From Aphelidium insulamus (taxonomy: Eukaryota > Aphelidiomycota > Aphelidea > Aphelidiaceae): a stretch of DNA of 64,000 nt. Position numbers and translations under genes: made by a program. Within the stretch, counting starts at the first letter, position 1. Each line of letters starts with the position of its first letter. Of the stretch, positions 1-64,000 are shown piece after piece. The notes beneath the pieces were generated by a model that saw only the letters and a program-made list of their open reading frames with translations, did no database searches and was not told where the DNA came from. The stretch spans positions 1 through 64,000 of the forward strand of contig JAZDSV010000002.1 of assembly GCA_036784855.1 (NCBI GenBank), read 5' to 3'.

Positions 1-847
1 ATGTATATATTTAAATACCTGCTGCTACCTCAATGCACTGAACAGATCGGCCATTCGGAAGCACACAGTGTACAAGACACTTCCCATGCCATTCCCCGCG
101 CCGCTGACCACACGCCGCACGCGCCATGTACCCCGCCCAGCCAGTGCCTGCCGTGTATCAGAACCGCAATGTGGACCAAGTATAATCCGGAAGCGCCTTG
201 TCAGCCTTTTGCTGTTTTACGCATAGTAGTAAATATCCCATCAATATCCGAAAATAACCATGTAAATTGTGCAGCCGATGCGGATGCACACAACTGTCCA
301 GGTGACGATGTGAATCGGGCTAAAAAGTGCAAAAACCCGGCAAGATGACTCACCATTAGTCCAGCACATGCCGCGTCCGGCGAAATCCGTCGCGTGGATT
401 CTTCCTAGCCAGTGTCCAACCGGGCGAGACACACACAAGCCACTGGAGAATCTAACTCGCTCGGTATTTACCTGTCGCGTGGATTCTTTGAGCAGTGTCC
501 AACCAGGCGAGTCACACTCCGCTTACAAGAGATCGGTGCTTGCTTGCAGGTAGCTGTCCTATATCAACACCTCGGTTGAACAGTTTGCCGAGACCAGGTT
601 GAAGCCGTACACGCAAGACCAACTTATGGTGGGAAGCATTCTTTACCGACAGCGCCTTCATGGGTGGCATGCAGTACGTGGTGGTGACTGGATTATTCGA
701 ATATTCACAATAGTACAATACTTAATTTATATGTTTAACCGTTGTCCTTGCCGCAACCCTTTCGACGCTCGCATTGCCGTCATCCGCGGCACACGGCACA
801 CCGCATACACGCACGGCACTCCCTGCCACGCACACTGCTACACCCAT
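1..847. other. Gene-poor left edge
   Basis: I see no convincing gene here; open frames are short and lack recognisable motifs. The stretch holds an imperfect direct repeat of about 45 bp: copies near 389-436 and 472-518 share the blocks gtcgcgtggattctt and agtgtccaacc. It precedes the FEN1-like sequence and may include its promoter. Confidence 0.4.
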
Positions 848-2375
848 ATGGGCATCTCTGGGTTGACCAAAGGTCATTGGAGACAAAGCACCTGGTGCTT
901 CATACGCCAGCAAGAGATCAAGAACTACTGCTGGACGCAAGTGTGGCCAGCTGACGCCTCCACATGTCCATCTACCAGCTCCTGAATTGCCGCGCGATCC
1001 GAGGGCATACCAACTTGCCAATGAACGGGGCGAGACCACGAGCTACTTGATGGGCATGTTTTATCTGCACGCTGCGCATGGTTGACAACGGCATCAAGCC
1101 GTCTATGTTTTCGATGGCAAGCCGCCCACGCTAAAGTCCGGCGAGGTATGTATATATGTATATGTGTATTTATTATATATATATATATATATATTATATG
1201 TGCATATACGGCTATGTACTCACGCCGACAGCTGGCCAAGCGACTGGAGCGCCGCAAAGAGGCGCAAGCATCCCTGAGACGGCAGCCGGACAGGTATACA
1301 AGGCCGGCCCACACTCCCGGTCCTAACACTGGAGACTAGGCGACGCGGAGAACCTGGAACAGTCAGTCGACGCACCGTCAAAGTAACCAAGGAGCACAAT
1401 GATGCGTGCAAGCGTCTCCCTCACACTCATGGGGATACCCTATGCGACGTATGCGCCTCGCATATATATATATGTAAACTAACAGCGCAGGCTCCAGTGC
1501 AGGCAGAGGCTCAGTGCGCAGAGAGCTGTGTCGGGCTGGTAGGTATATGCTGCCGGCTCCGAGGATATGGACACGTTGACGTTTGGCAACAAGGTTCTGC
1601 TGCGACATTTGACATTCAGTGAGCAGCGCAAGCAGCCCATCGTGGAAATCGAATTAAGCGCCGTGCTCCAGGGCCTGAATATGGACATGGATCAGGTATT
1701 TAACATGGAGTAACGGAGTACAGTGTTAGATTGATGTCGATATTAACAATTCGATATTAATAATTGGGTATAGTTCATTGATCTGTGCATTCTGCTTGGC
1801 TGCGACTATTGTGACTCCATCAAGGGCATCGGTCCGCACCGTGCATATCAGCTGATTGAAACGCACAAGAGTCTCGAGGGTGTGTTGGCTGCCATCGACA
1901 CTGCCAAGCATCCGGTGCCTGACAACTGGCCGTTCGAGGAAGCACGCAAACTGTTCAAACAGCCCGATGTGATTCCGGGAACGATGTAGATGTACGTACA
2001 TATTCGGCGCTATGGACTCGCAGCTGAGAGCAGTTGCAGATTAAATGGAATGCGCCAGATGAAGAAGGCCTGGTGCAGTTTATGGTTCGCGAAAACGGCT
2101 TTAGGTAAGCACTTGTATGTTTATATATATATTGTATTTTTATTTGGAGATATGTTTTGACCCCTATGGCAGCGAGGGCGTATTCGCAATGCCGTTAAAC
2201 GATTGCAAAAGCTTCGCGGTCAAGCCGCGCAACTACGCTTGGACAACTACTTTGCCAAGGCACCCTAAATCAGAGGCCGCGCTCAAATCGGGCGAGCATA
2301 AACGCAAAGCTGACTCAAAAGGCGGGCCCTGCCAAACGATATCGCGGTGGCGGTGCGGGCCGGCCAAGAAAGTGA
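848..2375 (+). pseudogene. FEN1: Damaged flap endonuclease 1 (FEN1/Rad27/Rad2)
   Basis: FEN1 removes 5' flaps during Okazaki-fragment maturation and base-excision repair. Family hallmarks appear in order: start MGISGLTK at 848, EIKNY, DAS, NERGETTSYLMGMFY, KPVYVFDGKPP-like, [56 protein letters not shown], and a basic C-tail ending at the TGA at 2373-2375. These lie in alternating frames. At least ten one- or two-base indels break the ORF, many in short homopolymers (a lost C in the GRIRNAV segment, a lost T in LEQFSRR). The strictly conserved APCEAEA segment reads APVQAEA, so a catalytic Glu appears replaced by Gln. At least three introns are visible, one starting at 1146 with a (TA)n tract. 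It could be a true pseudogene or a functional gene in a poorly resolved stretch; identity of the family is certain. Confidence 0.85.
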
Positions 2376-2528
2376 TTGCGCACATCCTGGTTGTCAACAT
2401 GTAGCAGCACATGATGTTTTCCCCATTATTATTTATTGGCCTGGAAACCTGTATGAATTTTGACGACACAAGCCCCTACGCGGCAGGCATAGGCGGTACG
2501 GACAGCGGGTATGCCCGGCTAGGTTCGC

Positions 2529-4542
2529 TCACACCTTATTCTCCACTTGAAGCGAAAATATGAGCGTATCGGACGACTGCGGGTCGGCCGTCACTTTGCA
2601 CCAGTTGCGACGGCCAATGAGTTTCTTGTCAGACAATTTCGCACCATCCACATCTTCCGTAAAGTGATTTAGCATCTCCTCCTTGGTTTCGTCGTTGAAT
2701 GTAATTATGGTGGCAGACTTGTGTAGCGAGGTCAGCACAGCCTTTGGCGGCGGCACGTTCACGATGGCCGAACTAATCACCTGGTACATCAGATGATGGT
2801 CGGCCAGCGCGTCATTAGACTTGGCGAAAAACCGCCCGACGCCGCCGCAGTGCACATCCCCGGCAATCAGTGTCACTCTGACATGCTTGGCTATGGATAG
2901 CTGCTGCAGCCGCAATATCAGCTGTGTGCGTTCTGCGTCGTGTGCCGCATTTGTCCAGTGGTCTGCCGTGTCAGTTCGCATACAACCATATTTCAAGTAC
3001 GTGTTTATATAAATAAACACGTACCAATTAAATCGTCAGCCAACTCGGGTTCACCAAAGTGATTTAGCACAGATTTCATCATTCCCGACTTTCCCAGCGC
3101 CTTCTTCATGTCGGTCACCGCGTCATTGTATTTTATGCCAGCGTTCTCCCCAAAGAGTTTGGCCACCGTTTTGTGTGTCACCTTGGATACCTAATGGAAA
3201 AAATGTTTAGCGTAACATGCAGATATCGATAAGTCACACACACACACACACACACCTTGTTAAACCCCTTTGTTGATTGCATGTTTGGCAGAACCGACAG
3301 AGTCGAGCAAGTTCTCAGCGACTGCCATGCGCGGATAAATCAGCGGCACGCCGGTAACCACCACCACGTGCTTGGTAGATGCTGGCATCGCGAGGAGCGC
3401 CGCAAATATTTCGTCATACGTCTGTGGCGACGCCACTTGTTCCCGGGTGCGTTCCGCGCGCGCATCCAGGCACATGAGTGCCGTCTTAGGGCCCAGCTGA
3501 GTGACAATGGAGTAGGCACCGCGATCGGCGCCGATGAAACCATCGGACACCGCAGATGCCGGCGTGGTATGCTGCTGGAACAGCAGGTAGAACCGGAATG
3601 CAATTCGCTTCATATTCTGAAACGTAGTTGACGACTCCAAGTACGCGGGATAGCTTCCAGTGCTACGCACACATTATGTACTGCGGGTACGCGCAGTTGA
3701 AACACGTACCCGTCCCAGATGTCATGATCGTCCAGCATGTTGACACTCGGAATCTGGGCCATGGCGCCGCGCATGGTCGCGTCGGCAAAGTGCTGAACAT
3801 AGGTGTCAAAGTAGAACTGCGATATATCAGTCTCCAGTTCGACAGTCCACTGCGCTCCACTACGGTTCTCTTTGCCCTTGACAGCGAGCCACTCTTTCAA
3901 ACGGTCCAATTGCCACACCTGTGTACGTACATACGTCGTGTAAATAAATGCAGCAATAATAATAAATAATGATGATAATAATTATAATAATTGTTCAGAC
4001 GTACCGCATCGCAGTAGATCTGGTCACCGCCGCCAACTTGTACGTGAAATGGGAGCTGTTGGTGATGGCGCATTAAATCGGCCCACAAGGCGCCCACACC
4101 TGTCGACATGTTACACGGAGTGCATACATATACCTACTGTGTGCCTACCGCCCATACTATCACGTTCCTGCTGCGATACTCCCAGGGAGAAGCCATTACA
4201 GCTGGTGAATGCCCAGCGCCAATTCGATTCAGACGCACCCGCCACCCAGAATGACCAGTTGGTCGTGGACTGCGCGTCCGCCAGTGGGGCATCAATGCCA
4301 TCCACGAAAAAGCTATACGTAACGCACGTATCCGCGTCACCAGACACTGGTACGGACAGGTCGAATCGCCAGAAAACTGCAGCGTTCCAGGCGTCGAGTT
4401 GAGTGCCGCGCACCGGAGCAGAGGCGCCCGACAGAGTTAGCGTGGGCCCACTGACGGAGGATGGCACGACAATCAACACTGAGCCAAGCCACTGCTGACC
4501 CTCGACGCGTTTGTAGCGCAAAAATGGACCCGCCAATATCAT
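2529..4542 (-). CDS. PhoD-like metallophosphatase family protein
   Basis: This is a member of the PhoD-like phosphatase/phosphodiesterase family with a metallophosphoesterase fold. The start ATG is at 4540-4542. Exons join in frame through short GT-AG introns; exon 1 ends in MGG and the next gives GVGALWADLMRHH. Signature motifs appear in the expected order: GGGDQIYCDA (metal site), MLDDHDIWDGY (the DDHD signature), a central TALMCLDARAERTREQV segment, and AGDVHCGGVGRF (the GDVH box) near the C-terminus. The CDS ends at the TGA at 2529-2531. I see no signal peptide or membrane segment, so it is probably intracellular. A (CA)n run at 3239-3256 lies in an intron. Substrate is unknown. It converges on the FEN1-like sequence, about 150 bp away. 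Confidence 0.85.
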
Positions 4543-4659
4543 GTCGCGTGTGTGTCGCTTTTGAGATTACGTAGTAGTGGTGGCAGTGAGCAGCGGTGAC
4601 GGTGGCACAATAGCAGGCGATGGTTACACCAAAAACAAAAAAGTCGAAAGGAATCAAGC

Positions 4660-4733
4660 AGGCCTCTAAGAGAGTTGAACTCTTGACCTTGGCATTACGA
4701 GTGCCACGCTCTAACCAACTGAGCTAAGAGGCC
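4660..4733 (-). tRNA. tRNA-Thr (anticodon CGT)
   Basis: A full cloverleaf folds on the minus strand. The 7-bp acceptor pairs GGCCTCT with AGAGGCC, the D-arm contains AGTTGGTTA, the anticodon stem is TGGCA/TGCCA with loop CTCGTAA (anticodon CGT), and the T-arm is AAGAG-TTCAACT-CTCTT. No CCA is encoded. A T-run just downstream fits a Pol III terminator. Confidence 0.95.
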
Positions 4734-5163
4734 ATTTGGCGGCGCTAATCTTTATAAGCTATTATATTTTATATTTTTGGTATTGCACTTACAGGGACCT
4801 CATACAGCACTTATTAAGTTAATGCTACTGCAAAAGTGCGCCTTATGTATATAGGGTGAATACGCTGCCTGCATATACATCACATACATATGCCATCAGT
4901 GTTATTCAAGCGCGCAAAAAGGGTTTCACTCAAAGGTCTCATTATCATCTGCGCATAAGCAATACTTACATGTACTTCTCACTACACTGCACTTTACTCC
5001 ACTACCATTCCATCCACCACATATGTGGGCGGGATTATTCAGTGTTTAATTTAATAGGCACACGTTAATTTATGCACACATATTTATGTACATATGTAGC
5101 TGGTGAAATTTACTATACAGCATCGTTTGTTTTTTCGACGTTGTTTCTGTTCCACACTGCAGC
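4734..5163. other. Intergenic, no gene seen
   Basis: This is an AT-rich spacer between tRNA-Thr and the BRCT gene, with several acatatgt-like words. I see no coding signal; it probably contains both promoters. Confidence 0.4.
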
Positions 5164-6107
5164 ATGAATGGCGTCGTGGTGTGCTGCACTGGTGTCGATG
5201 CCGACTTGCGAGTGTGCACGCACATGCACAGCATGGCCTATAATCACCCACGATGCACAGGCGGATATTTGCAGTCAAGTTGAAGCCATGGGAGGCCAGT
5301 ACAACCGGCACTTGACCAACAATGTGACGCATTTGATTACCACTTCTGGCAACACGGAAAAGTACAAGGTATGAAGGCAATATCAAGCATGTGGCAGTAT
5401 TGGCCGCTAATACGTGACCGCTGATACATGAACCCTGCGCCAGGTGGCCGTCCGACTTGGTATGGCCGTGGTGAGGCCAGAGTGGGTTGCAGCGGCATAT
5501 CAACAATTCAAGATCAATTCCATTTTTTGCGCCACCTCGGCAAGTCCACCCCCAATATCGCATTATTGTGCCAATGTAATTTGCGCAGATTGTACATGAT
5601 TATGCATACTTGCCGCTGGAAAAGCTGGTTATCTGCGTTACCGGACTCACTGGCGGTACTTATCCTTCTGCTGAGCTGGAGTGGCTTACTCGTGCCCTGT
5701 AGATCAGCGAGAGCAAGTGGAATCCATCACAACGTCAAATGGAGGAGTTTACAGCAAAGACTTGACCAGGGCGTGCACACATTTAATCTGCGGAGAATTG
5801 GACGGGAAAACAAGGTGTCTCCCAAGTTGTGTACCAAATTTCGCATTCCACCTGACTACATTGCAGCACAAAGTACGACTATGCTCGTCGGTGGGGAGTA
5901 TGTACTGTTTCACTCGCTTGGATACACGACAGTACTTCCAAACGATGTTGGTGATCATTTTCGCAAAATAGCAAAATATTGGTAACCGCTGCAGGTCGTA
6001 TCGATGAGAATCCATCATCACTCTGGGTGAAGTGGGAAAACTTTTTCCGCCAATCACAACGTAGCGGCGAACAGCCGCTATTCCTCTGCGCTGTGTGTGC
6101 GCTATAA
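5164..6107 (+). CDS. Two-BRCT protein (Rad4/Dpb11/TopBP1 N-terminal type)
   Basis: In Rad4/Dpb11/TopBP1, paired N-terminal BRCT domains bind phosphorylated replication-initiation and checkpoint partners. My exon model is 5164-5211, 5261-5368, 5444-5539, 5589-5655, 5703-5814, 5867-5946 and 5995-6107, giving 207 codons plus stop. BRCT1 runs from MNGVVVCCTGVDADLR through VEAMGGQYNRHLTNNVTHLI to VVRPEWVAAAY. BRCT2 runs from LVICVTGLTG through ITTSNGGVYSKDLTRACTHL to YARRWGVCTVSLAWIHDS. The third intron (5540-5588) starts with GCAAGT, a GC-AG intron that keeps the frame. Family members are several times longer, with further BRCTs. This one stops 73 bp before the end of the Crypton-like gene, so truncation by that insertion is possible. 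The last intron and the final 36 residues are the least certain part. Confidence 0.75.
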
Positions 6108-6676
6108 ATACAATGTGCTTGTCAGTGTGTCAGCTCTTTGTTTATTCAGTCGGTGAGCCGCCGCCGCCGCCGTGCTCGCTCACTGGGCGCACTTGGTCTG
6201 GCAGGCCTTCTTGAACGTGGATGGCGATATCTTGACGCCCCACGTCGCCGCAAAGGTCTCCATGCTGCCATTGCAGTGCTCACGCAGGCAGCGCAGCACC
6301 GGCTTCACCTGCGAGTGTATCATGTTGCGCGCCGTCTCGGTCAGGTCCGCTGTTGTGGTTGTGTTCACCACATCGTTAATGGCCTGTATGGCCGTCACTT
6401 GCGCTTGCAGGGTCTTGGCGTTCTTCAGCTCGCCTCGTAGCCCGTCCAGGTTGTTGTCGCCGCCACGCTTGCGCTTCTTGGCCACCGCTGCCTCCACGCC
6501 CACCGCTGGTTCTGCACCACTGCGTTCGCCGCTTGGACCTGCCGGTGCAACAATCTGCAGGCCACTTGTTCCTTCTGCACTGCTGGCGTCGCTTCGCTGT
6601 CGATGAACCTCCCACCGCGCCTCCATCACTTTCTGCTCGATCAGTCGGCCCAACGCATCCTTTATCGGTCCGTCCA

Positions 6677-6890
6677 TGTTGGATATGGCGGCACGTGGTG
6701 GGGCTGACGTCAGGTCGCGGCCGACGTTGCCTCGACGGGTGAAGACGAATGACCGCAGTCATTCGTCATCTGACACGACGCTGATTGGCGGTGGACGCAG
6801 ACGCAGCAAGGCCCCATAAAGGCGAGCGTTGTGGTGTAATCTCAATAGACATCTGAACTTGCTGTTGCGTATTTTTGTGACTATCGAACA
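6677..6890 (+). repeat. 5' LTR
   Basis: This 214-bp direct repeat is identical to 9617-9830. It begins TGTTGGATATGG and ends CTATCGAACA. Preceding bases gtcca match those after the 3' LTR. The LTR carries the coding end of pol from the 3' copy's viewpoint. Confidence 0.95.
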
Positions 6891-6909
6891 TTTTTGCAAG
6901 CAACCGACT

Positions 6910-8779
6910 ATGGAGATTACTGGTCATATGAACACCGCGGTGGTGACGCCACGCTTTGGCGTCCCGGATGTCTTCCGCGAAGAGCACCTGGCGCTACAAA
7001 AGCAAACCGCCAGGAAGGCTGAGCTTTGGGCTCGAGCGATGTTGAACTACCGCAACCAAGAAGAAGAACTCCGTCGGCTGAAAGGGGCAAGCACGGGAAC
7101 CGGCGTCGATTTCGCCGGACCAACAACCGCGCTGGCGCAGACGCGCGCCCTGGCCGACGAGGCTGGTGACGAATGGCGAGTGAGCAACACTCGCGCCGCC
7201 AACATGCTACGTGACATGGAGGCGATGCGTGCATCCGAGCGTGCGAACAAGATGTTCGAACGGGAGGCACAAGACAGTCGCGGTTCGACTGGTGTGGGCG
7301 GCAATCCGTTTGTAGACGAGCAGGCGGACGCGTTGCGTCAAAGAAATATCGATGCGGCCCGAGTGCCCACAAATCTGCCAAAGTACGCCCGTGGGCGGAA
7401 GGACGACGGCAAAGTTATGGGCGACCCGAACGAGTTTATTGCCACCTTGAGGCGGTGATGCGGGTGCGCGATTTCCTGAGGAGCGTTGGGCCGAAAATCT
7501 GGTCAGCCAGATGTCTGGCGTTGCCCTCATGGAGAAGGTGGCCGGGTGGCTACCGCGGTCTGGTGACGAGCCGGCTGCTTGGTTCGACTTCCGGAAGAAG
7601 TTTCTGGAGTCGCAACTTTCCGCCGAAATGCAGTGGGTTTTCCGACAAGAATTAAAGTCTGGAAAAATCCTGGCTGGCGAAGACGTACGCGATTACGTGG
7701 AGCGCTTCGAGTTGCTGGCCAAGCGCGCTCCCGGTGTAAGTGATGAGGACCTCGAGATGATATTCATGGAGGGGCTTCGCTCGCGCACACGTCTGGTCGA
7801 GCGGATTGAGGATCAATTGATGGGACGGCGCAGTTTGACCGGCCCAAATCAAATCGCTGTGACGATTGAACAAATTTACTTCATTGCGCAGTCGCTGGAC
7901 GCCAAGGACGCACTGCGTGAAGGACGGCTACGCACAAAGGGCAGCCATGAAGACGCTCGCACGACGACCAAAGGCCCGCGAGAGGCGGCTGCCCGGTCAA
8001 CGACGACGACTTCGGTGACGTGCGGATTCTGTGGCAAGAGTGGTCACACAGCTGCACAGTGTTTTAGCCGCAAAGCGCAGGAGGTACCGGCGGAGAGAAG
8101 CGTCCGTCAGGTGGAGCCCGAACGTGGACGCTATGTGCGGCCGCCGAGGCGACCGGCAGGCTATACACCTGGTGCATGCTGGACGTGCGGCAGTACTGAA
8201 CACCAACGTGGCACGTGCCCGAAGCGCACAACGCCTGCTGCTGGCACAACAGTACGCCAGGTGGTTTCTGGCGCCAACACGGGTGTCCGTCAGATCACTC
8301 ATAGTGAAGACGTCGATGAGGAACCTCTGGCAGCAGAGTGGCTCGACGGATTTCTGCGCAATGACAGTGGTGACAACGTCGTTCACGATCACCTTGTTAA
8401 CAATGTGATCGCAGCATCTGAGACAGAGTGGGCGGCACCAGTTGAAATAAATGGCAAACGACTCTACGGGCTTGTTGATAGTGGTTCGCCCATTACAATA
8501 ATAAGTAGGCGCCTATGTGAGGAGAACGGCTGGACGATTTTGCCTGGCTCTGGTGGCAAGCTGAGTGGCGCCTTTCAGGGACAGGCCGTGACAAGACGTG
8601 GCATCACGCATGTCAAGCTGGCATGTGGTGATAAGATTGCTGACGTGGATCTAGAGGTTGCCGAGCTCAGTGGCAAGACGTCATTGCTGGTTGGAACTGA
8701 TTTGTTCTGCCTGCTTGGAATCACTCTGACGGGGGTACCTGCGGCCTGGCCGGGCAGGCCTCACAAGAGGATGAGCTGA
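6910..8779 (+). CDS. Gag with two CCHC zinc knuckles, plus aspartic protease (frameshifted)
   Basis: The frame opens at ATG 6910, 19 bases after the 5' LTR, and is coiled-coil-rich at first. Two one-base frame changes near 7452 and 7475 move it into a second frame that continues to 8779. That frame contains a retrotransposon Gag core (WFDFRKKF to RDYVERFELLAKRAP), a first knuckle CGFCGKSGHTAAQC near 8022, a second CWTCGSTEHQRGTC near 8178, and a retroviral-type protease motif LYGLVDSGSPITII near 8463. A third frame change near 8745-8765 leads to a short acidic linker before the deletion junction. The changes look like homopolymer contractions (GG to G, CCC to CC). Confidence 0.85.
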
Positions 8780-8921
8780 TACTGCCCAGTGACGATGGAC
8801 CAGAGACCATCGATCTGACTGATGACATCAAGGAGGCGGAGCGCTCACGTGTCATGTTGGCATGGAACGCGCTCATTGAGCAAAACACAAGGATTCCTGA
8901 GGAAGCTTTTGCTCATTTCCT

Positions 8922-9759
8922 GGTGCAGAGCTGACCATTGACACAGACAATCATTCCAAATTATTGGATGATGTGCACGCGTTTGGGCACTTTGGTGTGG
9001 ACGCCATGTATCGACAAATACAATTTACACAGCAGAAACATTGGCCCGGAGTTGCGCCATGATTTGACTGTGCTGGTCGATGGCTGTGACGCTTGTCAGC
9101 GTTATAATGTGATACAGCATGGTTATCATCCGTCAATGTTGGTTGACGCAGTCGAGCCATGGGATCACGTGTGTATTGACTTGTCTGTATCAATGCCGGC
9201 ATCGGAGGACGGGTACACGGCGTTGCTGGTGATAGTTGATGTGTTTACACGATACGTGGTGTTGAGACCATTGAAGACAAAGACAAAGGAAGAGGTCGCT
9301 TCCGTGGGCGTGGACAAGCGGAAAGCCTATGTGCTGCAAGAGCTCGACGGTACGGTGGTGGTGAGACACTTTCCGGTCGATCAAATTAAAGTTACGAGGC
9401 GAAACAACTTTGGTGAAGGCGAGTCGTTTGTGGTCGAAAGGGTGCTTGGCCATCGTGGTGCCGGCTTGACGGCAGAGTACCTGGTCAAGTGGAAAGGCTA
9501 CAGTGACGACGATAACAGCTGGGTACGGCACAACATGTTTAACGACTTAGCATGTATCGACGCGTATTGGCGGTCAAGGGCTTCTGGGTTGGCAAGGTCG
9601 TCCGCTGGTCCGGGGCTGTTGGATATGGCGGCACGTGGTGGGGCTGACGTCAGGTCGCGGCCGACGTTGCCTCGACGGGTGAAGACGAATGACCGCAGTC
9701 ATTCGTCATCTGACACGACGCTGATTGGCGGTGGACGCAGACGCAGCAAGGCCCCATAA
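8922..9759 (+). CDS. Integrase remnant with chromodomain
   Basis: An HHCC zinc-binding segment (HAFGHFG near 8974, then CDACQRYN) is followed by the start of the integrase core with the first two acidic residues (CIDLSVSMP; LLVIVDVFTRYVV). The frame then jumps within a few codons (KTKTKEEVAS to VGVDKRKAYVL), skipping the rest of the core including the catalytic Glu. A chromodomain follows, VERVLGHRG to YLVKWKGYSDDDNSWV, as in chromoviruses, where it targets insertion to chromatin. A one-base change near 9058 separates the zinc finger frame from the core frame. The stop lies inside the 3' LTR. Confidence 0.85.
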
Positions 9760-9830
9760 AGGCGAGCGTTGTGGTGTAATCTCAATAGACATCTGAACTT
9801 GCTGTTGCGTATTTTTGTGACTATCGAACA
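9617..9830 (+). repeat. 3' LTR
   Basis: Identical to 6677-6890 over 214 bp. The last 47 codons of the pol frame run into it and stop at 9757-9759. It is followed by the target duplication gtcca (9831-9835). Confidence 0.95.
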
Positions 9831-11688
9831 GTCCAGGTTTGCCAGTTGTGCCCGTAGTTCATCGTCTAACGTCGACTGCTTCTTATAGTTCGTCGCCGCT
9901 TCTACCACGAATTTGACCGAGCGTTGTGGATGCGAAACTGGTGCGTTGCATAGTACAACAATGAATTTCGATGCCACCGCGTACAGATTCTTTGAGGCGA
10001 GGTTGTTGTTGGCGTTCACCTGGCGACCGAGTTGCATATTCGCACAGAAGTTTGGCACCCAAGTCGATTTCAATGTTCCGACGGCATTGCGCTGGGCGAG
10101 GTGCAACAGGAAACTTGCATCCTGCTTGTATAGCGCCGCATGGTTGTCGCACTTGTGGCGCGCACTGTTCTTGATCTCGATATCGCTTCCACCGCCCCAC
10201 ACTGCAAGCAAGTACGCCGTTTTGCGATTAGAATGCGATCCGAATGGCCCGCGGCGATTAATCAGTTTGCCGCACAGGTCTTTGTATCGCCGCTGGTACG
10301 TCTATATGTGTCATATAAGTCAATAAACAATTATTCAACGAAACCTGATAACCAATATTTTCCTGTGGGCCTACATGGCCTTCTCCATTGGCATCGGCGA
10401 GGGTCTTGAGACGTTCCTGGGTTGGAAACAGGTATCCAGATTTAATACCTGAAATGTGAGTCAATTGCATGTAATAGAGCAGATACCGGCAAGGTGAATG
10501 AAGGCCAACAAATGGCGCACAGGGCACAGCATTGGCATGTCATCATCCTTCCACAGCATCAATGAAACGGCCCGATTGTCACTCTTCCCCATAATATAGA
10601 AGCCAATGCCGTCCACATCGCCGTTGCTGGGCTGAATTGACGTTATATCCCAATTGATGCAATTCGCCTTGTTGTCACATTTAAGTGACAGTTGTGACAC
10701 CTCGTCTTCACGCAAGAACAGTCGGCATGCCACCAGCGTCATTGTCCAAAACTCAAGGTCCCACAAATTGTTTGCACTGACGAGGTGGTCGCGGAGTGCC
10801 AGCAACTCCCATGGAGTGAGTGCCGAATCGCCTTGTGCCTGGTAGTTTGCGCTGTCCTTGTTGCTGCGCTTGTACACATTTCGCATCAGCACTGAGTCTC
10901 GTGGATTGCCACGCCGCCAAATCAATGAGTGACCGCGGTGGAACTTGCACCCTCGGTGTCTTCCTTGTCCTTGTACAGCATGACGCACGTTGGACACGTG
11001 TCTTGAAAGGGCCCCAGCTGGCCGCGCGACTCGTGTATGGCACCAATAGTCGCCAGCATTTGGTCCACGTTCTTTGGGTCGTTCCAACCGCCCTGACACA
11101 GCATTGGCTCGCCCTTGACATTGAGAACCGGCGTGCCATCATCCTTGAGCAGCGGTGACCCGGCCGGCAAGCGCTTAAAACGCACAAAGAGCGAAATCGT
11201 CCGCGGCAGCATTGACGGACAGAATGGCTGCGGCGGCTCGTCCAGCAGCATCAGCAGGCTTTCATAGTCGCCAATAAGGCTACAAAAGTATCTGAGACCT
11301 ACGCAGCAGTGAGTGCATGTCGTGCGTGAGACGTACCACGTACCACGCTGGTGCTTGCAGTACATCTTCTCAGTGTTTCTGGTGATAGGCCGGCTACCGG
11401 CAACTGACACTGCCACAGTGCCCTCCGTAAGACCAAGCTCCGTGCGAAGAGCAGTGACGCGGGCTTCGGCCAGTGCCGCAATGTCGTTCGGAACCTTGTA
11501 CTGCGCGTAGTTCGACAGTTTGATAGCTGCCAATGCGTCGCCAGTGGCGTCCGTGGCATCCGTGGCTGTGGCAGTCACCGTGAGTGCCAGTGCTGGCGCC
11601 TGCGGGCGTCAGCAGTGGCATACATGGTAATGCCTACCTCCGGCCGGTGTAGCTGCGGCATTGAGCTCGATTTGCGTAGCGGCGGCAT

Positions 11689-12229
11689 GTTTCAGACGAT
11701 GGGAGAAGAATGTGAGGGAGACGCGAGGGAGACGCGCGTTTAATTAAGGGTGAAACGCGTTATTTGCACTTTATTTCACCTTTTATAATAGATAAGAATA
11801 ATTACGGTATGAATGATAATAAGCATAATATAAGTAATGAAGATATTGACCTTCATAAGACAACGTCATGGGCTCAAAGAAACGAAAAGTGACTCAGACA
11901 AAGTTGAATTTCTCACGAAAAGAGGGAGCCGAAGATCATGGTAATCACGATGCGTGAATGCAGCAAAGGACTTAATTAATATACGCCGCTCAATTTATGT
12001 TGCTGATCGTTACCGGAGCGGGCGGGCAATGACGCCAATTTTTTATCATATACGTTGTTAATTTTCATCTGGGTTTTCATCTGGTGATGCTCTCAGATGA
12101 TCACCAACGACGAGTCCATCTACGCGTTGGCCACCCACCGATCTGCAGCAGCACCTTGGATTGTTGTTCAACAATGCGGGTAATTTTACGTTTGGTTCAT
12201 AGCGATTTGTCGGAGACGCCTTCCTGGTA
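11689..12229. other. Spacer upstream of the Crypton-like gene
   Basis: An AT-rich stretch with a TATA-like ttttataatag near 11775. It contains a 29-codon ORF at 11868-11957 (MGSKKRKVTQTKLNF...), described separately. No other gene is visible. Confidence 0.4.
11868..11957 (+). CDS. Small ORF with NLS-like and PIP-box-like start
   Basis: This 29-residue ORF begins MGSKKRKVTQTKLNF. KKRKV matches a classical monopartite nuclear localisation core. QTKLNF faintly resembles a PCNA-binding motif but lacks the second aromatic residue. A GGTAATCACG after the GAT CAT codons could be a splice donor, so this may be a first exon. I do not recognise the protein; it may be a mobile-element remnant. Confidence 0.3.
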   Translation: MGSKKRKVTQTKLNFSRKEGAEDHGNHDA

Positions 12230-13616
12230 CACCGCTGGGCAAATCGAATAGGAATAATAGGCACCGATGATCTTGGTTGTGTAATATGCTCCAATCACAT
12301 TAGGATCCAGTTATTAGGCGAATAATGGTTACCAATTATGCGGAACATAATATTAAATAATGGTTATCAACCGTTATATTCCAAGTTGCCGATTTCATAA
12401 TGGATAATAATCATTATTTAATATTATGTATCCAACGTCTGGGAATATAATGGAAAATAACCATTATTACATATTATGTCTCCAAGACCCTGGGTTCATA
12501 TTATTACGAAATAATGGCCATATATTATGCCGCTTTTGCTGGCAGACCATCTCACTTAACATTGACATTGCCGTTTAGCATGCATCTATAATCACCCCGT
12601 AGGTTTGGAGTGACATCCGCATGCAGTACAGTACAACTAGTGGTGCTGCATTGCCAATGTGTGTAAAATTGCTGCAGTGAAGGAAGTACACCTACGCCTT
12701 GTGTTCTTATATATGACAATGGATGAGTGTTAAATGTCCACCTTCGATATACGTCTCGTTTTACCGTTCGCTCGATTGAATAAAAAACACACGTAAGAAC
12801 AACACTAAGGTGCTCGCCATCAACCTTGATATGCCTAAATATTAATACACCACCGCATTCATCGAGCGCTCGACATGTACGGTCCGTGCAGCAGGGCACT
12901 GCAGTTGCAAAATATGATTTGCGTCATTTAAACGCAACTTGGGATGCCATTTTGTTTAGTGCCGCAAGGTATGCCAGTACGTGATTATATTGCTACCTGC
13001 TACACGGCTTAACTATTCATGAGCTCACGATGTGACTGCACCAAAAACTAAAGGGCCACATGGCATAAAATGCAGTTTATATTATCAAAGACGGCATGGT
13101 GGCGTCTCGCTTTGACCATTGAAGCATCAGCGCAGTTTAATTTCACCGAAGAAACCTAAAACAGTGAGCACTTCGCAGTTCTGCAACAACATAGCATCAA
13201 ACCGAGTTGCCATTGCTTATCTATCGCCACGCGTTACGTGACGTTATGACGTAATGAAATCATTATCCACATTGCCGCGCGTATGCAAACGTGATGCATT
13301 AACGCCACGCGATGTTTTGAAACGTTTCGCGCTATAAAGCCCAGCTTCCTTCCGCCCGCCCCGTCTGCAACTTTCTTCAGATACTTTGTCACTTTGCGTG
13401 GCAGGTGGAGACATTTACGTAAGGTGCTTCATTAGAACCTCTTCTCACACACTTGCAGATGCTTGAAGTCCGTCAAATAATATGGCATAATATGAAATAA
13501 TTATGCACCAAAGTAATCGGAGCATATTACATTGTGTTACTATGCGTTGATAAAAGTAGGTTATCAAACAAGCGAATTATGCTATAAATAATCATTAATA
13601 ATTGTGCCCAGCGGTG
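12230..13616. mobile_element. 1.39-kb TIR element with TA target duplication
   Basis: The termini are perfect 12-bp inverted repeats, CACCGCTGGGCA at 12230-12241 and TGCCCAGCGGTG at 13605-13616, flanked on both sides by TA. A second, subterminal inverted pair is gtaatatgctcc (from 12281) and its complement near 13518-13530. Inside are AT-rich blocks such as aataatggttaccaatta and several ataatatg/cattatt words between 12310 and 12540, and a TATA-like gctataaagcc near 13332. I see no transposase. This fits a non-autonomous DNA transposon with TA specificity (Tc1/mariner-like behaviour), but family is not assigned. Confidence 0.65.
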
Positions 13617-14249
13617 TAGGTGCTGCAGCCAATCCGCTGAAAATGTTGAAGTGTATAGTATAGTATACATTGACACTACTACTCTGCGTATATTTTAATA
13701 GTAAATTGGTAATCTCCTGCTCCCGCGCCGTTTAGTAGTGAAAATCAGTAAGAGATTACCAACAACCACAACCCTGCGAAATATGGCGGCGCTTTGCCAG
13801 CGGGCCTGCCTGTAGCTTTATCTTGCTGCGACGGCGTCCTTTGGTATGTGAGACCACCATTGTGTCGTCGCCGCGATGAATGGTGGTATTGTCAATGGCG
13901 CGGCTGGACAACCCCGCGTTTCCCCGGCAAATGCCAACGGCTACTAGTAACAATGTCGGTGGCGCAGCCTGCCTACTGCAGCTTTGCTAACAATGATGCT
14001 TTTATCGCCTTTTATAGCCAGAACGCCAGAGGGTCCAAGTAAATTCACGTGCATTCACGCTTCATACTCCACTGCAAAATAGTAGTAGTTCATATGGCCA
14101 GGTATCAGCTTCTACTTCATGCTGATGTAATGTTATCATTAAACACCAACTTTCAACTCTTCATTCTGTAATCGAACCCGCAGTGCTTCATGAATAACTG
14201 GCTACTCAACACACGCGCTGCTGTTGCAGATCTCAACTTTGACAACTTT
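13617..14249. other. Spacer with small hairpin
   Basis: An 11-bp inverted repeat (ttggtaatctc near 13706 and gagattaccaa near 13753) could form a hairpin with a loop of about 36 nt. A 65-codon minus-strand ORF (13756-13953) has a basic segment (HTKGRRRSKIK) but no recognisable domain. I do not call a gene. Confidence 0.35.
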
Positions 14250-14495
14250 TGTTGGAATATGCAACGCATACGCCGTTCATCGTACATAAAACAGTACATG
14301 AAATAATATGTCACTTGTGACATGTGTGGCGTCCCCCTGACGATCATGTGATCTAAATGATTGGCTCACATAAATCTGGCGTACGTAAGTAAAATCTGGC
14401 GTTTTTGCTATAAAAGGTGACGTGCACGCTCACAAAATAGATAAGATTTTACTCTTACTTCCTCACACTCACTAATTTTACGTGACCTTTGAACA
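14250..14495. mobile_element. Solo LTR 1 (second LTR family)
   Basis: This 246-bp segment begins TGTTGGAATATG, ends GACCTTTGAACA and is flanked by the 5-bp duplication acttt (14245-14249 and 14496-14500). A TATA-like gctataaaagg lies near 14407. It is about 98% identical to 15434-15680, with three substitutions and one one-base indel noted. The family differs in sequence from the 214-bp LTRs at 6677 and 9617. Strand cannot be set without internal sequence, though the TATA box suggests plus. Confidence 0.88.
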
Positions 14496-14920
14496 ACTTT
14501 GACCTGCATTAACTCTCAATACTGAGAAGGCACATCACTGATGATCATGCTGCGTTTGCTGTCAAGAGGCGTGGTCCGGCGCACTCTAGCAACAGGGGCT
14601 TCTAAGATGCACTTTATGCATGCATTTGAACTTTAGGAAGTTTAACCATGAAATTACTGCAACCCGGCCAGCACCATAGCTGACTCTCACAATAAATGAG
14701 AGTCGCCGCCACGCTCTCTAGCATTCACATATAAAAATTTAGGATGCGGAGTAAAAAAAAGCGGTGTGGTCAGCTGTAGTACTGCTGGAAAAGTTTTGCA
14801 AAATGCTGTTGCACTATCGCTTGCGATTTCCTGAGCAAAATCCTGAGCAAAATTTAGTAAGCGTGTACACAACCGAGACCCTAACCAATTTTCAATTTCC
14901 TTCTTATATCCATTGTGCCG

Positions 14921-15888
14921 ATGTATAAACGCCACGCCGACCAAGCCCACTTAAATGCTGCACCAAATGTAGTTGCTGTTCCAGCAGCCGCACCAAATAC
15001 CGACGGACACCTCGTTGATTTGCTTTTTGTCACGGACGAGGCTAAAAGCCGCCGCGACGAACCGTCTTTAAACGACTCGCACGTTGTCGCCGCTCGCCAG
15101 GACGAAACCAATGCATTCCTCGCACGAAGTCCGATGATGAATGCTCTAGCTGGCATTCCTGCTCAAATAGCAGCGATAGGTCAGCAAATGAATCAGTTTC
15201 AGGCCGCCATGGGTGGCCAACTGCAGGCTCAAGCCAATCAACTGCGCGCGCTAGATGGCCAGCTGCAAGCTCAAGCCGGCCAACTGCAAGCTCAAGCCGG
15301 CTACAGCTACAAAGTAAGCAACTGAACTTTTTGGTTTAATTTATTGAATCATTCTTAAACATAAAGTGTTGCAAAATGCGGTCAGCCCGTTGCGAACCTC
15401 GCTGTTATTTGGCAACTCATTGGCAGCCAACCATGTTGGAATATGCAACGCATACGCCGTTCATCGTACATAAAACAGTACATGAAATAATATGTCACTT
15501 GTGACATGTGTGGCGTCCCCCTGACGATCATGTGATCTAAATGATTGGCTCACATAAATCTGGCGTACGTCAGTAAAATCTGGCGTTTTTGCTATAAAAG
15601 GTGACATGCACGCTCACAAAATAGATATGATTTTACTCTTACTTTCCTCACACTCACTAATTTTACGTGACCTTTGAACAAACCATGCGTCCACCATCGC
15701 GTCTGTGCCGCGCTTGGCCGACAATGCTTTGCCCCCGAATTTCCCCGCCACCCTCGGCGGCTTCTTGGCGTTGACGGGGGCCGAGATAGATGCGTTGTTG
15801 GTTTTTTACGGATTGCCGCAAGACGCTGCACTTGTGTCTGCTCGTCGCACCCGGCTTGGCAGATTCTTGCACCTGCGCACCATATAAG
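14921..15888 (+). pseudogene. Host-like gene interrupted by solo LTR 2
   Basis: Exon 1 (14921-15313, from MYKRHADQAHLN) encodes a disordered N-terminus and then Gln/Ala-rich near-repeats of about 7-8 residues (GQLQAQA). A likely intron starts with GTAAGC at 15314. The second part (about 15369-15433) continues LQNAVSPLRTSLLFGNSLAAN, is interrupted by solo LTR 2, then resumes at 15686 through FPATLGGFLALTGAEID and LLVFYGLPQD to the stop at 15886-15888. Taking out the LTR plus one aacca copy leaves the frame open across the junction. The 3' splice phase at about 15366 is one base off, so that boundary is unresolved. Function unknown. Confidence 0.6.
15434..15680. mobile_element. Solo LTR 2 (second LTR family)
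   Basis: This 247-bp segment has TGTTGG...GAACA termini and is flanked by a perfect 5-bp duplication aacca (15429-15433 and 15681-15685). It is nearly identical to solo LTR 1. Each LTR has its own duplication, so they are two separate insertions rather than the ends of one element. Confidence 0.9.
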
Positions 15889-16046
15889 CATGTATATAAA
15901 GTGGTTGTTGTGGTTTGACTTTTGTCGTTGACGGCATTACGTGCGTTGTTTAATTACATTGCATCTGCTGCTATGTGCCAAAGCCAAAAAAAGATCACGC
16001 TTTAACGGCATCACACATCTGTATTAAAACATTGTGACCAGAGCAG

Positions 16047-17536
16047 CTAAACCTTTTTCACGATTTCGCCGTTCATTTTTGCAAAAAGAAGTCTTAGTAC
16101 TTTCTCTTTATCTTCCCACGTTAAGGCGCAAAAATCAAACTTTCCATTTCTGCTAAGGCGACCACCGTGCGATTCTTCAACATACTGCTTACGTTCCCGC
16201 TTAATCGTTTGAAGTGCTTCCATAAAAAAGAGCTCCATGTCCGATCGTTGTGCTACCAGTTGACTACTTAATGCCTACAAAAGTCACACCATATCGCTTA
16301 GCAGAATAATCGATCAATACCTTTAAAGCCGCTAGCTCTGCATTTTTACGCACTAGTTCTTCATTTAGCGTGCGAGACAGACACTGTACATCGCCTAATT
16401 CTTGATTCGTGATTCGTACCAACTCATCCTTTTCTGCCCTAAATTCCCTGAAACCTTTGGTTAATGCAAGCTCCAGATTCTGAACTTTTGTGCGCAAGTC
16501 ATCCGTCTAAAGGATGAATTAATGGGTATTTCAAGGAACTAACGCAAACCTCTTTTGCCGTTGATTTGCAGCTTATTATCTTTTCACGGATAATGATATT
16601 CTGCATTTCCAGATCAACCGAGTTTTTGTCAACAATCGTTTTAAGTCGATCATTCTCTTTTCGAAGACGATCAGATTCCTTGCTATGGGAAATAATAGCC
16701 TGTATCAAGCGTTGGTTTTCGCGAAAAATTGACTTGGCTGTATCGTCCAAATTAATTACAGCATCTGTGTGAGCCTGGCGCTCCAAATCGCTTTGTTTCG
16801 CCATCATATCTTTCTGAAACTTCAATTTTTCCTCGAAAAGCTGTTTTTCCAAGCGGACGTTTTGCTCTTCGTGCTTCTCATTGATATGAATTACTTCAAG
16901 CTTTTGCTTTTCTAACTGCTCCAAAATAGCATGACGATTCGACTACTCCGAGTTAGCGCCATACCATACCATACCATATGTAGCTGCATACCGTAAATTC
17001 ATCTATGTTTGCTACTTCGCTCTCCAAGATTGATATTCGGGAATCCTTTTTTGCAATGACCTCACGGTATTCTACACGTCTGTCTTAGTCGAAGCATTTC
17101 ATGAAGATCTCTGTACCAGCTATCTTGAATTCAAATGTCTTTGCAGCCTTTTCATTCTCCATCACTAGAATGCTTCGGTCTCGTTCAAATTGATCCAGAA
17201 GAACAAGTTTTTCGGCATCTAACCTGCGCTTTTCGTCGCTTAAAGCGCTTATCAAGCTAGCCTATAGCACTTTAGAAGCAATCAATATACGATCTGCAAT
17301 TTACGGATTCTGTCTGCTGGCTACGAAGCTGCAGTTTTAGCTGCTCATTGTCACGGGACCTGCATCGATTATTACTAGTCACAATGAAAAAACGTACAGT
17401 TGTCCAAGTTGAGTACTTAGTTGCTGTATCGTTGACTCCATGGCTCTGATTTTCCAAGTATCAAGCTGCTCTATGCTCTCCGCATCTGTAGCCACGTTTG
17501 CCATCGTCAGCGGTTTTGAAAATGTGTTGCTGCTCA
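16047..17536 (-). CDS. Long coiled-coil protein, basal-body/axonemal type (possibly BBOF1/CCDC176-like)
   Basis: Several exons on the minus strand encode an almost continuous heptad-rich coiled coil. It starts near 17536 (MSSNTFSKPLTMANVATD) or at 17504 (MANVATD). Segments in order: STIQQLSTQLGQL, DEKRRLDAEKLVLLDQFERD, ILEQLEKQKLEVIHINEKHE, RLRKENDRLKTIVDKNSVDL, ELALTKGFREFRAEKDELV, and a C-terminal non-coil part with DMELFFMEALQTIKRERKQY and LTWEDKEKVLRLLFAKMNGE. The MELFFMEAL segment and overall layout recall basal-body orientation factor type proteins; that match is from memory and unverified. Small introns contain cataccatacc-type repeats. The neighbouring dynein light chain supports a flagellar role. 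Confidence 0.6.
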
Positions 17537-18710
17537 TCACAAACACAAAATCTATTTTAAGCCCAACAAATTCATCTCCAGGAGGCTCTATTGGAATCCA
17601 CAATGCAACAGTCACTCACACACAGTTGTCAGAAATATTACTGAGCAACGTCACCAACAACGAACGACACTGTCAAGCAGCACCTGATGCCAGGGATAGA
17701 TTGACGCTCGCGGCTATAGAAGACGCGCATAACAACTTCTTCCTGCAAAGTATACGTTGAAATAGATTACGTGTATCCTCATAGACACGCCATATCAAAG
17801 TCATGTATGGCGCGTGCTTAGTCACTGATCTCAACTTTACATATCGTTTGCAGTTAAACAACGCATAGAGTACATAGAGGCCTCACGGGCCTACCATGCA
17901 AAATACCTTAGGCATTCTTGAATATGTATGATCGTTACGTTACTCGACGTTGAAACTCAGTATATGCGCGACCTTATCGCAATAAGGTATCTTGCGGCAG
18001 CAAGGCGCTGCGTTGCTTTCTTATTACAAGAAGCAGAAAAGACAAGACATTTCTTTGCCGTATGCAGTACTTTCATCGGCAAGGGGTTGATTGTTTAGAG
18101 AGTAACAGAGAGCATGGGTCTTGGCAGACACCCGTGAAAAATCCGTGCTAATAAATCTGACATAATGGACGTCATTTTTCATATTCCAATAATCAACATG
18201 TAACCTGAACCTAATCGTGACGCATACGGCCATTCACAGGGACATCCATTTCAGATTGGGGTCCTAAGCAGATTTTATTCCGTATGTGTGCGACTTTAAA
18301 GCTCACCTGCGGTGTGTTGCAAATAGCAGCGTCCACATAGACCCTTCAAGCACCTGATTACAGGACCAATTTCCAGCGTCGCATGGCGCAAAATGGAACA
18401 CTACATTGATGCATGTAGTAGCTCCCGGAATCGTGTCAAAACCATTAGCGGCTTGCTGAAGTGCAGCAGCAGCAGACAGTGGTGGGATGGCGGTAGACCG
18501 CCTGAGGTTAGAATCAACTTCAGCACGACACGTAGTGTTAGGGTCGTGTCCACTTATTGGATGAGAGAAAGGACGCTCCTACAGTTTTTTCATACTAGCA
18601 TACTCACGCATAAACGTATGGCAGCCATACATATCCATGAAAGTAAGCCATTTTAGTAACCATATTGGATGTATTGCTATTGTGCCAGTAAATCCTGTCG
18701 TTACTCAAAG
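17537..18710. other. Intergenic, about 1.2 kb
   Basis: No convincing coding sequence. A plus-strand frame at 18393-18656 has no recognisable motif. The stretch separates the coiled-coil gene from the dynein light chain gene, both on the minus strand. Confidence 0.35.
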
Positions 18711-19363
18711 TAGCATGCAAACACTGTGCCGATGGCAAACAGCACAGACTTAGCTGTGTTACATAAAGATAAAGACTCAATCAAAACGTACATTCTTGAA
18801 CTGCGCAGACACCGTCGCGTCTGTTGTTGGCTCCCACAGACAACGGGAGTTCATTCGCAAACCCTGGCCTTTGCTTTCGCCGATGGTAATGCTTACAACC
18901 AGTTTGTATTCCAGGAAGCCCAATTCTGGAGTTGCATTTTGTAATTATACAGGACACTATAGCCAAGGGATACGTCACTTACTCTTGACTTCAGCGAGAA
19001 TGTTTTGCGATATGACGTTTGTAAGATCGTTGATCTGCGTTGCATCGTAGAACGAACAGCCAGATAGGTGCTTTTGCAGCGACGTTTGCACGATTTTACG
19101 AGCCGGTTCTGAAAGAAATCTAAGCATCGTGTGAGATCGCACCTGGTAACAGCTACGCTGCCGTACTTTTGGTCAGGCTTAGTCTTGTATGTGTTCTCCA
19201 TTGTGCGCATTGCACTGGCATTGTCAAGACCGGCGTTGGCATCGCCCAAGGATGACAATTGTTGTTGTGCAGAGGCTTCAGCGCCGTCCAACGCTGCAAC
19301 GGACTTGTTTACCGCACGGCCACCAGCCAGCGCACCGCTACTGCCTGCGGCTGTCGATATCAT
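18711..19363 (-). CDS. Tctex1-type dynein light chain (DYNLT family)
   Basis: Tctex1-type light chains dimerise on dynein intermediate chains in cytoplasmic, intraflagellar and axonemal dyneins. The start is probably ATG 19361-19363 (MISTAAGSSG) with a disordered Ala/Ser-rich leader. The fold follows: TMENTYKTKPDQKYGSVAV, then ARKIVQTSLQKHLSG and DATQINDLTNVISQNILAEV, then LGFLEYKLVVSITIGESKGQ, MNSRCLWEPTTDATVSAQFKN, and SVLFAIGTVFACYFE as the last strand. Exons: 18711-18748, 18792-18925, 18983 to about 19115, and 19143-19363; the three 3' introns close in frame. The link between the first two exons needs a one-base shift or an unusual splice. The leader and two-part start suit the DYNLT5/Tctex1d subgroup. 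It is divergent from the EF-hand gene at 19488. Confidence 0.82.
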
Positions 19364-19487
19364 TTCGTGATATGTAGTTTGAGTGATTGATGAAACACTG
19401 AAACCTGACAACCGTAGTTTACATGCCACATTGTTGTATTTAACCCGTACATAATTGTGAAACTGCTGTGTATCTGATAACTCGATA

Positions 19488-20150
19488 ATGGCAGCTGCAA
19501 GTGCCACGTATCCACTGGTCAAACTGTCGGCCAAGGAAATCTGCGACGCTTTCGCCTTTCTGTCGGGAGATGGTAGCGCAATTAATCGCGATGACTTGAG
19601 GGTGGTGCTGGAACAGTATTTGGGGACTTCCTTATCCTTGGAGCACTTTCGTTCGTTGATAGCGGCACCATTGTCTCAACCAATACCACCAAAACATGGC
19701 GAAAGGACGCCGCCTGCGCGCAGAAGAACATATTCACGTTTACAACGCGATGATAGTGATGTCATGACGTTGCCGGCTCTACTTGCACTGTTCCACATGA
19801 CTGAAGATGAATCCGAAACTGCCGTGCCATCGCATCATTTAAAATCATTTGAAACGATGCACGCGAGCAAAGCCAGTATGGACGCCTTTCATGTAAGCTT
19901 TTGATTAAATAGCATCATGTGCGACTTCATTTGCTAGCTACTTGCTGGCAACAGCAACTTCATCCCAGATGAAGTACTGCGTGACCTTATTGTGGTGTAC
20001 AACAAAAGAAACGAACTCAGGGGTGCGTCCTCCTTTATTGTAAAACCCGACAAAGAGCGACTTCTCTACGAATTTGATCGAGACGGTGACGGCGAGTTGG
20101 GTTTAAACGACTTCCTCGCCATGCATCGGAAGGACACTTCATCCAAATAG
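19488..20150 (+). CDS. EF-hand protein
   Basis: Two exons (19488-19892 and 19938-20150) give 205 residues from MAAASATYPLVKLSAKEICD. The N-terminal half is EF-hand-like with a weak loop (AFLSGDGSAINRDDLRVVL). The C-terminal hand is canonical, YEFDRDGDGELGLNDFLAM, with Asp/Asp/Asp/Glu/Asp at calcium-ligand positions. The intron has GT and a TAG acceptor that keep the frame (AFH to LLAGNSN). Its ATG is 124 bp from the start of the Tctex1 light chain on the other strand, suggesting a shared bidirectional promoter and a flagellar role. Confidence 0.75.
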
Positions 20151-20206
20151 ATCCGTGGCTATAACAAAACGTATCTGAATAATATAAGTTCGTTGTGCTG
20201 TCACTG

Positions 20207-20280
20207 GCTTTCATGGTGTAGTCGGTTATCACATTCGCCTTACACGCGAAAGGTCTCCAGTTCGAGCCTGGATGAAAGCA
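20207..20280 (+). tRNA. tRNA-Val (anticodon TAC)
   Basis: The acceptor stem pairs GCTTTCA with TGAAAGC. The anticodon stem is TTCGC/GCGAA with loop CTTACAC (anticodon TAC). The T-arm is TCCAG-TTCGAGC-CTGGA. The discriminator is A and a T7 run follows directly as a Pol III terminator. Confidence 0.95.
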
Positions 20281-21483
20281 TATTTTTTTGTTAAATTCTT
20301 CTGTATACTCCTGACCCGAATAATTCGTTATCAGGATACATAGCCCATGACACCTCTATTTTTCCCACTAAATTAATTGATATTGCCCTGGTATGGTATG
20401 AAACAACGACAACAACTGTGATCTCATGTCCAACATCGTCACTCTTCACTTTAAATGCTTGAGGCTCCTATGTACAGTGGCACCGTCACATTTGATGCGC
20501 CAATCATGTGCCGACCTTGACCGAATGTAATAAGGGTCAAATATAAAAGCAACTGGGTGGCCGACTCAGGGAGACGCTGCTGCAATAAGGCGTAAATTTA
20601 ATAGTGCTGATTATTCCCATTGTACAGTAACTTGGCCACTACAATCCAATCGCGTAGTTATAGATTGCTCTTTGACACATTAGAATCACGCTGCATAAAC
20701 TGCACGTGTAAATAGCATATCATCTTACAGTTAAACCCAACACCGTTACCTAAAACACCAGTCTCACTCACTTACTCTCCAACGCGCCATGCCTGCCTTC
20801 TCACCGGCCCAGTAATCATAACTACGTGTACCCGGACGACTCGACGCGCACAGCTCGCACTGGATCCACAGTTTTGCCAATGTATTTGCCGGCACCTCTA
20901 GCACACTCATATATATCATATTGCACACTGCCATTGGTAAAGCTGCAATATTCCCACAAGCTGCTCCAACTAGTATGCTGGAAATGAGATCACACTAATC
21001 AACAGACTGCATATTGATTTCTGAACAATATGCAGTCTTTTAGCAAATCATCTTGTCAAAGTTGTTGTTAAAGCCTAGTTTATTAATCTGCAATGCCTAT
21101 GTAAGAAATCTGCTTTAAAAGTAAGGTGGTGGATCTCAACAATATTGGCACCCTACCAGCATTGCTTTTTCTTTTTTTGGGTTGTAGTACCACGTCACAA
21201 ATTAGGCCCCTCAGCACCAAGTCAACTTAATCCTCAGCCCTTCCATTAAGTGACAATTATATCATGCTTACCCATACACTTTGTAAATTCCACGGGAGGA
21301 AGCATCCACGTGTTACACACGGGACATGGTCAGCGCAACCACGGTGCTTTCAAACGACCCCTGGAATCCCATCCTTTGAAGGCCAAGCTAGGGCGTCATT
21401 GTGAATACCTATGCTGCCTGCACACCTCGCAGTGCTCTGAAAGCTGTGCTGTATAATATAAGTTAAACTGCCATCATACAACA
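20281..21483. other. Intergenic, about 1.2 kb, with a pseudogene fragment
   Basis: Apart from the pseudogene fragment at 20770-20910 I see no gene. A C/T-rich run (ctttttctttttttgg) lies near 21168. Confidence 0.4.
20770..20910 (+). pseudogene. Fragment related to exon 1 of the 44639 gene
   Basis: The stretch matches the leader and exon 1 of the gene at 44639: the start context cgccatgcctgccttct, then cgtgtacccggacgactc, then a gcactggatcc segment matching gctggatccgcag, and gccggcacc. Indels and an early stop (after ATG GCC-type MPAF) break the frame. The similarity stops near the exon-1 splice site. It is therefore a decayed partial copy. Confidence 0.8.
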
Positions 21484-21556
21484 GCTCGGCTGGCGAAATG
21501 GTCATCGCGTCAGACTTCGGATCTGAAGGTTGCAGGTTCGAGTCCTGCGTCGGGCG
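21484..21556 (+). tRNA. tRNA-Arg (anticodon TCG)
   Basis: The acceptor pairs GCTCGGC with GTCGGGC through two wobble pairs. The anticodon stem is TCAGA/TCTGA with loop CTTCGGA (anticodon TCG). The T-arm is GCAGG-TTCGAGT-CCTGC. A TTTTTT terminator follows. Confidence 0.92.
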
Positions 21557-21902
21557 TATTGTTTTTTGACTTTTTGTCATCTTTGATCACTTTGGAATCA
21601 TCACGGAATACATGTGCCAGATCACGCCATGATATTAGCAGCTTTTCCCTCTATATCGCTTCAGCAGCCGACAAGCTTCATTTCATTCATCAAGTTTCAA
21701 AAATGAAGCTTGAGCGTTTTTCCACAGCCGTGCTTGCAGATAAATACAATACATCGTAATGATATGCAGTGCACGCATGGGTATTGCCTCACAAGCTCCG
21801 GCGGTCAAAACAGAGCATACAGAGCAAACATGGTTTTCAATTAGACATGATGTAAAATATCGATGCATGATAATTATAATGTTAGTCATACTGGGCAGCA
21901 GT
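21557..21902. other. Spacer between the tRNA-Arg copies
   Basis: No gene seen. The tRNA bodies on either side are similar but this spacer is unique within the window. Confidence 0.35.
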
Positions 21903-21975
21903 GCTCGGCTGGCGAAATGGTCACCGCGCCAGACCCCGGATCTGGAGATTGCAGGTTCGAGTCCTGCGTCGGGCG
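21903..21975 (+). tRNA. tRNA-Arg-like (anticodon CCG, C at position 33)
   Basis: This is a close copy of the tRNA at 21484 with intact acceptor, D, anticodon (CCAGA/TCTGG) and T stems. The anticodon loop is CCCCGGA, giving anticodon CCG, but position 33 is C instead of the almost invariant U. A T-run follows. It may be a functional but unusual tRNA-Arg(CCG) or a tRNA pseudogene. Confidence 0.7.
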
Positions 21976-21983
21976 ACTTTTTG

Positions 21984-22150
21984 AACGCCAAACTTTAATT
22001 TACACACGCGTCACAATATGCCCGACGCCAAAACGCCAAACTTTAATTTACACACGCGTCACAATATGCCCGACGCCAAACACCTTTATTTTACACACGC
22101 GTCACAAAATGCCCTTATTTTACACACGCGTCACAAAAGGCCCGACGCCA
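21984..22150. repeat. 48-bp minisatellite, two full and two partial units
   Basis: Units begin aacgccaaactttaattt and share tacacacgcgtcacaa and gcccgacgcc. The first two units (21984 and 22032) are identical over 48 bp; two shortened units follow. The array begins 8 bp after the tRNA-Arg(CCG) copy, and its gcccgacgcc word is nearly the reverse complement of that tRNA's 3' end. The ELP6 stop codon lies inside the last unit. Confidence 0.9.
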
Positions 22151-23073
22151 AACCCTTGCCAAACACACGTATGCTGCCAGCGGATACTTTGTAGTGCATT
22201 TCACTCCCTTTCCACTTGTCGCCAATGCTAGCCACAGCACGTCCGCCGCGCATGAGCGCAAGCTATTCAATTTTTAGTATGTGTATGTACTACAAGAGCA
22301 ATTATGCAAGTAACCGAGTACAACCTGTCCATCGATTTCTGGTGAAGTTCCCGTTGACAACTTTCTGCAGCGGAGTACATAGTCGCTGTTATGCAGCAAA
22401 AGCCGCAAGACATATTCGTATTCGGGTGGCTGCGTTGCCCACTGGTCCGTGTGCATAAGGTGAACAATGCTGCGCGCGTCGCTCGACCACCAGGCACGCA
22501 ATACATGCACCACTGAGTCTAGCAACATCCCGCTCTCCAGCAGTAAACCAACATCATCCACCAGCAGCACCGTTTCCCTGTCCAGCGACTCGGCACAGGC
22601 CAGAAGCGCCGTATTCTTTATAGCCGCGAAAGCTGCCGCGTAATCACCTTCAGCACGACAGTTGACGATTTCCGAACGGCCGACTGCGACTATCGCCACG
22701 CTGTCCACCGTCTCACTGGCTAGCAGGCCCTGAACAGCGTGAGCAGTGATCGATGTGGCGGGTGAGTGGAGGCTGGTGGCTGGGACTGGAGAGCCCCCAC
22801 CGGCAGCCTGCGCCAGCCACACACGCGTCAACCCCACCACCTCTACACTTCACCCACCATCGATACTGAACGGCGCAAAAAGTCTTGAAAGTAGTGGGCG
22901 TCGCGGTGCAGCGACAGGACCACTACTCTGGTGGCAGGCGAATTGTCTCGTAGCGCGCCCAGCAGCAAGTGGCCCAAAAACACGCTCCCATCGGCACCGG
23001 CATCATCCAGCACGGTGGCGACAGCTGTGGCATGACCGCGCCGCGGTGGCAGCAGGTCATCGATAGGTTGCAT
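22131..23073 (-). CDS. ELP6: Elongator complex subunit Elp6
   Basis: Elp6 forms the Elp4-Elp5-Elp6 RecA-like ring of Elongator, which is needed for mcm5/ncm5 side chains on wobble uridine 34 of tRNAs. Exons 22849-23073, 22322-22807 and 22131-22262 give 280 residues. Supporting segments: MQPIDDLLPPRRGHATAVAT, a P-loop-position strand SVFLGHLLLGALRD, VVVLSLHRDAHYFQDFLRR, VLLVDDVGLLLESGMLLDSV, SIVHLMHTDQW, YVLRCRKLSTGTSPEIDGQV, and the closing MHYKVSAGSIRVFGKGLAS. As usual for Elp6 no classical Walker A is visible. Both introns are GT-AG. The last residues and the stop come from the minisatellite. The ATG is 34 bp from that of WDR6 on the other strand. Confidence 0.82.
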
Positions 23074-23107
23074 CTGCTAATCAGTCCCTAAAAGGTCAAG
23101 GCGGAGT

Positions 23108-26100
23108 ATGTCAGCGGAGTGGGATGGCGCAGATGGTGACGGTGCCTCTACGGGACTCGTGCCGCGGCTGGCAGTTACGCGCGATTCCTTCATGGGCCAG
23201 GTAGCGGCCGCAGAGTTTGCTCTCGGAGGCACCGTACTGCTTGCAGGTGTGTAGATAGGTGTCCGGTATCGCGCTGTGCTCAACTCACCCACCGGCAGCC
23301 ACCGGGCCCTACGTGAAGGTGTACGGCGTGGCCACCGGCGAACTTTTGTGCGATGTATATGCCTTGTCCGGCACTCAGATACTTGGTCTGCGCGTGCAGC
23401 ATGATACCGCGGGTCATCGGGCACGGTCGTCTGGCGCCACGACCGTGGACGCGGGATCGCTGAAAAGTCGGCAACTGGTCGTGCTAGCATTCGGCTCACG
23501 CAATCTCTCCGTGCTAACCATTCACGTGGACTATGCGACGACTGCCGTGGAAGTTTGTGGTTCCACGGCGCTTGCCGCGTCTGTGGAGCGTATTTGTGAG
23601 CACGGCCCGTTTCCCGACTGGATAAAGGATGTCGCGTGGATTCCGGCGCCCGCATCCGACGGTGCCCATCCGCATCCACGGACGCAGCGCGGCTTGGGGA
23701 GACAGCATGACACCCACCCACTGGCACGGCATGGCACGACGAGACAGCAGGACACCCACGCACGGGAGCAGTACAGCACGCCAACGCAGAGACTTGATGG
23801 TGATGATAATGCACAGGGAAATGCAGCTGTGGATTGCAAGTTTACGATAGCGCTCGTGTATGCGCACAATTTTATCGAGATTCGGTGTCTGGACTTGACC
23901 GCCGCTGACAACAGTCTGCTGTGGCGCCGAAACTGTGAGGTCAAGTGTTTGCTCTACTCTGCGCGCATTCAAACCACTCCTCCGCCTTCTGTCTGCCAAG
24001 TTGTGGTTGCGGTTGGCACGGTATTCAATCAGGTGCACCTGTGGACGGCGACGGTGGATCAGGATGGCGACTGCGCCGTCCAAGCGCAGTTTGTCGGCCA
24101 TGAGGGCGTGATATTCAGCGTGCGATACTCGGCGGATGGCACCCAGTTGGCATCGGTATCAGACGACAGAACGGCTCGTTTGTGGTCTATTGACGGCAGT
24201 AATGCTCCAGTGATACTTTACGGACATTCGGCTCGCGTGTGGGACTGCATAGTGACCGGGGAGCATGCCGTCACAATATCAGAGGACTGCTCGTGTCGCG
24301 TGTGGGATCTAACTACGGCGCGAACCATATATAAATGTTCTGGACACAGCGGCAAGGGCATTTGGGCACTAGCGCTGTCCCAAACCCATGTGGTAGGTGT
24401 GCCCTTTACACATACGTACTTCATCTCACATGATTTTTTCATAGGCGACCGGCGGCAACGACCATGGTATATGTTTACGCGAGTGGCTGCCGATGGTGGG
24501 CGAGTCGGAGTGGGCGACATTTGAGACGAAGTACATTCTCCCGCCGGGTAATGAAGTTGTGCCTCGTAAACAAAAAGTGGCGAAAATGGCGCCCATCACC
24601 CGAATGGCTGTCAGCCACGACGGCATTTTTGCCGTATGCAAGAATGGCACACTACACGTCGCCACCGCAAATCCCGGTCGCCCGCTGCCGCCCACTCTAT
24701 TCACATATGCAGCCGATAATAATTATTGTGGTTCAAACTGCGTGTCACTCACCGTGTCCGACTGCGGTACGTTAATGGCATGTGGCGATATAGCGGGCGG
24801 AATCGCCGTGTATGCTTGCGGGTCTTACCGAAAATTGGTGCATCAAACAGCTTGTTGGCACGGGAAAATATTTTCACTGCGCCTCTGTAGTCGGGGGCAC
24901 AATGATTCGTGGCAATTACTTGTTATCGGACAGCAGCAACTGCCAGTGCAGACTGCCGATGAGTCATTACTTTGCGTTCGCTCGTTTATCCTCACCCAAA
25001 GTTGCCGCAATGGAGAATGGGAAATGAACTCTGGTTTGGATTTCAAATTGCAGACATATGACGTGTATCCAGCAAGCAAAGCGGATTCTGCAGTCGGTGG
25101 ACTGCCACTTGCAATGTCCGTCGCCCTCACCGACTTCAGTTCACATGGCTTAGCACCGTTGTGCGCTGTCGGGCTGCGACACGGCGCCATTGCCGTGTTT
25201 AACGCCCTGACTGGATCACAGCTTGTTTACTTAACTGGAGCACATCACCGTGATGCAGTCTCCGACTTGAAGTTTTTACCGTGCTCCGTTAGCGGCACTG
25301 ACTATTCAATGCTTCTGTGGTCATGTGGTCGCGATGGCTTTGTTCGACTGAGCCGTCTTGAGTGGTGTTCTGACTCGGATGGTCGGAGGATGCTTGATGT
25401 GTCAGAGCTGCACCTGAAGCGTCTTACAAAAGGCTGGGTCGACGCGGTGAGTTGCATCACAGAGATGCTCAGCGCGCTCATTTCACACACTAACAATATC
25501 TAGATTAGCGTGTGCCGCCAGAGCGGAGATGTATTATTTGGTTACTTTTGGGACAAGAGATTTACCGTACATAACCACTCGAGCGGCCACGATTTGTTTT
25601 CCGTGTCGTGCGGGGGTGGAAACAGGCAATTTTATATGCGCGTTCGCGATGTTGATAGCGGTTCGATGGTGCAGTTTACGTATTTGCGATGCAACGTTGT
25701 GCACCAAGTCACACACGTACACTGCACCCAGGATGGGCCTCGCCGCGCTGTGCAGTACCTGAATGACGGCAAACTGGCTGGCAACGGATGCGTATTTCAT
25801 GGACGTGAGACGCGTTGCGTGCTCCGGGTCGATATAGACGGCCAAGAGCTGCTGGCAACGGGCGGCGAGGATTGCTCTGTAGGCATTTATCAGCAAGTTG
25901 TACAACCGAGTAATAAGAGTGTACGTGATACACTGCGTCCTCTACGACTCGTTGCATCGCTGCAAAAACACTCGTCATGCGTGTCCGACATCGGCTGCGT
26001 GAAAATCGCTAGCCGTACACACCGACAGCGATTATTGTTTTCGTGCGGCGCATGTGAAGATATCCGCGCCACACTCGTAACCTTGGAGCAGGATCCGCGC

Positions 26101-27158
26101 GGAATATCGGCTGTTCAGCTTTCGATGTGCCCGTTGGTGTCGTCGTTGCCAGATACACGCGTAATGTCTGTCGCCGCCGTTCCCGTGGCAGAAATATTTC
26201 CTGGTAGGTCATTCTGCGACCGCGCAATGAAACACGGCGTTATTTTGGCGGCCGTTTATTCGGATTCGAAGCTACGTCTCTGGCTGTACGATGACAGTGA
26301 TGATCGCCGCTTCTACATTGTCGGCAGCGGAGAAAATAAGCGCGATGGGCGGTGCTTTCTGTCGGTTAGGCAATGGCCAGTAGCCACTCGAGGGACATGC
26401 TGTTTTATTACTGCTGACACCGGTGGCTATATAACAGTCTGGAATGTCACGGATGATATACGAGCATTCATGGACGAGTATTCAAATACGAACACAATGA
26501 ATGCCGTTCGAAAGGTAGATCGACTCTCCAGTGGGCCCATACGGGTGCAGTCACGTCACAATTACCGCCTTTCGGACCAATGTGTCACTGCCAGATTACG
26601 GCGCCACCAGTCAGGGGTCAAATCGATGGACGCCTTGATGCTGCCACGCCGTGCAGATTTGCCCGGTTCATCACAGCGCTGTTTGGTCATGGTGGCCACG
26701 GGCGGCGACGATAATGCCGTACGTTTGGCCACCATATGTGGCGATTCGTGTACAATAGTTCACGAATATAGTATTCCCGCGAACGTGCACGCATCCTCTG
26801 TACAAGGTGAATCTTTATTGTTCGCGTACCACACATTTCTCCTCTTAATTCTCATTGTAGCTGTGCAGCTGGTTCAGGCTCTTGATGCTGTCTTTCTGCT
26901 AACTGTAGCTCTGGACCGGCGCTTGATTGTGTGGCGAGTACGCGGCGATGCAATTGAGCGCACAGACACAATTTTTGTTGACGTACCAGACGTCAGCGAT
27001 ATGTCTGCCTGGCTGAACGCCGACCAGTACGTAGAAAGTGTACTTGGCATCGTTATCCACTATCCACGTGTTTAATACCAATTTGCAGCACAGCAATCAA
27101 TGTGGTGATCACAGGAGTGGGATTACAGCGGTTCTCGCTGCATATTATTCAATCCTGA
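23108..27158 (+). CDS. WDR6: WDR6/Trm734 (Rtt10) WD-repeat protein
   Basis: WDR6/Trm734 is the large beta-propeller partner of the Trm7/FTSJ1 methyltransferase for 2'-O-methylation at tRNA position 34. Exons 23108-23246, 23299-24392, 24445-25446, 25504-26806, 26861-27026 and 27089-27158 give 1257 residues, all GT-AG and in frame. The start MSAEWDGADGDGAST was chosen because the first intron restores AEFALGGTVLLA-ATGPYVKVYG. Typical WD repeats include GHEGVIFSVRYSADG with SVSDDRTARLWS, GHSARVWDCIV with SEDCSCRVWDL, and GHSGKGIWALALS with ATGGNDHGICLREW, followed by C-terminal repeats and INVVITGVGLQRFSLHI, the family's typical end. Length fits the family (about 1000-1200). Confidence 0.9.
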
Positions 27159-27268
27159 CCCGCACTGAACCGTGCACAAATTCAGCTTTGCCTAGAGGAA
27201 TATCATGGATCCCCGCACGGCGGCATGGGACTGATGGAGCAATAGATATAGATTATATTGCGGCAGGA

Positions 27269-27610
27269 TTACAGTTGCCGTTGCTTGTGACGCGGATTCG
27301 CCGTGCAATACACATACCACTTCTTGTTCTTCTTCCTTCGCACATAGCAATGTTCGCACCGTTTCTTGATGGAGCTTTTAACCTTGAATTGACGCGATAG
27401 CATCAAGGCTGCGAGTGGTAGCATGGCTGGAGTGGAGCTTGGCACGGGTGCCACGGTGCCACGGCTTTGCCGACCTGCGATTCTTGGCGCGACAGCCAGA
27501 CACATGAATGTACGCGTCAGAGAGGAAATTCCACTGGTTAGCGGTGCAGAAATGGCACTGACGCGTGGTGATGGTACGCCACGGCCCGCGAGGACGCGTA
27601 GAGCTAGCAT
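27269..27610 (-). CDS. Mitochondrial large-subunit ribosomal protein bL36m
   Basis: The last 39 residues ([14 protein letters not shown] to NPRHKQRQ) are a complete bL36 with its Cys-Cys-Cys-His zinc ligands (RCEHC...YC...PRH). About 75 preceding residues rich in Arg, Ser and Ala with no acidic residues form a plausible mitochondrial presequence ([20 protein letters not shown]). It is single-exon and lies downstream of WDR6 in convergent orientation. Confidence 0.9.
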
Positions 27611-27712
27611 GTACCGGGCAGCGAGTGATTGCAGTACTACAAATTGCCTATTACCCTGAACAATGCACTTGGATCATAATATATATTACATCAACGCAAC
27701 GCCGCAAACTCA

Positions 27713-28904
27713 TTAAAAGTCCTCGTCGAGACTGAATTTCTTCTCCATCTGCGACGTCATCACACCCGCCTTCTGGTACTCGGACACGCGTTTCTCGAAA
27801 AAGTTTGTCTTTCCCTGGAGGGAAATTAAATCCATAAAGTCGAAAGGGTTTTCGACCTTGTAGTGCTTTGGAAGGCCAAGTGCAACCAGCAGACGGTCCG
27901 CGACGAACTCAATGTACACTTTCATCAGTGTTGCATTCATGCCGATGAGACTGACAGGCAGCGCCTCGACGAGAAACTCTTGCTCGATAACAACAGCTTC
28001 AACAATAATCTGCAGCACCGTCTCTGCGGTTGGGCGGTTGCGCAGCAGACTGAACAGTAGGCAGGCAAAATCCGTGTGCAGTCCTTCGTCGCGGCTGATT
28101 AACTCGTTTGAGAACGTCAATCCCGCCATTTTGCCGCGCTTCTTCAGCCAATAGATGGATGCGAATGCTCCTGAAAAGAAGATCCCTTCGATGGCAGCGA
28201 ATGCAACCAGACGCTCTCCAAAGTGTGATCGCTCGTCGCTGATCCAACGTAGAGCCCAGTCGGCCTTCTTTTTAATGCAAGGAACTAAATGTCAACTAGG
28301 CAATACTTAAGTAAAGCGTGCACGTACTATTGTCGGTCGCATTGAACAGATAGTCACGCTGGGCCGGATCTCGGATATACGTATCGATTAGCAAGCTGTA
28401 CATCTCCGAGTGAATGTTTTCAATCATAATTTGAAAGCCGTAAAAGCAGCGCGCTTCCGGCACCTGCACCTCTTGACTGAATCGCTCGACAAGGTTTTCA
28501 TTGACAATGCCGTCGCTTGCAGCAAAGAACGCCAGAATGTGAGACACAAAGTATCGCTCGTCATCCGTCAATGACTCCCAGTCGCTGGCATCTTTCGACA
28601 GGTCCACTTCTTCGGCCGTCCAGAAGGACGCCTCGGCCTTTTTGTACATTTGCCAGATCTGCATTTATGTGATGTATGTAACTGTGGCATATAGGGAATA
28701 TTTGGATCAGCCTACGTCGTGGTACTTTATAGGAAATAAGACGAATCTGTTGGGGTTCGGAGTAAGAAGTGGCTCATCGACGGCAGCAATGCCGGCTGGC
28801 TGGGTGAGGTCAATGCCGGCAATTTTGGCCGCGAGCTGCTTGCGTGGCGACACTGTTTCAGCGGCGGACCGAGGCTGTAAGTCGGTACTGGCGGTCATTT
28901 TCAA
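27713..28904 (-). CDS. RNR2: Ribonucleotide reductase small subunit (R2)
   Basis: R2 holds the diiron-tyrosyl radical used by class I ribonucleotide reductase. Exons 28716-28904, 28328-28658 and 27713-28284 join in frame through GT-AG introns. Segments: [32 protein letters not shown] (ligand Asp), [33 protein letters not shown] (Glu and Glu-His ligands), [43 protein letters not shown], and a C-terminal FSLDEDF, which is the R1-docking tail. The start is ATG 28904 (MKMTAST) or 28898 (MTAST). The N-terminal extension is ordinary for fungal R2. All ligands visible are intact. Confidence 0.96.
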
Positions 28905-29595
28905 GCGATTTTGGTCGGTAAAGTGGGCACGGAAGGGACGACGAGCGAAATGCGTATGAGAAAGTGCAAGTGCAGTGCAGAACGGCTAATGTGAAAGAGA
29001 AACGCGACGAGTGCCGATCGGGGGCAAACAGCAACAACAAAACAAAAATGTTCGTGACGTCACTGTTTAATTGGCGCGTCCCTTTCTTCGCTCCTCAATT
29101 ACATATGTATGTAGCACTGCAAGTTATTGACCCGGCACTGCAACTTGTAAATAGACACAACAGTTAATACTGTGTGAACAGCCATGCGAGATAGTCACCG
29201 CGATTATGAGAGATTTAACAATGTTGAACCTTTTGAGTGATATAACCAGTAGGGCATTGAGACCGTTATACACTAGACTACGCAAAACGTTGCACATATT
29301 TATGCAAATTGTGGTAAAAAATAAGCGCAATTTAGCACGATAAGCGAAAATAGCATCATGAACACCGCCCTTGCAGGCAAGCGAATGCTTCTTAGCGCCC
29401 CAAACCGTGGATATTCTTGCAACACTTATTTAACGTCAACATATGAAAAACCAGTTTTTTTGTATGATACCGCTGGCATATATTTCAGTATGTATTTGCG
29501 GCATGCAAGTATGTAGTAAAAAGTTCTTACTTGCAAAGATCTTACTACATACATACTGCAAAGGTTCTTACTAAGATCTTTCAGCTACGAAAAAG
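28905..29595. other. Intergenic, about 0.7 kb
   Basis: No gene seen. It contains a pair of related words around 29505-29580 (agtaagaa and ttcttact blocks with cttactacatac) capable of pairing. It serves as divergent promoter space for RNR2 and the GOST gene. Confidence 0.4.
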
Positions 29596-31573
29596 ATGCG
29601 AATCATTCAGTCAGCCGTGGTTGCGGCAGCTGGTGTAGCTCTGAGCCATGCTCGCACTTTGGGTCCTATTGTAACGCCACTTCATTGCTGACACATTAAA
29701 CTCATTGCTGGCAGAGTTATGGGCCCTCTGGTTCCAATATGCCTATCGACTGCTTCCCGATGTGGAGTCGTTCGGCGATTCCCGGTGGCTCCGTCCCGTC
29801 GATTCAGGGCACGTGTAGCAGCGTAACGTGTATCGCCATTCTCGCTTACTGCCGCAGCCTATTTTGCCCTGCAGGGAGATGGTAGCAATGGTGCAGCCGG
29901 CCGAATAGCTGTCCTTTTGTTCGAGTACGGCGACATGAAGTATTTGGGCGTGCGCGCCCCCAACTCGACCCAGAACGACGATCGGGTTTGTTGGCTGCTA
30001 GATATGTACAGGGCGCGCATGCATAATTAAACCGTTTGCAGCGCTATCTGGAATGTGACGCCGATGCCATCGCCTTACAACTGTGCCAGGAGGGAGACAT
30101 TGGCAAGTTTCTGATCGAGCCACTCTCTGACATGGCCGTACCGGGGCAACTTCGTCACGGCCATATTCTGTCGGAAGTAATCGATGTAAACGACACCGCT
30201 TCTCCAGTAGTATCGCAGGTTACTTATACGCCGTACCAAACTGGATTTTATTGTGCATACCTGCGCTATGTCTCGGGAAGCGATGTAAATTTGGAGGTGC
30301 AAGTAGTCAACCCATACGGCTATTTGCCCGGCGAAAAGTATCCTCTGCTGCCGGTGAGAGAGCGGTTATCTTTAGTAACCGTTAATGCCACGCTAGTTTT
30401 ACGGTGCAGTGGCCTTGTTCTACTTGGTTGTTGGGCTTGGATGGGTGGTGAAGTCGGCGTTGCATTGGCGCGAAATATTGCCCGTGCAAAACTATATTGC
30501 TGCGCTGATATTTTTGATAATGTTGGACTACTCATTTCTTTATGGACTTTACGAAAATTGGAATAGCAGTGCAGATTCGCTCGCTTGTACGTTGCCATGT
30601 GTGTGTTTATATCATAGGTGCTTAGGTGATGCAGCAAATGGGTTGTTGTTTACCTCTATTGTTATCGGTGCCGCGCGAAATGCCGCGTCATTCTTCGTGC
30701 TGCTTATTGTGTCGATGGGGTACGGTGTGGTCAGGCCGACACTCGGAACCGAAATGCGCAAAGTAATTGCGTATGGCATAATGTTGTTTTTCTGCTACGT
30801 GATATACTCGGTCGGGCTGTATCTGGACAATCGTGACAGCTTTTTCACGATGCTTCTTACTGTCTTGCCGTTATCGGTGGCATTGACCATGACTTTTACG
30901 GCCATATTGAACGCTCTACAATCAACGCTGGAGCACTTGGAGGCTCGCAGGCAAACTTACAAAATAGCAATGTATCGCTGGCTGTGGAGAATGCTCGCGG
31001 CTGCTGGCGTACTGATGCTGATCTTCATTCTGGCGTCTACAGTCATCTTTCAGTATTCGCGCGATGAAGACTGGTATGCACAGAATTGGGGATCTTTGTG
31101 GTTTTTCAAAGGTTTGTCATTCTCGCCCATGCTTCTACACTCAACACCACGTATGACGTACAGAGGGATGGACAAACTTGTTGTACGCCTTTTTCTTTGT
31201 CGCAATTTCAATGCTGTGGCGTCCTACATCCAACAATGCCAGATATGGACTGGAAGAATTGTCGGATGGAACTATGGAAAATTATGACTTGGAGATGGCG
31301 GCTGCAACGGGAACCGACGTCTTTTCCGGGCCACAACAGCGCTCGTCGCGTTCCCCCGAGCGAGACGGCGACGGCGGCAAAAGTAAGGTGTTATACGATG
31401 CCGGCGAAGATGAGAATAATCCTCCTGCTGGCTCGCCGGCTCCCGCGAAAAAGGATTTGTATTCTATTGACTACGATGGAGAAAATACAACCGATGACGA
31501 TGACGTGCAAGGGGAGTTCTCGGGAATGACGCTGGCGACTAGCCGCGGTGACGGCTTCTCCAAGCTTCAGTAA
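29596..31573 (+). CDS. GOST-type seven-TM Golgi protein (Ptm1/GPR107/TMEM87 family)
   Basis: Members are Golgi/post-Golgi seven-helix proteins with a luminal GOLD-like domain, implicated in trafficking. Exons begin 29596-29670, 29715-29814, 29858-29985, 30042-30353 and 30410-31111, with the last from about 31163. A signal-peptide-like start (MRIIQSAVVAAAGVALSHA) leads to a luminal domain with DCFPMWSRSAIPGGSVPSIQ, AVLLFEYGDMKYLGV, and CDADAIALQLCQEGDIGKFL. The membrane part includes VALFYLVVGLGWVVKSALHW, SFFVLLIVSMGYGVVRPTLG, VIAYGIMLFFCYVIYSVGLY, and WTNLLYAFFFVAISMLWRPT followed by NNARYGLEEL, as in the family. The cytosolic tail is acidic and Ser-rich. A 39-nt stretch at about 30590-30628 may be an in-frame intron. 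Confidence 0.88.
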
Positions 31574-31606
31574 TAAAACCATACGCAGATTATGTAATAG
31601 AGCCGA

Positions 31607-31936
31607 GTGATTTGTCCAGCGAAGCACACGGACGGCAAACAAAAATTGATTTATAAGGGGAAAGATTTTGACAAAACAAAAAATCTGTCTGAAGACTGTC
31701 GGCGCGAGGGTCTCCTGTTCTCACAATTTGTGGTCACTAACACTGGCATATTCGGTCAGCGGGCTCTACAGATTGTGCGAACTATTGACGTGGGGATTGC
31801 ACAGCGCTACGGCATGAAGGAATGTCTTGCTATACACCGGGCACATCAGAGGCTGCAATTCATCACAATGCAGCAAATCGGTCAGGCCATTGTTGATCGA
31901 ACTCGCCAGCTGGGACGTTCTGGACTGCCAATTTAA
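31607..31936 (+). pseudogene. Possible C-terminal fragment of a retroelement ORF
   Basis: The open frame lacks an ATG start. The segment EGLLFSQFVVTNTGIFGQRA followed by GIAQRYG and HRAHQRLQFITMQQIGQAIV resembles the conserved tail of many retroelement-derived reverse-transcriptase proteins (a final helix pair ending in an R..+.S/QF-type segment). That match is from memory and weak. It lies right after the GOST gene and before tRNA-Ile; it could be a remnant integrated near a tRNA. Confidence 0.35.
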
Positions 31937-32014
31937 TTGTAAATAAAGCTGGTCAAAGGTAAAAAAAACAACAAAAAATTATACTTAATATGATTTACAG
32001 AGTGAAAAAGCAAA

Positions 32015-32088
32015 TGCTCTGTACAGGGGTCGAACCTGTGACCTTGGCGTTATTAGCACCACGCTCTAACCAACTGAGCTAACAGAGC
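32015..32088 (-). tRNA. tRNA-Ile (anticodon AAT)
   Basis: The acceptor pairs GCTCTGT with ACAGAGC. The D-arm has AGTTGGTTA. The anticodon stem is TGGTG/CGCCA with loop CTAATAA (anticodon AAT). The T-arm is ACAGG-TTCGACC-CCTGT. A T5 run follows downstream on the minus strand. Confidence 0.95.
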
Positions 32089-32186
32089 TGGTCGTTGGTG
32101 GTGATCATGCTAATATAAAGTATTACAAGTGCAAGTTCGTAACAACCACGAATTTGTCTCAACGCTCTCACGCTTACATCGCACAG

Positions 32187-34333
32187 ATGCTTCCCCGCCG
32201 ACTTATCGGACGCCATCTCTCGACTGCGGCAGCCGTGCCAAAGACGCCGCTCTACATAAATGGCGAGTTTATCCAGTCGAAGACCACGGAGTGGATCCCG
32301 GTTCTCAATCCGGTATGCTCGGCGGTCCTCGCCTGACTTGCTTTTAATCCTACTCCCGTCACAGGCCACGCAACAAGTAGTGACGCTAGTGCCACAAACT
32401 ACACCAGAAGAGCTTGATTATGCGGCAAAGTCTGCAAAGAACGCGTTTCAAACATGGCGACACTCATCTGTTCTGACTCGGCAGCGCGTGATGCTGGATC
32501 TGCAGCACCTGATTAGGCAGAATATGGCACGTGCCGTAGCATATTGTGCCTCAGCTCTCACAAAATATTCACTTCGTACCTGCTAGGACGATATTGCTAA
32601 AAGTATTACCACTGAGCAGGGCAAAACATTTCCGGACGCTAAAGGGGATGTGCTACGCGGATTGCGCAAGTGACACTCACCCGCGCCATTTCATCACATA
32701 ATCTTGCGCGCAGAGGTTGTCGAGCACGCATGCTCAATCCCCACCCTGCAGATGGGCGAGTTTGCAGAAACCGTCTCGGCTGATATGGATTGCTATACCC
32801 TACGGCAGCCGCTGGGAGTCACTGCCGGCATTTGTCCATTTGTACAGGCTATGATGATGATGATGATGTATACAATAGTTAAATTGTTGTGATAGAATTT
32901 TCCTGCAATGATCCCGCTGTGGATGTTCCCCATGGCGTTGGCGTGCGGAAATACTTCCCTCATGAAGCCATCAGAGAAGGATCCAACTGCAATGATGATA
33001 TTGGCTCGTCTTGCCGAGCAAGCGGGCGTGCCAAAAGGTGTGTTGAATGTCGTTCACGGTTCAAAACCAACGGTCGATTTCCTATGCGATCATCAGGAGG
33101 CACGTGGTTATCAGTTTTTTGTGTTGGTTGTGAATTCGCGCTTGTAATCATGCTCATGGTTGCGCTGGCAGATCAAGGCCATTTCGTTTGTTGGTGGAGA
33201 TAAAGCTGGAAAGTATATACATGCACGTGGCACCGGCAATGGCAAACGTGTTCAGGTATACCTAGCTAGTGCATGATGCATTCTCGTACGCTGATTGTGC
33301 AGGCGAATCTCGGGGCGAAAAACCATGGCGTTATTATGGCGGATGCAATCAGAGATACTACTCTTAATCAACTGGTTGGGGCCGCTTTCGGGGCAGCAGG
33401 TCAACGGTAAGCGGATCTATTTGCTGTACAATTATCAGATACAGATTGTTCCTGATCTGTGCAGATGCATGGCTCTGTCTACTGCAGTTTTTGTTGGACA
33501 GGCCACAGAATGGCAAGTTGTGTTCTTTGCGCAAAAAGAATCGTACCTTGTATAACTCTTAGGATCCCGGACCTGGTTCAGCGTGCCAAAAAGCTCAAGG
33601 TCACTGGTGGAATGGAACCTGACGCGGATGTTGGGCCTCTTATTACGTGCGAGGTAGGTCGACTCTGGGAGTTCATTTTGTTTAACTCCTTTAATTTCCA
33701 TCAGTCTAAATCTCGCGTTGAACGACTGATTGACTCGGCTGTTCGTGAGGGCGCCGAGCTGTTACTTGACGGCCGAGGAATATCCGTAAAAGATTATCCG
33801 GCAGGCACGCAACATGTTTTTAATCGAGGAAAACGTTGCTTACCTAACAGGAAATTTTGTGGGTCCCACGGTGCTGGCGGGCGTGAAACCACACATGGAA
33901 TGCTATCGCGAGGAGATCTTTGGCCCCGTGCTACTGATACTTACTGCGGAAACCCTGGAAGACGCCATTGCCCTTATCAATCGCAACCCCTATGGCAATG
34001 GAACAGCACTGTTCACCACGAGTGGCGCCAGTGCCCGCAAGTTCCAGACCGATGTTGATGTGGGCCAAGGTACCTAATATTGAAAATTCCCCTCATTTTG
34101 CATCTCTCATTTGTTCGCATATAGTGGGAATCAACGTGCCTATTCCCGTGCCATTGCCAATGTTTTCCTTTACTGGATCACGCGCGTCAATTCGCGGTGA
34201 CGTGCACTTTTACGGCAAGCAAGGAGTTCAGTTTTTCACGCAGACAAAGACTGTTACGTCGCTGTGGCGGCAGGCAACTAGCGAGTCGTCCTCTAGCGGC
34301 AAGGCCCACGTCAACATGCCCACGATGAAGTAA
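32187..34333 (+). CDS. Methylmalonate-semialdehyde dehydrogenase, mitochondrial (ALDH6)
   Basis: This CoA-acylating aldehyde dehydrogenase converts methylmalonate and malonate semialdehydes in valine and pyrimidine catabolism. Start [15 protein letters not shown] looks like a mitochondrial presequence. Conserved segments run in order: [122 protein letters not shown] (catalytic Cys), [41 protein letters not shown]. Of its introns, five start with GC: 32527-32586, 32666-32713, 33100-33171, 33513-33562 and 33805-33850. Each gives the only splice that keeps the family sequence in frame. The others are GT-AG. Confidence 0.95.
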
Positions 34334-34475
34334 GGGCGCGGTGTGCTCTGTGCGCCGAGCACTTAGCGATATTATTTCAGACCGGAAATAAAGTCGGGCT
34401 ACATGCATACGATGAATGATATGTCTTTCAGCGGTAGAGTCCTATTACACAGACATTTTAACCGTGAATTTATGC

Positions 34476-36790
34476 ATGACGGCCACTGCGCCACCAGTCG
34501 CCATTGATGCCGCCCAGGGTGCGGAGGCAAACCAGGCAGAGCGGCAGCGCAAGAAGGCCAAGAGCTCTTTCCTGCAACTCTTTCAGCTCTCTGCCGCCAC
34601 ATATGACGACGATGATCAGGATGATGAGGAGTACTGCGGGGGCGCCATGGCCGCCGCAGCTACATCCTCAAGACAGCGACCTCGGGACAATAGCGGCGAC
34701 TTTGTGCCTGCGTCTGGACCTCTGGCGCTTCACGAATCCGCCACCGGTGCCCACGCTCTGCAATTGGACTTGTCGAGCATCGGTAGCCAGGCGGCCGACG
34801 TCATTCAGACACACGGCGGAACGTTTCCTGTCGCTTCGTCACAGGCGACCAGTGAAAGTGCCGGAAACCATGCAGCTGGCGCCAACGAGCTCGAGCTCCT
34901 TGTGGTTCGGCGTCGTCATGCACTGCGAAGGCTAGACGAAGATGTGGACTATCCCGATGCCGATGCCGCCGTTGACAGTGACTGCGAGGAGGATGAGTGT
35001 GCCTTTTTCTTGCCGCTGAAGCCACTGGACGAGGTGGTGTTTACCCAGGCACTTCACCGGAACGCATCCGTACCGATACATGCTGCAGCAAACTCCACGG
35101 GGCCTTTCGCAGTTACGGACTCTCCGCCGCTTGTGTCGCCGAATGTGCATACCGACACCGACACCGCAGACGCAAAGAAATGCGGAACGCAGCCACTCAA
35201 ACAGGCTCTTACAGTACTGCGCAATGACGCGACCAACATTGCCCAAGACGGCAACAGTCCCGAGTCTCCCTTGATGGACCGTCTGCGCACAGAAGTAGCC
35301 AAACAGTTGTCGGCCGCCACGGAAACCTTTCCATCACCACGACCTCCGTCCGGTGTAGACGCGGCAGAATGGTGGCGGCGCTGGACCCCGTATGTTGTCG
35401 GCAAGCAACAGTTCAAGGTGCCCGCTGTCCCTGCACGCAGTGCGGCCTTCCCCTCAAAGCAGCCTCCACCCACACCTGTTCTCGATTTTGCGCGCCCGCG
35501 ACTGAATGCTACTGGTGTAGTACCAGAAGTGGATACGGTGACTCCGCTTGCCGCGACCGACACGCCTCGTTTGGCGGCGCCTCGAGACACTGGCCGACCG
35601 CCATACACCACTCCACAACTTCCCGTACCTGCCACTCCCGACCGCGATGGTGGAATGACGCCCACTCCGCTGTTGGTCCGTACCACTGCCGCATGCAAGT
35701 GTACGTGTATAACAACATACATATGTCTGTTGTATATTTGTGCATTATGTGTCTGGTCGGTGTACATTGTCTACATTGTACCTGTTGGAGTTGTACTAAT
35801 TGATGCTGCGGTGTAGATGATCCTGCCGCAGAATCTTGCCTTCAGCACAGCTCACCGCAGTCTGACATCTCGCGGGCAGATTGCGCGGACATGTTCATTT
35901 CGCGCCCCGAATCCGCACGCCAGCCGTTACGCATCGAATCCCCGCAGCTTTCGCCGTCCCACACCGCTTTCTCAAACTCTCCGTCCATCGCCACGTTCTC
36001 GCAGCACTGTCTGCGCGTGGTTGCCAGCAGCCAAGTTGAGGAGGCGGTACACCCACCGCCACCGTTCGATACTGATACTCATATCGCCGACGTTGTCCCC
36101 AACATGCCGCCTGTCGATGCAGCCATATCTGCCTCCTCCACTCCGCTGCAGAATAAGCGGCGACGAATATGCGTCGACCAGACTGCCGAGAAACATGTTC
36201 CTGCATCAGCTCATGCAGTGACAGTCGTTCCACGCGGAGAGTTGGTGTGGGCGCGGTGGCCACTAGACGGCTACTTGTACCCGGGCACACTGTGTGATCC
36301 CGTGGCGGAACTTTCAGCGGCGACAAGTAACAACGGCGAAACTAACAAATCTGGAAATTCCACATCTGTCACAGCCGGCGTCCGATTTTTGGACGGCACT
36401 CGGACTAGACTGCGGCAGCGAGGCGATTTTGTCGCGTTGACTGGTTCTGTTGATACGCAGACAGTCGGCCTGTGGGCCAAGGTTGACCCGCGAGTTGCCG
36501 CGGCAATTTTGCAGTGCGATTGTACACCTGACATGCCGCTGTCATCGCCATCATCATCATCCAAGGCGAAGCGGCGACGCTCGCGAGGAGCACATCAGCA
36601 GCACCAGCCACACAACAACGATGCTTACTACGCAGTCAATGTGAAGGCGGTGTACTCTTGTGACACATTTTTGGTGGAAGGCCGCGACAAAAGCGATTGC
36701 GGAGACTCGTTGACCGAGGGCCACTCGCCATTCTCGGGCCTGCTGTGGGTGACCACTTGGGATCAGATGCGCTGGTCGCTGCCTGTTTAG
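34476..36790 (+). CDS. Tudor-like chromatin/DNA-damage-type protein
   Basis: Two exons, starting at ATG 34476 (MTATAPPVAIDAAQG); the intron runs from 35702 to 35816 and closes in frame. The first two thirds are disordered, Ser/Pro/Thr-rich with acidic patches (DDDDQDDEEY; DSDCEEDECAF) and several SP/TP sites. The C-terminal domain starts VPRGELVWARWPLDGYLYPG, continues with GVRFLDGTRTRL and ends SGLLWVTTWDQMRWSLPV. A conserved W-A-R/K-W...YPG...F-DG pattern is typical of Tudor-like methyl-lysine readers such as Crb2/53BP1, but no BRCT pair follows. A KAKRRRSRG segment could be an NLS. Assignment to a specific family is not possible; the domain call is moderate. Confidence 0.6.
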
Positions 36791-37102
36791 ATAATAATTT
36801 CTGTACTATTTCTTTGATAGTTGTATGAATTTATGCATACATATGTGCCATACAGAGACGAATGCTGAGAGAACTTTCAACAAAAGTGTTTCTTCGGACA
36901 TTGTGGACACGGCTGTCACAATGAAACGCATTAAATGCATCTCTGCAGCATTTAAACAATGCACTGCGGTAGAACAGATCCTACATCCCTCGAAGTGAAG
37001 CTTAACGTCAAAGTCCGAGAACGATGGACACTGAATTCTGTATCTTGAATTCACCATTCTCCAGAGGATAATCGCCGCTCACAGGCAGCACCTAAAACAT
37101 CT
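36791..37102. other. Intergenic
   Basis: No gene seen; it would contain the promoter of the BRAP2-like gene. Confidence 0.35.
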
Positions 37103-39532
37103 ATGGGCATCAGTTTGAAATCAAGTGGACCCCCATCTCCACCTTCTTGCGTAGTATTCAAGTGCAAGTGATATATCACCTCAAGTCGGTTAAAGTGTGC
37201 TCACATACGCCCAAGTGTAAAGTAACTACAATAGTACAATACAATAACCAAAGTGGAGACGCCAATATTCTACCGGCTCGTGTTGGAACAGGCGTTTCCC
37301 AGCGGCGCCGAAGCCGAGGATCCCGCGCCGATTATCGAGAGCTTACAGCGCTTCTTGGCCATCGAAGAGTCTGGTGCCGCCACACTGAGTAGTGCCCTTG
37401 GCCGCCTTGCGCTCCAGGTGCCACCCGATTCGACTGGACACACAAACCCGTCGCCATCCAAAGTCACTACGGCTGAAGCTGGCGCTACTCTTGCAGCCGC
37501 TGGCACAGACGCTTTAAGCCTGGGTGACGGCCTGCAAATTGTGAGCGGTCCTGGAGGCATCATCGCCGAGTCCCTGTTTCTCCTCGCGCGTGACCGCACT
37601 TCACTCCCGTTTCTCGACTTTCGCTGCGGTCGCCTGCTTATGGAGTCGGTGGATGTGGCACCGGTAGACGGTCCGGCATCTGAATGGATGATTCCGTTTG
37701 TATCCGGGCAGAGCTCGCAGCTAAACTTTGGCATCTTGCACCTGTTCAAGGAGCAACAGGAAGCGTGTACACCAAATGCTCAGCACACCGCCACGGCCGC
37801 CCATAATACCAGCCTTCATGGACACGCCGACTATTACACCGCTGGCGGGGCCAAAGGTGGCACGGTTCTTTGCGTGCTGGCCGTGCCGTCATATATGCCG
37901 CTGTCGGGGTTTCTGGCGTTTGTCGGCGCCGCCCAGTCCACCATCACGCATATCCGAATTGTGCGCGACAACCAGCCTAATCGGTACACGGCGCTGCTAA
38001 AGTTCCGGGACGCCGACTCCGCCTGGCAGTTCCGGTGCACATACAATGGTCGACTATTTTCATCGCTGTCGGCAGAGCTATGTCACATTGTCCACGTGCG
38101 CTCCATCGAATTTCGACGATCCTCGGTACCAGACAGCCAGCACAGTCACATCACCATGTTCCCTTTGGATGATGATGGTGACGCCACCATGCACTCTGAT
38201 ATGAAGATTCCTGCCGTGGAGCTGCCAACATGTCCCGTGTGTTTGGAGCGCTTGGACGCTGCAGTGTCGGGCATTGTGACCACGTTTTGTCAGCACACAT
38301 TCCACTGCCAGTGCTTATCGCGCTGGGGCGACAGCAAGTGTCCCGTGTGCCGCTACGTGAATCTGCCTCGGCCTTCTCCGCGCCGCGCCCTAACCCGTAA
38401 GTTATGTATCTATAGTTGAATGTACATAGCATAATCTTTGTACATTGTGAGTAAGCTGTACGTATGTATTTAACTGCGTGTCCTTCTACTTAAGATACTA
38501 ATTTGAGAATCGCGGGCAGAGGAAACGGATTCGACTGGACGTCGAGCCGCCGGATTTGAACAAGACTCGGAATCCAGCACATGCGCAGTATGTGCTTGTC
38601 GAGAAGATCTTTGGATTTGTCTCATTTGCGGATATCTCGGCTGTGGCAGATACAAGGCGGCGCATGCCCATCGTCACTTCATGGACACTTCTCATCTGTA
38701 TTCTATGGAGCTGGAGACGCAACGAGTGTGGGATTATGCCGGAGACGGTTATGTGCACCGATTAATTCAAAATGCATCAGACGGAAAGGTTGTGGAGGTT
38801 GCGCCACCAAACCGTACCAGCATCACTGCCTCGTCGCCCTCAAGGTGTCAGGAAGATTTGGCCACGCACGTTGCTGACGGGAAGGGTCCAGACAAGGATC
38901 CATTTGACTCAGAAAGGCATCACGTGGATTATCAGGACAAGATTGATGCACTGGGTTTGGAGTTTAGCTATTTGCTGACAACTTCGCTCGAGTCACAGCG
39001 CGCTCACTTTGAAGCTCAGATGGACCAGGCGCTATGTCAGTTAGATGAGGCCCAGTTGCAAGTACGGCTGGCGCGCGCTGACTGCACTGCCGCATCCGAT
39101 AGGTGCTCACTGTTGGAAAGTAAGCTTGCGGAGCAGCTGTCACAATCACAAGCTGACCGCGCAAAATTGGCGGAGCTTAATCGGCATTTACGTGAAGCCG
39201 AGAAGAAGGCGGCGGCTCAATCTCGTGCATTGAAGACTATTCGCAGTGAGCTAGACGACGAGCGTGCAATGGCCGAGTCTATGCGCGGCGACCGGGCTAC
39301 ATTCGACCGTCAGCAAGCCGAATGGGAGGCGGAGCGGGTCGAATTGCGCGAGCAAATAGTCGACTTGATGGCTTTTCTTGACGCAAGAAGCAAGATAGAT
39401 TCCATGATCCACCAAGCAGCGGACTCGGAAGCGGCTCGCCGAGATATCGTTGCCGGATCTGTTCAGATTGCACCGCCCACTGCCCCACAGTCGCCCAGGA
39501 ATGCAGCGAACAAGCGCAACAAAAGGCGCTGA
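37103..39532 (+). CDS. BRAP2/Etp1-type RING plus UBP zinc-finger E3 ligase
   Basis: BRAP2/Etp1 proteins combine an RRM-like domain, RING finger, UBP-type zinc finger and coiled coil; human BRAP2 regulates Ras signalling and yeast Etp1 the ethanol response. Seen here in order: a GTVLCVLAVPSYMPLSGF-type BRAP2 N-terminal domain, HIRIVRDNQPNRYTALLKFR, RING C-x2-C...C-x-H-x2-C (CPVCLERL to TFCQHTFHCQCL to CPVC), ZnF-UBP (CAVCACREDLWICLICGYLG, CGRYKAAHAHRHF, HLYSMELETQRVWDYAGDGY), then a long coiled coil from about 38931 and a basic end. Exon 1 (37103-37163) joins exon 2 at 37254 through a GC-AG intron; the third exon begins near 38507. Further upstream exons cannot be excluded. Confidence 0.92.
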
Positions 39533-39646
39533 TACATGATGAAACAGTCCCACAGAACAGGTCAGTCTATTGAGGCTCTATTTCGCGGGATGGTACACAC
39601 TAATACTGGCACAACATTCACGTCGCGGACAAAGGTCAAGTAGACT

Positions 39647-41836
39647 TCAATTCGACATTATTGTCGCCGACGGCAGATCGTGCTGGGTAATAGATTTCGT
39701 TGTTGTCGCGTCCACCTCGGCATTTATCATCTGCTGCAGTTTAGCGAATACCTCTTCTTCATCGGCGTTCATGGCTGCCACAGAATGCAAAAATGCTTGT
39801 GGGCGCGATGGCACTGCAGCCGTTTCTGATGATGACAACGGCGGCAAACAGGCAGATGTTGGCGAAGCAGACATTAAGACCGGCAAACGCCGCTTCCACT
39901 GCTTAAGCGACGACAGCTCACGGCGAACTCGCATCAAGTCTTTTGTCAGCACCGAGTATCGCTGTTTGAGTCCGTGCATTTGTTGCAGCTGCAAGTCACA
40001 CAGAGGCTGCAAACTCTCAAGCGGCCGTGGATGAGCCATATACTCCCGAAACATACTCGGGTCTTGTGGCGGCGAGGTTGACAGACCGCTGCGGCAAAAC
40101 CCGGCGAGAAATTCAGCGATTTCATTTTCCTTACTCAAAGTGACGTCCGGGTCTTCGATGAACGGGCAGAATCGTGCGGAAATGGCCTGTGCCTCCAAGG
40201 CATCAATATCGGACACTATGCTGCACGACGATTCGTTGTCGCTGCTGTCACACGGCTGTTTTCTGCGCCGCAAACCGCTTTCCGCGACGTTAGCACGGGG
40301 CATCGGATGTATTCGAGGACGTCCTGGACGCCGTCTGACTTCACCAGCAATGTGCTTTCCGGGTCGCCCGAGTTGCTGTGCACTGTCGGTGCGGTCAAGT
40401 GATGAAAGCTGCGACTTTTGCTGCTTCACACGCGCCATAGCCACTATTCCCCGCACATCGCCCGTATCGAATCCGGTAGGCTCCACGGAATAGTCTAAAC
40501 CATATCCAAAGTCATTTAAAAATATCCGTGCCTGACCGACAATGTCTTGCTCAGCGCGATTCAAACGTTCCAGACAATCAGAAATCGATTCAAGGGACAC
40601 GCCGTCCATGTCGATCTCTCCCGTGACGCTATCAATCGCCAAATTCGAGTTGCAATGTGCGTCGCAACCAAAGCGCGATGAGGCGGTAGGCGAAATCTTT
40701 TGACGTTTCGCTCCGATGAGCAGACGCGTATAGCCGCCTGTTTTGGGTGCAAATAGTCGCCGTTCCAGACAGTCAGGTTTTTTACCGTTTCGGCGGCGTT
40801 GCCAAGCATTGAACCAGTCAGGCAAGAGAAATCGCGGACATCTCGGGGCTGGATCTTTCGCTGCGACTGGTGCCACATTCTGAGTCTCGCCATAAGATAG
40901 CAGCCAAGTTCGCTTGGCGCCGAGCAGCTGCTGTCGTCGGCTGATGGAACCAGCCGTGTCGTTCTTTGAACGTGTTTCTCCGTGTGACAAGGCAGAGCGG
41001 TTGACGAACTCGAGGCCTCGAGGCAACGGAGGCGGCGGCGACAAAAACTTATCGTTATACGCACAGTAGTTCTGTTCTATGGCTTGTGGAAACACATGCA
41101 AGTCGGCCATTTCCAGAGCTTCTGGCGACAGTCGCTGCAACCTTGCGGCTTCACGTCGATCAGCCAGCAGATTTTTAGTGAGCACGGGCCGAGGCTGCTT
41201 CATATTCCCACTCTTTGCTTGGCCCCATTTTCGCCAACGAAAATACATTGGAATCTTTCCGTAGCGCACGTAGTCCAGCGCCATGCGCATCTCTTTGATC
41301 TGACACAACCCGGCCACTACGGCGCGAAACGTGTAATACGGTTGCGAATAGGGCGAAAGCAAGCACAGTTGACCCTTGTCGAGCAAATCACTGCAGCATT
41401 GCAGCATGTCAGTATGAGACAGAAGGTGTTATGGACGTCACGCACTATGTTAGCGAGTCAAAGTACTTGACCACTACTTGTGCGCCACAGGGAGTCGGCG
41501 ACGGCATGGACTCGTCAACCTCTGACGGCGGAACAATCTGCACTGTTGGCTTCAGATAGTGCATTACTGCGCCCTACCATTGCTGGTTTCCAGTAGCCTG
41601 TTTGCCGTAGTGTGGCCGCGGTACCTTCAATGAACACTGCGCACGCCTGTGTGGCAAAGTGGCGCTCCTCCACCGATTGACATTCCTTGCGACATTTGGC
41701 GGTCAGCACGCCTTTGCTCGATGCATGCGTATGGCAGCCTGATACTGGCCGCTGCTGCTGCTGCTGCTGTACACAGGCAAAGATCAGACGTTGTATGGGC
41801 AATGCAGCCTGCTGTTACCGGCGACGGCGAAAGCAT
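39647..41836 (-). CDS. AT-hook protein of unknown family
   Basis: A long exon (39647 to about 41366, open for nearly 580 codons) plus two or three short upstream exons make a protein of roughly 650 residues. The start is not firm; ATG 41836 followed by a CAG repeat (poly-Gln) is my best guess. Conserved-looking parts: LTAKCRKECQSVEERHFATQ, MHYLKPTVQIVPPSEVDE, QPYYTFRAVVAGLCQIKEMR and YGKIPMYFRWRKWGQ. An AT-hook, RRRPGRPRIHP, and NLS-like RRRKQP suggest a nuclear DNA-binding role. The C-terminus has a coiled coil (GLKQRYSVLTKDLMRVRREL). I do not recognise the family. It converges on the BRAP2-like gene. Confidence 0.6.
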
Positions 41837-42498
41837 TCGGCCTGGCGAACAATCGAATCGATTGTGTTTGTGTTTTTCTTTTTTCCGCCAACGGCCCAAA
41901 CACGGCAATGTGTGCCGGATATGGCCGGTATGGTATGGCACTGGCCGCGCGGCAATATTTAATACTGCAATCAATAAATCACATTGCACACTGAAGACCC
42001 AAACAGCTTCCGTGCATTAGCGCACACAATAGATGTATTTACATATGTAGCTACATGCATATGTAGCCTCTATTACGGTGCACATATACATTGAGGCAGG
42101 ATAGAATCATTCTTTGCGCAGATTGTCAGCAAAATTCTCCTCATGCATCATCCGGGGTATGAAACACATATATAGTGTATGGCATAAAATTGTGCAGTCA
42201 AATTCGTTGCAGCGCATCAAGAAATAATAACGTTATGCTTTCACCTTATTGTTCAGCGTATTCAGTATGCTGCTCAAGAAAGCGATTTCTCATAGCTGAT
42301 AGACATTAAAGAAAAGAGATCTCATGCAGCATATCTAGCTCTACTCATGCATAATAAATGACATGAGCAATATTGCTCTCAATAATCATGTGCAAGCATG
42401 TTATTTAAATGTCTTGCACGCATTGAACAAGTGTTACGGCGCTTTGTTTAGCATATTTGATAGTTCTACATCATCAGTGTTTAAAGCACTCCACACAC
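41837..42498. other. Intergenic, about 0.66 kb
   Basis: AT-rich, with interlocking palindromic words around 42040-42066 (acatatgtagctacatgcat and atgtagc). No gene seen. It lies between two divergent genes, so both promoters should be here. Confidence 0.4.
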
Positions 42499-43122
42499 AT
42501 GGTTGAGTGGCTGTGCTCACTGCGATACTACTCACACTCACAGATACGGTTCATTCTCATTCAAAATAGACAGGGCAAGACCCGCCTGGCCAAGTGGTAT
42601 GTGCCGTTCGACGATGACGAAAAGGTCAAGTTGAAGGGGGAGATTCACCGCTTGGTGGCCGCCCGTGACCAGAAGACGCAGTGCAACTTTGTCGAGGTAG
42701 GTAGTGTACACACATAGTGGTGTGACTGCGGGTGTGCTCGATATGTGTGCTGGCTGTTGTTACTCCGTGTTGACGGTAACGTGCCTTACACAGTACCGCA
42801 ACTTCAAGTGCGTCTACCGACGATACGCCGGACTATTCTTTTGTTTCTGTGTGGACGTCAGCGACAATGAGCTGGCGTACTTGGAGGCGATACATATGTT
42901 TGTGGAGATCTTGGACGAATGCTTTGGCAATGTGTGCGAGCTGGACTTGGTGTTCAACTTTTACAAGGCTAGTGCGCAACATAAATGCCTGCTTTCCACG
43001 CAACTCATCGCCGTGCGCAGGTGTACGCCATCCTGGACGAGGTGTTTCTGGCAGGCGAGATTCAGGAGAGCAATAAGCGTCTGGTGCTGAATCGACTTGC
43101 CCAACTGGACAAGCTGGAGTAG
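42499..43122 (+). CDS. APS2: AP-2 clathrin adaptor sigma subunit
   Basis: The sigma-2 subunit is part of the AP-2 core and binds dileucine cargo signals in endocytosis. Exons 42499-42501 (the ATG alone), 42544-42696, 42794-42967 and 43021-43122 give 143 residues; the human protein is 142. Segments [72 protein letters not shown] and [14 protein letters not shown] are diagnostic. RRYAGLFF and [10 protein letters not shown] favour AP-2 over AP-1. The last intron (42968-43020) starts GCTAGT, a GC-AG intron. A run of TAG triplets follows the stop. Confidence 0.96.
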
Positions 43123-43253
43123 TAGTAGTAGTAGTGGTCATGGCGTGTAAACATTGTGCACTTTACTAGAAAAGTTGTGGAAATAGCTGACCACGTCGAG
43201 CTTGTCGTGTCTGTGCTGTGCGCCGATATTGCATGCAGGCCCCGCATGCTTCC

Positions 43254-44228
43254 TTAGAATTCAAAGTCACACTGCGCACGCTGGAACACGTAGTCGTGTC
43301 CATTAACGTTGGCGACACCGTCCTTCAGCACACACTTCCACTTGTTCTTGGTTCGCGACACCTTTTCCCACTGGCAGAGCATTCGGTTCGCAGTCTCCTG
43401 GTCGGCGGCATCATCGCCGTCCTCATCCTCGTCTTCGTCGTCCAAATCGGAGCCGAGCTGGTCGTCGGCGTCTGGCGCGGCACTTTGCTGCTTCTGCTTG
43501 GCGTCTGCGGCCGACTATAGTGTTAGAGAAAACGCCACGAACTATCACAGTCGTACACATAAGCGCAGCATCCAAATATGCATATATAATATTTGCCCAA
43601 TACCTGAGTAATATCACCGGCTTCGTCTTCATCGTCGTCATCATCATCTACGTTCTCATCGTCTGCTCCGTCATCAAAGTTGCCATCTAGCTGCCGGATT
43701 GTTGCGGGCGGGGATTGCTGCTGCTGCGTCGATGTGGGTGGCTGGTGAGCAAACTGGCAGTAAATACTAGTTGTTGACACATTACGTAGTCTATAGGTAA
43801 TACACACCGACTGAGTAGCAGTGGCCCCGCCGTACAATTGATGCGGTATTGACGAGACAAATGGATGTAGAAGTGGGTTTTGCGCGGTGTACAGCACGTC
43901 GTCATCGTCGGGAGCGTGCAGTAGAAAGTCGGCCGGATTCAGTCCACCATTCTCGTGCGACAGGACACGCGATGCGGCCAGCTTGTGCAGCCAAATCTTT
44001 GCACACATGGCATCTCAGTCATGTGGCTGTGAGCATGGGGGTGCGCGCGGCACTAACCGTTTTCAGGTCCACCAGCACCGACTCGTCAATGCCAGCGTTC
44101 ACAAACTCGCTCTGCACCTTGTCGGCCACGTCATCGATTACAGCGCGGTATATGGCGGTAGTCTGCGCGCGATAATGTCAGGCACTGGCTAGGTTACGCG
44201 CGCCCATATGCCCGCTTACCGTGGCCAT
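43254..44228 (-). CDS. TOA1: TFIIA large subunit (alpha/beta; Toa1)
   Basis: TFIIA stabilises TBP on the TATA box. Exons 44220-44228, 44058-44162, 43808-43996, 43604-43753 and 43254-43514 give 237 residues. The N-terminal four-helix-bundle region reads AIYRAVIDDVADKVQSEFVN, ESVLVDLKTIWLHKLAASRV. A Gln/acidic linker follows (with DDDDDDEDEAGD). The C-terminal beta-barrel region reads MLCQWEKVSRTKNKWKCVLK, DGVANVNGHDYVFQRAQCDF, ending EF. All five pieces join in frame with GT-AG introns. Only the first three codons are in exon 1. Confidence 0.95.
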
Positions 44229-44638
44229 TGACGCAGGCGCTTAAAATCAGCTGATGGTTGCCCGGGCCTTGTCTCAAAAAAAAAGTCCTTATAGTCGCCA
44301 AATCATATTATAAAAGCGCCCGACAACTAATTTACAAAAATGTGCACTTTCTGCCCCGATTGGCCCTCTCCACCTTGACGACCAATCCTCGCTCCTGCCT
44401 GAAATTACGTGACACAAACTTCTGCCGCAGCATAAAAGCCGCGCCTGCCTGAAATTACGTGACACAAACTTCTGCCGCAGCATAAAAGCCGCGCGTCGCA
44501 GCGCTCGCAGTCTTCGTTGAGCACATTTCAGCACTCTGCAAGCCACATTTATAGACTGTGTCGCTTGCCTTTCACGTTTTCACTACACTACATACTGGAA
44601 ACACATCGCGCACTCACTCGCTCACTCTCACGCGCGCC
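44229..44638 (+). promoter_or_regulatory. Promoter with 50-bp perfect tandem duplication
   Basis: Positions 44394-44443 and 44444-44493 are identical 50-bp copies. Each holds a CRE/ATF-like attacgtgac word and a TATA-like cataaaagc. They lie about 145 bp upstream of the ATG at 44639, so the gene may have two equivalent TATA boxes and start sites. Confidence 0.75.
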
Positions 44639-46331
44639 ATGCCTGCCTTCTTCATCGGCCCTGTCATCATCAACTACGTGTACCCGGACGACTCGGACGC
44701 GCGTGGTTCGCGCTGGATCCGCAGCAATGCCACGGTTTTCGCCGGCACCACGCACCGTAAGCACATTGTGATTGCTGTGACAGTGCCGTGTAACGGTGAC
44801 TGACAGTGTCTCCTGATGCAGCCGTGGACATCATGATGGTGTCGTGGACGGACGTGGATCGCGAGGTGGTTGAACCCATGCCGACGTGCACCTACATCCT
44901 TGAAGGTCGCGTCACCACGCGTTCTTTCATGCTGGTGGAGGCAAGCCGTTTGCTCCCGCTGCATGGCGATCAGCGTACGTTTACTCACACGCATACACGT
45001 GTATACATGCATTCATACTGACACACAAAACTGCAGCGCCGTTCTCGCCGCGTATCTGTGGTGTGGGCGCGTACAACGGCCCCAGCAACACGGCAATCCA
45101 GATCGAAACGCCTCTGTACGCCAACAGCATTAGTGCCACTGTCACGGTACGATATGCTTTGATATATCTCGCAGTCACTGACTGGATACCGTCAGTTCGA
45201 GTGCGCCTACAACGTCACTCAGTATGGCAACATGGTGGTGAAGATGCATCGCCGCTCTGTGTTGTTCTTCAGCGGTACGTGCCCAGTGTTTTACTCTGTG
45301 TAATAACTAATCTGCTGTGCAGGCTGCCTGGGTGATGTTGTTGTTGCGGACAACACGGTGACAACGATCTGCCTCGATCCAACCGACTTCACGTTTGCAT
45401 CTGTCACTGGAGGACGTAATGTGATTGCCGCCGCTACGCCCGGTGTTACGTCGCCCGCTGCCAGCTCGCTGTGGAACTTCCGCCGACCTACGCAACCTGC
45501 GCCACGCGACTCTGACCCGTCTGAATTGTTGGCCCCGGCAGGTTCGTCTCGTGCAACGATTACATCGTCGCCGCTTCCACCAGCTACGCGCCGTGGTACT
45601 GCGGCAAAAGCTGATGCAATGGGAACCCCTGCTGTAACGGCCGAAGCAACCACTGCGGCATCCTCCACGGAACCGCCATTGGGTTTGTCGGCGAACAATG
45701 ACAAATTTTGGCGGACTTGCTCGAGCAGATCGATGCTCATGACAAAGAAGTTGCTGCAGAGGCGGCACGCACTGCCACAGCTACGCGTAAGACGGTAATT
45801 ACGCTGATTGACGATGCCGATGATGCTGACAACAGTGGTGGCGTGGACAATGATGCCGGCTCCAGCACTCAGCATGCCCAGCGTGCGCGCACCGCTGCCG
45901 AGAAGGGCAAGATGCCGTCACATGACTTTGTTGAAATTGTCGACCATCCACGCACTGCGGCCGAGAAGGGCAAGATTCCGGCACGTGACTTTGATGGCAG
46001 CACGCTTTCTGGGGACCCGAATGTCTCGGATGCGCTTCGAAACTTTCACAAAAATGCAGCGCCAAAACAATCAGCGCGTAGCACTGCTGCGGGCAAAGGG
46101 AAGACACCAACACGCAATTCTAATGCTGCTGGCCCAAGTCGTGCAATGTCCATGGCTGAAGCCAGCTGTAGCTCCTCCTCGGCTGACAGTGGTGTTGACA
46201 CACCTGTAATGCCCATTTCGGAAATAGTAACACCCGTCCCTGTTGCCAAGCGCAAACCGGCGCTTGCCGCCATGGGTTCCAGCAAGCAGCGCAAGGCAGC
46301 CACGCCGCGTCCAGAAAATGTGATCTGCTAA
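44639..46331 (+). CDS. Unrecognised multi-exon protein with OB-like N-terminal domain
   Basis: Exons 44639-44756, 44822-44974, 45037-45146, 45196-45274 and 45323-46331 form the gene. The N-terminal 150 residues alternate short strands (PAFFIGPVIINYVYPDDSDA, CTYILEGRVTTRSFMLVEAS, PRICGVGAYNGPSNTAIQIE, FECAYNVTQYGNMVVKMHRR, SVLFFSGCLGDVV), an OB-fold-like pattern; no family is recognised. The C-terminal half is disordered, Ala/Ser/Thr-rich, with three short repeats of RTAAEKGK[MI]P and a basic end. Near 45703 a run reads gacaaatttt where the frame needs one more A; otherwise the protein stops early. A decayed copy of exon 1 is at 20770. The leader is C/T- and CACTCACT-rich. Confidence 0.6.
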
Positions 46332-47067
46332 CGCTTCCGGATGAGATCACGTACGCACTTACAATACACAGCAATGCTTCATAGTAAATCAATGCTTCCA
46401 CAACAAAAATCTATTTTTTATGTTGTCTGTGTTGCTAAGCCAGTTCGTGTTTAATGTATAGTATACATTACCATTAAGAATACAGTATATGCTACAGTTG
46501 TATGGGAGGGGACAAAGGATGAATTGGAGGCGTGATTGCACACTGTCTGTGTATCACAAGCTCAATCAGAAAAATCTTCACTAAAATCCGTACAGACGTC
46601 AGTATGTAGTGTGTGCCTATTTGTTTTTGTGATCTGAGGTGTCGTACAGGCGGCGTAGCTCCGATTCGCCAGTTGTTAATTTGTGAATGCCCAATCAGAC
46701 AATTTTTTGTTACACTGGCGGAAAAAGTGGCAATCACTGTCAATTATCAAACTGTGCGCGCACACATTCTAAATTTGTGATCCACATCTCGGTACTGCGG
46801 ATCGCCCATATTACTGCATATTTTCTCCACGCATAACACCAACCGGAGCTAAGGAGCAACAGAGCTACAGTATTGCACAGCACGTTCTGGGCGGCGCTCA
46901 TTGCAGTGCACACATCATAAGGTATGCCAATATCTTCAGTTCTGTGCATCCCAAACTTATGTGCGCAGTTTCATCGCACACCGTTACGGCTACATCTTTC
47001 TCCACAACCAGGATTGTTGGGACAGTGACAACTATTGAGTGGCCACGGGTGGCATAGCTGGTATGTC
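46332..47067. other. Upstream flank of the Fanzor gene
   Basis: No gene seen. A near-palindrome aatgtatagtatacatt is at 46453-46469; a related tatagtatacattg word is at 13659. No matching inverted repeat was found downstream of the Fanzor, so transposon ends remain undefined. In the Fanzor frame a TGA at 47026 rules out an upstream extension. Confidence 0.4.
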
Positions 47068-49662
47068 ATGCATCAGATGTGTCACCTGATTACTAATATT
47101 CAGCAGCTGGCTGTCCATATGTCACGCAGACACTTGGAGCCAGTGCCTGGACGGTATCAGACAATTAAAACGCGACTCAAAACCATTTTACGCGCGGAAA
47201 ACGCTGAAGTTACTACTACCACAATTCAGCATGCTGTAACACGCGCCAATGGCATAGTGGTGCATGCATATCAATTCTTGAAGCTCTACCTTCTTCAGCT
47301 ATACAATGACGGGGCCGCGTTTCCACACATTGATGAGAATTTCATCATGTCGGTTATTCGAGTTGTTGCAATTCCGCCATTGGTACGGCATCGTCGTCCC
47401 ACAGCTGAGCATCGGGAACAGCTTGCCATGTTGCGCACATTTTACGACCAGCATTTTTGTGAAATTGCACCAGAGCAGAAAGATTATGTCCATCTAACCC
47501 AGGTCATGCAATACCTTGCAAAACAAATGGCAACAATGTACGATAACAACATCAAGAAACACTTTGTTGAATACGTGGAACGTTTTGTCAATGTTGTGTG
47601 GAACAAACATGCCAAAAGAGCCGCCATATATGCCCAGCATCCAGCGGGGCAACACCGAAAAGCTGCCATGCAAATGATGTGTGCGGAGCTGCGGCATGTC
47701 AAGGAAGATCTTCTTAATCCGGGCCGGCAAATGATGTGTGCAGAACAATACCACACATGGGTCCAGATTCAGCGCCTGAGAGTAATGCCACAACGACGAC
47801 TGCGCATGGATAGTGTCTATTATGATATCAAGGCATCACCACAATCTTACTTGCCAGCAATGATATATATGATGGAGGCAGTTGAAGCAAATAAGCTGCG
47901 CATGTTCAACGTGTTTCCGCTGCGCACCAGTATGGTTCCACGGCACATTCTCTTGGACACTACGGCATTGGCACGCATATGCGGGATAAAACAAGGACAA
48001 CATCTCACCCCCACAAGAAAAACACCGAATATGGGAGCAGCACTTAACTTGAACAAGAAGTGCTTCAAGTTGCGACACAATGCCGATGGGCATCTGAAGT
48101 ACAAGTACACATTTGACTATGAGATGCAGACGGATGGGGTAAGCTGCTCGCTGCTAATGCAACCCGTGGTCAGAGATGCTGCTGGTGATGATGGCATAGC
48201 TGTGGCAGCAGTTGAGGCTGGAGATGCAAATGATGCACGAGGCAATCAAGTAGCCAGTGCATGTATAAATGCAGTGGCAAATGAGAATGCCGCAGAGCAA
48301 GTGGCACTGGAGGCTGGCAGCATCAGCAATGATGAGGTAGCACTCCACAATGCTTCACAAGAGGGTGTGGCAGCTGGTGCCAATGATATGCAACGCAGAT
48401 CTGCACGTGGCAGAGGCAGAATGCAGGCAAGGTCACGCTCACCAATGGACATGCCAGCATCTGCACGTGGCAGATCAAGGTCAGTACATGGCATGGTCAC
48501 ACGCAGTCAGGCACAGAGAGGCAGTAGTCATGTGGCAGGCAGCAGTAGACTGGTGCATAGATATGGCGTGGGAGAAGTAGCACCTGGTATAGGCCAAGCA
48601 GCAGATTTTGGTAGACAAAGATCTGGAGACAGAAGTGGTAGACAAAGATCTGGAGACAGACGTGGAGCACACAGAGGTGGAGACAGACATGGAGCACACA
48701 GAGGTGGATACAGACGTGGTGTACATGGAGGTGGAGACAGACATGGTGCACATGGAGCTGAAGATGGACATGTTGGACATGGAGCTGGAGGGCATGAACA
48801 TGTCAGACATGCTGGACAAGTGCATGCTGAACCTGATGCATACATTGATGAAGTGGACAGTGCACCTCTGCGCAACAAAGACATTGTTGGAATTGATCCA
48901 AATATGGGCAACCTGCTGTACTGTGTGAGTGGTGCTGGGCCAGATCAGACCAAGTTTCGATACACTGCCAAGCAGCGCCAACACATGACACGACCAGAAC
49001 ATATGCGCTATCAATTATTGCACAACCTGGTACGCCCAATTGTTGCCGGACATCCAGTGAAGGAGTGGGAGCATGTCCTATCCGCCTACAACTCAAAGAC
49101 ACTCAACTTTGTGCAATTCCAGCAGTATGTGGCTGCCAAGAGTATTTTTGATGCATGGTGTGGCCCACAGTATGCACGCCCCAACAGCTACCGTGAACTG
49201 CGGCGCAAGCAGTTTAGTTTGCGTCAAAAGTCTGAAGCTATTATGCTCAATGGATTCCGGAACAAGTTTGGACCACCTGCTGACACCATTGTTGCCATTG
49301 GTGACTGGGCACAGCACCAGCACAGGCGCTATAAGGAACCCATCAAAGGCAAGGGGCTTCGCACCACGCTTCGCCGAGGTGGCTATATGGTGTACTTGGT
49401 TGATGAGCACCGGACAAGTGTTACGTGCAGTACATGCGGGCACCGACTGGAGAATCCACCACGACCTCCCATTATTGACTGTTGTCGGCCATACCGCACA
49501 ATCCGCGATGATGAATATTGTGTGCGATGGTGTCCAAATTGTGAGCATCCATGGGCACGTGACAGGAATGCTGCCACCAACATATATATTGCAGCACTCA
49601 GCGCAATACACAATGGTGCACGGCCGGTTCATCTACAGCATGGTGCACATGCAAACCAATAA
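47068..49662 (+). CDS. Fanzor (eukaryotic TnpB-like, presumptive RNA-guided endonuclease)
   Basis: Fanzors are eukaryotic relatives of transposon TnpB and Cas12; characterised members cut DNA guided by a noncoding RNA encoded next to the gene. This is a single exon of 864 residues from ATG 47068; the frame is open from a TTG at 47035. N-terminal segments typical of the family: IKKHFVEYVERFVNVVWNKH, SYLPAMIYMMEAVEANKLRM, FNVFPLRTSMVPRHILLDTT, FDYEMQTDGVSCSLLMQPVV. A basic low-complexity linker (about 430-600) contains seven 9-residue repeats. RuvC-I is VGIDPNMGNLLYCV (Asp610) with KFRYTAKQRQ. The RuvC-II position reads AIGDWAQHQHR with no Glu; Glu780 in LVDEHRTSVTCSTCG fits the shifted Glu of Fanzors. 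The zinc finger is Cys787/790 and Cys822/825. RuvC-III is RDRNAATNIY (Asp832). It is intronless amid intron-rich genes. Confidence 0.93.
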   Translation: MHQMCHLITNIQQLAVHMSRRHLEPVPGRYQTIKTRLKTILRAENAEVTTTTIQHAVTRANGIVVHAYQFLKLYLLQLYNDGAAFPHIDENFIMSVIRVVAIPPLVRHRRPTAEHREQLAMLRTFYDQHFCEIAPEQKDYVHLTQVMQYLAKQMATMYDNNIKKHFVEYVERFVNVVWNKHAKRAAIYAQHPAGQHRKAAMQMMCAELRHVKEDLLNPGRQMMCAEQYHTWVQIQRLRVMPQRRLRMDSVYYDIKASPQSYLPAMIYMMEAVEANKLRMFNVFPLRTSMVPRHILLDTTALARICGIKQGQHLTPTRKTPNMGAALNLNKKCFKLRHNADGHLKYKYTFDYEMQTDGVSCSLLMQPVVRDAAGDDGIAVAAVEAGDANDARGNQVASACINAVANENAAEQVALEAGSISNDEVALHNASQEGVAAGANDMQRRSARGRGRMQARSRSPMDMPASARGRSRSVHGMVTRSQAQRGSSHVAGSSRLVHRYGVGEVAPGIGQAADFGRQRSGDRSGRQRSGDRRGAHRGGDRHGAHRGGYRRGVHGGGDRHGAHGAEDGHVGHGAGGHEHVRHAGQVHAEPDAYIDEVDSAPLRNKDIVGIDPNMGNLLYCVSGAGPDQTKFRYTAKQRQHMTRPEHMRYQLLHNLVRPIVAGHPVKEWEHVLSAYNSKTLNFVQFQQYVAAKSIFDAWCGPQYARPNSYRELRRKQFSLRQKSEAIMLNGFRNKFGPPADTIVAIGDWAQHQHRRYKEPIKGKGLRTTLRRGGYMVYLVDEHRTSVTCSTCGHRLENPPRPPIIDCCRPYRTIRDDEYCVRWCPNCEHPWARDRNAATNIYIAALSAIHNGARPVHLQHGAHANQ
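48610..48798 (+). repeat. 27-bp coding minisatellite, seven units, inside the Fanzor
   Basis: Seven tandem 27-bp units encode a 9-residue repeat, consensus G-x-[QH]-[RG]-[SG]-G-D-R-[RH] (GRQRSGDRS, GRQRSGDRR, GAHRGGDRH, GAHRGGYRR, GVHGGGDRH, then two decayed units). It covers residues 515-577 and ends 32 residues before the RuvC-I aspartate. Confidence 0.9.
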
Positions 49663-50153
49663 GGGATTATTGGAGGCCAGACGAGGGCCAACTCTTACCG
49701 TTGTTTCAACTAGTAAATATACAAAGGGTGTCAAGTTATTTAATGTGTCATTTAGACAGTATCTAAATTGTATATGTCTTTTTCTTCGGCACCAGCAAAG
49801 TCAAGACTGGTTGGAAGTCATGCTGGCGTGCATAATTCTTTTCTCTTTATCCCATACGCCCACTCCACTACTTTCATAGCGCTCATATGTACTAAGTATG
49901 TACATTGCTCGGTGCTTGCCTTCCAAATATTTTTTTTCAACTTTCTCAAGTGGCTCTGCATACCATATTACGATATTGCGACACTGCATTATTGCATGCA
50001 TAACACCCTGAAAGCTGCCAACAACCCAAGCCCCTAGCTGGCAACCCTAATGCGTATCGGTTACACACGCTGGCGGCCGAAACACACAGTCGACACACAG
50101 TGGGCGGACGCAGTTCATCTCTCCCGTAGCCCGCCATCAAACAGGCTGTGCAT
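49663..50153. other. 3' flank of the Fanzor; candidate guide-RNA region
   Basis: No protein gene seen. In known Fanzor loci the guide RNA is encoded at the 3' end of the ORF and its UTR, so the fold and conservation of about 49600-49900 are of interest. I could not define a structure or a boundary by eye. Confidence 0.35.
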
Positions 50154-52450
50154 ATGGATGCAGCAACGGCGGACGGCGGCCAGGAACTGCTGGCCGAGTA
50201 CAGAACTGCATCGCAGTGGCCCGCCACTGCCGACGCCGACAATCAGCCACAAGATGAAGATATAGCCCCGCGGCAGCAGTTGATATGCGTGCGGCGCAAA
50301 AACTGGCTGGGAGTCGAATGCGACCGCAACTCACGCATCGTCACAACCAGCATGTCGCACTATCTGCATCGGTTCCACGCGGAACACGGCTCCATGCTGC
50401 AGCGAGGCATTGCTTTCTTGCTGCGGTCAATGGCAGCATTGCACCGTCCACCGACACGTTCCGCAGATATGGTGTACCTGGAGAAACGTAAACAATCTAT
50501 GGGCCAAGCGCCGCGGCAATTAGAAGATGTAAAGTGGCGTTCGCGTGCCGCGTCTCGGCCCATTTCGATACCAAGCGTGGTGTCTCTACCCATCACTGCG
50601 GAAGCTATACCGCTGGCAGATTGCTGGCACGACAAGTGTCCCAATGCGCTGCTGGAATCGTTGTCGCGTCAAGAAATCCGGCGCCAAGACGCAATCTATG
50701 AGTTGATAGCGACAGAGCGTGACTATGTTCGTGACGTTGAGATGTTGCTGCGGGTGCGTGGTTTGTCTACCTGCTACACTACTGGTATATCTATTATATA
50801 TCACGTCTGCAGCTGTTTCTTTTGCCGCTTCGAAAGAGTCGCATTTTGTCGTTGAAGGAAACGGAGCAGCTGTTCAGCAACTTGGAGTCGCTTCTTCCTG
50901 TCAACAAGGCGCTGCTTCGTGGCATGGAAGAACGCGTTGGCATCGATATGTACGTCGCGGCGGTCGGTGATATTGTTCTCAAAACGGTACGTCGGATGGT
51001 ATTTACATATAAATATATACACTTGTTTTAATTGATGTGCTAGGTTGGCTACTACAAACTGTACGCATTTTACTGCTCCAACTACGCGAATGCACAGCTG
51101 TTTCTGCAGAACCATCCGTCGCCAGCATTTCAGAAGTTCGTAGAGGTTTGTTTCGCGGCACCGTACGACGCTGGCTGTAAACTAACGTATACTGCGATTA
51201 GAAGCAGCAGGCCGACCCAGAACTGCGCCGATTATCTCTTGGATGCTACCTTATTAAACCGGTGCAGCGTATTTGCAAGTATTCGCTTCTATTCGAGGTA
51301 TGTACATTGGGGCTGTATTGGTGTGGCAATAATTAAATATTGCCATTGCAAAAAAATATATTTAATTAAATAATTGAACCACAGGCGATTCTTAACAACA
51401 CGGAAAGCTCTCATCCGGACAGCGGCCACTTGCGCGAGACAATAGATCAACTTGCTCATGTCCTCAGTGCCGTGAATGCCGGCGCCTCCATGGCAGAAAA
51501 TATACATCGCGTGGTGGAGGTGTCGCATTCCTTTGTTGTGGTAGGCGGCACTTTCTTGGATGTACTGTGGCCACACACTATACGTTGACATGTAGAAATT
51601 GGACATTATCGAGCCGACGCGTCGACTCGTCAAAGAGGGTGCCATGAATTGTCTGCACACCAAATCGAATGGACAAGTTGTGGCAAAGCCTGTGCACGTA
51701 TTCCTCTTGAACGACATCATCATAATTGCACGGAAGCGGCACGGAAAATTTCACATCGTGCGACTGTCCCAGCTTGAGAATGTCTTGTTCATATCGCTAG
51801 CCAACTCGCCAAATTTGCCTTGCTCCGATGGCACCCCGGCAGACGAACAGTTGGCCGATGTGCACGACACTAGCGGCCAGTCCAACCCAAGCACGGCCGG
51901 AACACGGTCCTGGTGCGAGCCATCATCAGGTCGGCCAAAGTGCTTCCAGTTGCTCTGTGACGGCCGCGGCAAGTTCACACTGGTGGTGGACACTGCTGTC
52001 GAGTACATGGATTGGGTGGAGTGTCTGCGAAAGTATTTGGCGATTGCGGCCAGCAAGCACTCCAACTCCATGGCGACCGCCTCACTTGCTCTCCATTCTG
52101 GTTCTGTTTTCCGTGACAGTGTGTACCGGCGAAAGAATTCCATGTTCTTACAATCGTCGGCAGTACGTGGCGCAATTGCTCCAGTGACCGGAACAACGGA
52201 TCGCCTCATTGTTCCTCCAGCAATCGTTGAAGAGTCTGGACTGTCCTCGGGAAATGCGACAAAGCGTCACTTGCTGCACGCTGGCGATAGGCGCAAAATT
52301 GTATACGGAGCGGGAACGCTTACTAGTGGACTGACAGCAAGCGCGACCATCTCTCTGCCACCGAAAAGTAGTACGAGTGAGCACACCTCTACTCGCCGCA
52401 CTTCAAAAGCACAAACAGTGCTGCGGCAAAGTTTGGACCACAATGTATAA
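50154..52450 (+). CDS. Rho-family guanine nucleotide exchange factor (DH-PH)
   Basis: DH-PH proteins load GTP on Rho/Cdc42 GTPases to control polarity and actin. The start is ATG 50154 (MDAATADGGQ). The DH domain spans several exons: RQDAIYELIATERDYVRDVE (CR1), EQLFSNLESLLPVNKALLRG, YYKLYAFYCSNYANAQLFLQ, LRRLSLGCYLIKPVQRICKY (CR3, with the KPVQRI..Y signature). A PH-like domain follows: IIEPTRRLVKEGAMNCLHTK, VHVFLLNDIIIIARKRHGKF, KCFQLLCDGRGKFTLVVDTA, YMDWVECLRKYLA. The C-terminus is disordered. Exon 1 ends at 50753 and exon 2 covers 50813-50986. N-terminal 180 residues include a possible DEP-like segment (FLLRSMAALHRPPTRSADMV), not confirmed. Confidence 0.9.
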
Positions 52451-52616
52451 TAGCAATGTATATATATGAGCACGGTAAAGTGACACGTAACAAGTTCACT
52501 TGCACCGCAAGTTTGTCAGATTCCACGACTATATATATATATATATATATATGTATGTAGCAGCTACGGAAGATAGCATTATGCCAACAGATTGTCACTG
52601 TATTGCGTCCTCATCA

Positions 52617-54166
52617 TTACTGCTTGGATGACTTGCGAGTAGTGGCCGCCAGCCGCTCTCGGATATTCGGCCGAGACTTTGCGGCCGGTATCGGTTGATG
52701 CCGGGCAGAGGAAAGGCTATTAGTATATTAGAGATATTAGACGATTTAACGAACGGAGAGCACATCGTACCTCGGCTGTTGTGGCTTTTTGGTCGGGCTC
52801 CACGGCAGGGACTTTTCTTCAATGGTGCACTGCCGTTTGGACACATGAGCCCGCTCCGGGCTGACGCAAACCTTTTCAAAGGTGCTTAGTAAATTTGTCG
52901 GGCTCTTGCTGGGTGAATTGTGAGCGGGGCGCCCCGAGCGGGTCACGCGAGTCGTCACATCCGGCGACGATGATGATGATGCTCCGTATCCGGCAGCGTT
53001 GAAGCGAACGGGCGATGTGGGCAGCGATGATGCCATCATATTGACATCTCCACCACCGCTGCGGTACGACGAAAACTTGGCTCTCGATTTTGGCGAGAAC
53101 ATTGATGACGCTGCATCCACAAAATGGTCCGAACCTCCGTTGTTGTGGACCATGGCTGCGTCAGGTTCGGTTCCTTGCATGATCTGTGGGGGAGCGGTAT
53201 TGATTGCCGATGGAGCAGCATCCTCCTTGCTCTCCAGCAAAAACATTGTGAACTGACCACCGCACCGCGCCCAGAAACACTTGCGCGTTTTCAAATCAAC
53301 ACGAAATGGAGTTGGCTCATCCGCCATGTCTTCATTGCCCAGCTGGTAGCAATGTCCAGATCCCCAGGTGTACAGCTTTCCCGCCGACGTTACTGCCACG
53401 GAGAATCGAGACTGTGCGTCCACGGCGATTATGTGTTCCTTCTGCGTCACTGGCGAGTGACCATCGTCGTCTCCGCCATTCGTGCTGTAGAGCGGCGGCA
53501 CTTCTCGCGGCCACGGCTGATATTTCAATTTGAAAGCATCCCGATCGGCAAGTCCGACAGGCACATCGCCATGCGGCTTATGGGGGGAATTCTCGGCGGA
53601 TGAAATAGCGCTGCTCGACGGCGATGCTTGCGTGTGGCTACGTAAAAGTTGTTCAATGGGAAGTTGGTCGCGATAGTCTCCAAATAACGGCCGATCCCCC
53701 TCGAATCCCAATTGACCCTCCAAATTGGCGCCTACACAGCACCGATCAATAAGAACATATAGCAAGCAAACATGCAAATGGCACTAACCCCAGGAGAATA
53801 TGCGACCGTCTGCCGAGACCGCGAGAGAATGCGACTCACCGGCTGCAATGTCGACAATGGGCGGTAGAGGTTGCATCTGACCGTCACCGTGGCGTATATA
53901 GTACTCAACTCGCTCTGGTCCATTCAAATGGGACTCGGTATCACCCAGACCAAGCTGGCCACAATTGTTACAGCCGAGAGCGTACAGCTCTCCGCGAGAG
54001 TTGATGTAGAGTGTGTGGTAGGCGCCACCAGTGATGCGAATAATATTGTGCAGCGTCTTATTGCGTCTGGCACGTATCGGATACGGTTCAAGATAATTTT
54101 TAAATCGCGAGCTGGCCTGTTGCCACGTTTTAATTCATGCAATGCAAATATCGACTATATGTATGC

Positions 54167-54200
<34 letters not shown>

Positions 54201-55039
54201 TCATAATGCAAGAATATAATTGTAAATCGTACTCGGTGGCCCAATTGCATTTCATCATTGGCACCAAAGGCCCATAGCGTGTCGTCTTCAGCCACGGCAA
54301 AAATGTGGTTCTCGCCGCTGCCGAGCAGGACAATTTTTTTGGTGCCGAACGCGAATATCCGTGTGGGTTTTCGCTGGGACTGTTTTTCCAAACTCTTGCT
54401 AAAGCCCAGCACGCCACTTGGATCGCGAAATGAGCCCCACGCGTAAACATGGCCGGCATCGGTCAAGACTGCGGAAAAGGAATCTGCACAGACCATCTAC
54501 ACGGACATATGTATGAGATATATATATATATGTATGCATGTAAAATGATGCATTTTCAACAAGGACTCCAGCCAACTTGCCTGCACCACTGATACGTCCT
54601 TGCCAGACTCATCATCACGGATTTCAACCAGGTTGGGTGCCCACGCCTCATTTCCCTTCAATTTGGCGTCGGCATCATCGTCGTCGCTGTCACTGTCGTC
54701 ACCGGCAGCTGCATGCGGCAAGTCCTCGTCCGTCACACGTCCCAGGGCACCCTGGTCATTCACGCCCCAAGACCAGACGCGTCCCAGCCGGTCTAGAGCC
54801 AGTGTGTGCTGTCCACCACACTCCACCGCCACAATGCCGACGCTATTCAGATCGTTCACTTTGACATTGCCGGGTTTGCGGCGTTCATGCACGGCACTGC
54901 CCAGGCCCAGCTCCCCCGCCACCGCCGATCCAAACACAAACACCTGCCCACTCTTGGCTGGTGGAGGCACGTGTGACCGCGGTGTGGCCAGCGTCATGCC
55001 GCCGCCCCGAACGACAATTTGTGCCAGCGCTGCTTCCAT
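52617..55039 (-). CDS. RCC1/Pim1-type Ran guanine nucleotide exchange factor
   Basis: RCC1 is the chromatin-bound exchange factor for Ran. Minus-strand exons encode RCC1 repeats: GQVFVFGSAVAGELGLGS, CGGQHTLALDRLGRVWSWGV, NDQGALGRV, DSFSAVLTDAGHVYAWGSFR, GENHIFAVAEDDTLWAFGAN, DEMQLGHRV, GGAYHTLYINSRGELYALGC, NNCGQLGLGD, AAGESHSLAVSADGRIFSWG, ANLEGQLGF, SRFSVAVTSAGKLYTWGSGH, CYQLGNED. Nuclear position is supported by a C-terminal basic, Ser/Pro-rich tail (KKPQQPR, then a final lysine/arginine-rich exon ending at 52617). An acidic insert (DDSDSDDDDAD) sits in an early repeat. I take MEAALAQ at 55039 as start because the more upstream MEWGPT lies in the duplicated promoter block. Several introns contain (TA)n tracts (for example 54170-54195). 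Confidence 0.88.
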
Positions 55040-55088
55040 TGATGTGTTTATTAATGTTTGCAGAATAATTGCGCGTGTGCTGATTGTT

Positions 55089-56992
55089 GGCCCCCATTCC
55101 ATACGCGCACCAGCCACATTTGAAAAAAATTCAAGTTGAAAACGCACCCACACGATGCACGGATGATTTTAGTTATCATTGACATCGATTTTATTTATGG
55201 TCGCAGACGCGGTGAGATGTTATCGCGTTCTAGTATGCGATTTGAAGTTATGCAGAGGATGGGTTTTGGTAGTTTAAGTAACAAACTCAGACCGATTATT
55301 ACCTATCTTAATGACGCAACAATGTCAGCGTTTAAGGCATGTCACTCTGACCAGGTGGCCCTTTTACTCAAGTTTTATTATCGCCTTCATTGGTGCAGAA
55401 GTATATCAATTGGCGCGCTTTGTCCCGGCCGCAATTGCATCCGTGCCAGTCTGCCAAGTTTATACCTTGCGCAATTAATGAATCAATGTCGAGAAGCCGT
55501 GCGGAGCTATCCTGGTCTCCAACTCTCGTGTATGTAAATTTCTGACATGCCGACATGAGCATGCAGACGTGAAGCAGTGCAATATATTAATCAGAGAAAC
55601 CAATATACAACGCCAGCGGATGCATGCAACTAGAGAAGATTATCAATGTTACCTCAATAATGGCATTGTCGAGCGTTCTGTATAGTTTGGTGACGTTAGC
55701 GCCGATCTACAGCACTTGGTGCTAGTGTATTATCCCAACAATATGTAACTAGCATAGTCAACAGAATATTGTCGCACAGCTCGTATAAGGTGCTGCAACT
55801 TCTATCCGCGGCGCATACATGTAGCGCACTATATTGCGATGCCATTAATGTAGCTGCGTTGTGGTTGCATGCATTATTGATGATAGCTGTATGGTGTCAC
55901 AAACGTTCGAACGGCCGTTTTAAACACTCAACGCTCATTGGTAGTTTAAACGCTGGCTTCTCATTGGTAGTTTAAAGTTTTAAACTCTGGCTTCTGATTG
56001 GTAGTTTAAACCGGTGCCTATATGATTTGACGGCCCGTTTTGGCCCCCATTCCATACGCGCACCAGCCACATTTGAAAAAAATTCAAGTTGAAAACGCAC
56101 CCACACGATGCACGGATGATTTTAGTTATCATTGACATCGATTTTATTTATGGTCGCAGACGCGGTGAGATGTTATCGCGTTCTAGTATGCGATTTGAAG
56201 TTATGCAGAGGATGGGTTTTGGTAGTTTAAGTAACAAACTCAGACCGATTATTACCTATCTTAATGACGCAACAATGTCAGCGTTTAAGGCATGTCACTC
56301 TGACCAGGTGGCCCTTTTACTCAAGTTTTATTATCGCCTTCATTGGTGCAGAAGTATATCAATGGGCGCTTTGTCCTGGCCGCAATTGCATCCGTGCCAG
56401 TCTGCCAAGTTTATACCTTGCGCAATTAATGAATCAATGTCGAGAAGCCGTGCGGAGCTATCCTGGTCTCCAACTCTCGTGTATGTAAATTTCTGACATG
56501 CCGACATGAGCATGCAGACGTGAAGCAGTGCAATATATTAATCAGAGAAACCAATATACAACGCCAGCGGATGCATGCAACTAGAGAAGATTATCAATGT
56601 TACCTCAATAATGGCATTGTCGAGCGTTCTGTATAGTTTGGTGACGTTAGCGCCGATCTACAGCACTTGGTGCTAGTGTATTATCCCAACAATATGTAAC
56701 TAGCATAGTCAACAGAATATTGTCGCACAGCTCGTATAAGGTGCTGCAACTTCTATCCGCGGCGCATACATGTAGCGCACTATATTGCGATGCCATTAAT
56801 GTAGCTGCGCTGTGGTTGCATGCATTATTGATGATAGCTGTATGGTGTCACAAACGTTCGAACGGCCGTTTTAAACACTCAACGCTCATTGGTAGTTTAA
56901 ACGCTGGCTTCTCATTGGTAGTTTAAAGTTTTAAACTCTGGCTTCTGATTGGTAGTTTAAACCGGTGCCTATATGATTTGACGGCCCGTTTT
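55089..56992. repeat. 953-bp tandem duplication
   Basis: Copy 1 is 55089-56041 and copy 2 is 56042-56992. They differ by one 2-bp indel and a few substitutions near 56364 (tggcgcgctttgtcccgg versus gggcgctttgtcctgg) and one at about 56810, so they are over 99% identical. Each copy ends with three spaced ttggtagtttaaa words. The block starts 50 bp upstream of the RCC1 start codon. An open frame of 130-odd codons in each copy lacks recognisable motifs and diverges after the indel, so I do not call it a gene. Confidence 0.95.
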
Positions 56993-57441
56993 CTTTTGTG
57001 CTTGAATGCAATACATAATGCGCTTGTTACATTATGCAAAGGACAAGTATGCACATAGGCAAAAGTATGTGAATAAGGACATAATTCAGCGAATTTGTAC
57101 CGTGTTTGCAATACAAGAAAGTACTACTCTGTAATCTTTCAATGTAGTCATGGTGCCAGCCATCACACACCCAATACTAGTGGTCTGTCCATCATACATC
57201 TGCGTACATGTTAAATAGCCATAAGGTGTGTGGCTAGCCTATCTATTTACATGCTTGTGTATGTACTTGCCTTTTTTTACCGCAATTAATCTGTCCATTA
57301 AGTGTAAGAGCAAAATTGCGCGCGGACTCGCCGTGGTAAAGCATTAAATCTGAATCTATATGTGTAAGTCCTGAATAACTGAAATATAAGTTGAACACGA
57401 GAACGGCCAGTACCTATAAATAGTATCATCATCAGCAGCAA
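56993..57441. other. Intergenic
   Basis: AT-rich; no gene seen. It holds the promoter of the coiled-coil gene. Confidence 0.35.
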
Positions 57442-58447
57442 ATGTCAAAGGGTGCACCAAATGGCGCAGACTCTGATGTCAAACTGTTGACTAAGGAGCT
57501 TGAAGTAGCAAACGGCCGCATTAAAGAGCTGTAAGTGAAAAAATGATGCACCACATGCACATTTCATACAACATTTTATTTGCAGGACCCAAATTTGCGC
57601 ACACCATGTGGAAAACAGCAGATTGCTAAATTCGCGCGTGGAGCAGCTGATACGCGACCATGTACGTACACACCTACGTTTATAAATGAAGGTTTACTGA
57701 GCGCACAAGGCGGATGCAATGGAGTATGAACGCGCGGCCGCAAGGCAACTACAGACGGACAACAGAGCGCAGGCAGAACAGTTGGAAAAGTATCGCACGG
57801 ACGTGCTTAAGCTACAAGAGCGTCATAAAGTTGAACTCGACACAGCCGCCGCAGAGAGTGCCGCAAAGTTGGCAGAATGTCAGCAACGTGTGGACGAGAT
57901 CACGGGCGAATTGGAGCACGTGAAGGCGTTTCGGCAAGAAAAGGCAAGTTTTTATACTAATCTGACCGCCACAAAAAGTTGATAATCCTTCCAGCAAACC
58001 ATGGAAGACAAATTGCGACAGTTGGAGCAGACGATTGCTGACATGTCAGCTGCACATTTGGTTCAATTGGCATCGGTGGAGCGACAGATGCTCGAGGCCA
58101 AGGCCAAGGCTAAATCTGATCTGTCAAGCCAAGTTGCAGCCCTTGTCGACACGGTGCGCCACACTACACACCAGAATGTGATCGCGGTATGCACTACATG
58201 CGCTGTCAATGAACTTTTACAAAGCGTAGGTATATACTAACACAATGACGGCTAGACATCGCGGCGGCTGCTGCACGATAATGCCGAACTTAAAGCACAT
58301 GTGGACCAGCTGTCCAGCCGATCAGCCGCTGTCCTGGCAGACAATGAGCGGCTCGCGGCAGAGAATAGCGCGCTCAAGCTGGACAATGAGCTACTTCAAA
58401 TGGCACAAGACAGGCGCCGTCACGCCGGGCACATCGCCGTCGACTGA
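57442..58447 (+). CDS. Coiled-coil protein, possibly flagellar
   Basis: Five short exons encode a nearly uninterrupted coiled coil of about 250 residues: MSKGAPNGADSDVKLLTKEL, EVANGRIKELTQICAHHVEN, SRLLNSRVEQLIRDH, MEYERAAARQLQTDNRAQAE, ECQQRVDEITGELEHVKAFR, MEDKLRQLEQTIADMSAAHL, RRLLHDNAELKAHVDQLSSR, LKLDNELLQMAQDRRR. All junctions keep the frame with GT-AG introns. The layout (short coil with conserved N..L..R..QL..DH spacing) recalls DUF4515-type ciliary proteins, but that is inference. The stop is at 58445-58447. Confidence 0.6.
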
Positions 58448-58551
58448 CAAGAAAACACGACTGCTGCATGGATGAAAGAACCTGCATAAAACGATCTAAA
58501 CGTCGTGACAAGTCTTATCAATATTCATGTGTAGCCAAAGCGGATTTCCTA

Positions 58552-59568
58552 TCATCCCTGCTTGTTGAATAGTGCCGCACGCTCCGCCAACCTAGCACGA
58601 CTCTCGGCTTCCTTGGCCTTTTTGGCGGCGGCCTCCGATTCCTTCTTTTGCTGTAGCACCACTAAAAATAATATGTTAACAAGTAGCAGTCATCGATAAC
58701 AGAGCAAGCACTTGCATTCGCCGTTGGACTTTGATGCTTTTCGCTTGGCGGCATTCAGTGTCAGCTCCAGTCGGTTAAGTTCGGTAGGATCCTCGCATTG
58801 CATCTGCTCCAACTCATTCTTGGCCGCCAGTCCTTTCACTCCGCCTTTAAATGTATTATATATGTTTTTACTTCGTAGCACCACATATATATGGTCATAC
58901 CGGCAGCGGCGCGCGCCTCTAGTTCATCGACGCGCTTCTTGCGCTGCTTCTTCATGGCGGTAAAGTTTTCCAGCGCCTCCTCAATTGCGGGGTCCAGTCC
59001 CACAGGGAGCGTGAACAGCTCGTCCAGCAGTTGGTCGCCCACGCCGACTCTGCATTAAATTATTATATATGTAACATACTTTTAAAGATAGACAGGCATA
59101 GGTATACACAACTAAATATATGCAATGCACTACGTACACGCCAATTGCCCCATTTTCAAGGCTCTGCGAGGGGGTCTTCTCAGTGCGGGTGTAGTACTCC
59201 TCCAGCACCATTTGCTTGTAGTGCAGCAACGCATACTCAATAAATGAAATGCGGTTGTCCGTGTTGAGGTCAATGTCCTTGATCTCGGCAGAGCGTTGAG
59301 ACGCGGTTCGCGTGACACCGTACTTTTGCAGAAAGTCAGACGCCTGCACCGCGTTCAAGTCCATGCGACCCTCACCGCCGTCACGGCAGTACTTGGCAAA
59401 CTGCTCCGACAGGCGCAGCACCTCCTTCCACTTGTCCCCGAGCGCGAATATGAAGGATTTGAGAAAGAATTCAACCTGGTCCTCGACGGCTGTCTGGCAC
59501 AGTGCTTGGAACCGCGTCACAAGCTCCTCGCGGCGCTTGGCCGTCATAACCGCTGTCTTGGCGTCCAT
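58552..59568 (-). CDS. EF-hand protein with C-terminal coiled coil
   Basis: Start ATG 59566-59568 (MDAKTAVMTAKRREELVTRF). An all-helical N-terminal domain (DQVEFFLKSFIFALGDKWKE, EQFAKYCRDG) leads to an EF-hand with loop DLNTDNRISFIEY, that is, Asp/Asn/Asp/Arg/Ser/Glu at ligand positions, followed by ALLHYKQMVLEEYY. Later exons give DPAIEEALENFTAMKKQRKK, RVDELEARAAAG, NELEQMQCEDPTELNRLELT and a Lys/Glu/Ala-rich tail VLQQKKESEAAAKKAKEAES. The same layout occurs in actin-bundling EF-hand proteins of amoebae and fungi as I recall, but I cannot name it. Two introns contain runs of tata. Confidence 0.65.
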
Positions 59569-59691
59569 GGCGTGTTACGTGAGTAGTAATGCTAATAATG
59601 TGAAGAGATGTGTGCGAATGCAAAGTTGTGGCGTTAAAATCAAAGTGGCGCCGATCACCGTTCTGCAGTAACAGTTAATGTTATGTATAGG

Positions 59692-59743
<52 letters not shown>

Positions 59744-60406
59744 AGTGTATATGAACTGCTTAGTATAGGTACAACAATGCAGCATCTGTGCTTTAGGTTC
59801 AGCCAGTGTTTAACGCACTTTTTTACTCACACACTCTCGGTACGAGAGTCTCGTATATAGTCCGTATTAGAGCGGACTTATCATAGGTGGTTAGGTCTAT
59901 TAAATAGGAGTTACTATTATTAAAGGAGTTACTATCATTTATTGCGAGCCGCAGGTGAGCTTTAAAGTCGCATAAAACACACGGAATAAAATCCGCTTCG
60001 GGCCCCAATCTGAAACAGGTGTCGGTGGTGTTACGATTAGGTTAAGGTTACCTATTGACTATTGGCAATTGAATGATGAAAGACAAAAAGCAAGGTACTC
60101 ACTTCTGGCCTTCATGCGTGCTACTCGCGTGCTCAATATTGCTCTGTTTTCCCTGCAATACTTCCATGTGCTTAATATGGAATGAAGTCTGCGGACATGC
60201 TTTCGGATAACAATCTCAATATTGCTTTGCACGCCATACCCTTTTACATTGCACTTTTACGTTTGAAGTTTACTTTCAGTATATAGTCAGCTAGAAAGGT
60301 TAAACTTTGCTTATCGATATACACCATCCGGCGAGCTTTAAACCCTGGTTTGTAATACTTACAGAGTACATATATGGCTGTATTAAGTGCGCGCGCGTGG
60401 AACTGT
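59569..60406. other. Intergenic with TA/GT microsatellite
   Basis: A compound (TA)n(GT)n tract lies at about 59693-59742. A short inverted word pair ctcggtacgag is near 59835. No gene seen. Confidence 0.45.
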
Positions 60407-61984
60407 TCAAGACGATGGGTCGGCACGAACGGCCTCATATATGCGCCCAATTGCTAGAAGGGCATCGGCGCGCCGCTTAAGCACGGCCTTGTCCACCACA
60501 GACACGGCGGCCACCTCGTCGGTGGCATCTTCGACGTTCAGCGGCCGGCCACTCAGAAGCAAATCGCACACATTTCTAATGACACCCTCGATCTCAAGCT
60601 TGCTTCCCTTCCACACAACGTCCATGCCGCGCTCCGTCATGCGCTGCTCCCAGTACGCCTTCTCCTCGTCGGTCAGTGGCGGCGGTTTCGTGGCACTCTG
60701 CGACTTGCCCGGAGTGGTATTTCTAGTATCGGGCGCCGCCGTCGCTTCATTATCGGCGTTCAGCTTGGCGAACGCCTGCTGCAGCTGCACGGCACTGCGA
60801 ATAGTGTCGATTGTCTCGGACATTAGGTGTCCCTTCTCGCGCACATTGTGCCACAGTCTCCCGATGCCAAACGGGGTTTCTTCGCGGCCCAGCCACTGTC
60901 GTGCCCGCAGTGTATACGTAAAGCCCAGTGTGTGCAGCAACTCAACGCCGTACGACGCCTGCTTCAGATCCTCTGCTTCCACCGCGATACGTTTCTCAAA
61001 CTCGGCCAGAGCGGCTGCGCGCACCGCCGGCGTACAGTCTGGCGCCACCATTGCCGGGTGACTGACGTAGAAATCCATCTTGTGTTCCAGGTTCCGCGCA
61101 AGACGGAGAACACGCTGCCGCATTTGCCGCTCCCTGGCCTCTGGGCTCACTGTGTTTGACGACGTTGCTCCAGCACCGTTAGCAGCGGGCGATGATGTAC
61201 GACCAGCCGCAGGTGCGGCGCCGTCGGCTGCGTTCAATGTGTCCCCGCCGCCGCCACCACTCTTCATGGCATCGCCCAGGTCCCGCGAGAGAGACAGCTC
61301 GCCAATTAAGTCCACAAACATGTCGCCGCCAAATAGTTGCTGGAACAGCGCCTCGGGGTCAACCAGGCCTTCCTGGCCGTTGATGTCATCGTCGCCGCCA
61401 TCTCCATATCGATCATAGCGCTCACGCCTCGTTGGGTCGTGCAATATTTGGTATGCATGTGATATGGCTTTGAACTATGTATAATAATGTAAGCATACTG
61501 AAAACAATATATATATATATAGTATCGTATATCGCACCTTCTCCTCATTGGAAGCAGCATCCGAGCCAGTATACTTGTCAGGGTGGTGCTTCATGGCCAG
61601 TTTGTAGTAGGCGCGCTTTATTTGCTCCGGGGTGGCCGTTCTCTCCACGTCCAGCATAGTGTAGTAGTCGCCAATGATGGCCCTCTTGTCCCCAGTGCCC
61701 GGATGATTCCGCGTAGATTGACCGCCTTTACCAGCAGCGGGCATTGATGTGGAAGGGCGAACGCTCTGTTGGACCAGCGGGGAGTCGGCGGGGCAAACCA
61801 GTCGACCATACGCGTCAAATGCATCAGTGGCCAGAGAAACATCTAGCTGCGCGGCGCATTTATAGCACTCGACATGCACGGACGTCGAAGGCAACTCTCC
61901 GTCGCCCGCTAGCTCGACGTATCCGGCCACCGCGCAGGCCGGGCACTGCAGGATAATGCATCGTGGTGCCGCACGTGTTTTCAT
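60407..61984 (-). CDS. DnaJ/Hsp40 with DnaJ-X domain (Caj1/Djp1-like)
   Basis: J-domain proteins stimulate Hsp70; Caj1/Djp1-type members carry a C-terminal DnaJ-X domain and act at membranes and in peroxisomal import. The start is ATG 61984 (MKTRAAPRCIILQCPACAVA). A leading Cys-rich segment has two CxxC pairs (CPAC, CYKC), possibly zinc-binding and not usual for Caj1. The J-domain reads DYYTMLDVERTATPEQIKRA, MKHHPDKYTG (HPD intact), then across an intron FKAISHAYQILHDPTRRERY, DRYG. DnaJ-X follows: FGGDMFVDLIGELSLSRDLG, RLARNLEHKMDFYVS, ELLHTLGFTYTLRARQWLG, and AYWEQRMTERGMDVVWKGSK with EIEGVIRNVCDLLL. One GT-AG intron with a TA tract interrupts the J-domain. Confidence 0.92.
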
Positions 61985-62067
61985 TATTATTGGCACTGCA
62001 CAATCACGTAGTGTACACGGCAGTGCCGATTAGCTTGTAAATTATATTTGTGCATTTAGAGCGCAGA

Positions 62068-62511
62068 TTAACCACGGGCATGCTCCGTGGAATGAATACA
62101 TACTCCGTGCACCACGGGAGGACCATCCGGCGTGGTCTCCAGCAACTTGTCGCGAATTACCAGAGTTCTGCCGTCTGCCAGCACTCCCGTCTCCTTCTCC
62201 TCCTTGGTGGAAGTCATGCCCGCGGCAACTGCTACAGGCAAAAACAGGGCACCACCCGCAAATAGACTCGATGCCGTCACGGCCACAATCTTGCCAGCGG
62301 CCGCCAGTTCACTGGGTTCGCGCGCTTTCTCATACACCTCCACGGAAACAGTGAACCACACTCGCCCGCAAGCAATGTGTTCCGTCTGCTTTGGTTCGAT
62401 ACGACGCCAGTACAGCGGTGACAGCTGACTCAATACGCACAAAATTGTGAAGCTAGACTCGTTGCGAATGTTCATTCCCGGCGCCATCATGCTCTTGAAC
62501 TGATCCCACAT
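62068..62511 (-). CDS. Unrecognised small protein with hydrophobic segment
   Basis: A single exon of 147 residues from ATG 62511 (MWDQFKSMMAPGMNIRNESS). It has FTILCVLSQLSPLYWRRIEP, HIACGRVWFTVSVEVYEK, then a possible membrane segment (ASSLFAGGALFLPVAVAAGM) and a charged end. The regular composition and lack of stops suggest a real gene. I do not recognise the family. Confidence 0.6.
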   Translation of the reverse strand: MWDQFKSMMAPGMNIRNESSFTILCVLSQLSPLYWRRIEPKQTEHIACGRVWFTVSVEVYEKAREPSELAAAGKIVAVTASSLFAGGALFLPVAVAAGMTSTKEEKETGVLADGRTLVIRDKLLETTPDGPPVVHGVCIHSTEHARG

Positions 62512-62768
62512 GGTCGCAGACTGTGTATTTCAATACTTTGACGAAGACTTCACTGTAAAGAAGGTCCGCACGGGCCGCCCTTTGACCGCCTGACTGACGC
62601 TTCGTCATTTACGCCAGTTGCCTGAACGGAGTCCAATCACACTATGCCTTAATCAGGGCATCAGCCAGCACAGACAGCCACAGCCGAGTCCACAAACAAA
62701 TACAAATACATATACATAGTATGACGGACTCAATACTCGAGGATTATTTTATGATATTGATATTATTC

Positions 62769-64000
62769 TTATTGCGATACCGAGGCGCTAATGTCGTCGC
62801 TATCAATATCCGTAGAGCGGTGGCGGTCGCGGTTGCCCAGTGCGCTGCTTGATCGGCGCCGCTTGATGCGATCACGCTTCTCCTTCTCAATCTTTATCAG
62901 ATGCAGGCAGCGGTGTAGAGCCGTCGTAGACATGTCGGCAAATGCCAAGTCACTAATTTCCTCCTCCTCTTCGGTAGTGGCAGCGGCCGTTTTTGAACTG
63001 ACTTTCTTGAAATCTCCCATGGCCACGGACGGCTCAAGAATCACTCGAGCTTCCTGAATGCGTTCGGCCATCTTCTCAACGGTGGGCGCAAATGCCAGCA
63101 CCACTCTCGGACTGAATTCTATGCCAAACAATTGGCGAATACCGTAGCACACTCGTTGCGCATGCTTCATATCCCCACCGCCATCCACTGCAAAGTGTTC
63201 CCGCAGACTGAAGGTGGGTACGCCAAGCGCGCGGCGATATAGCGGTAGTAGCTGCGACGAGATGGCAAAAAAAGAGTTTGGGTGTGATGGTGGCAACGCG
63301 TCCGGTGACGACAGTGTACTTTCGCCATCACCAACTGTGTTCCAGCCAGTAGCTGGCGCGTCAATGGGCGACAGTGCCGGGTTGGAGTAGGCGTCGAATA
63401 GTGGTTGATCGCCATGCGCCGAGTATGGCACGGGGTCCACTGTGCGGACAAGTTATACGTTACAATTACTGTTAATACAAATGTGGAAGCGTACATCTGA
63501 TCTCAAACAGTGGCGAGGTGGCCACCACCAGGTACTTGTCTGCACAGTGCATGCGCATCTCGTATACGCCCAGTTCCCACGGCAGCCGATCGCTTTCAAA
63601 CAAGCACTGGCCGGCAGTGCTGAAATCTGATGTCTCTCCACCGTCAGCGCCGCTGACATACTGCCACAAGCCCTTGCTACTGGTGGTGGTGATGGTTTTG
63701 CTGGCGTTGGCGGTCACTTTGTATATGCCGATCCAGTCGGTGGCGCAATGTTCTCTGGGTGCCGTCCAGTACACGCTGATCGGCTCGCCGAGCCTGAATG
63801 TAAGACCTGTCGATTCGCTATATATCGGCGATGAAGCCGTGACGGCCATGCGCAGCGAGTACTCTGACACATCAATATCTGTGCGCTGCCCGTTAAAGTC
63901 ATCTGTGCGGCGCATCAGTGTGTCAGAAATAAAAATGTAAACACGCTAACCCAATGTAACAAGGCGCGCCGTAGTCTCCGTGATGAGTGCTTTGGTCTCT
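62769..64000 (-). CDS. CHO2: Phosphatidylethanolamine N-methyltransferase CHO2, C-terminal part
   Basis: Fungal Cho2 catalyses the first methylation of phosphatidylethanolamine to phosphatidylcholine in the ER. The window contains only the C-terminal soluble region; the gene continues beyond 64000 and its 5' part is missing. Diagnostic segments: GLTFRLGEPISVYWTAPREH, DWIGIYKVTANASKTITTTS, SKGLWQYVSG, LFESDRLPWELGVYEMRMHC, and further on CYGIRQLFGIEFSPRVVLAF with AERIQEARVILEP. An intron at about 63438-63496 joins FEIR to LDPVPYS in frame. The stop is at 62769-62771. The tail is basic and Ser/Asp-rich. This C-terminal layout is typical of fungi and helps place the organism. Confidence 0.82.

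Follow-up and report, generated by a model that had tools for sequence, protein, structure and literature searches.

A Fanzor1 nuclease gene, the probable 3' cargo of a non-autonomous Helitron-type element, in a genome that is most likely aphelid

The window, the whole stretch of 64,000 nucleotides that was analyzed, encodes a Fanzor1 protein in one open reading frame that requires no intron, as stated when the gene was called intronless in the first-pass annotation. Fanzors are eukaryotic relatives of the CRISPR nucleases. The gene is the 3' cargo of a Helitron-type element, a unit larger than the open reading frame, and an orphan gene occupies the 5' half of that element. The host genome had been described as fungal, which is only loosely right. 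In a tree of the DnaJ-X gene of the window (31 of 35 hits retained) that gene clusters with Amoeboaphelidium and with a putative Paraphelidium record. The host most likely belongs to the aphelids, a lineage sister to Fungi, and is most likely Aphelidium insulamus. Aphelids are parasites of algae and close cousins of fungi. A full-text literature search found no published mention of aphelid Fanzors, and the Fanzor range now includes what is most likely an aphelid.

Features of the Fanzor-bearing element and its flank, with window coordinates
Feature	Position	Strand	Description
Whole mobile element	44303..49713	+	5,411 bp; host A|TC...CTAG|T host; without TIRs or visible target-site duplication
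5' terminus	44303..44342	+	TCATATTATAAAAGCGCCCGACAAC...; one of 13 similar 5' ends in the genome
Shared 5' module	44303..46410	+	common to elements with three different Fanzor groups
Orphan accessory gene	44639..46333	+	463 aa; splice model predicts 6 exons separated by 5 introns (48-77 nt)
Fanzor1 gene	47068..49662	+	864 codons, intronless; RuvC D610/E780/D832; TDG 355-357; zinc finger C787/C790/C822/C825
Out-of-frame stretch	48013..48045	+	residues 316-326; frame differs from four sister copies
Low-complexity insert	48178..48837	+	220 residues, Gly/Ala/Arg-rich, between WED and RuvC-I
Putative omega-RNA scaffold and Helitron 3' hairpins	49611..49713	+	overlaps the end of the Fanzor frame and the 3' UTR; CTAG at its end
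Predicted guide region	49714..49733	+	host flank immediately past 3' terminus; SpuFz1 and viral Fanzor1 as models

Sequence, motif, and predicted fold all mark the protein as a genuine Fanzor1. Its earlier assignment to the Fanzors, relatives of TnpB and Cas12, was upheld in every test run (Pfam, PDB sequences, motif, and fold), and the protein is an expected member of an already known family. The Pfam profile PF07282 (TnpB-type zinc-ribbon nuclease domain) matched at 37.5 bits against a cut-off of 26.3. A PDB sequence search with the protein gave matches far above chance level to PpFz1 (2.4e-29), SpuFz1 (1.5e-25), and GtFz1 (2.2e-10), and these three were the sole PDB sequences found with the family profile (4e-92 to 1e-71). 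The Fanzor1 motif of Bao and Jurka, D-X(125,275)-[TS][TS]-X-X-[C4]-X(5,50)-RD (PMC3627910), is present as D610, a gap of 172 residues, T783 and S784, the four cysteines C787, C790, C822, and C825, five residues, and R831 D832; both aspartates and the four-Cys zinc finger named in the first-pass annotation are therefore confirmed. Alignments to 8gkh place D610, E780, and D832 at the positions of the SpuFz1 RuvC triad, D383/E541/D606 (PMC10432273), with E780, the third catalytic acid, which the first-pass annotation left unnamed, equivalent to E541. The TDG motif, a WED-domain feature of Fanzor1 (PMC10711439), forms invariant columns (T355, D356, and G357) in an alignment of 40 rows.

An AlphaFold model (pTM 0.70; pLDDT at least 90 for 437 of the 864 residues and below 50 for 264) adopts the fold of the solved Fanzors. 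The top seven Foldseek matches were PpFz, SpuFz, and GtFz chains with E values of 5e-24 to 1e-16, versus only 7e-4 for a Fanzor2 chain. In the model one strand (605-610) ends at D610, a second (774-779) is followed by E780, and a third (827-830) stands shortly before D832. The three acids probably lie close together, as judged by their alignment to the SpuFz1 triad. The nearest database relatives have at most 40% identity to the protein, and its branch is long (1.28) in a tree of close relatives built from 34 of 39 relatives plus eight rows from this genome, with C129 dropped. The low-complexity insert contains 27-bp repeats at 48588-48803, is predicted to be disordered (pLDDT below 50 over residues 373-586), and is missing from those Fanzor frames of the other two groups of this genome, B and C, that were read.

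Four further copies of the element lie on contigs C118, C140, C115, and C96 and have 98.8-99.4% identity over long aligned stretches. The ends are sharp and common to the window, C118, and C140 copies; C96 also shares the 5' end and C115 the 3' end. No listed inverted repeat connects the two ends. All 13 of the 5' ends found in the genome, one of them from a truncated copy, begin with TC, with which the search pattern itself began (six mismatches allowed), and the preceding base is A in 11 and T in two. Among 17 3' ends, counted without two chance hits and a single C46 end, 16 read CTAG and one CTGG, and T is the next base in 17/17; the C151 and C164 ends share host flank and are possibly one insertion counted twice. 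The 3' end of the window's group (A) was placed by blast; for groups B and C it was set by visual inspection at the point of divergence between copies. Since TC continues after all six group B 3' ends, the exact last base of that group is uncertain. No duplication was seen at the window, C118, or C140 insertions. The 5'-truncated C164 copy is flanked on both sides by TCGTGGAACAA. When the flanks of the window and C118 insertions were joined to represent empty sites, only the filled sites themselves matched. The recent mobility proposed earlier is borne out by these results: the element is bounded, four near-identical copies lie elsewhere, and the joined flanks match only themselves. Inspection of the flanks revealed no shared TAM-like motif. 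The repeat (CAT)2, in any register and on either strand, occurs in 5/13 of the 5' flanks; among 30-base stretches drawn from the window the rate is 4.1% (p about 1e-4, for a pattern noticed before it was tested).

The genome contains 21 counted Fanzor loci, which fall into three groups. A single 5' module, orphan gene included, occurs in combination with three different Fanzor/3'-end modules: exon identity of the module is 95-97% to six of the seven copies tested from groups B and C (68% to the remaining one), and Fanzors of only 39-51% identity to the window copy adjoin an almost identical module. The apparent swapping of Fanzor halves among elements is a point of interest. The orphan protein has an N-terminal part that is beta-rich by eye and a C-terminal part of low complexity. 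Pfam gave no match, nor did the PDB for residues 1-195, and a protein search found no relative among 8000 scored candidates. Comparison with the old C108 copy over 322 codons gave dN/dS of 0.235 at dS 1.17, which places the orphan gene under long-term constraint.

At the other end of the element, the distance from the Fanzor stop to the terminus is 51 nt in the window, 82 nt in the C1 copy of group B, and 81 nt in a group C copy (C86:203 kb), whereas in C108 of group B the Fanzor frame extends 46 nt beyond the terminus. Known omega RNAs occupy such a place, and the region is a candidate for RNA function. As single-stranded DNA, 49651-49716 folds at -10.5 kcal/mol versus a mean of -4.99 kcal/mol for shuffled sequences (z -2.92; 2/200 shuffles as good). 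Three 3' types were also folded, without a shuffle control, and show weak covariation (2/29, 4/43, and 1/36 pairs vary) in a set from which C164b, missing the exact motif, was omitted. No Rfam family matched 44200-49900 at the gathering score. By analogy with SpuFz1 (PMC10432273) and viral Fanzor1 (PMC10711439), the models for guide placement, the guide would be drawn from the host flank just past the terminus.

We consider it probable that the window Fanzor1 rides as 3' cargo on a non-autonomous, rolling-circle Helitron-type element that is mobilized in trans and retained through omega-RNA guidance. A Rep-helicase provided in trans would move the element, and the omega RNA would be a transcript of its final ~100 nt extended by ~15-20 nt of flank. 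Because that RNA would include flank, the guide of each insertion would target its own empty site. The Fanzor ribonucleoprotein could then cut the empty allele or sister, and repair would copy the element back into the cut site, such that the element is both kept and spread.

The Fanzor frame had been described as complete and uninterrupted. It is indeed open, but over residues 316-326, shortly before the TDG motif, the window copy is out of frame relative to 4/4 near-identical sisters. It thereby loses a Trp at 322 present in 39/39 relatives and a Phe at 326 present in 38/39. The stretch is either an assembly error or a lesion, and it makes the description of the gene as intact doubtful. Moreover, all four sister copies have frameshifts in Fanzor, and function of the group A protein is therefore only putative. 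The selection for activity suggested earlier is only a possibility: the young copies differ by too few substitutions to show it, and dN/dS was 0.81 against an old C12 copy that is itself full of stops (codons with stops or gaps, and positions 48000-48046, excluded). Together with the replacement of the RuvC-I Asp by Asn in the group B copies C108 and C164, these data would fit a history in which Helitrons captured the Fanzor long ago, all copies are now dead, and the open frame of the window is accidental. We regard such decay as possible though unlikely. The sisters have 13-16 indels, mostly of 1 nt, for 18-24 substitutions each (after subtraction of one or two artefacts at the slice ends of each copy), and indels nearly equal in number to substitutions are typical of nanopore assembly; the Aphelidium insulamus assembly is a nanopore assembly at 9.6x (PMC10608142), and short-read polishing would be weak in repeats. 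The window copy retains the catalytic residues, TDG, and the zinc finger, and the C1 copy of group B has an open frame of 663 aa in which Asn occupies the third RuvC position. An Asn at this position is natural in GtFz1 and raises SpuFz1 activity in vitro (PMC11423790).

The class of the carrier was also considered. The element has a TC 5' end, a CTRR 3' end, and a hairpin just inside the 3' end and is free of TIRs, all Helitron1-type features, and canonical Helitron1 elements insert between A and T. The TC and CTRR ends and the 3' hairpin are given as Helitron features in PMC3627910. No RepHel gene lies within the element, and PF14214 and PF20209 (the latter we take to be a Helitron marker) had no match in the genome, in a search whose controls were silent too and which covered the published assembly except for about 1 Mb. 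The DNA around five of the 21 PIF1 matches was read, and none of the five showed a Helitron Rep domain (Pfam for the L077 and L080 open reading frames, the remaining loci by eye): one is a cellular-type PIF1 (L079), two are a repeated PIF1-like gene (L077 and L078), and two are a repeated open reading frame with an SF1 helicase domain at its end (L080 and L081). As no Rep-helicase was found, the element is filed only as non-autonomous Helitron-type. The same finding would fit a TIR-less element of another kind moved by a different enzyme, perhaps the orphan protein itself, the gene of which shows the signs of constraint noted above in a module common to three Fanzor groups. We think this improbable, since the ends and the 3' hairpins fit Helitron1, as do the mostly A|T sites with no duplication seen at full-length copies, no HUH motif was seen by eye in the orphan protein, and the genome had no Y1 transposase match in a search that was positive in five of 14 control genomes. 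A viral carrier was rejected: a family-profile scan of viral contigs gave 12 pattern matches, none of which was confirmed as a relative. Finally, the open frame and the long branch of this distinct Fanzor could be taken to indicate a domesticated host gene serving the aphelid, an idea to which we give almost no credence, as the gene sits within an element of which four other copies, elsewhere in the genome on different contigs, align over the entire Fanzor and up to the same ends.

If Fanzor on a trans-mobilized Helitron is the correct reading, the joining of one 5' module to three Fanzor groups invites a further and more speculative proposal. Helitrons might exchange 3' cassettes, in which Fanzor, guide-RNA scaffold, and 3' terminus move as a unit and the 5' half is freely swapped, with nucleases of different RNA specificity competing for one chassis. 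The three parts would travel together since the end of the RNA has to coincide with the terminus. We hold this tentatively; if true, cassette exchange would be a eukaryotic parallel of IS605 TnpB on a single-stranded transposon. The question addressed is why eukaryotic transposons retain Fanzors. With ~21 Fanzor loci in a small genome, three Fanzor groups that share one Helitron chassis, and several copies of very recent origin, a direct test would be possible, namely whether flank-derived guides are made and whether they match empty sites.

Among characterized proteins, SpuFz1 of Spizellomyces punctatus and PpFz1 of Parasitella parasitica resemble the window Fanzor in fold, RuvC triad, and zinc finger, and SpuFz1 also shares its DPN at RuvC-I. 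The window protein differs from both in the 220-residue disordered insert before RuvC-I, which is placed differently from the RuvC insertion of PpFz1. The SpuFz1 element, SPu-1, has 33-bp TIRs (PMC3627910), unlike the aphelid element. Fanzor1 in Helitrons of the Helitron2 type has been known since 2013: CRe-1, 2, and 3 of Chlamydomonas reinhardtii are likewise non-autonomous Helitrons that carry Fanzor1 (Bao and Jurka 2013, PMC3627910). These are described as having two hairpins, insertion after TTTT, Fanzors of 5 or 10 exons, and 5'-truncated copies with short duplications (PMC3627910), and one such truncated copy is present in the aphelid. In contrast, the aphelid element has ends of Helitron1 type (TC...CTAG, mostly at A|T), its Fanzor is intronless, and it has an extra orphan gene. 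The logic proposed here is that of the IS200/IS605 TnpB systems: the guide consists of the right end plus flank, and cutting of the empty site keeps the element (PMC10432273). Unlike IS200/IS605, the aphelid carrier is eukaryotic and its genome gave no match to a TnpA-type Y1 transposase. Saito et al. have suggested that sister-chromosome cutting by Fanzor could aid the spread of single-stranded transposons, for example, Helitrons (PMC10432273).

The mobile unit is larger than the Fanzor gene singled out in the first-pass annotation. Blast of the sister contigs revealed a repeat with sharp ends, in which a 5' module with an orphan gene precedes the Fanzor gene. None of the inverted repeats listed for the window joins the two ends. 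Sister copies on C118 and C140 (C numbers denote other contigs of the genome) have both ends, that on C96 the 5' end and that on C115 the 3' end, and they are 98.8-99.4% identical over long aligned stretches. For the window and C118 insertions, a genome search with the two flanks joined found no empty site; the joined sequences match nothing but themselves, indicating separate insertions. Mobility, which the annotation had suggested, is thus borne out by a bounded element with copies on four further contigs and by these two insertions.

Features of the window, with positions on the forward strand
Feature	Position	Strand	Remarks
Gag and aspartyl-protease ORF	7511-8779		LTR-type retrotransposon (PF03732, PF13650)
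Relic of orphan gene first exon region	20763-20896		82% identical
Mobile element	44303-49713		5,411 bp; 5' end TC after host A, 3' end CTAG before host T
5' module	44303 to ~46410		contains orphan gene
Orphan gene	44639-46333	+	six exons, 463 residues (predicted)
End of between-group similarity	46401-46409
Fanzor gene	47068-49662	+	single frame
3' DNA fold	49651-49716		beats most shuffles (z -2.92, 2/200 as good)
DnaJ-X gene	60407-61321

Across the genome, 5' ends read TC in 13/13 cases, preceded by A in 11 and T in two. The 3' ends read CTAG in 16/17 and CTGG in one, with T next in all 17; this set leaves out two chance matches and a single C46 end, and the C151 and C164 ends have a common host flank and are perhaps one insertion counted twice. 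All six 3' ends of group B (the genome has Fanzor groups A, B and C) continue TC, the last base being less sure there. An A|T insertion target is canonical for Helitron1. So are TC, CTRR and a 3' hairpin (PMC3627910, excerpt). The group B copy on C164 (23.8 kb and 28.3 kb; stretches L070 and L019) is 5'-truncated, with the first ~12 nt missing and TCGTGGAACAA at both ends, resembling the 7-19 bp duplications of 5'-truncated Fanzor Helitrons in Chlamydomonas (PMC3627910, excerpt). (CAT)n-type stretches adjoin five of 13 insertions, in the 5' flanks of C164, C86 (208 kb), C98, C94 and C129 (L069, L071, L074, L076, L072), with 4.1% of window stretches as the expectation in a post hoc comparison; a target preference or Fanzor-related motif is possible.

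The genome searched comprised 17.95 Mb in 169 contigs, the published assembly 18.9 Mb in 274 scaffolds (PMC10608142, excerpt). No RepHel, the Rep-helicase of autonomous Helitrons, was found among the 169 contigs, with controls silent in two of these searches. Near-identical PIF1-like helicase genes, perhaps a mobile gene, occur on C3 and C18 (L077, L078). Repeated long ORFs on small contigs (L080 on C165, L081 on C63) have an SF1 helicase domain close to the C-terminus and an N-terminal part resembling DNA polymerase by eye, and are possibly a viral or large-transposon relic.

The window protein matched PF07282 above the Pfam cut-off and, among PDB sequences, Fanzor1 of Parasitella (2.4e-29), Spizellomyces (1.5e-25) and, weakly, Guillardia (2.2e-10). 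A family profile built from the window protein together with 39 relatives from databases (26-40% identity) retrieved these three alone from the PDB at E <= 0.001 (4e-92 to 1e-71), upholding the annotated Fanzor identity. In alignments, SpuFz1 D383/E541/D606 correspond to D610/E780/D832 (SpuFz1 numbering from PMC10432273, excerpt; chain offset derived by hand), which supports D610 and D832 as the probable catalytic residues that the annotation had named. The protein carries the exact Fanzor motif of Bao and Jurka (PMC3627910, excerpt) and the TDG motif of Fanzor1 (PMC10711439, excerpt). An AlphaFold model from the 40-row family alignment (pTM 0.70; pLDDT >= 90 in 437/864 residues) is disordered at residues 373-586; Fanzor1 chains take the first seven places among its structural matches (E 5e-24 to 1e-16), so the predicted fold also favors a Fanzor.

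The description of this gene as intact fared less well. The frame is open over 864 codons, but the 11 residues 316-326 differ from those of all four sisters, each of which, translated from its own DNA, has the form conserved in the family. Trp at position 322 (39/39 relatives) is Met in the window and Phe at 326 (38/39) is Leu. The sisters carry frameshifts elsewhere, with 13-16 indels per copy, mostly of 1 base, versus 18-24 substitutions (end artefacts left out). Short-read polishing is weak in repeats. The published assembly, which this genome appears to represent, came from nanopore reads at 9.6-fold depth with such polishing (PMC10608142, excerpt), and assembly error is therefore a likely cause of the indels and out-of-frame stretch; a true lesion is possible for the latter. 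Since the stretch is either an error or a real lesion, intactness cannot be claimed.

Matches grouped by place gave 21 Fanzor loci, some of which may be allelic duplicates: six of group A (window type), six of B and nine of C, assigned by 3' end in 5/6, 6/6 and 4/9 cases and otherwise by identity to the window protein. The groups form one set (98/96) when a tree is built from the C-terminal part, with B and C each well supported and a long branch to the window. Among the 12 loci whose frames were read (window, C118, C140, C115, C96, C12 at 380 kb, C1, C108 at 233 kb, C129, C164 at 27 kb, C86 at 204 kb and C149), the window copy alone combines a single full-length open frame with D, E and D. 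Group B C1 has a 663-aa open frame with Asn at the third RuvC position; in C108 and C164, also of group B, it is the first position that is Asn. As GtFz1 naturally has Asn at the third position and SpuFz1 becomes more active with D606N (PMC11423790, excerpt), the C1 Fanzor may by analogy be active. TDS occupies the expected place of TDG in C1 (L021) and C108 (L020). The same host flank, with small indels between, lies behind the group B copies on C151 and C164 (L001, L002), which suggests that some contigs of the assembly are duplicates or alleles of one another.

The 5' module of the window is shared across groups. In six copies (group B C1, C129 and C164 at 24 kb; group C C95, C164 at 10 kb and C86 at 206 kb) its exons are 95.0-96.8% and its introns 90-97% identical to the window, whereas the Fanzor pieces of those loci are only 39-51% identical. 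In a seventh copy, C108, the module exons are 68% identical. Group B C1 and C108 agree at 97.4% of 1,602 columns in their Fanzor regions and at 91% of 740 more, but their 5' modules agree at only ~71% of 228 columns upstream of the last ~110 bp, where C152 shows no match to C1. On these alignments we recognize a second apparent module exchange, within group B. The 3' end is particular to each Fanzor group and, beyond CTAG, unlike the other groups by eye. Fanzor and 3' end may stay together through linkage alone; a more interesting possibility is that they do so because the RNA has to end at the terminus.

The orphan protein gave no Pfam match, none among 8000 scored database candidates and, for its first 195 residues, none in PDB sequences. 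Comparison with the old C108 copy gave dN/dS 0.235 at dS 1.17 (322 codons), suggesting a genuine protein that has long been constrained. Its N-terminus is beta-rich by eye, and our guess is that it is perhaps an OB-type single-strand binder.

Known Fanzors take as guide an RNA from the element 3' end plus flank (PMC10432273 and PMC10711439, excerpts), the flank portion being ~15 nt past the duplication in insect-virus Fanzors (PMC10711439, excerpt). From Fanzor stop to terminus are 51 nt in the window, 82 nt in group B C1 and 81 nt in group C C86; in group B C108 the frame extends 46 nt beyond the terminus. A 3' structure folded in each group (folds without shuffle control), with varying pairs in 2/29, 4/43 and 1/36 cases, the copies being too alike for covariation to be informative. 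Ghost copies on C97 (559 kb) and C82 retain ~100 nt and 88 nt, respectively, from the 3' end region but no Fanzor, recalling the Spizellomyces ghost loci (PMC10432273, excerpt). Another insertion, with repeated CTTACCAC on its flanks, seems to interrupt the C82 ghost end (L052, 70-72 kb). By analogy, a guide RNA would be made from the 3' end plus flank, Fanzor would use a target-adjacent motif (TAM) next to its target and cut the empty site, and the element would be mobilized in trans.

The annotation had also placed the gene in a fungal genome. In a tree, the window DnaJ-X protein shares a starred set with three others: an unnamed protein, a eukprot record tagged Partr, which we take to be Paraphelidium, and Amoeboaphelidium occidentale. 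The host is thus most likely an aphelid, of a sister lineage to Fungi (PMC10608142, excerpt). Full-text literature searches, most subscription papers lying outside them, found no report of Fanzor in aphelids, no relevant report of Helitrons in Aphelidium and, from 2023 on, none of Fanzor with rolling-circle. To our knowledge, aphelids would be a new host group for Fanzor. No description of Fanzor module exchange was found in excerpts of the Fanzor and Helitron literature. Fanzor1 in Helitrons was already known, from Helitron2 elements (PMC3627910, excerpt), whereas the window element has ends of the Helitron1 type.
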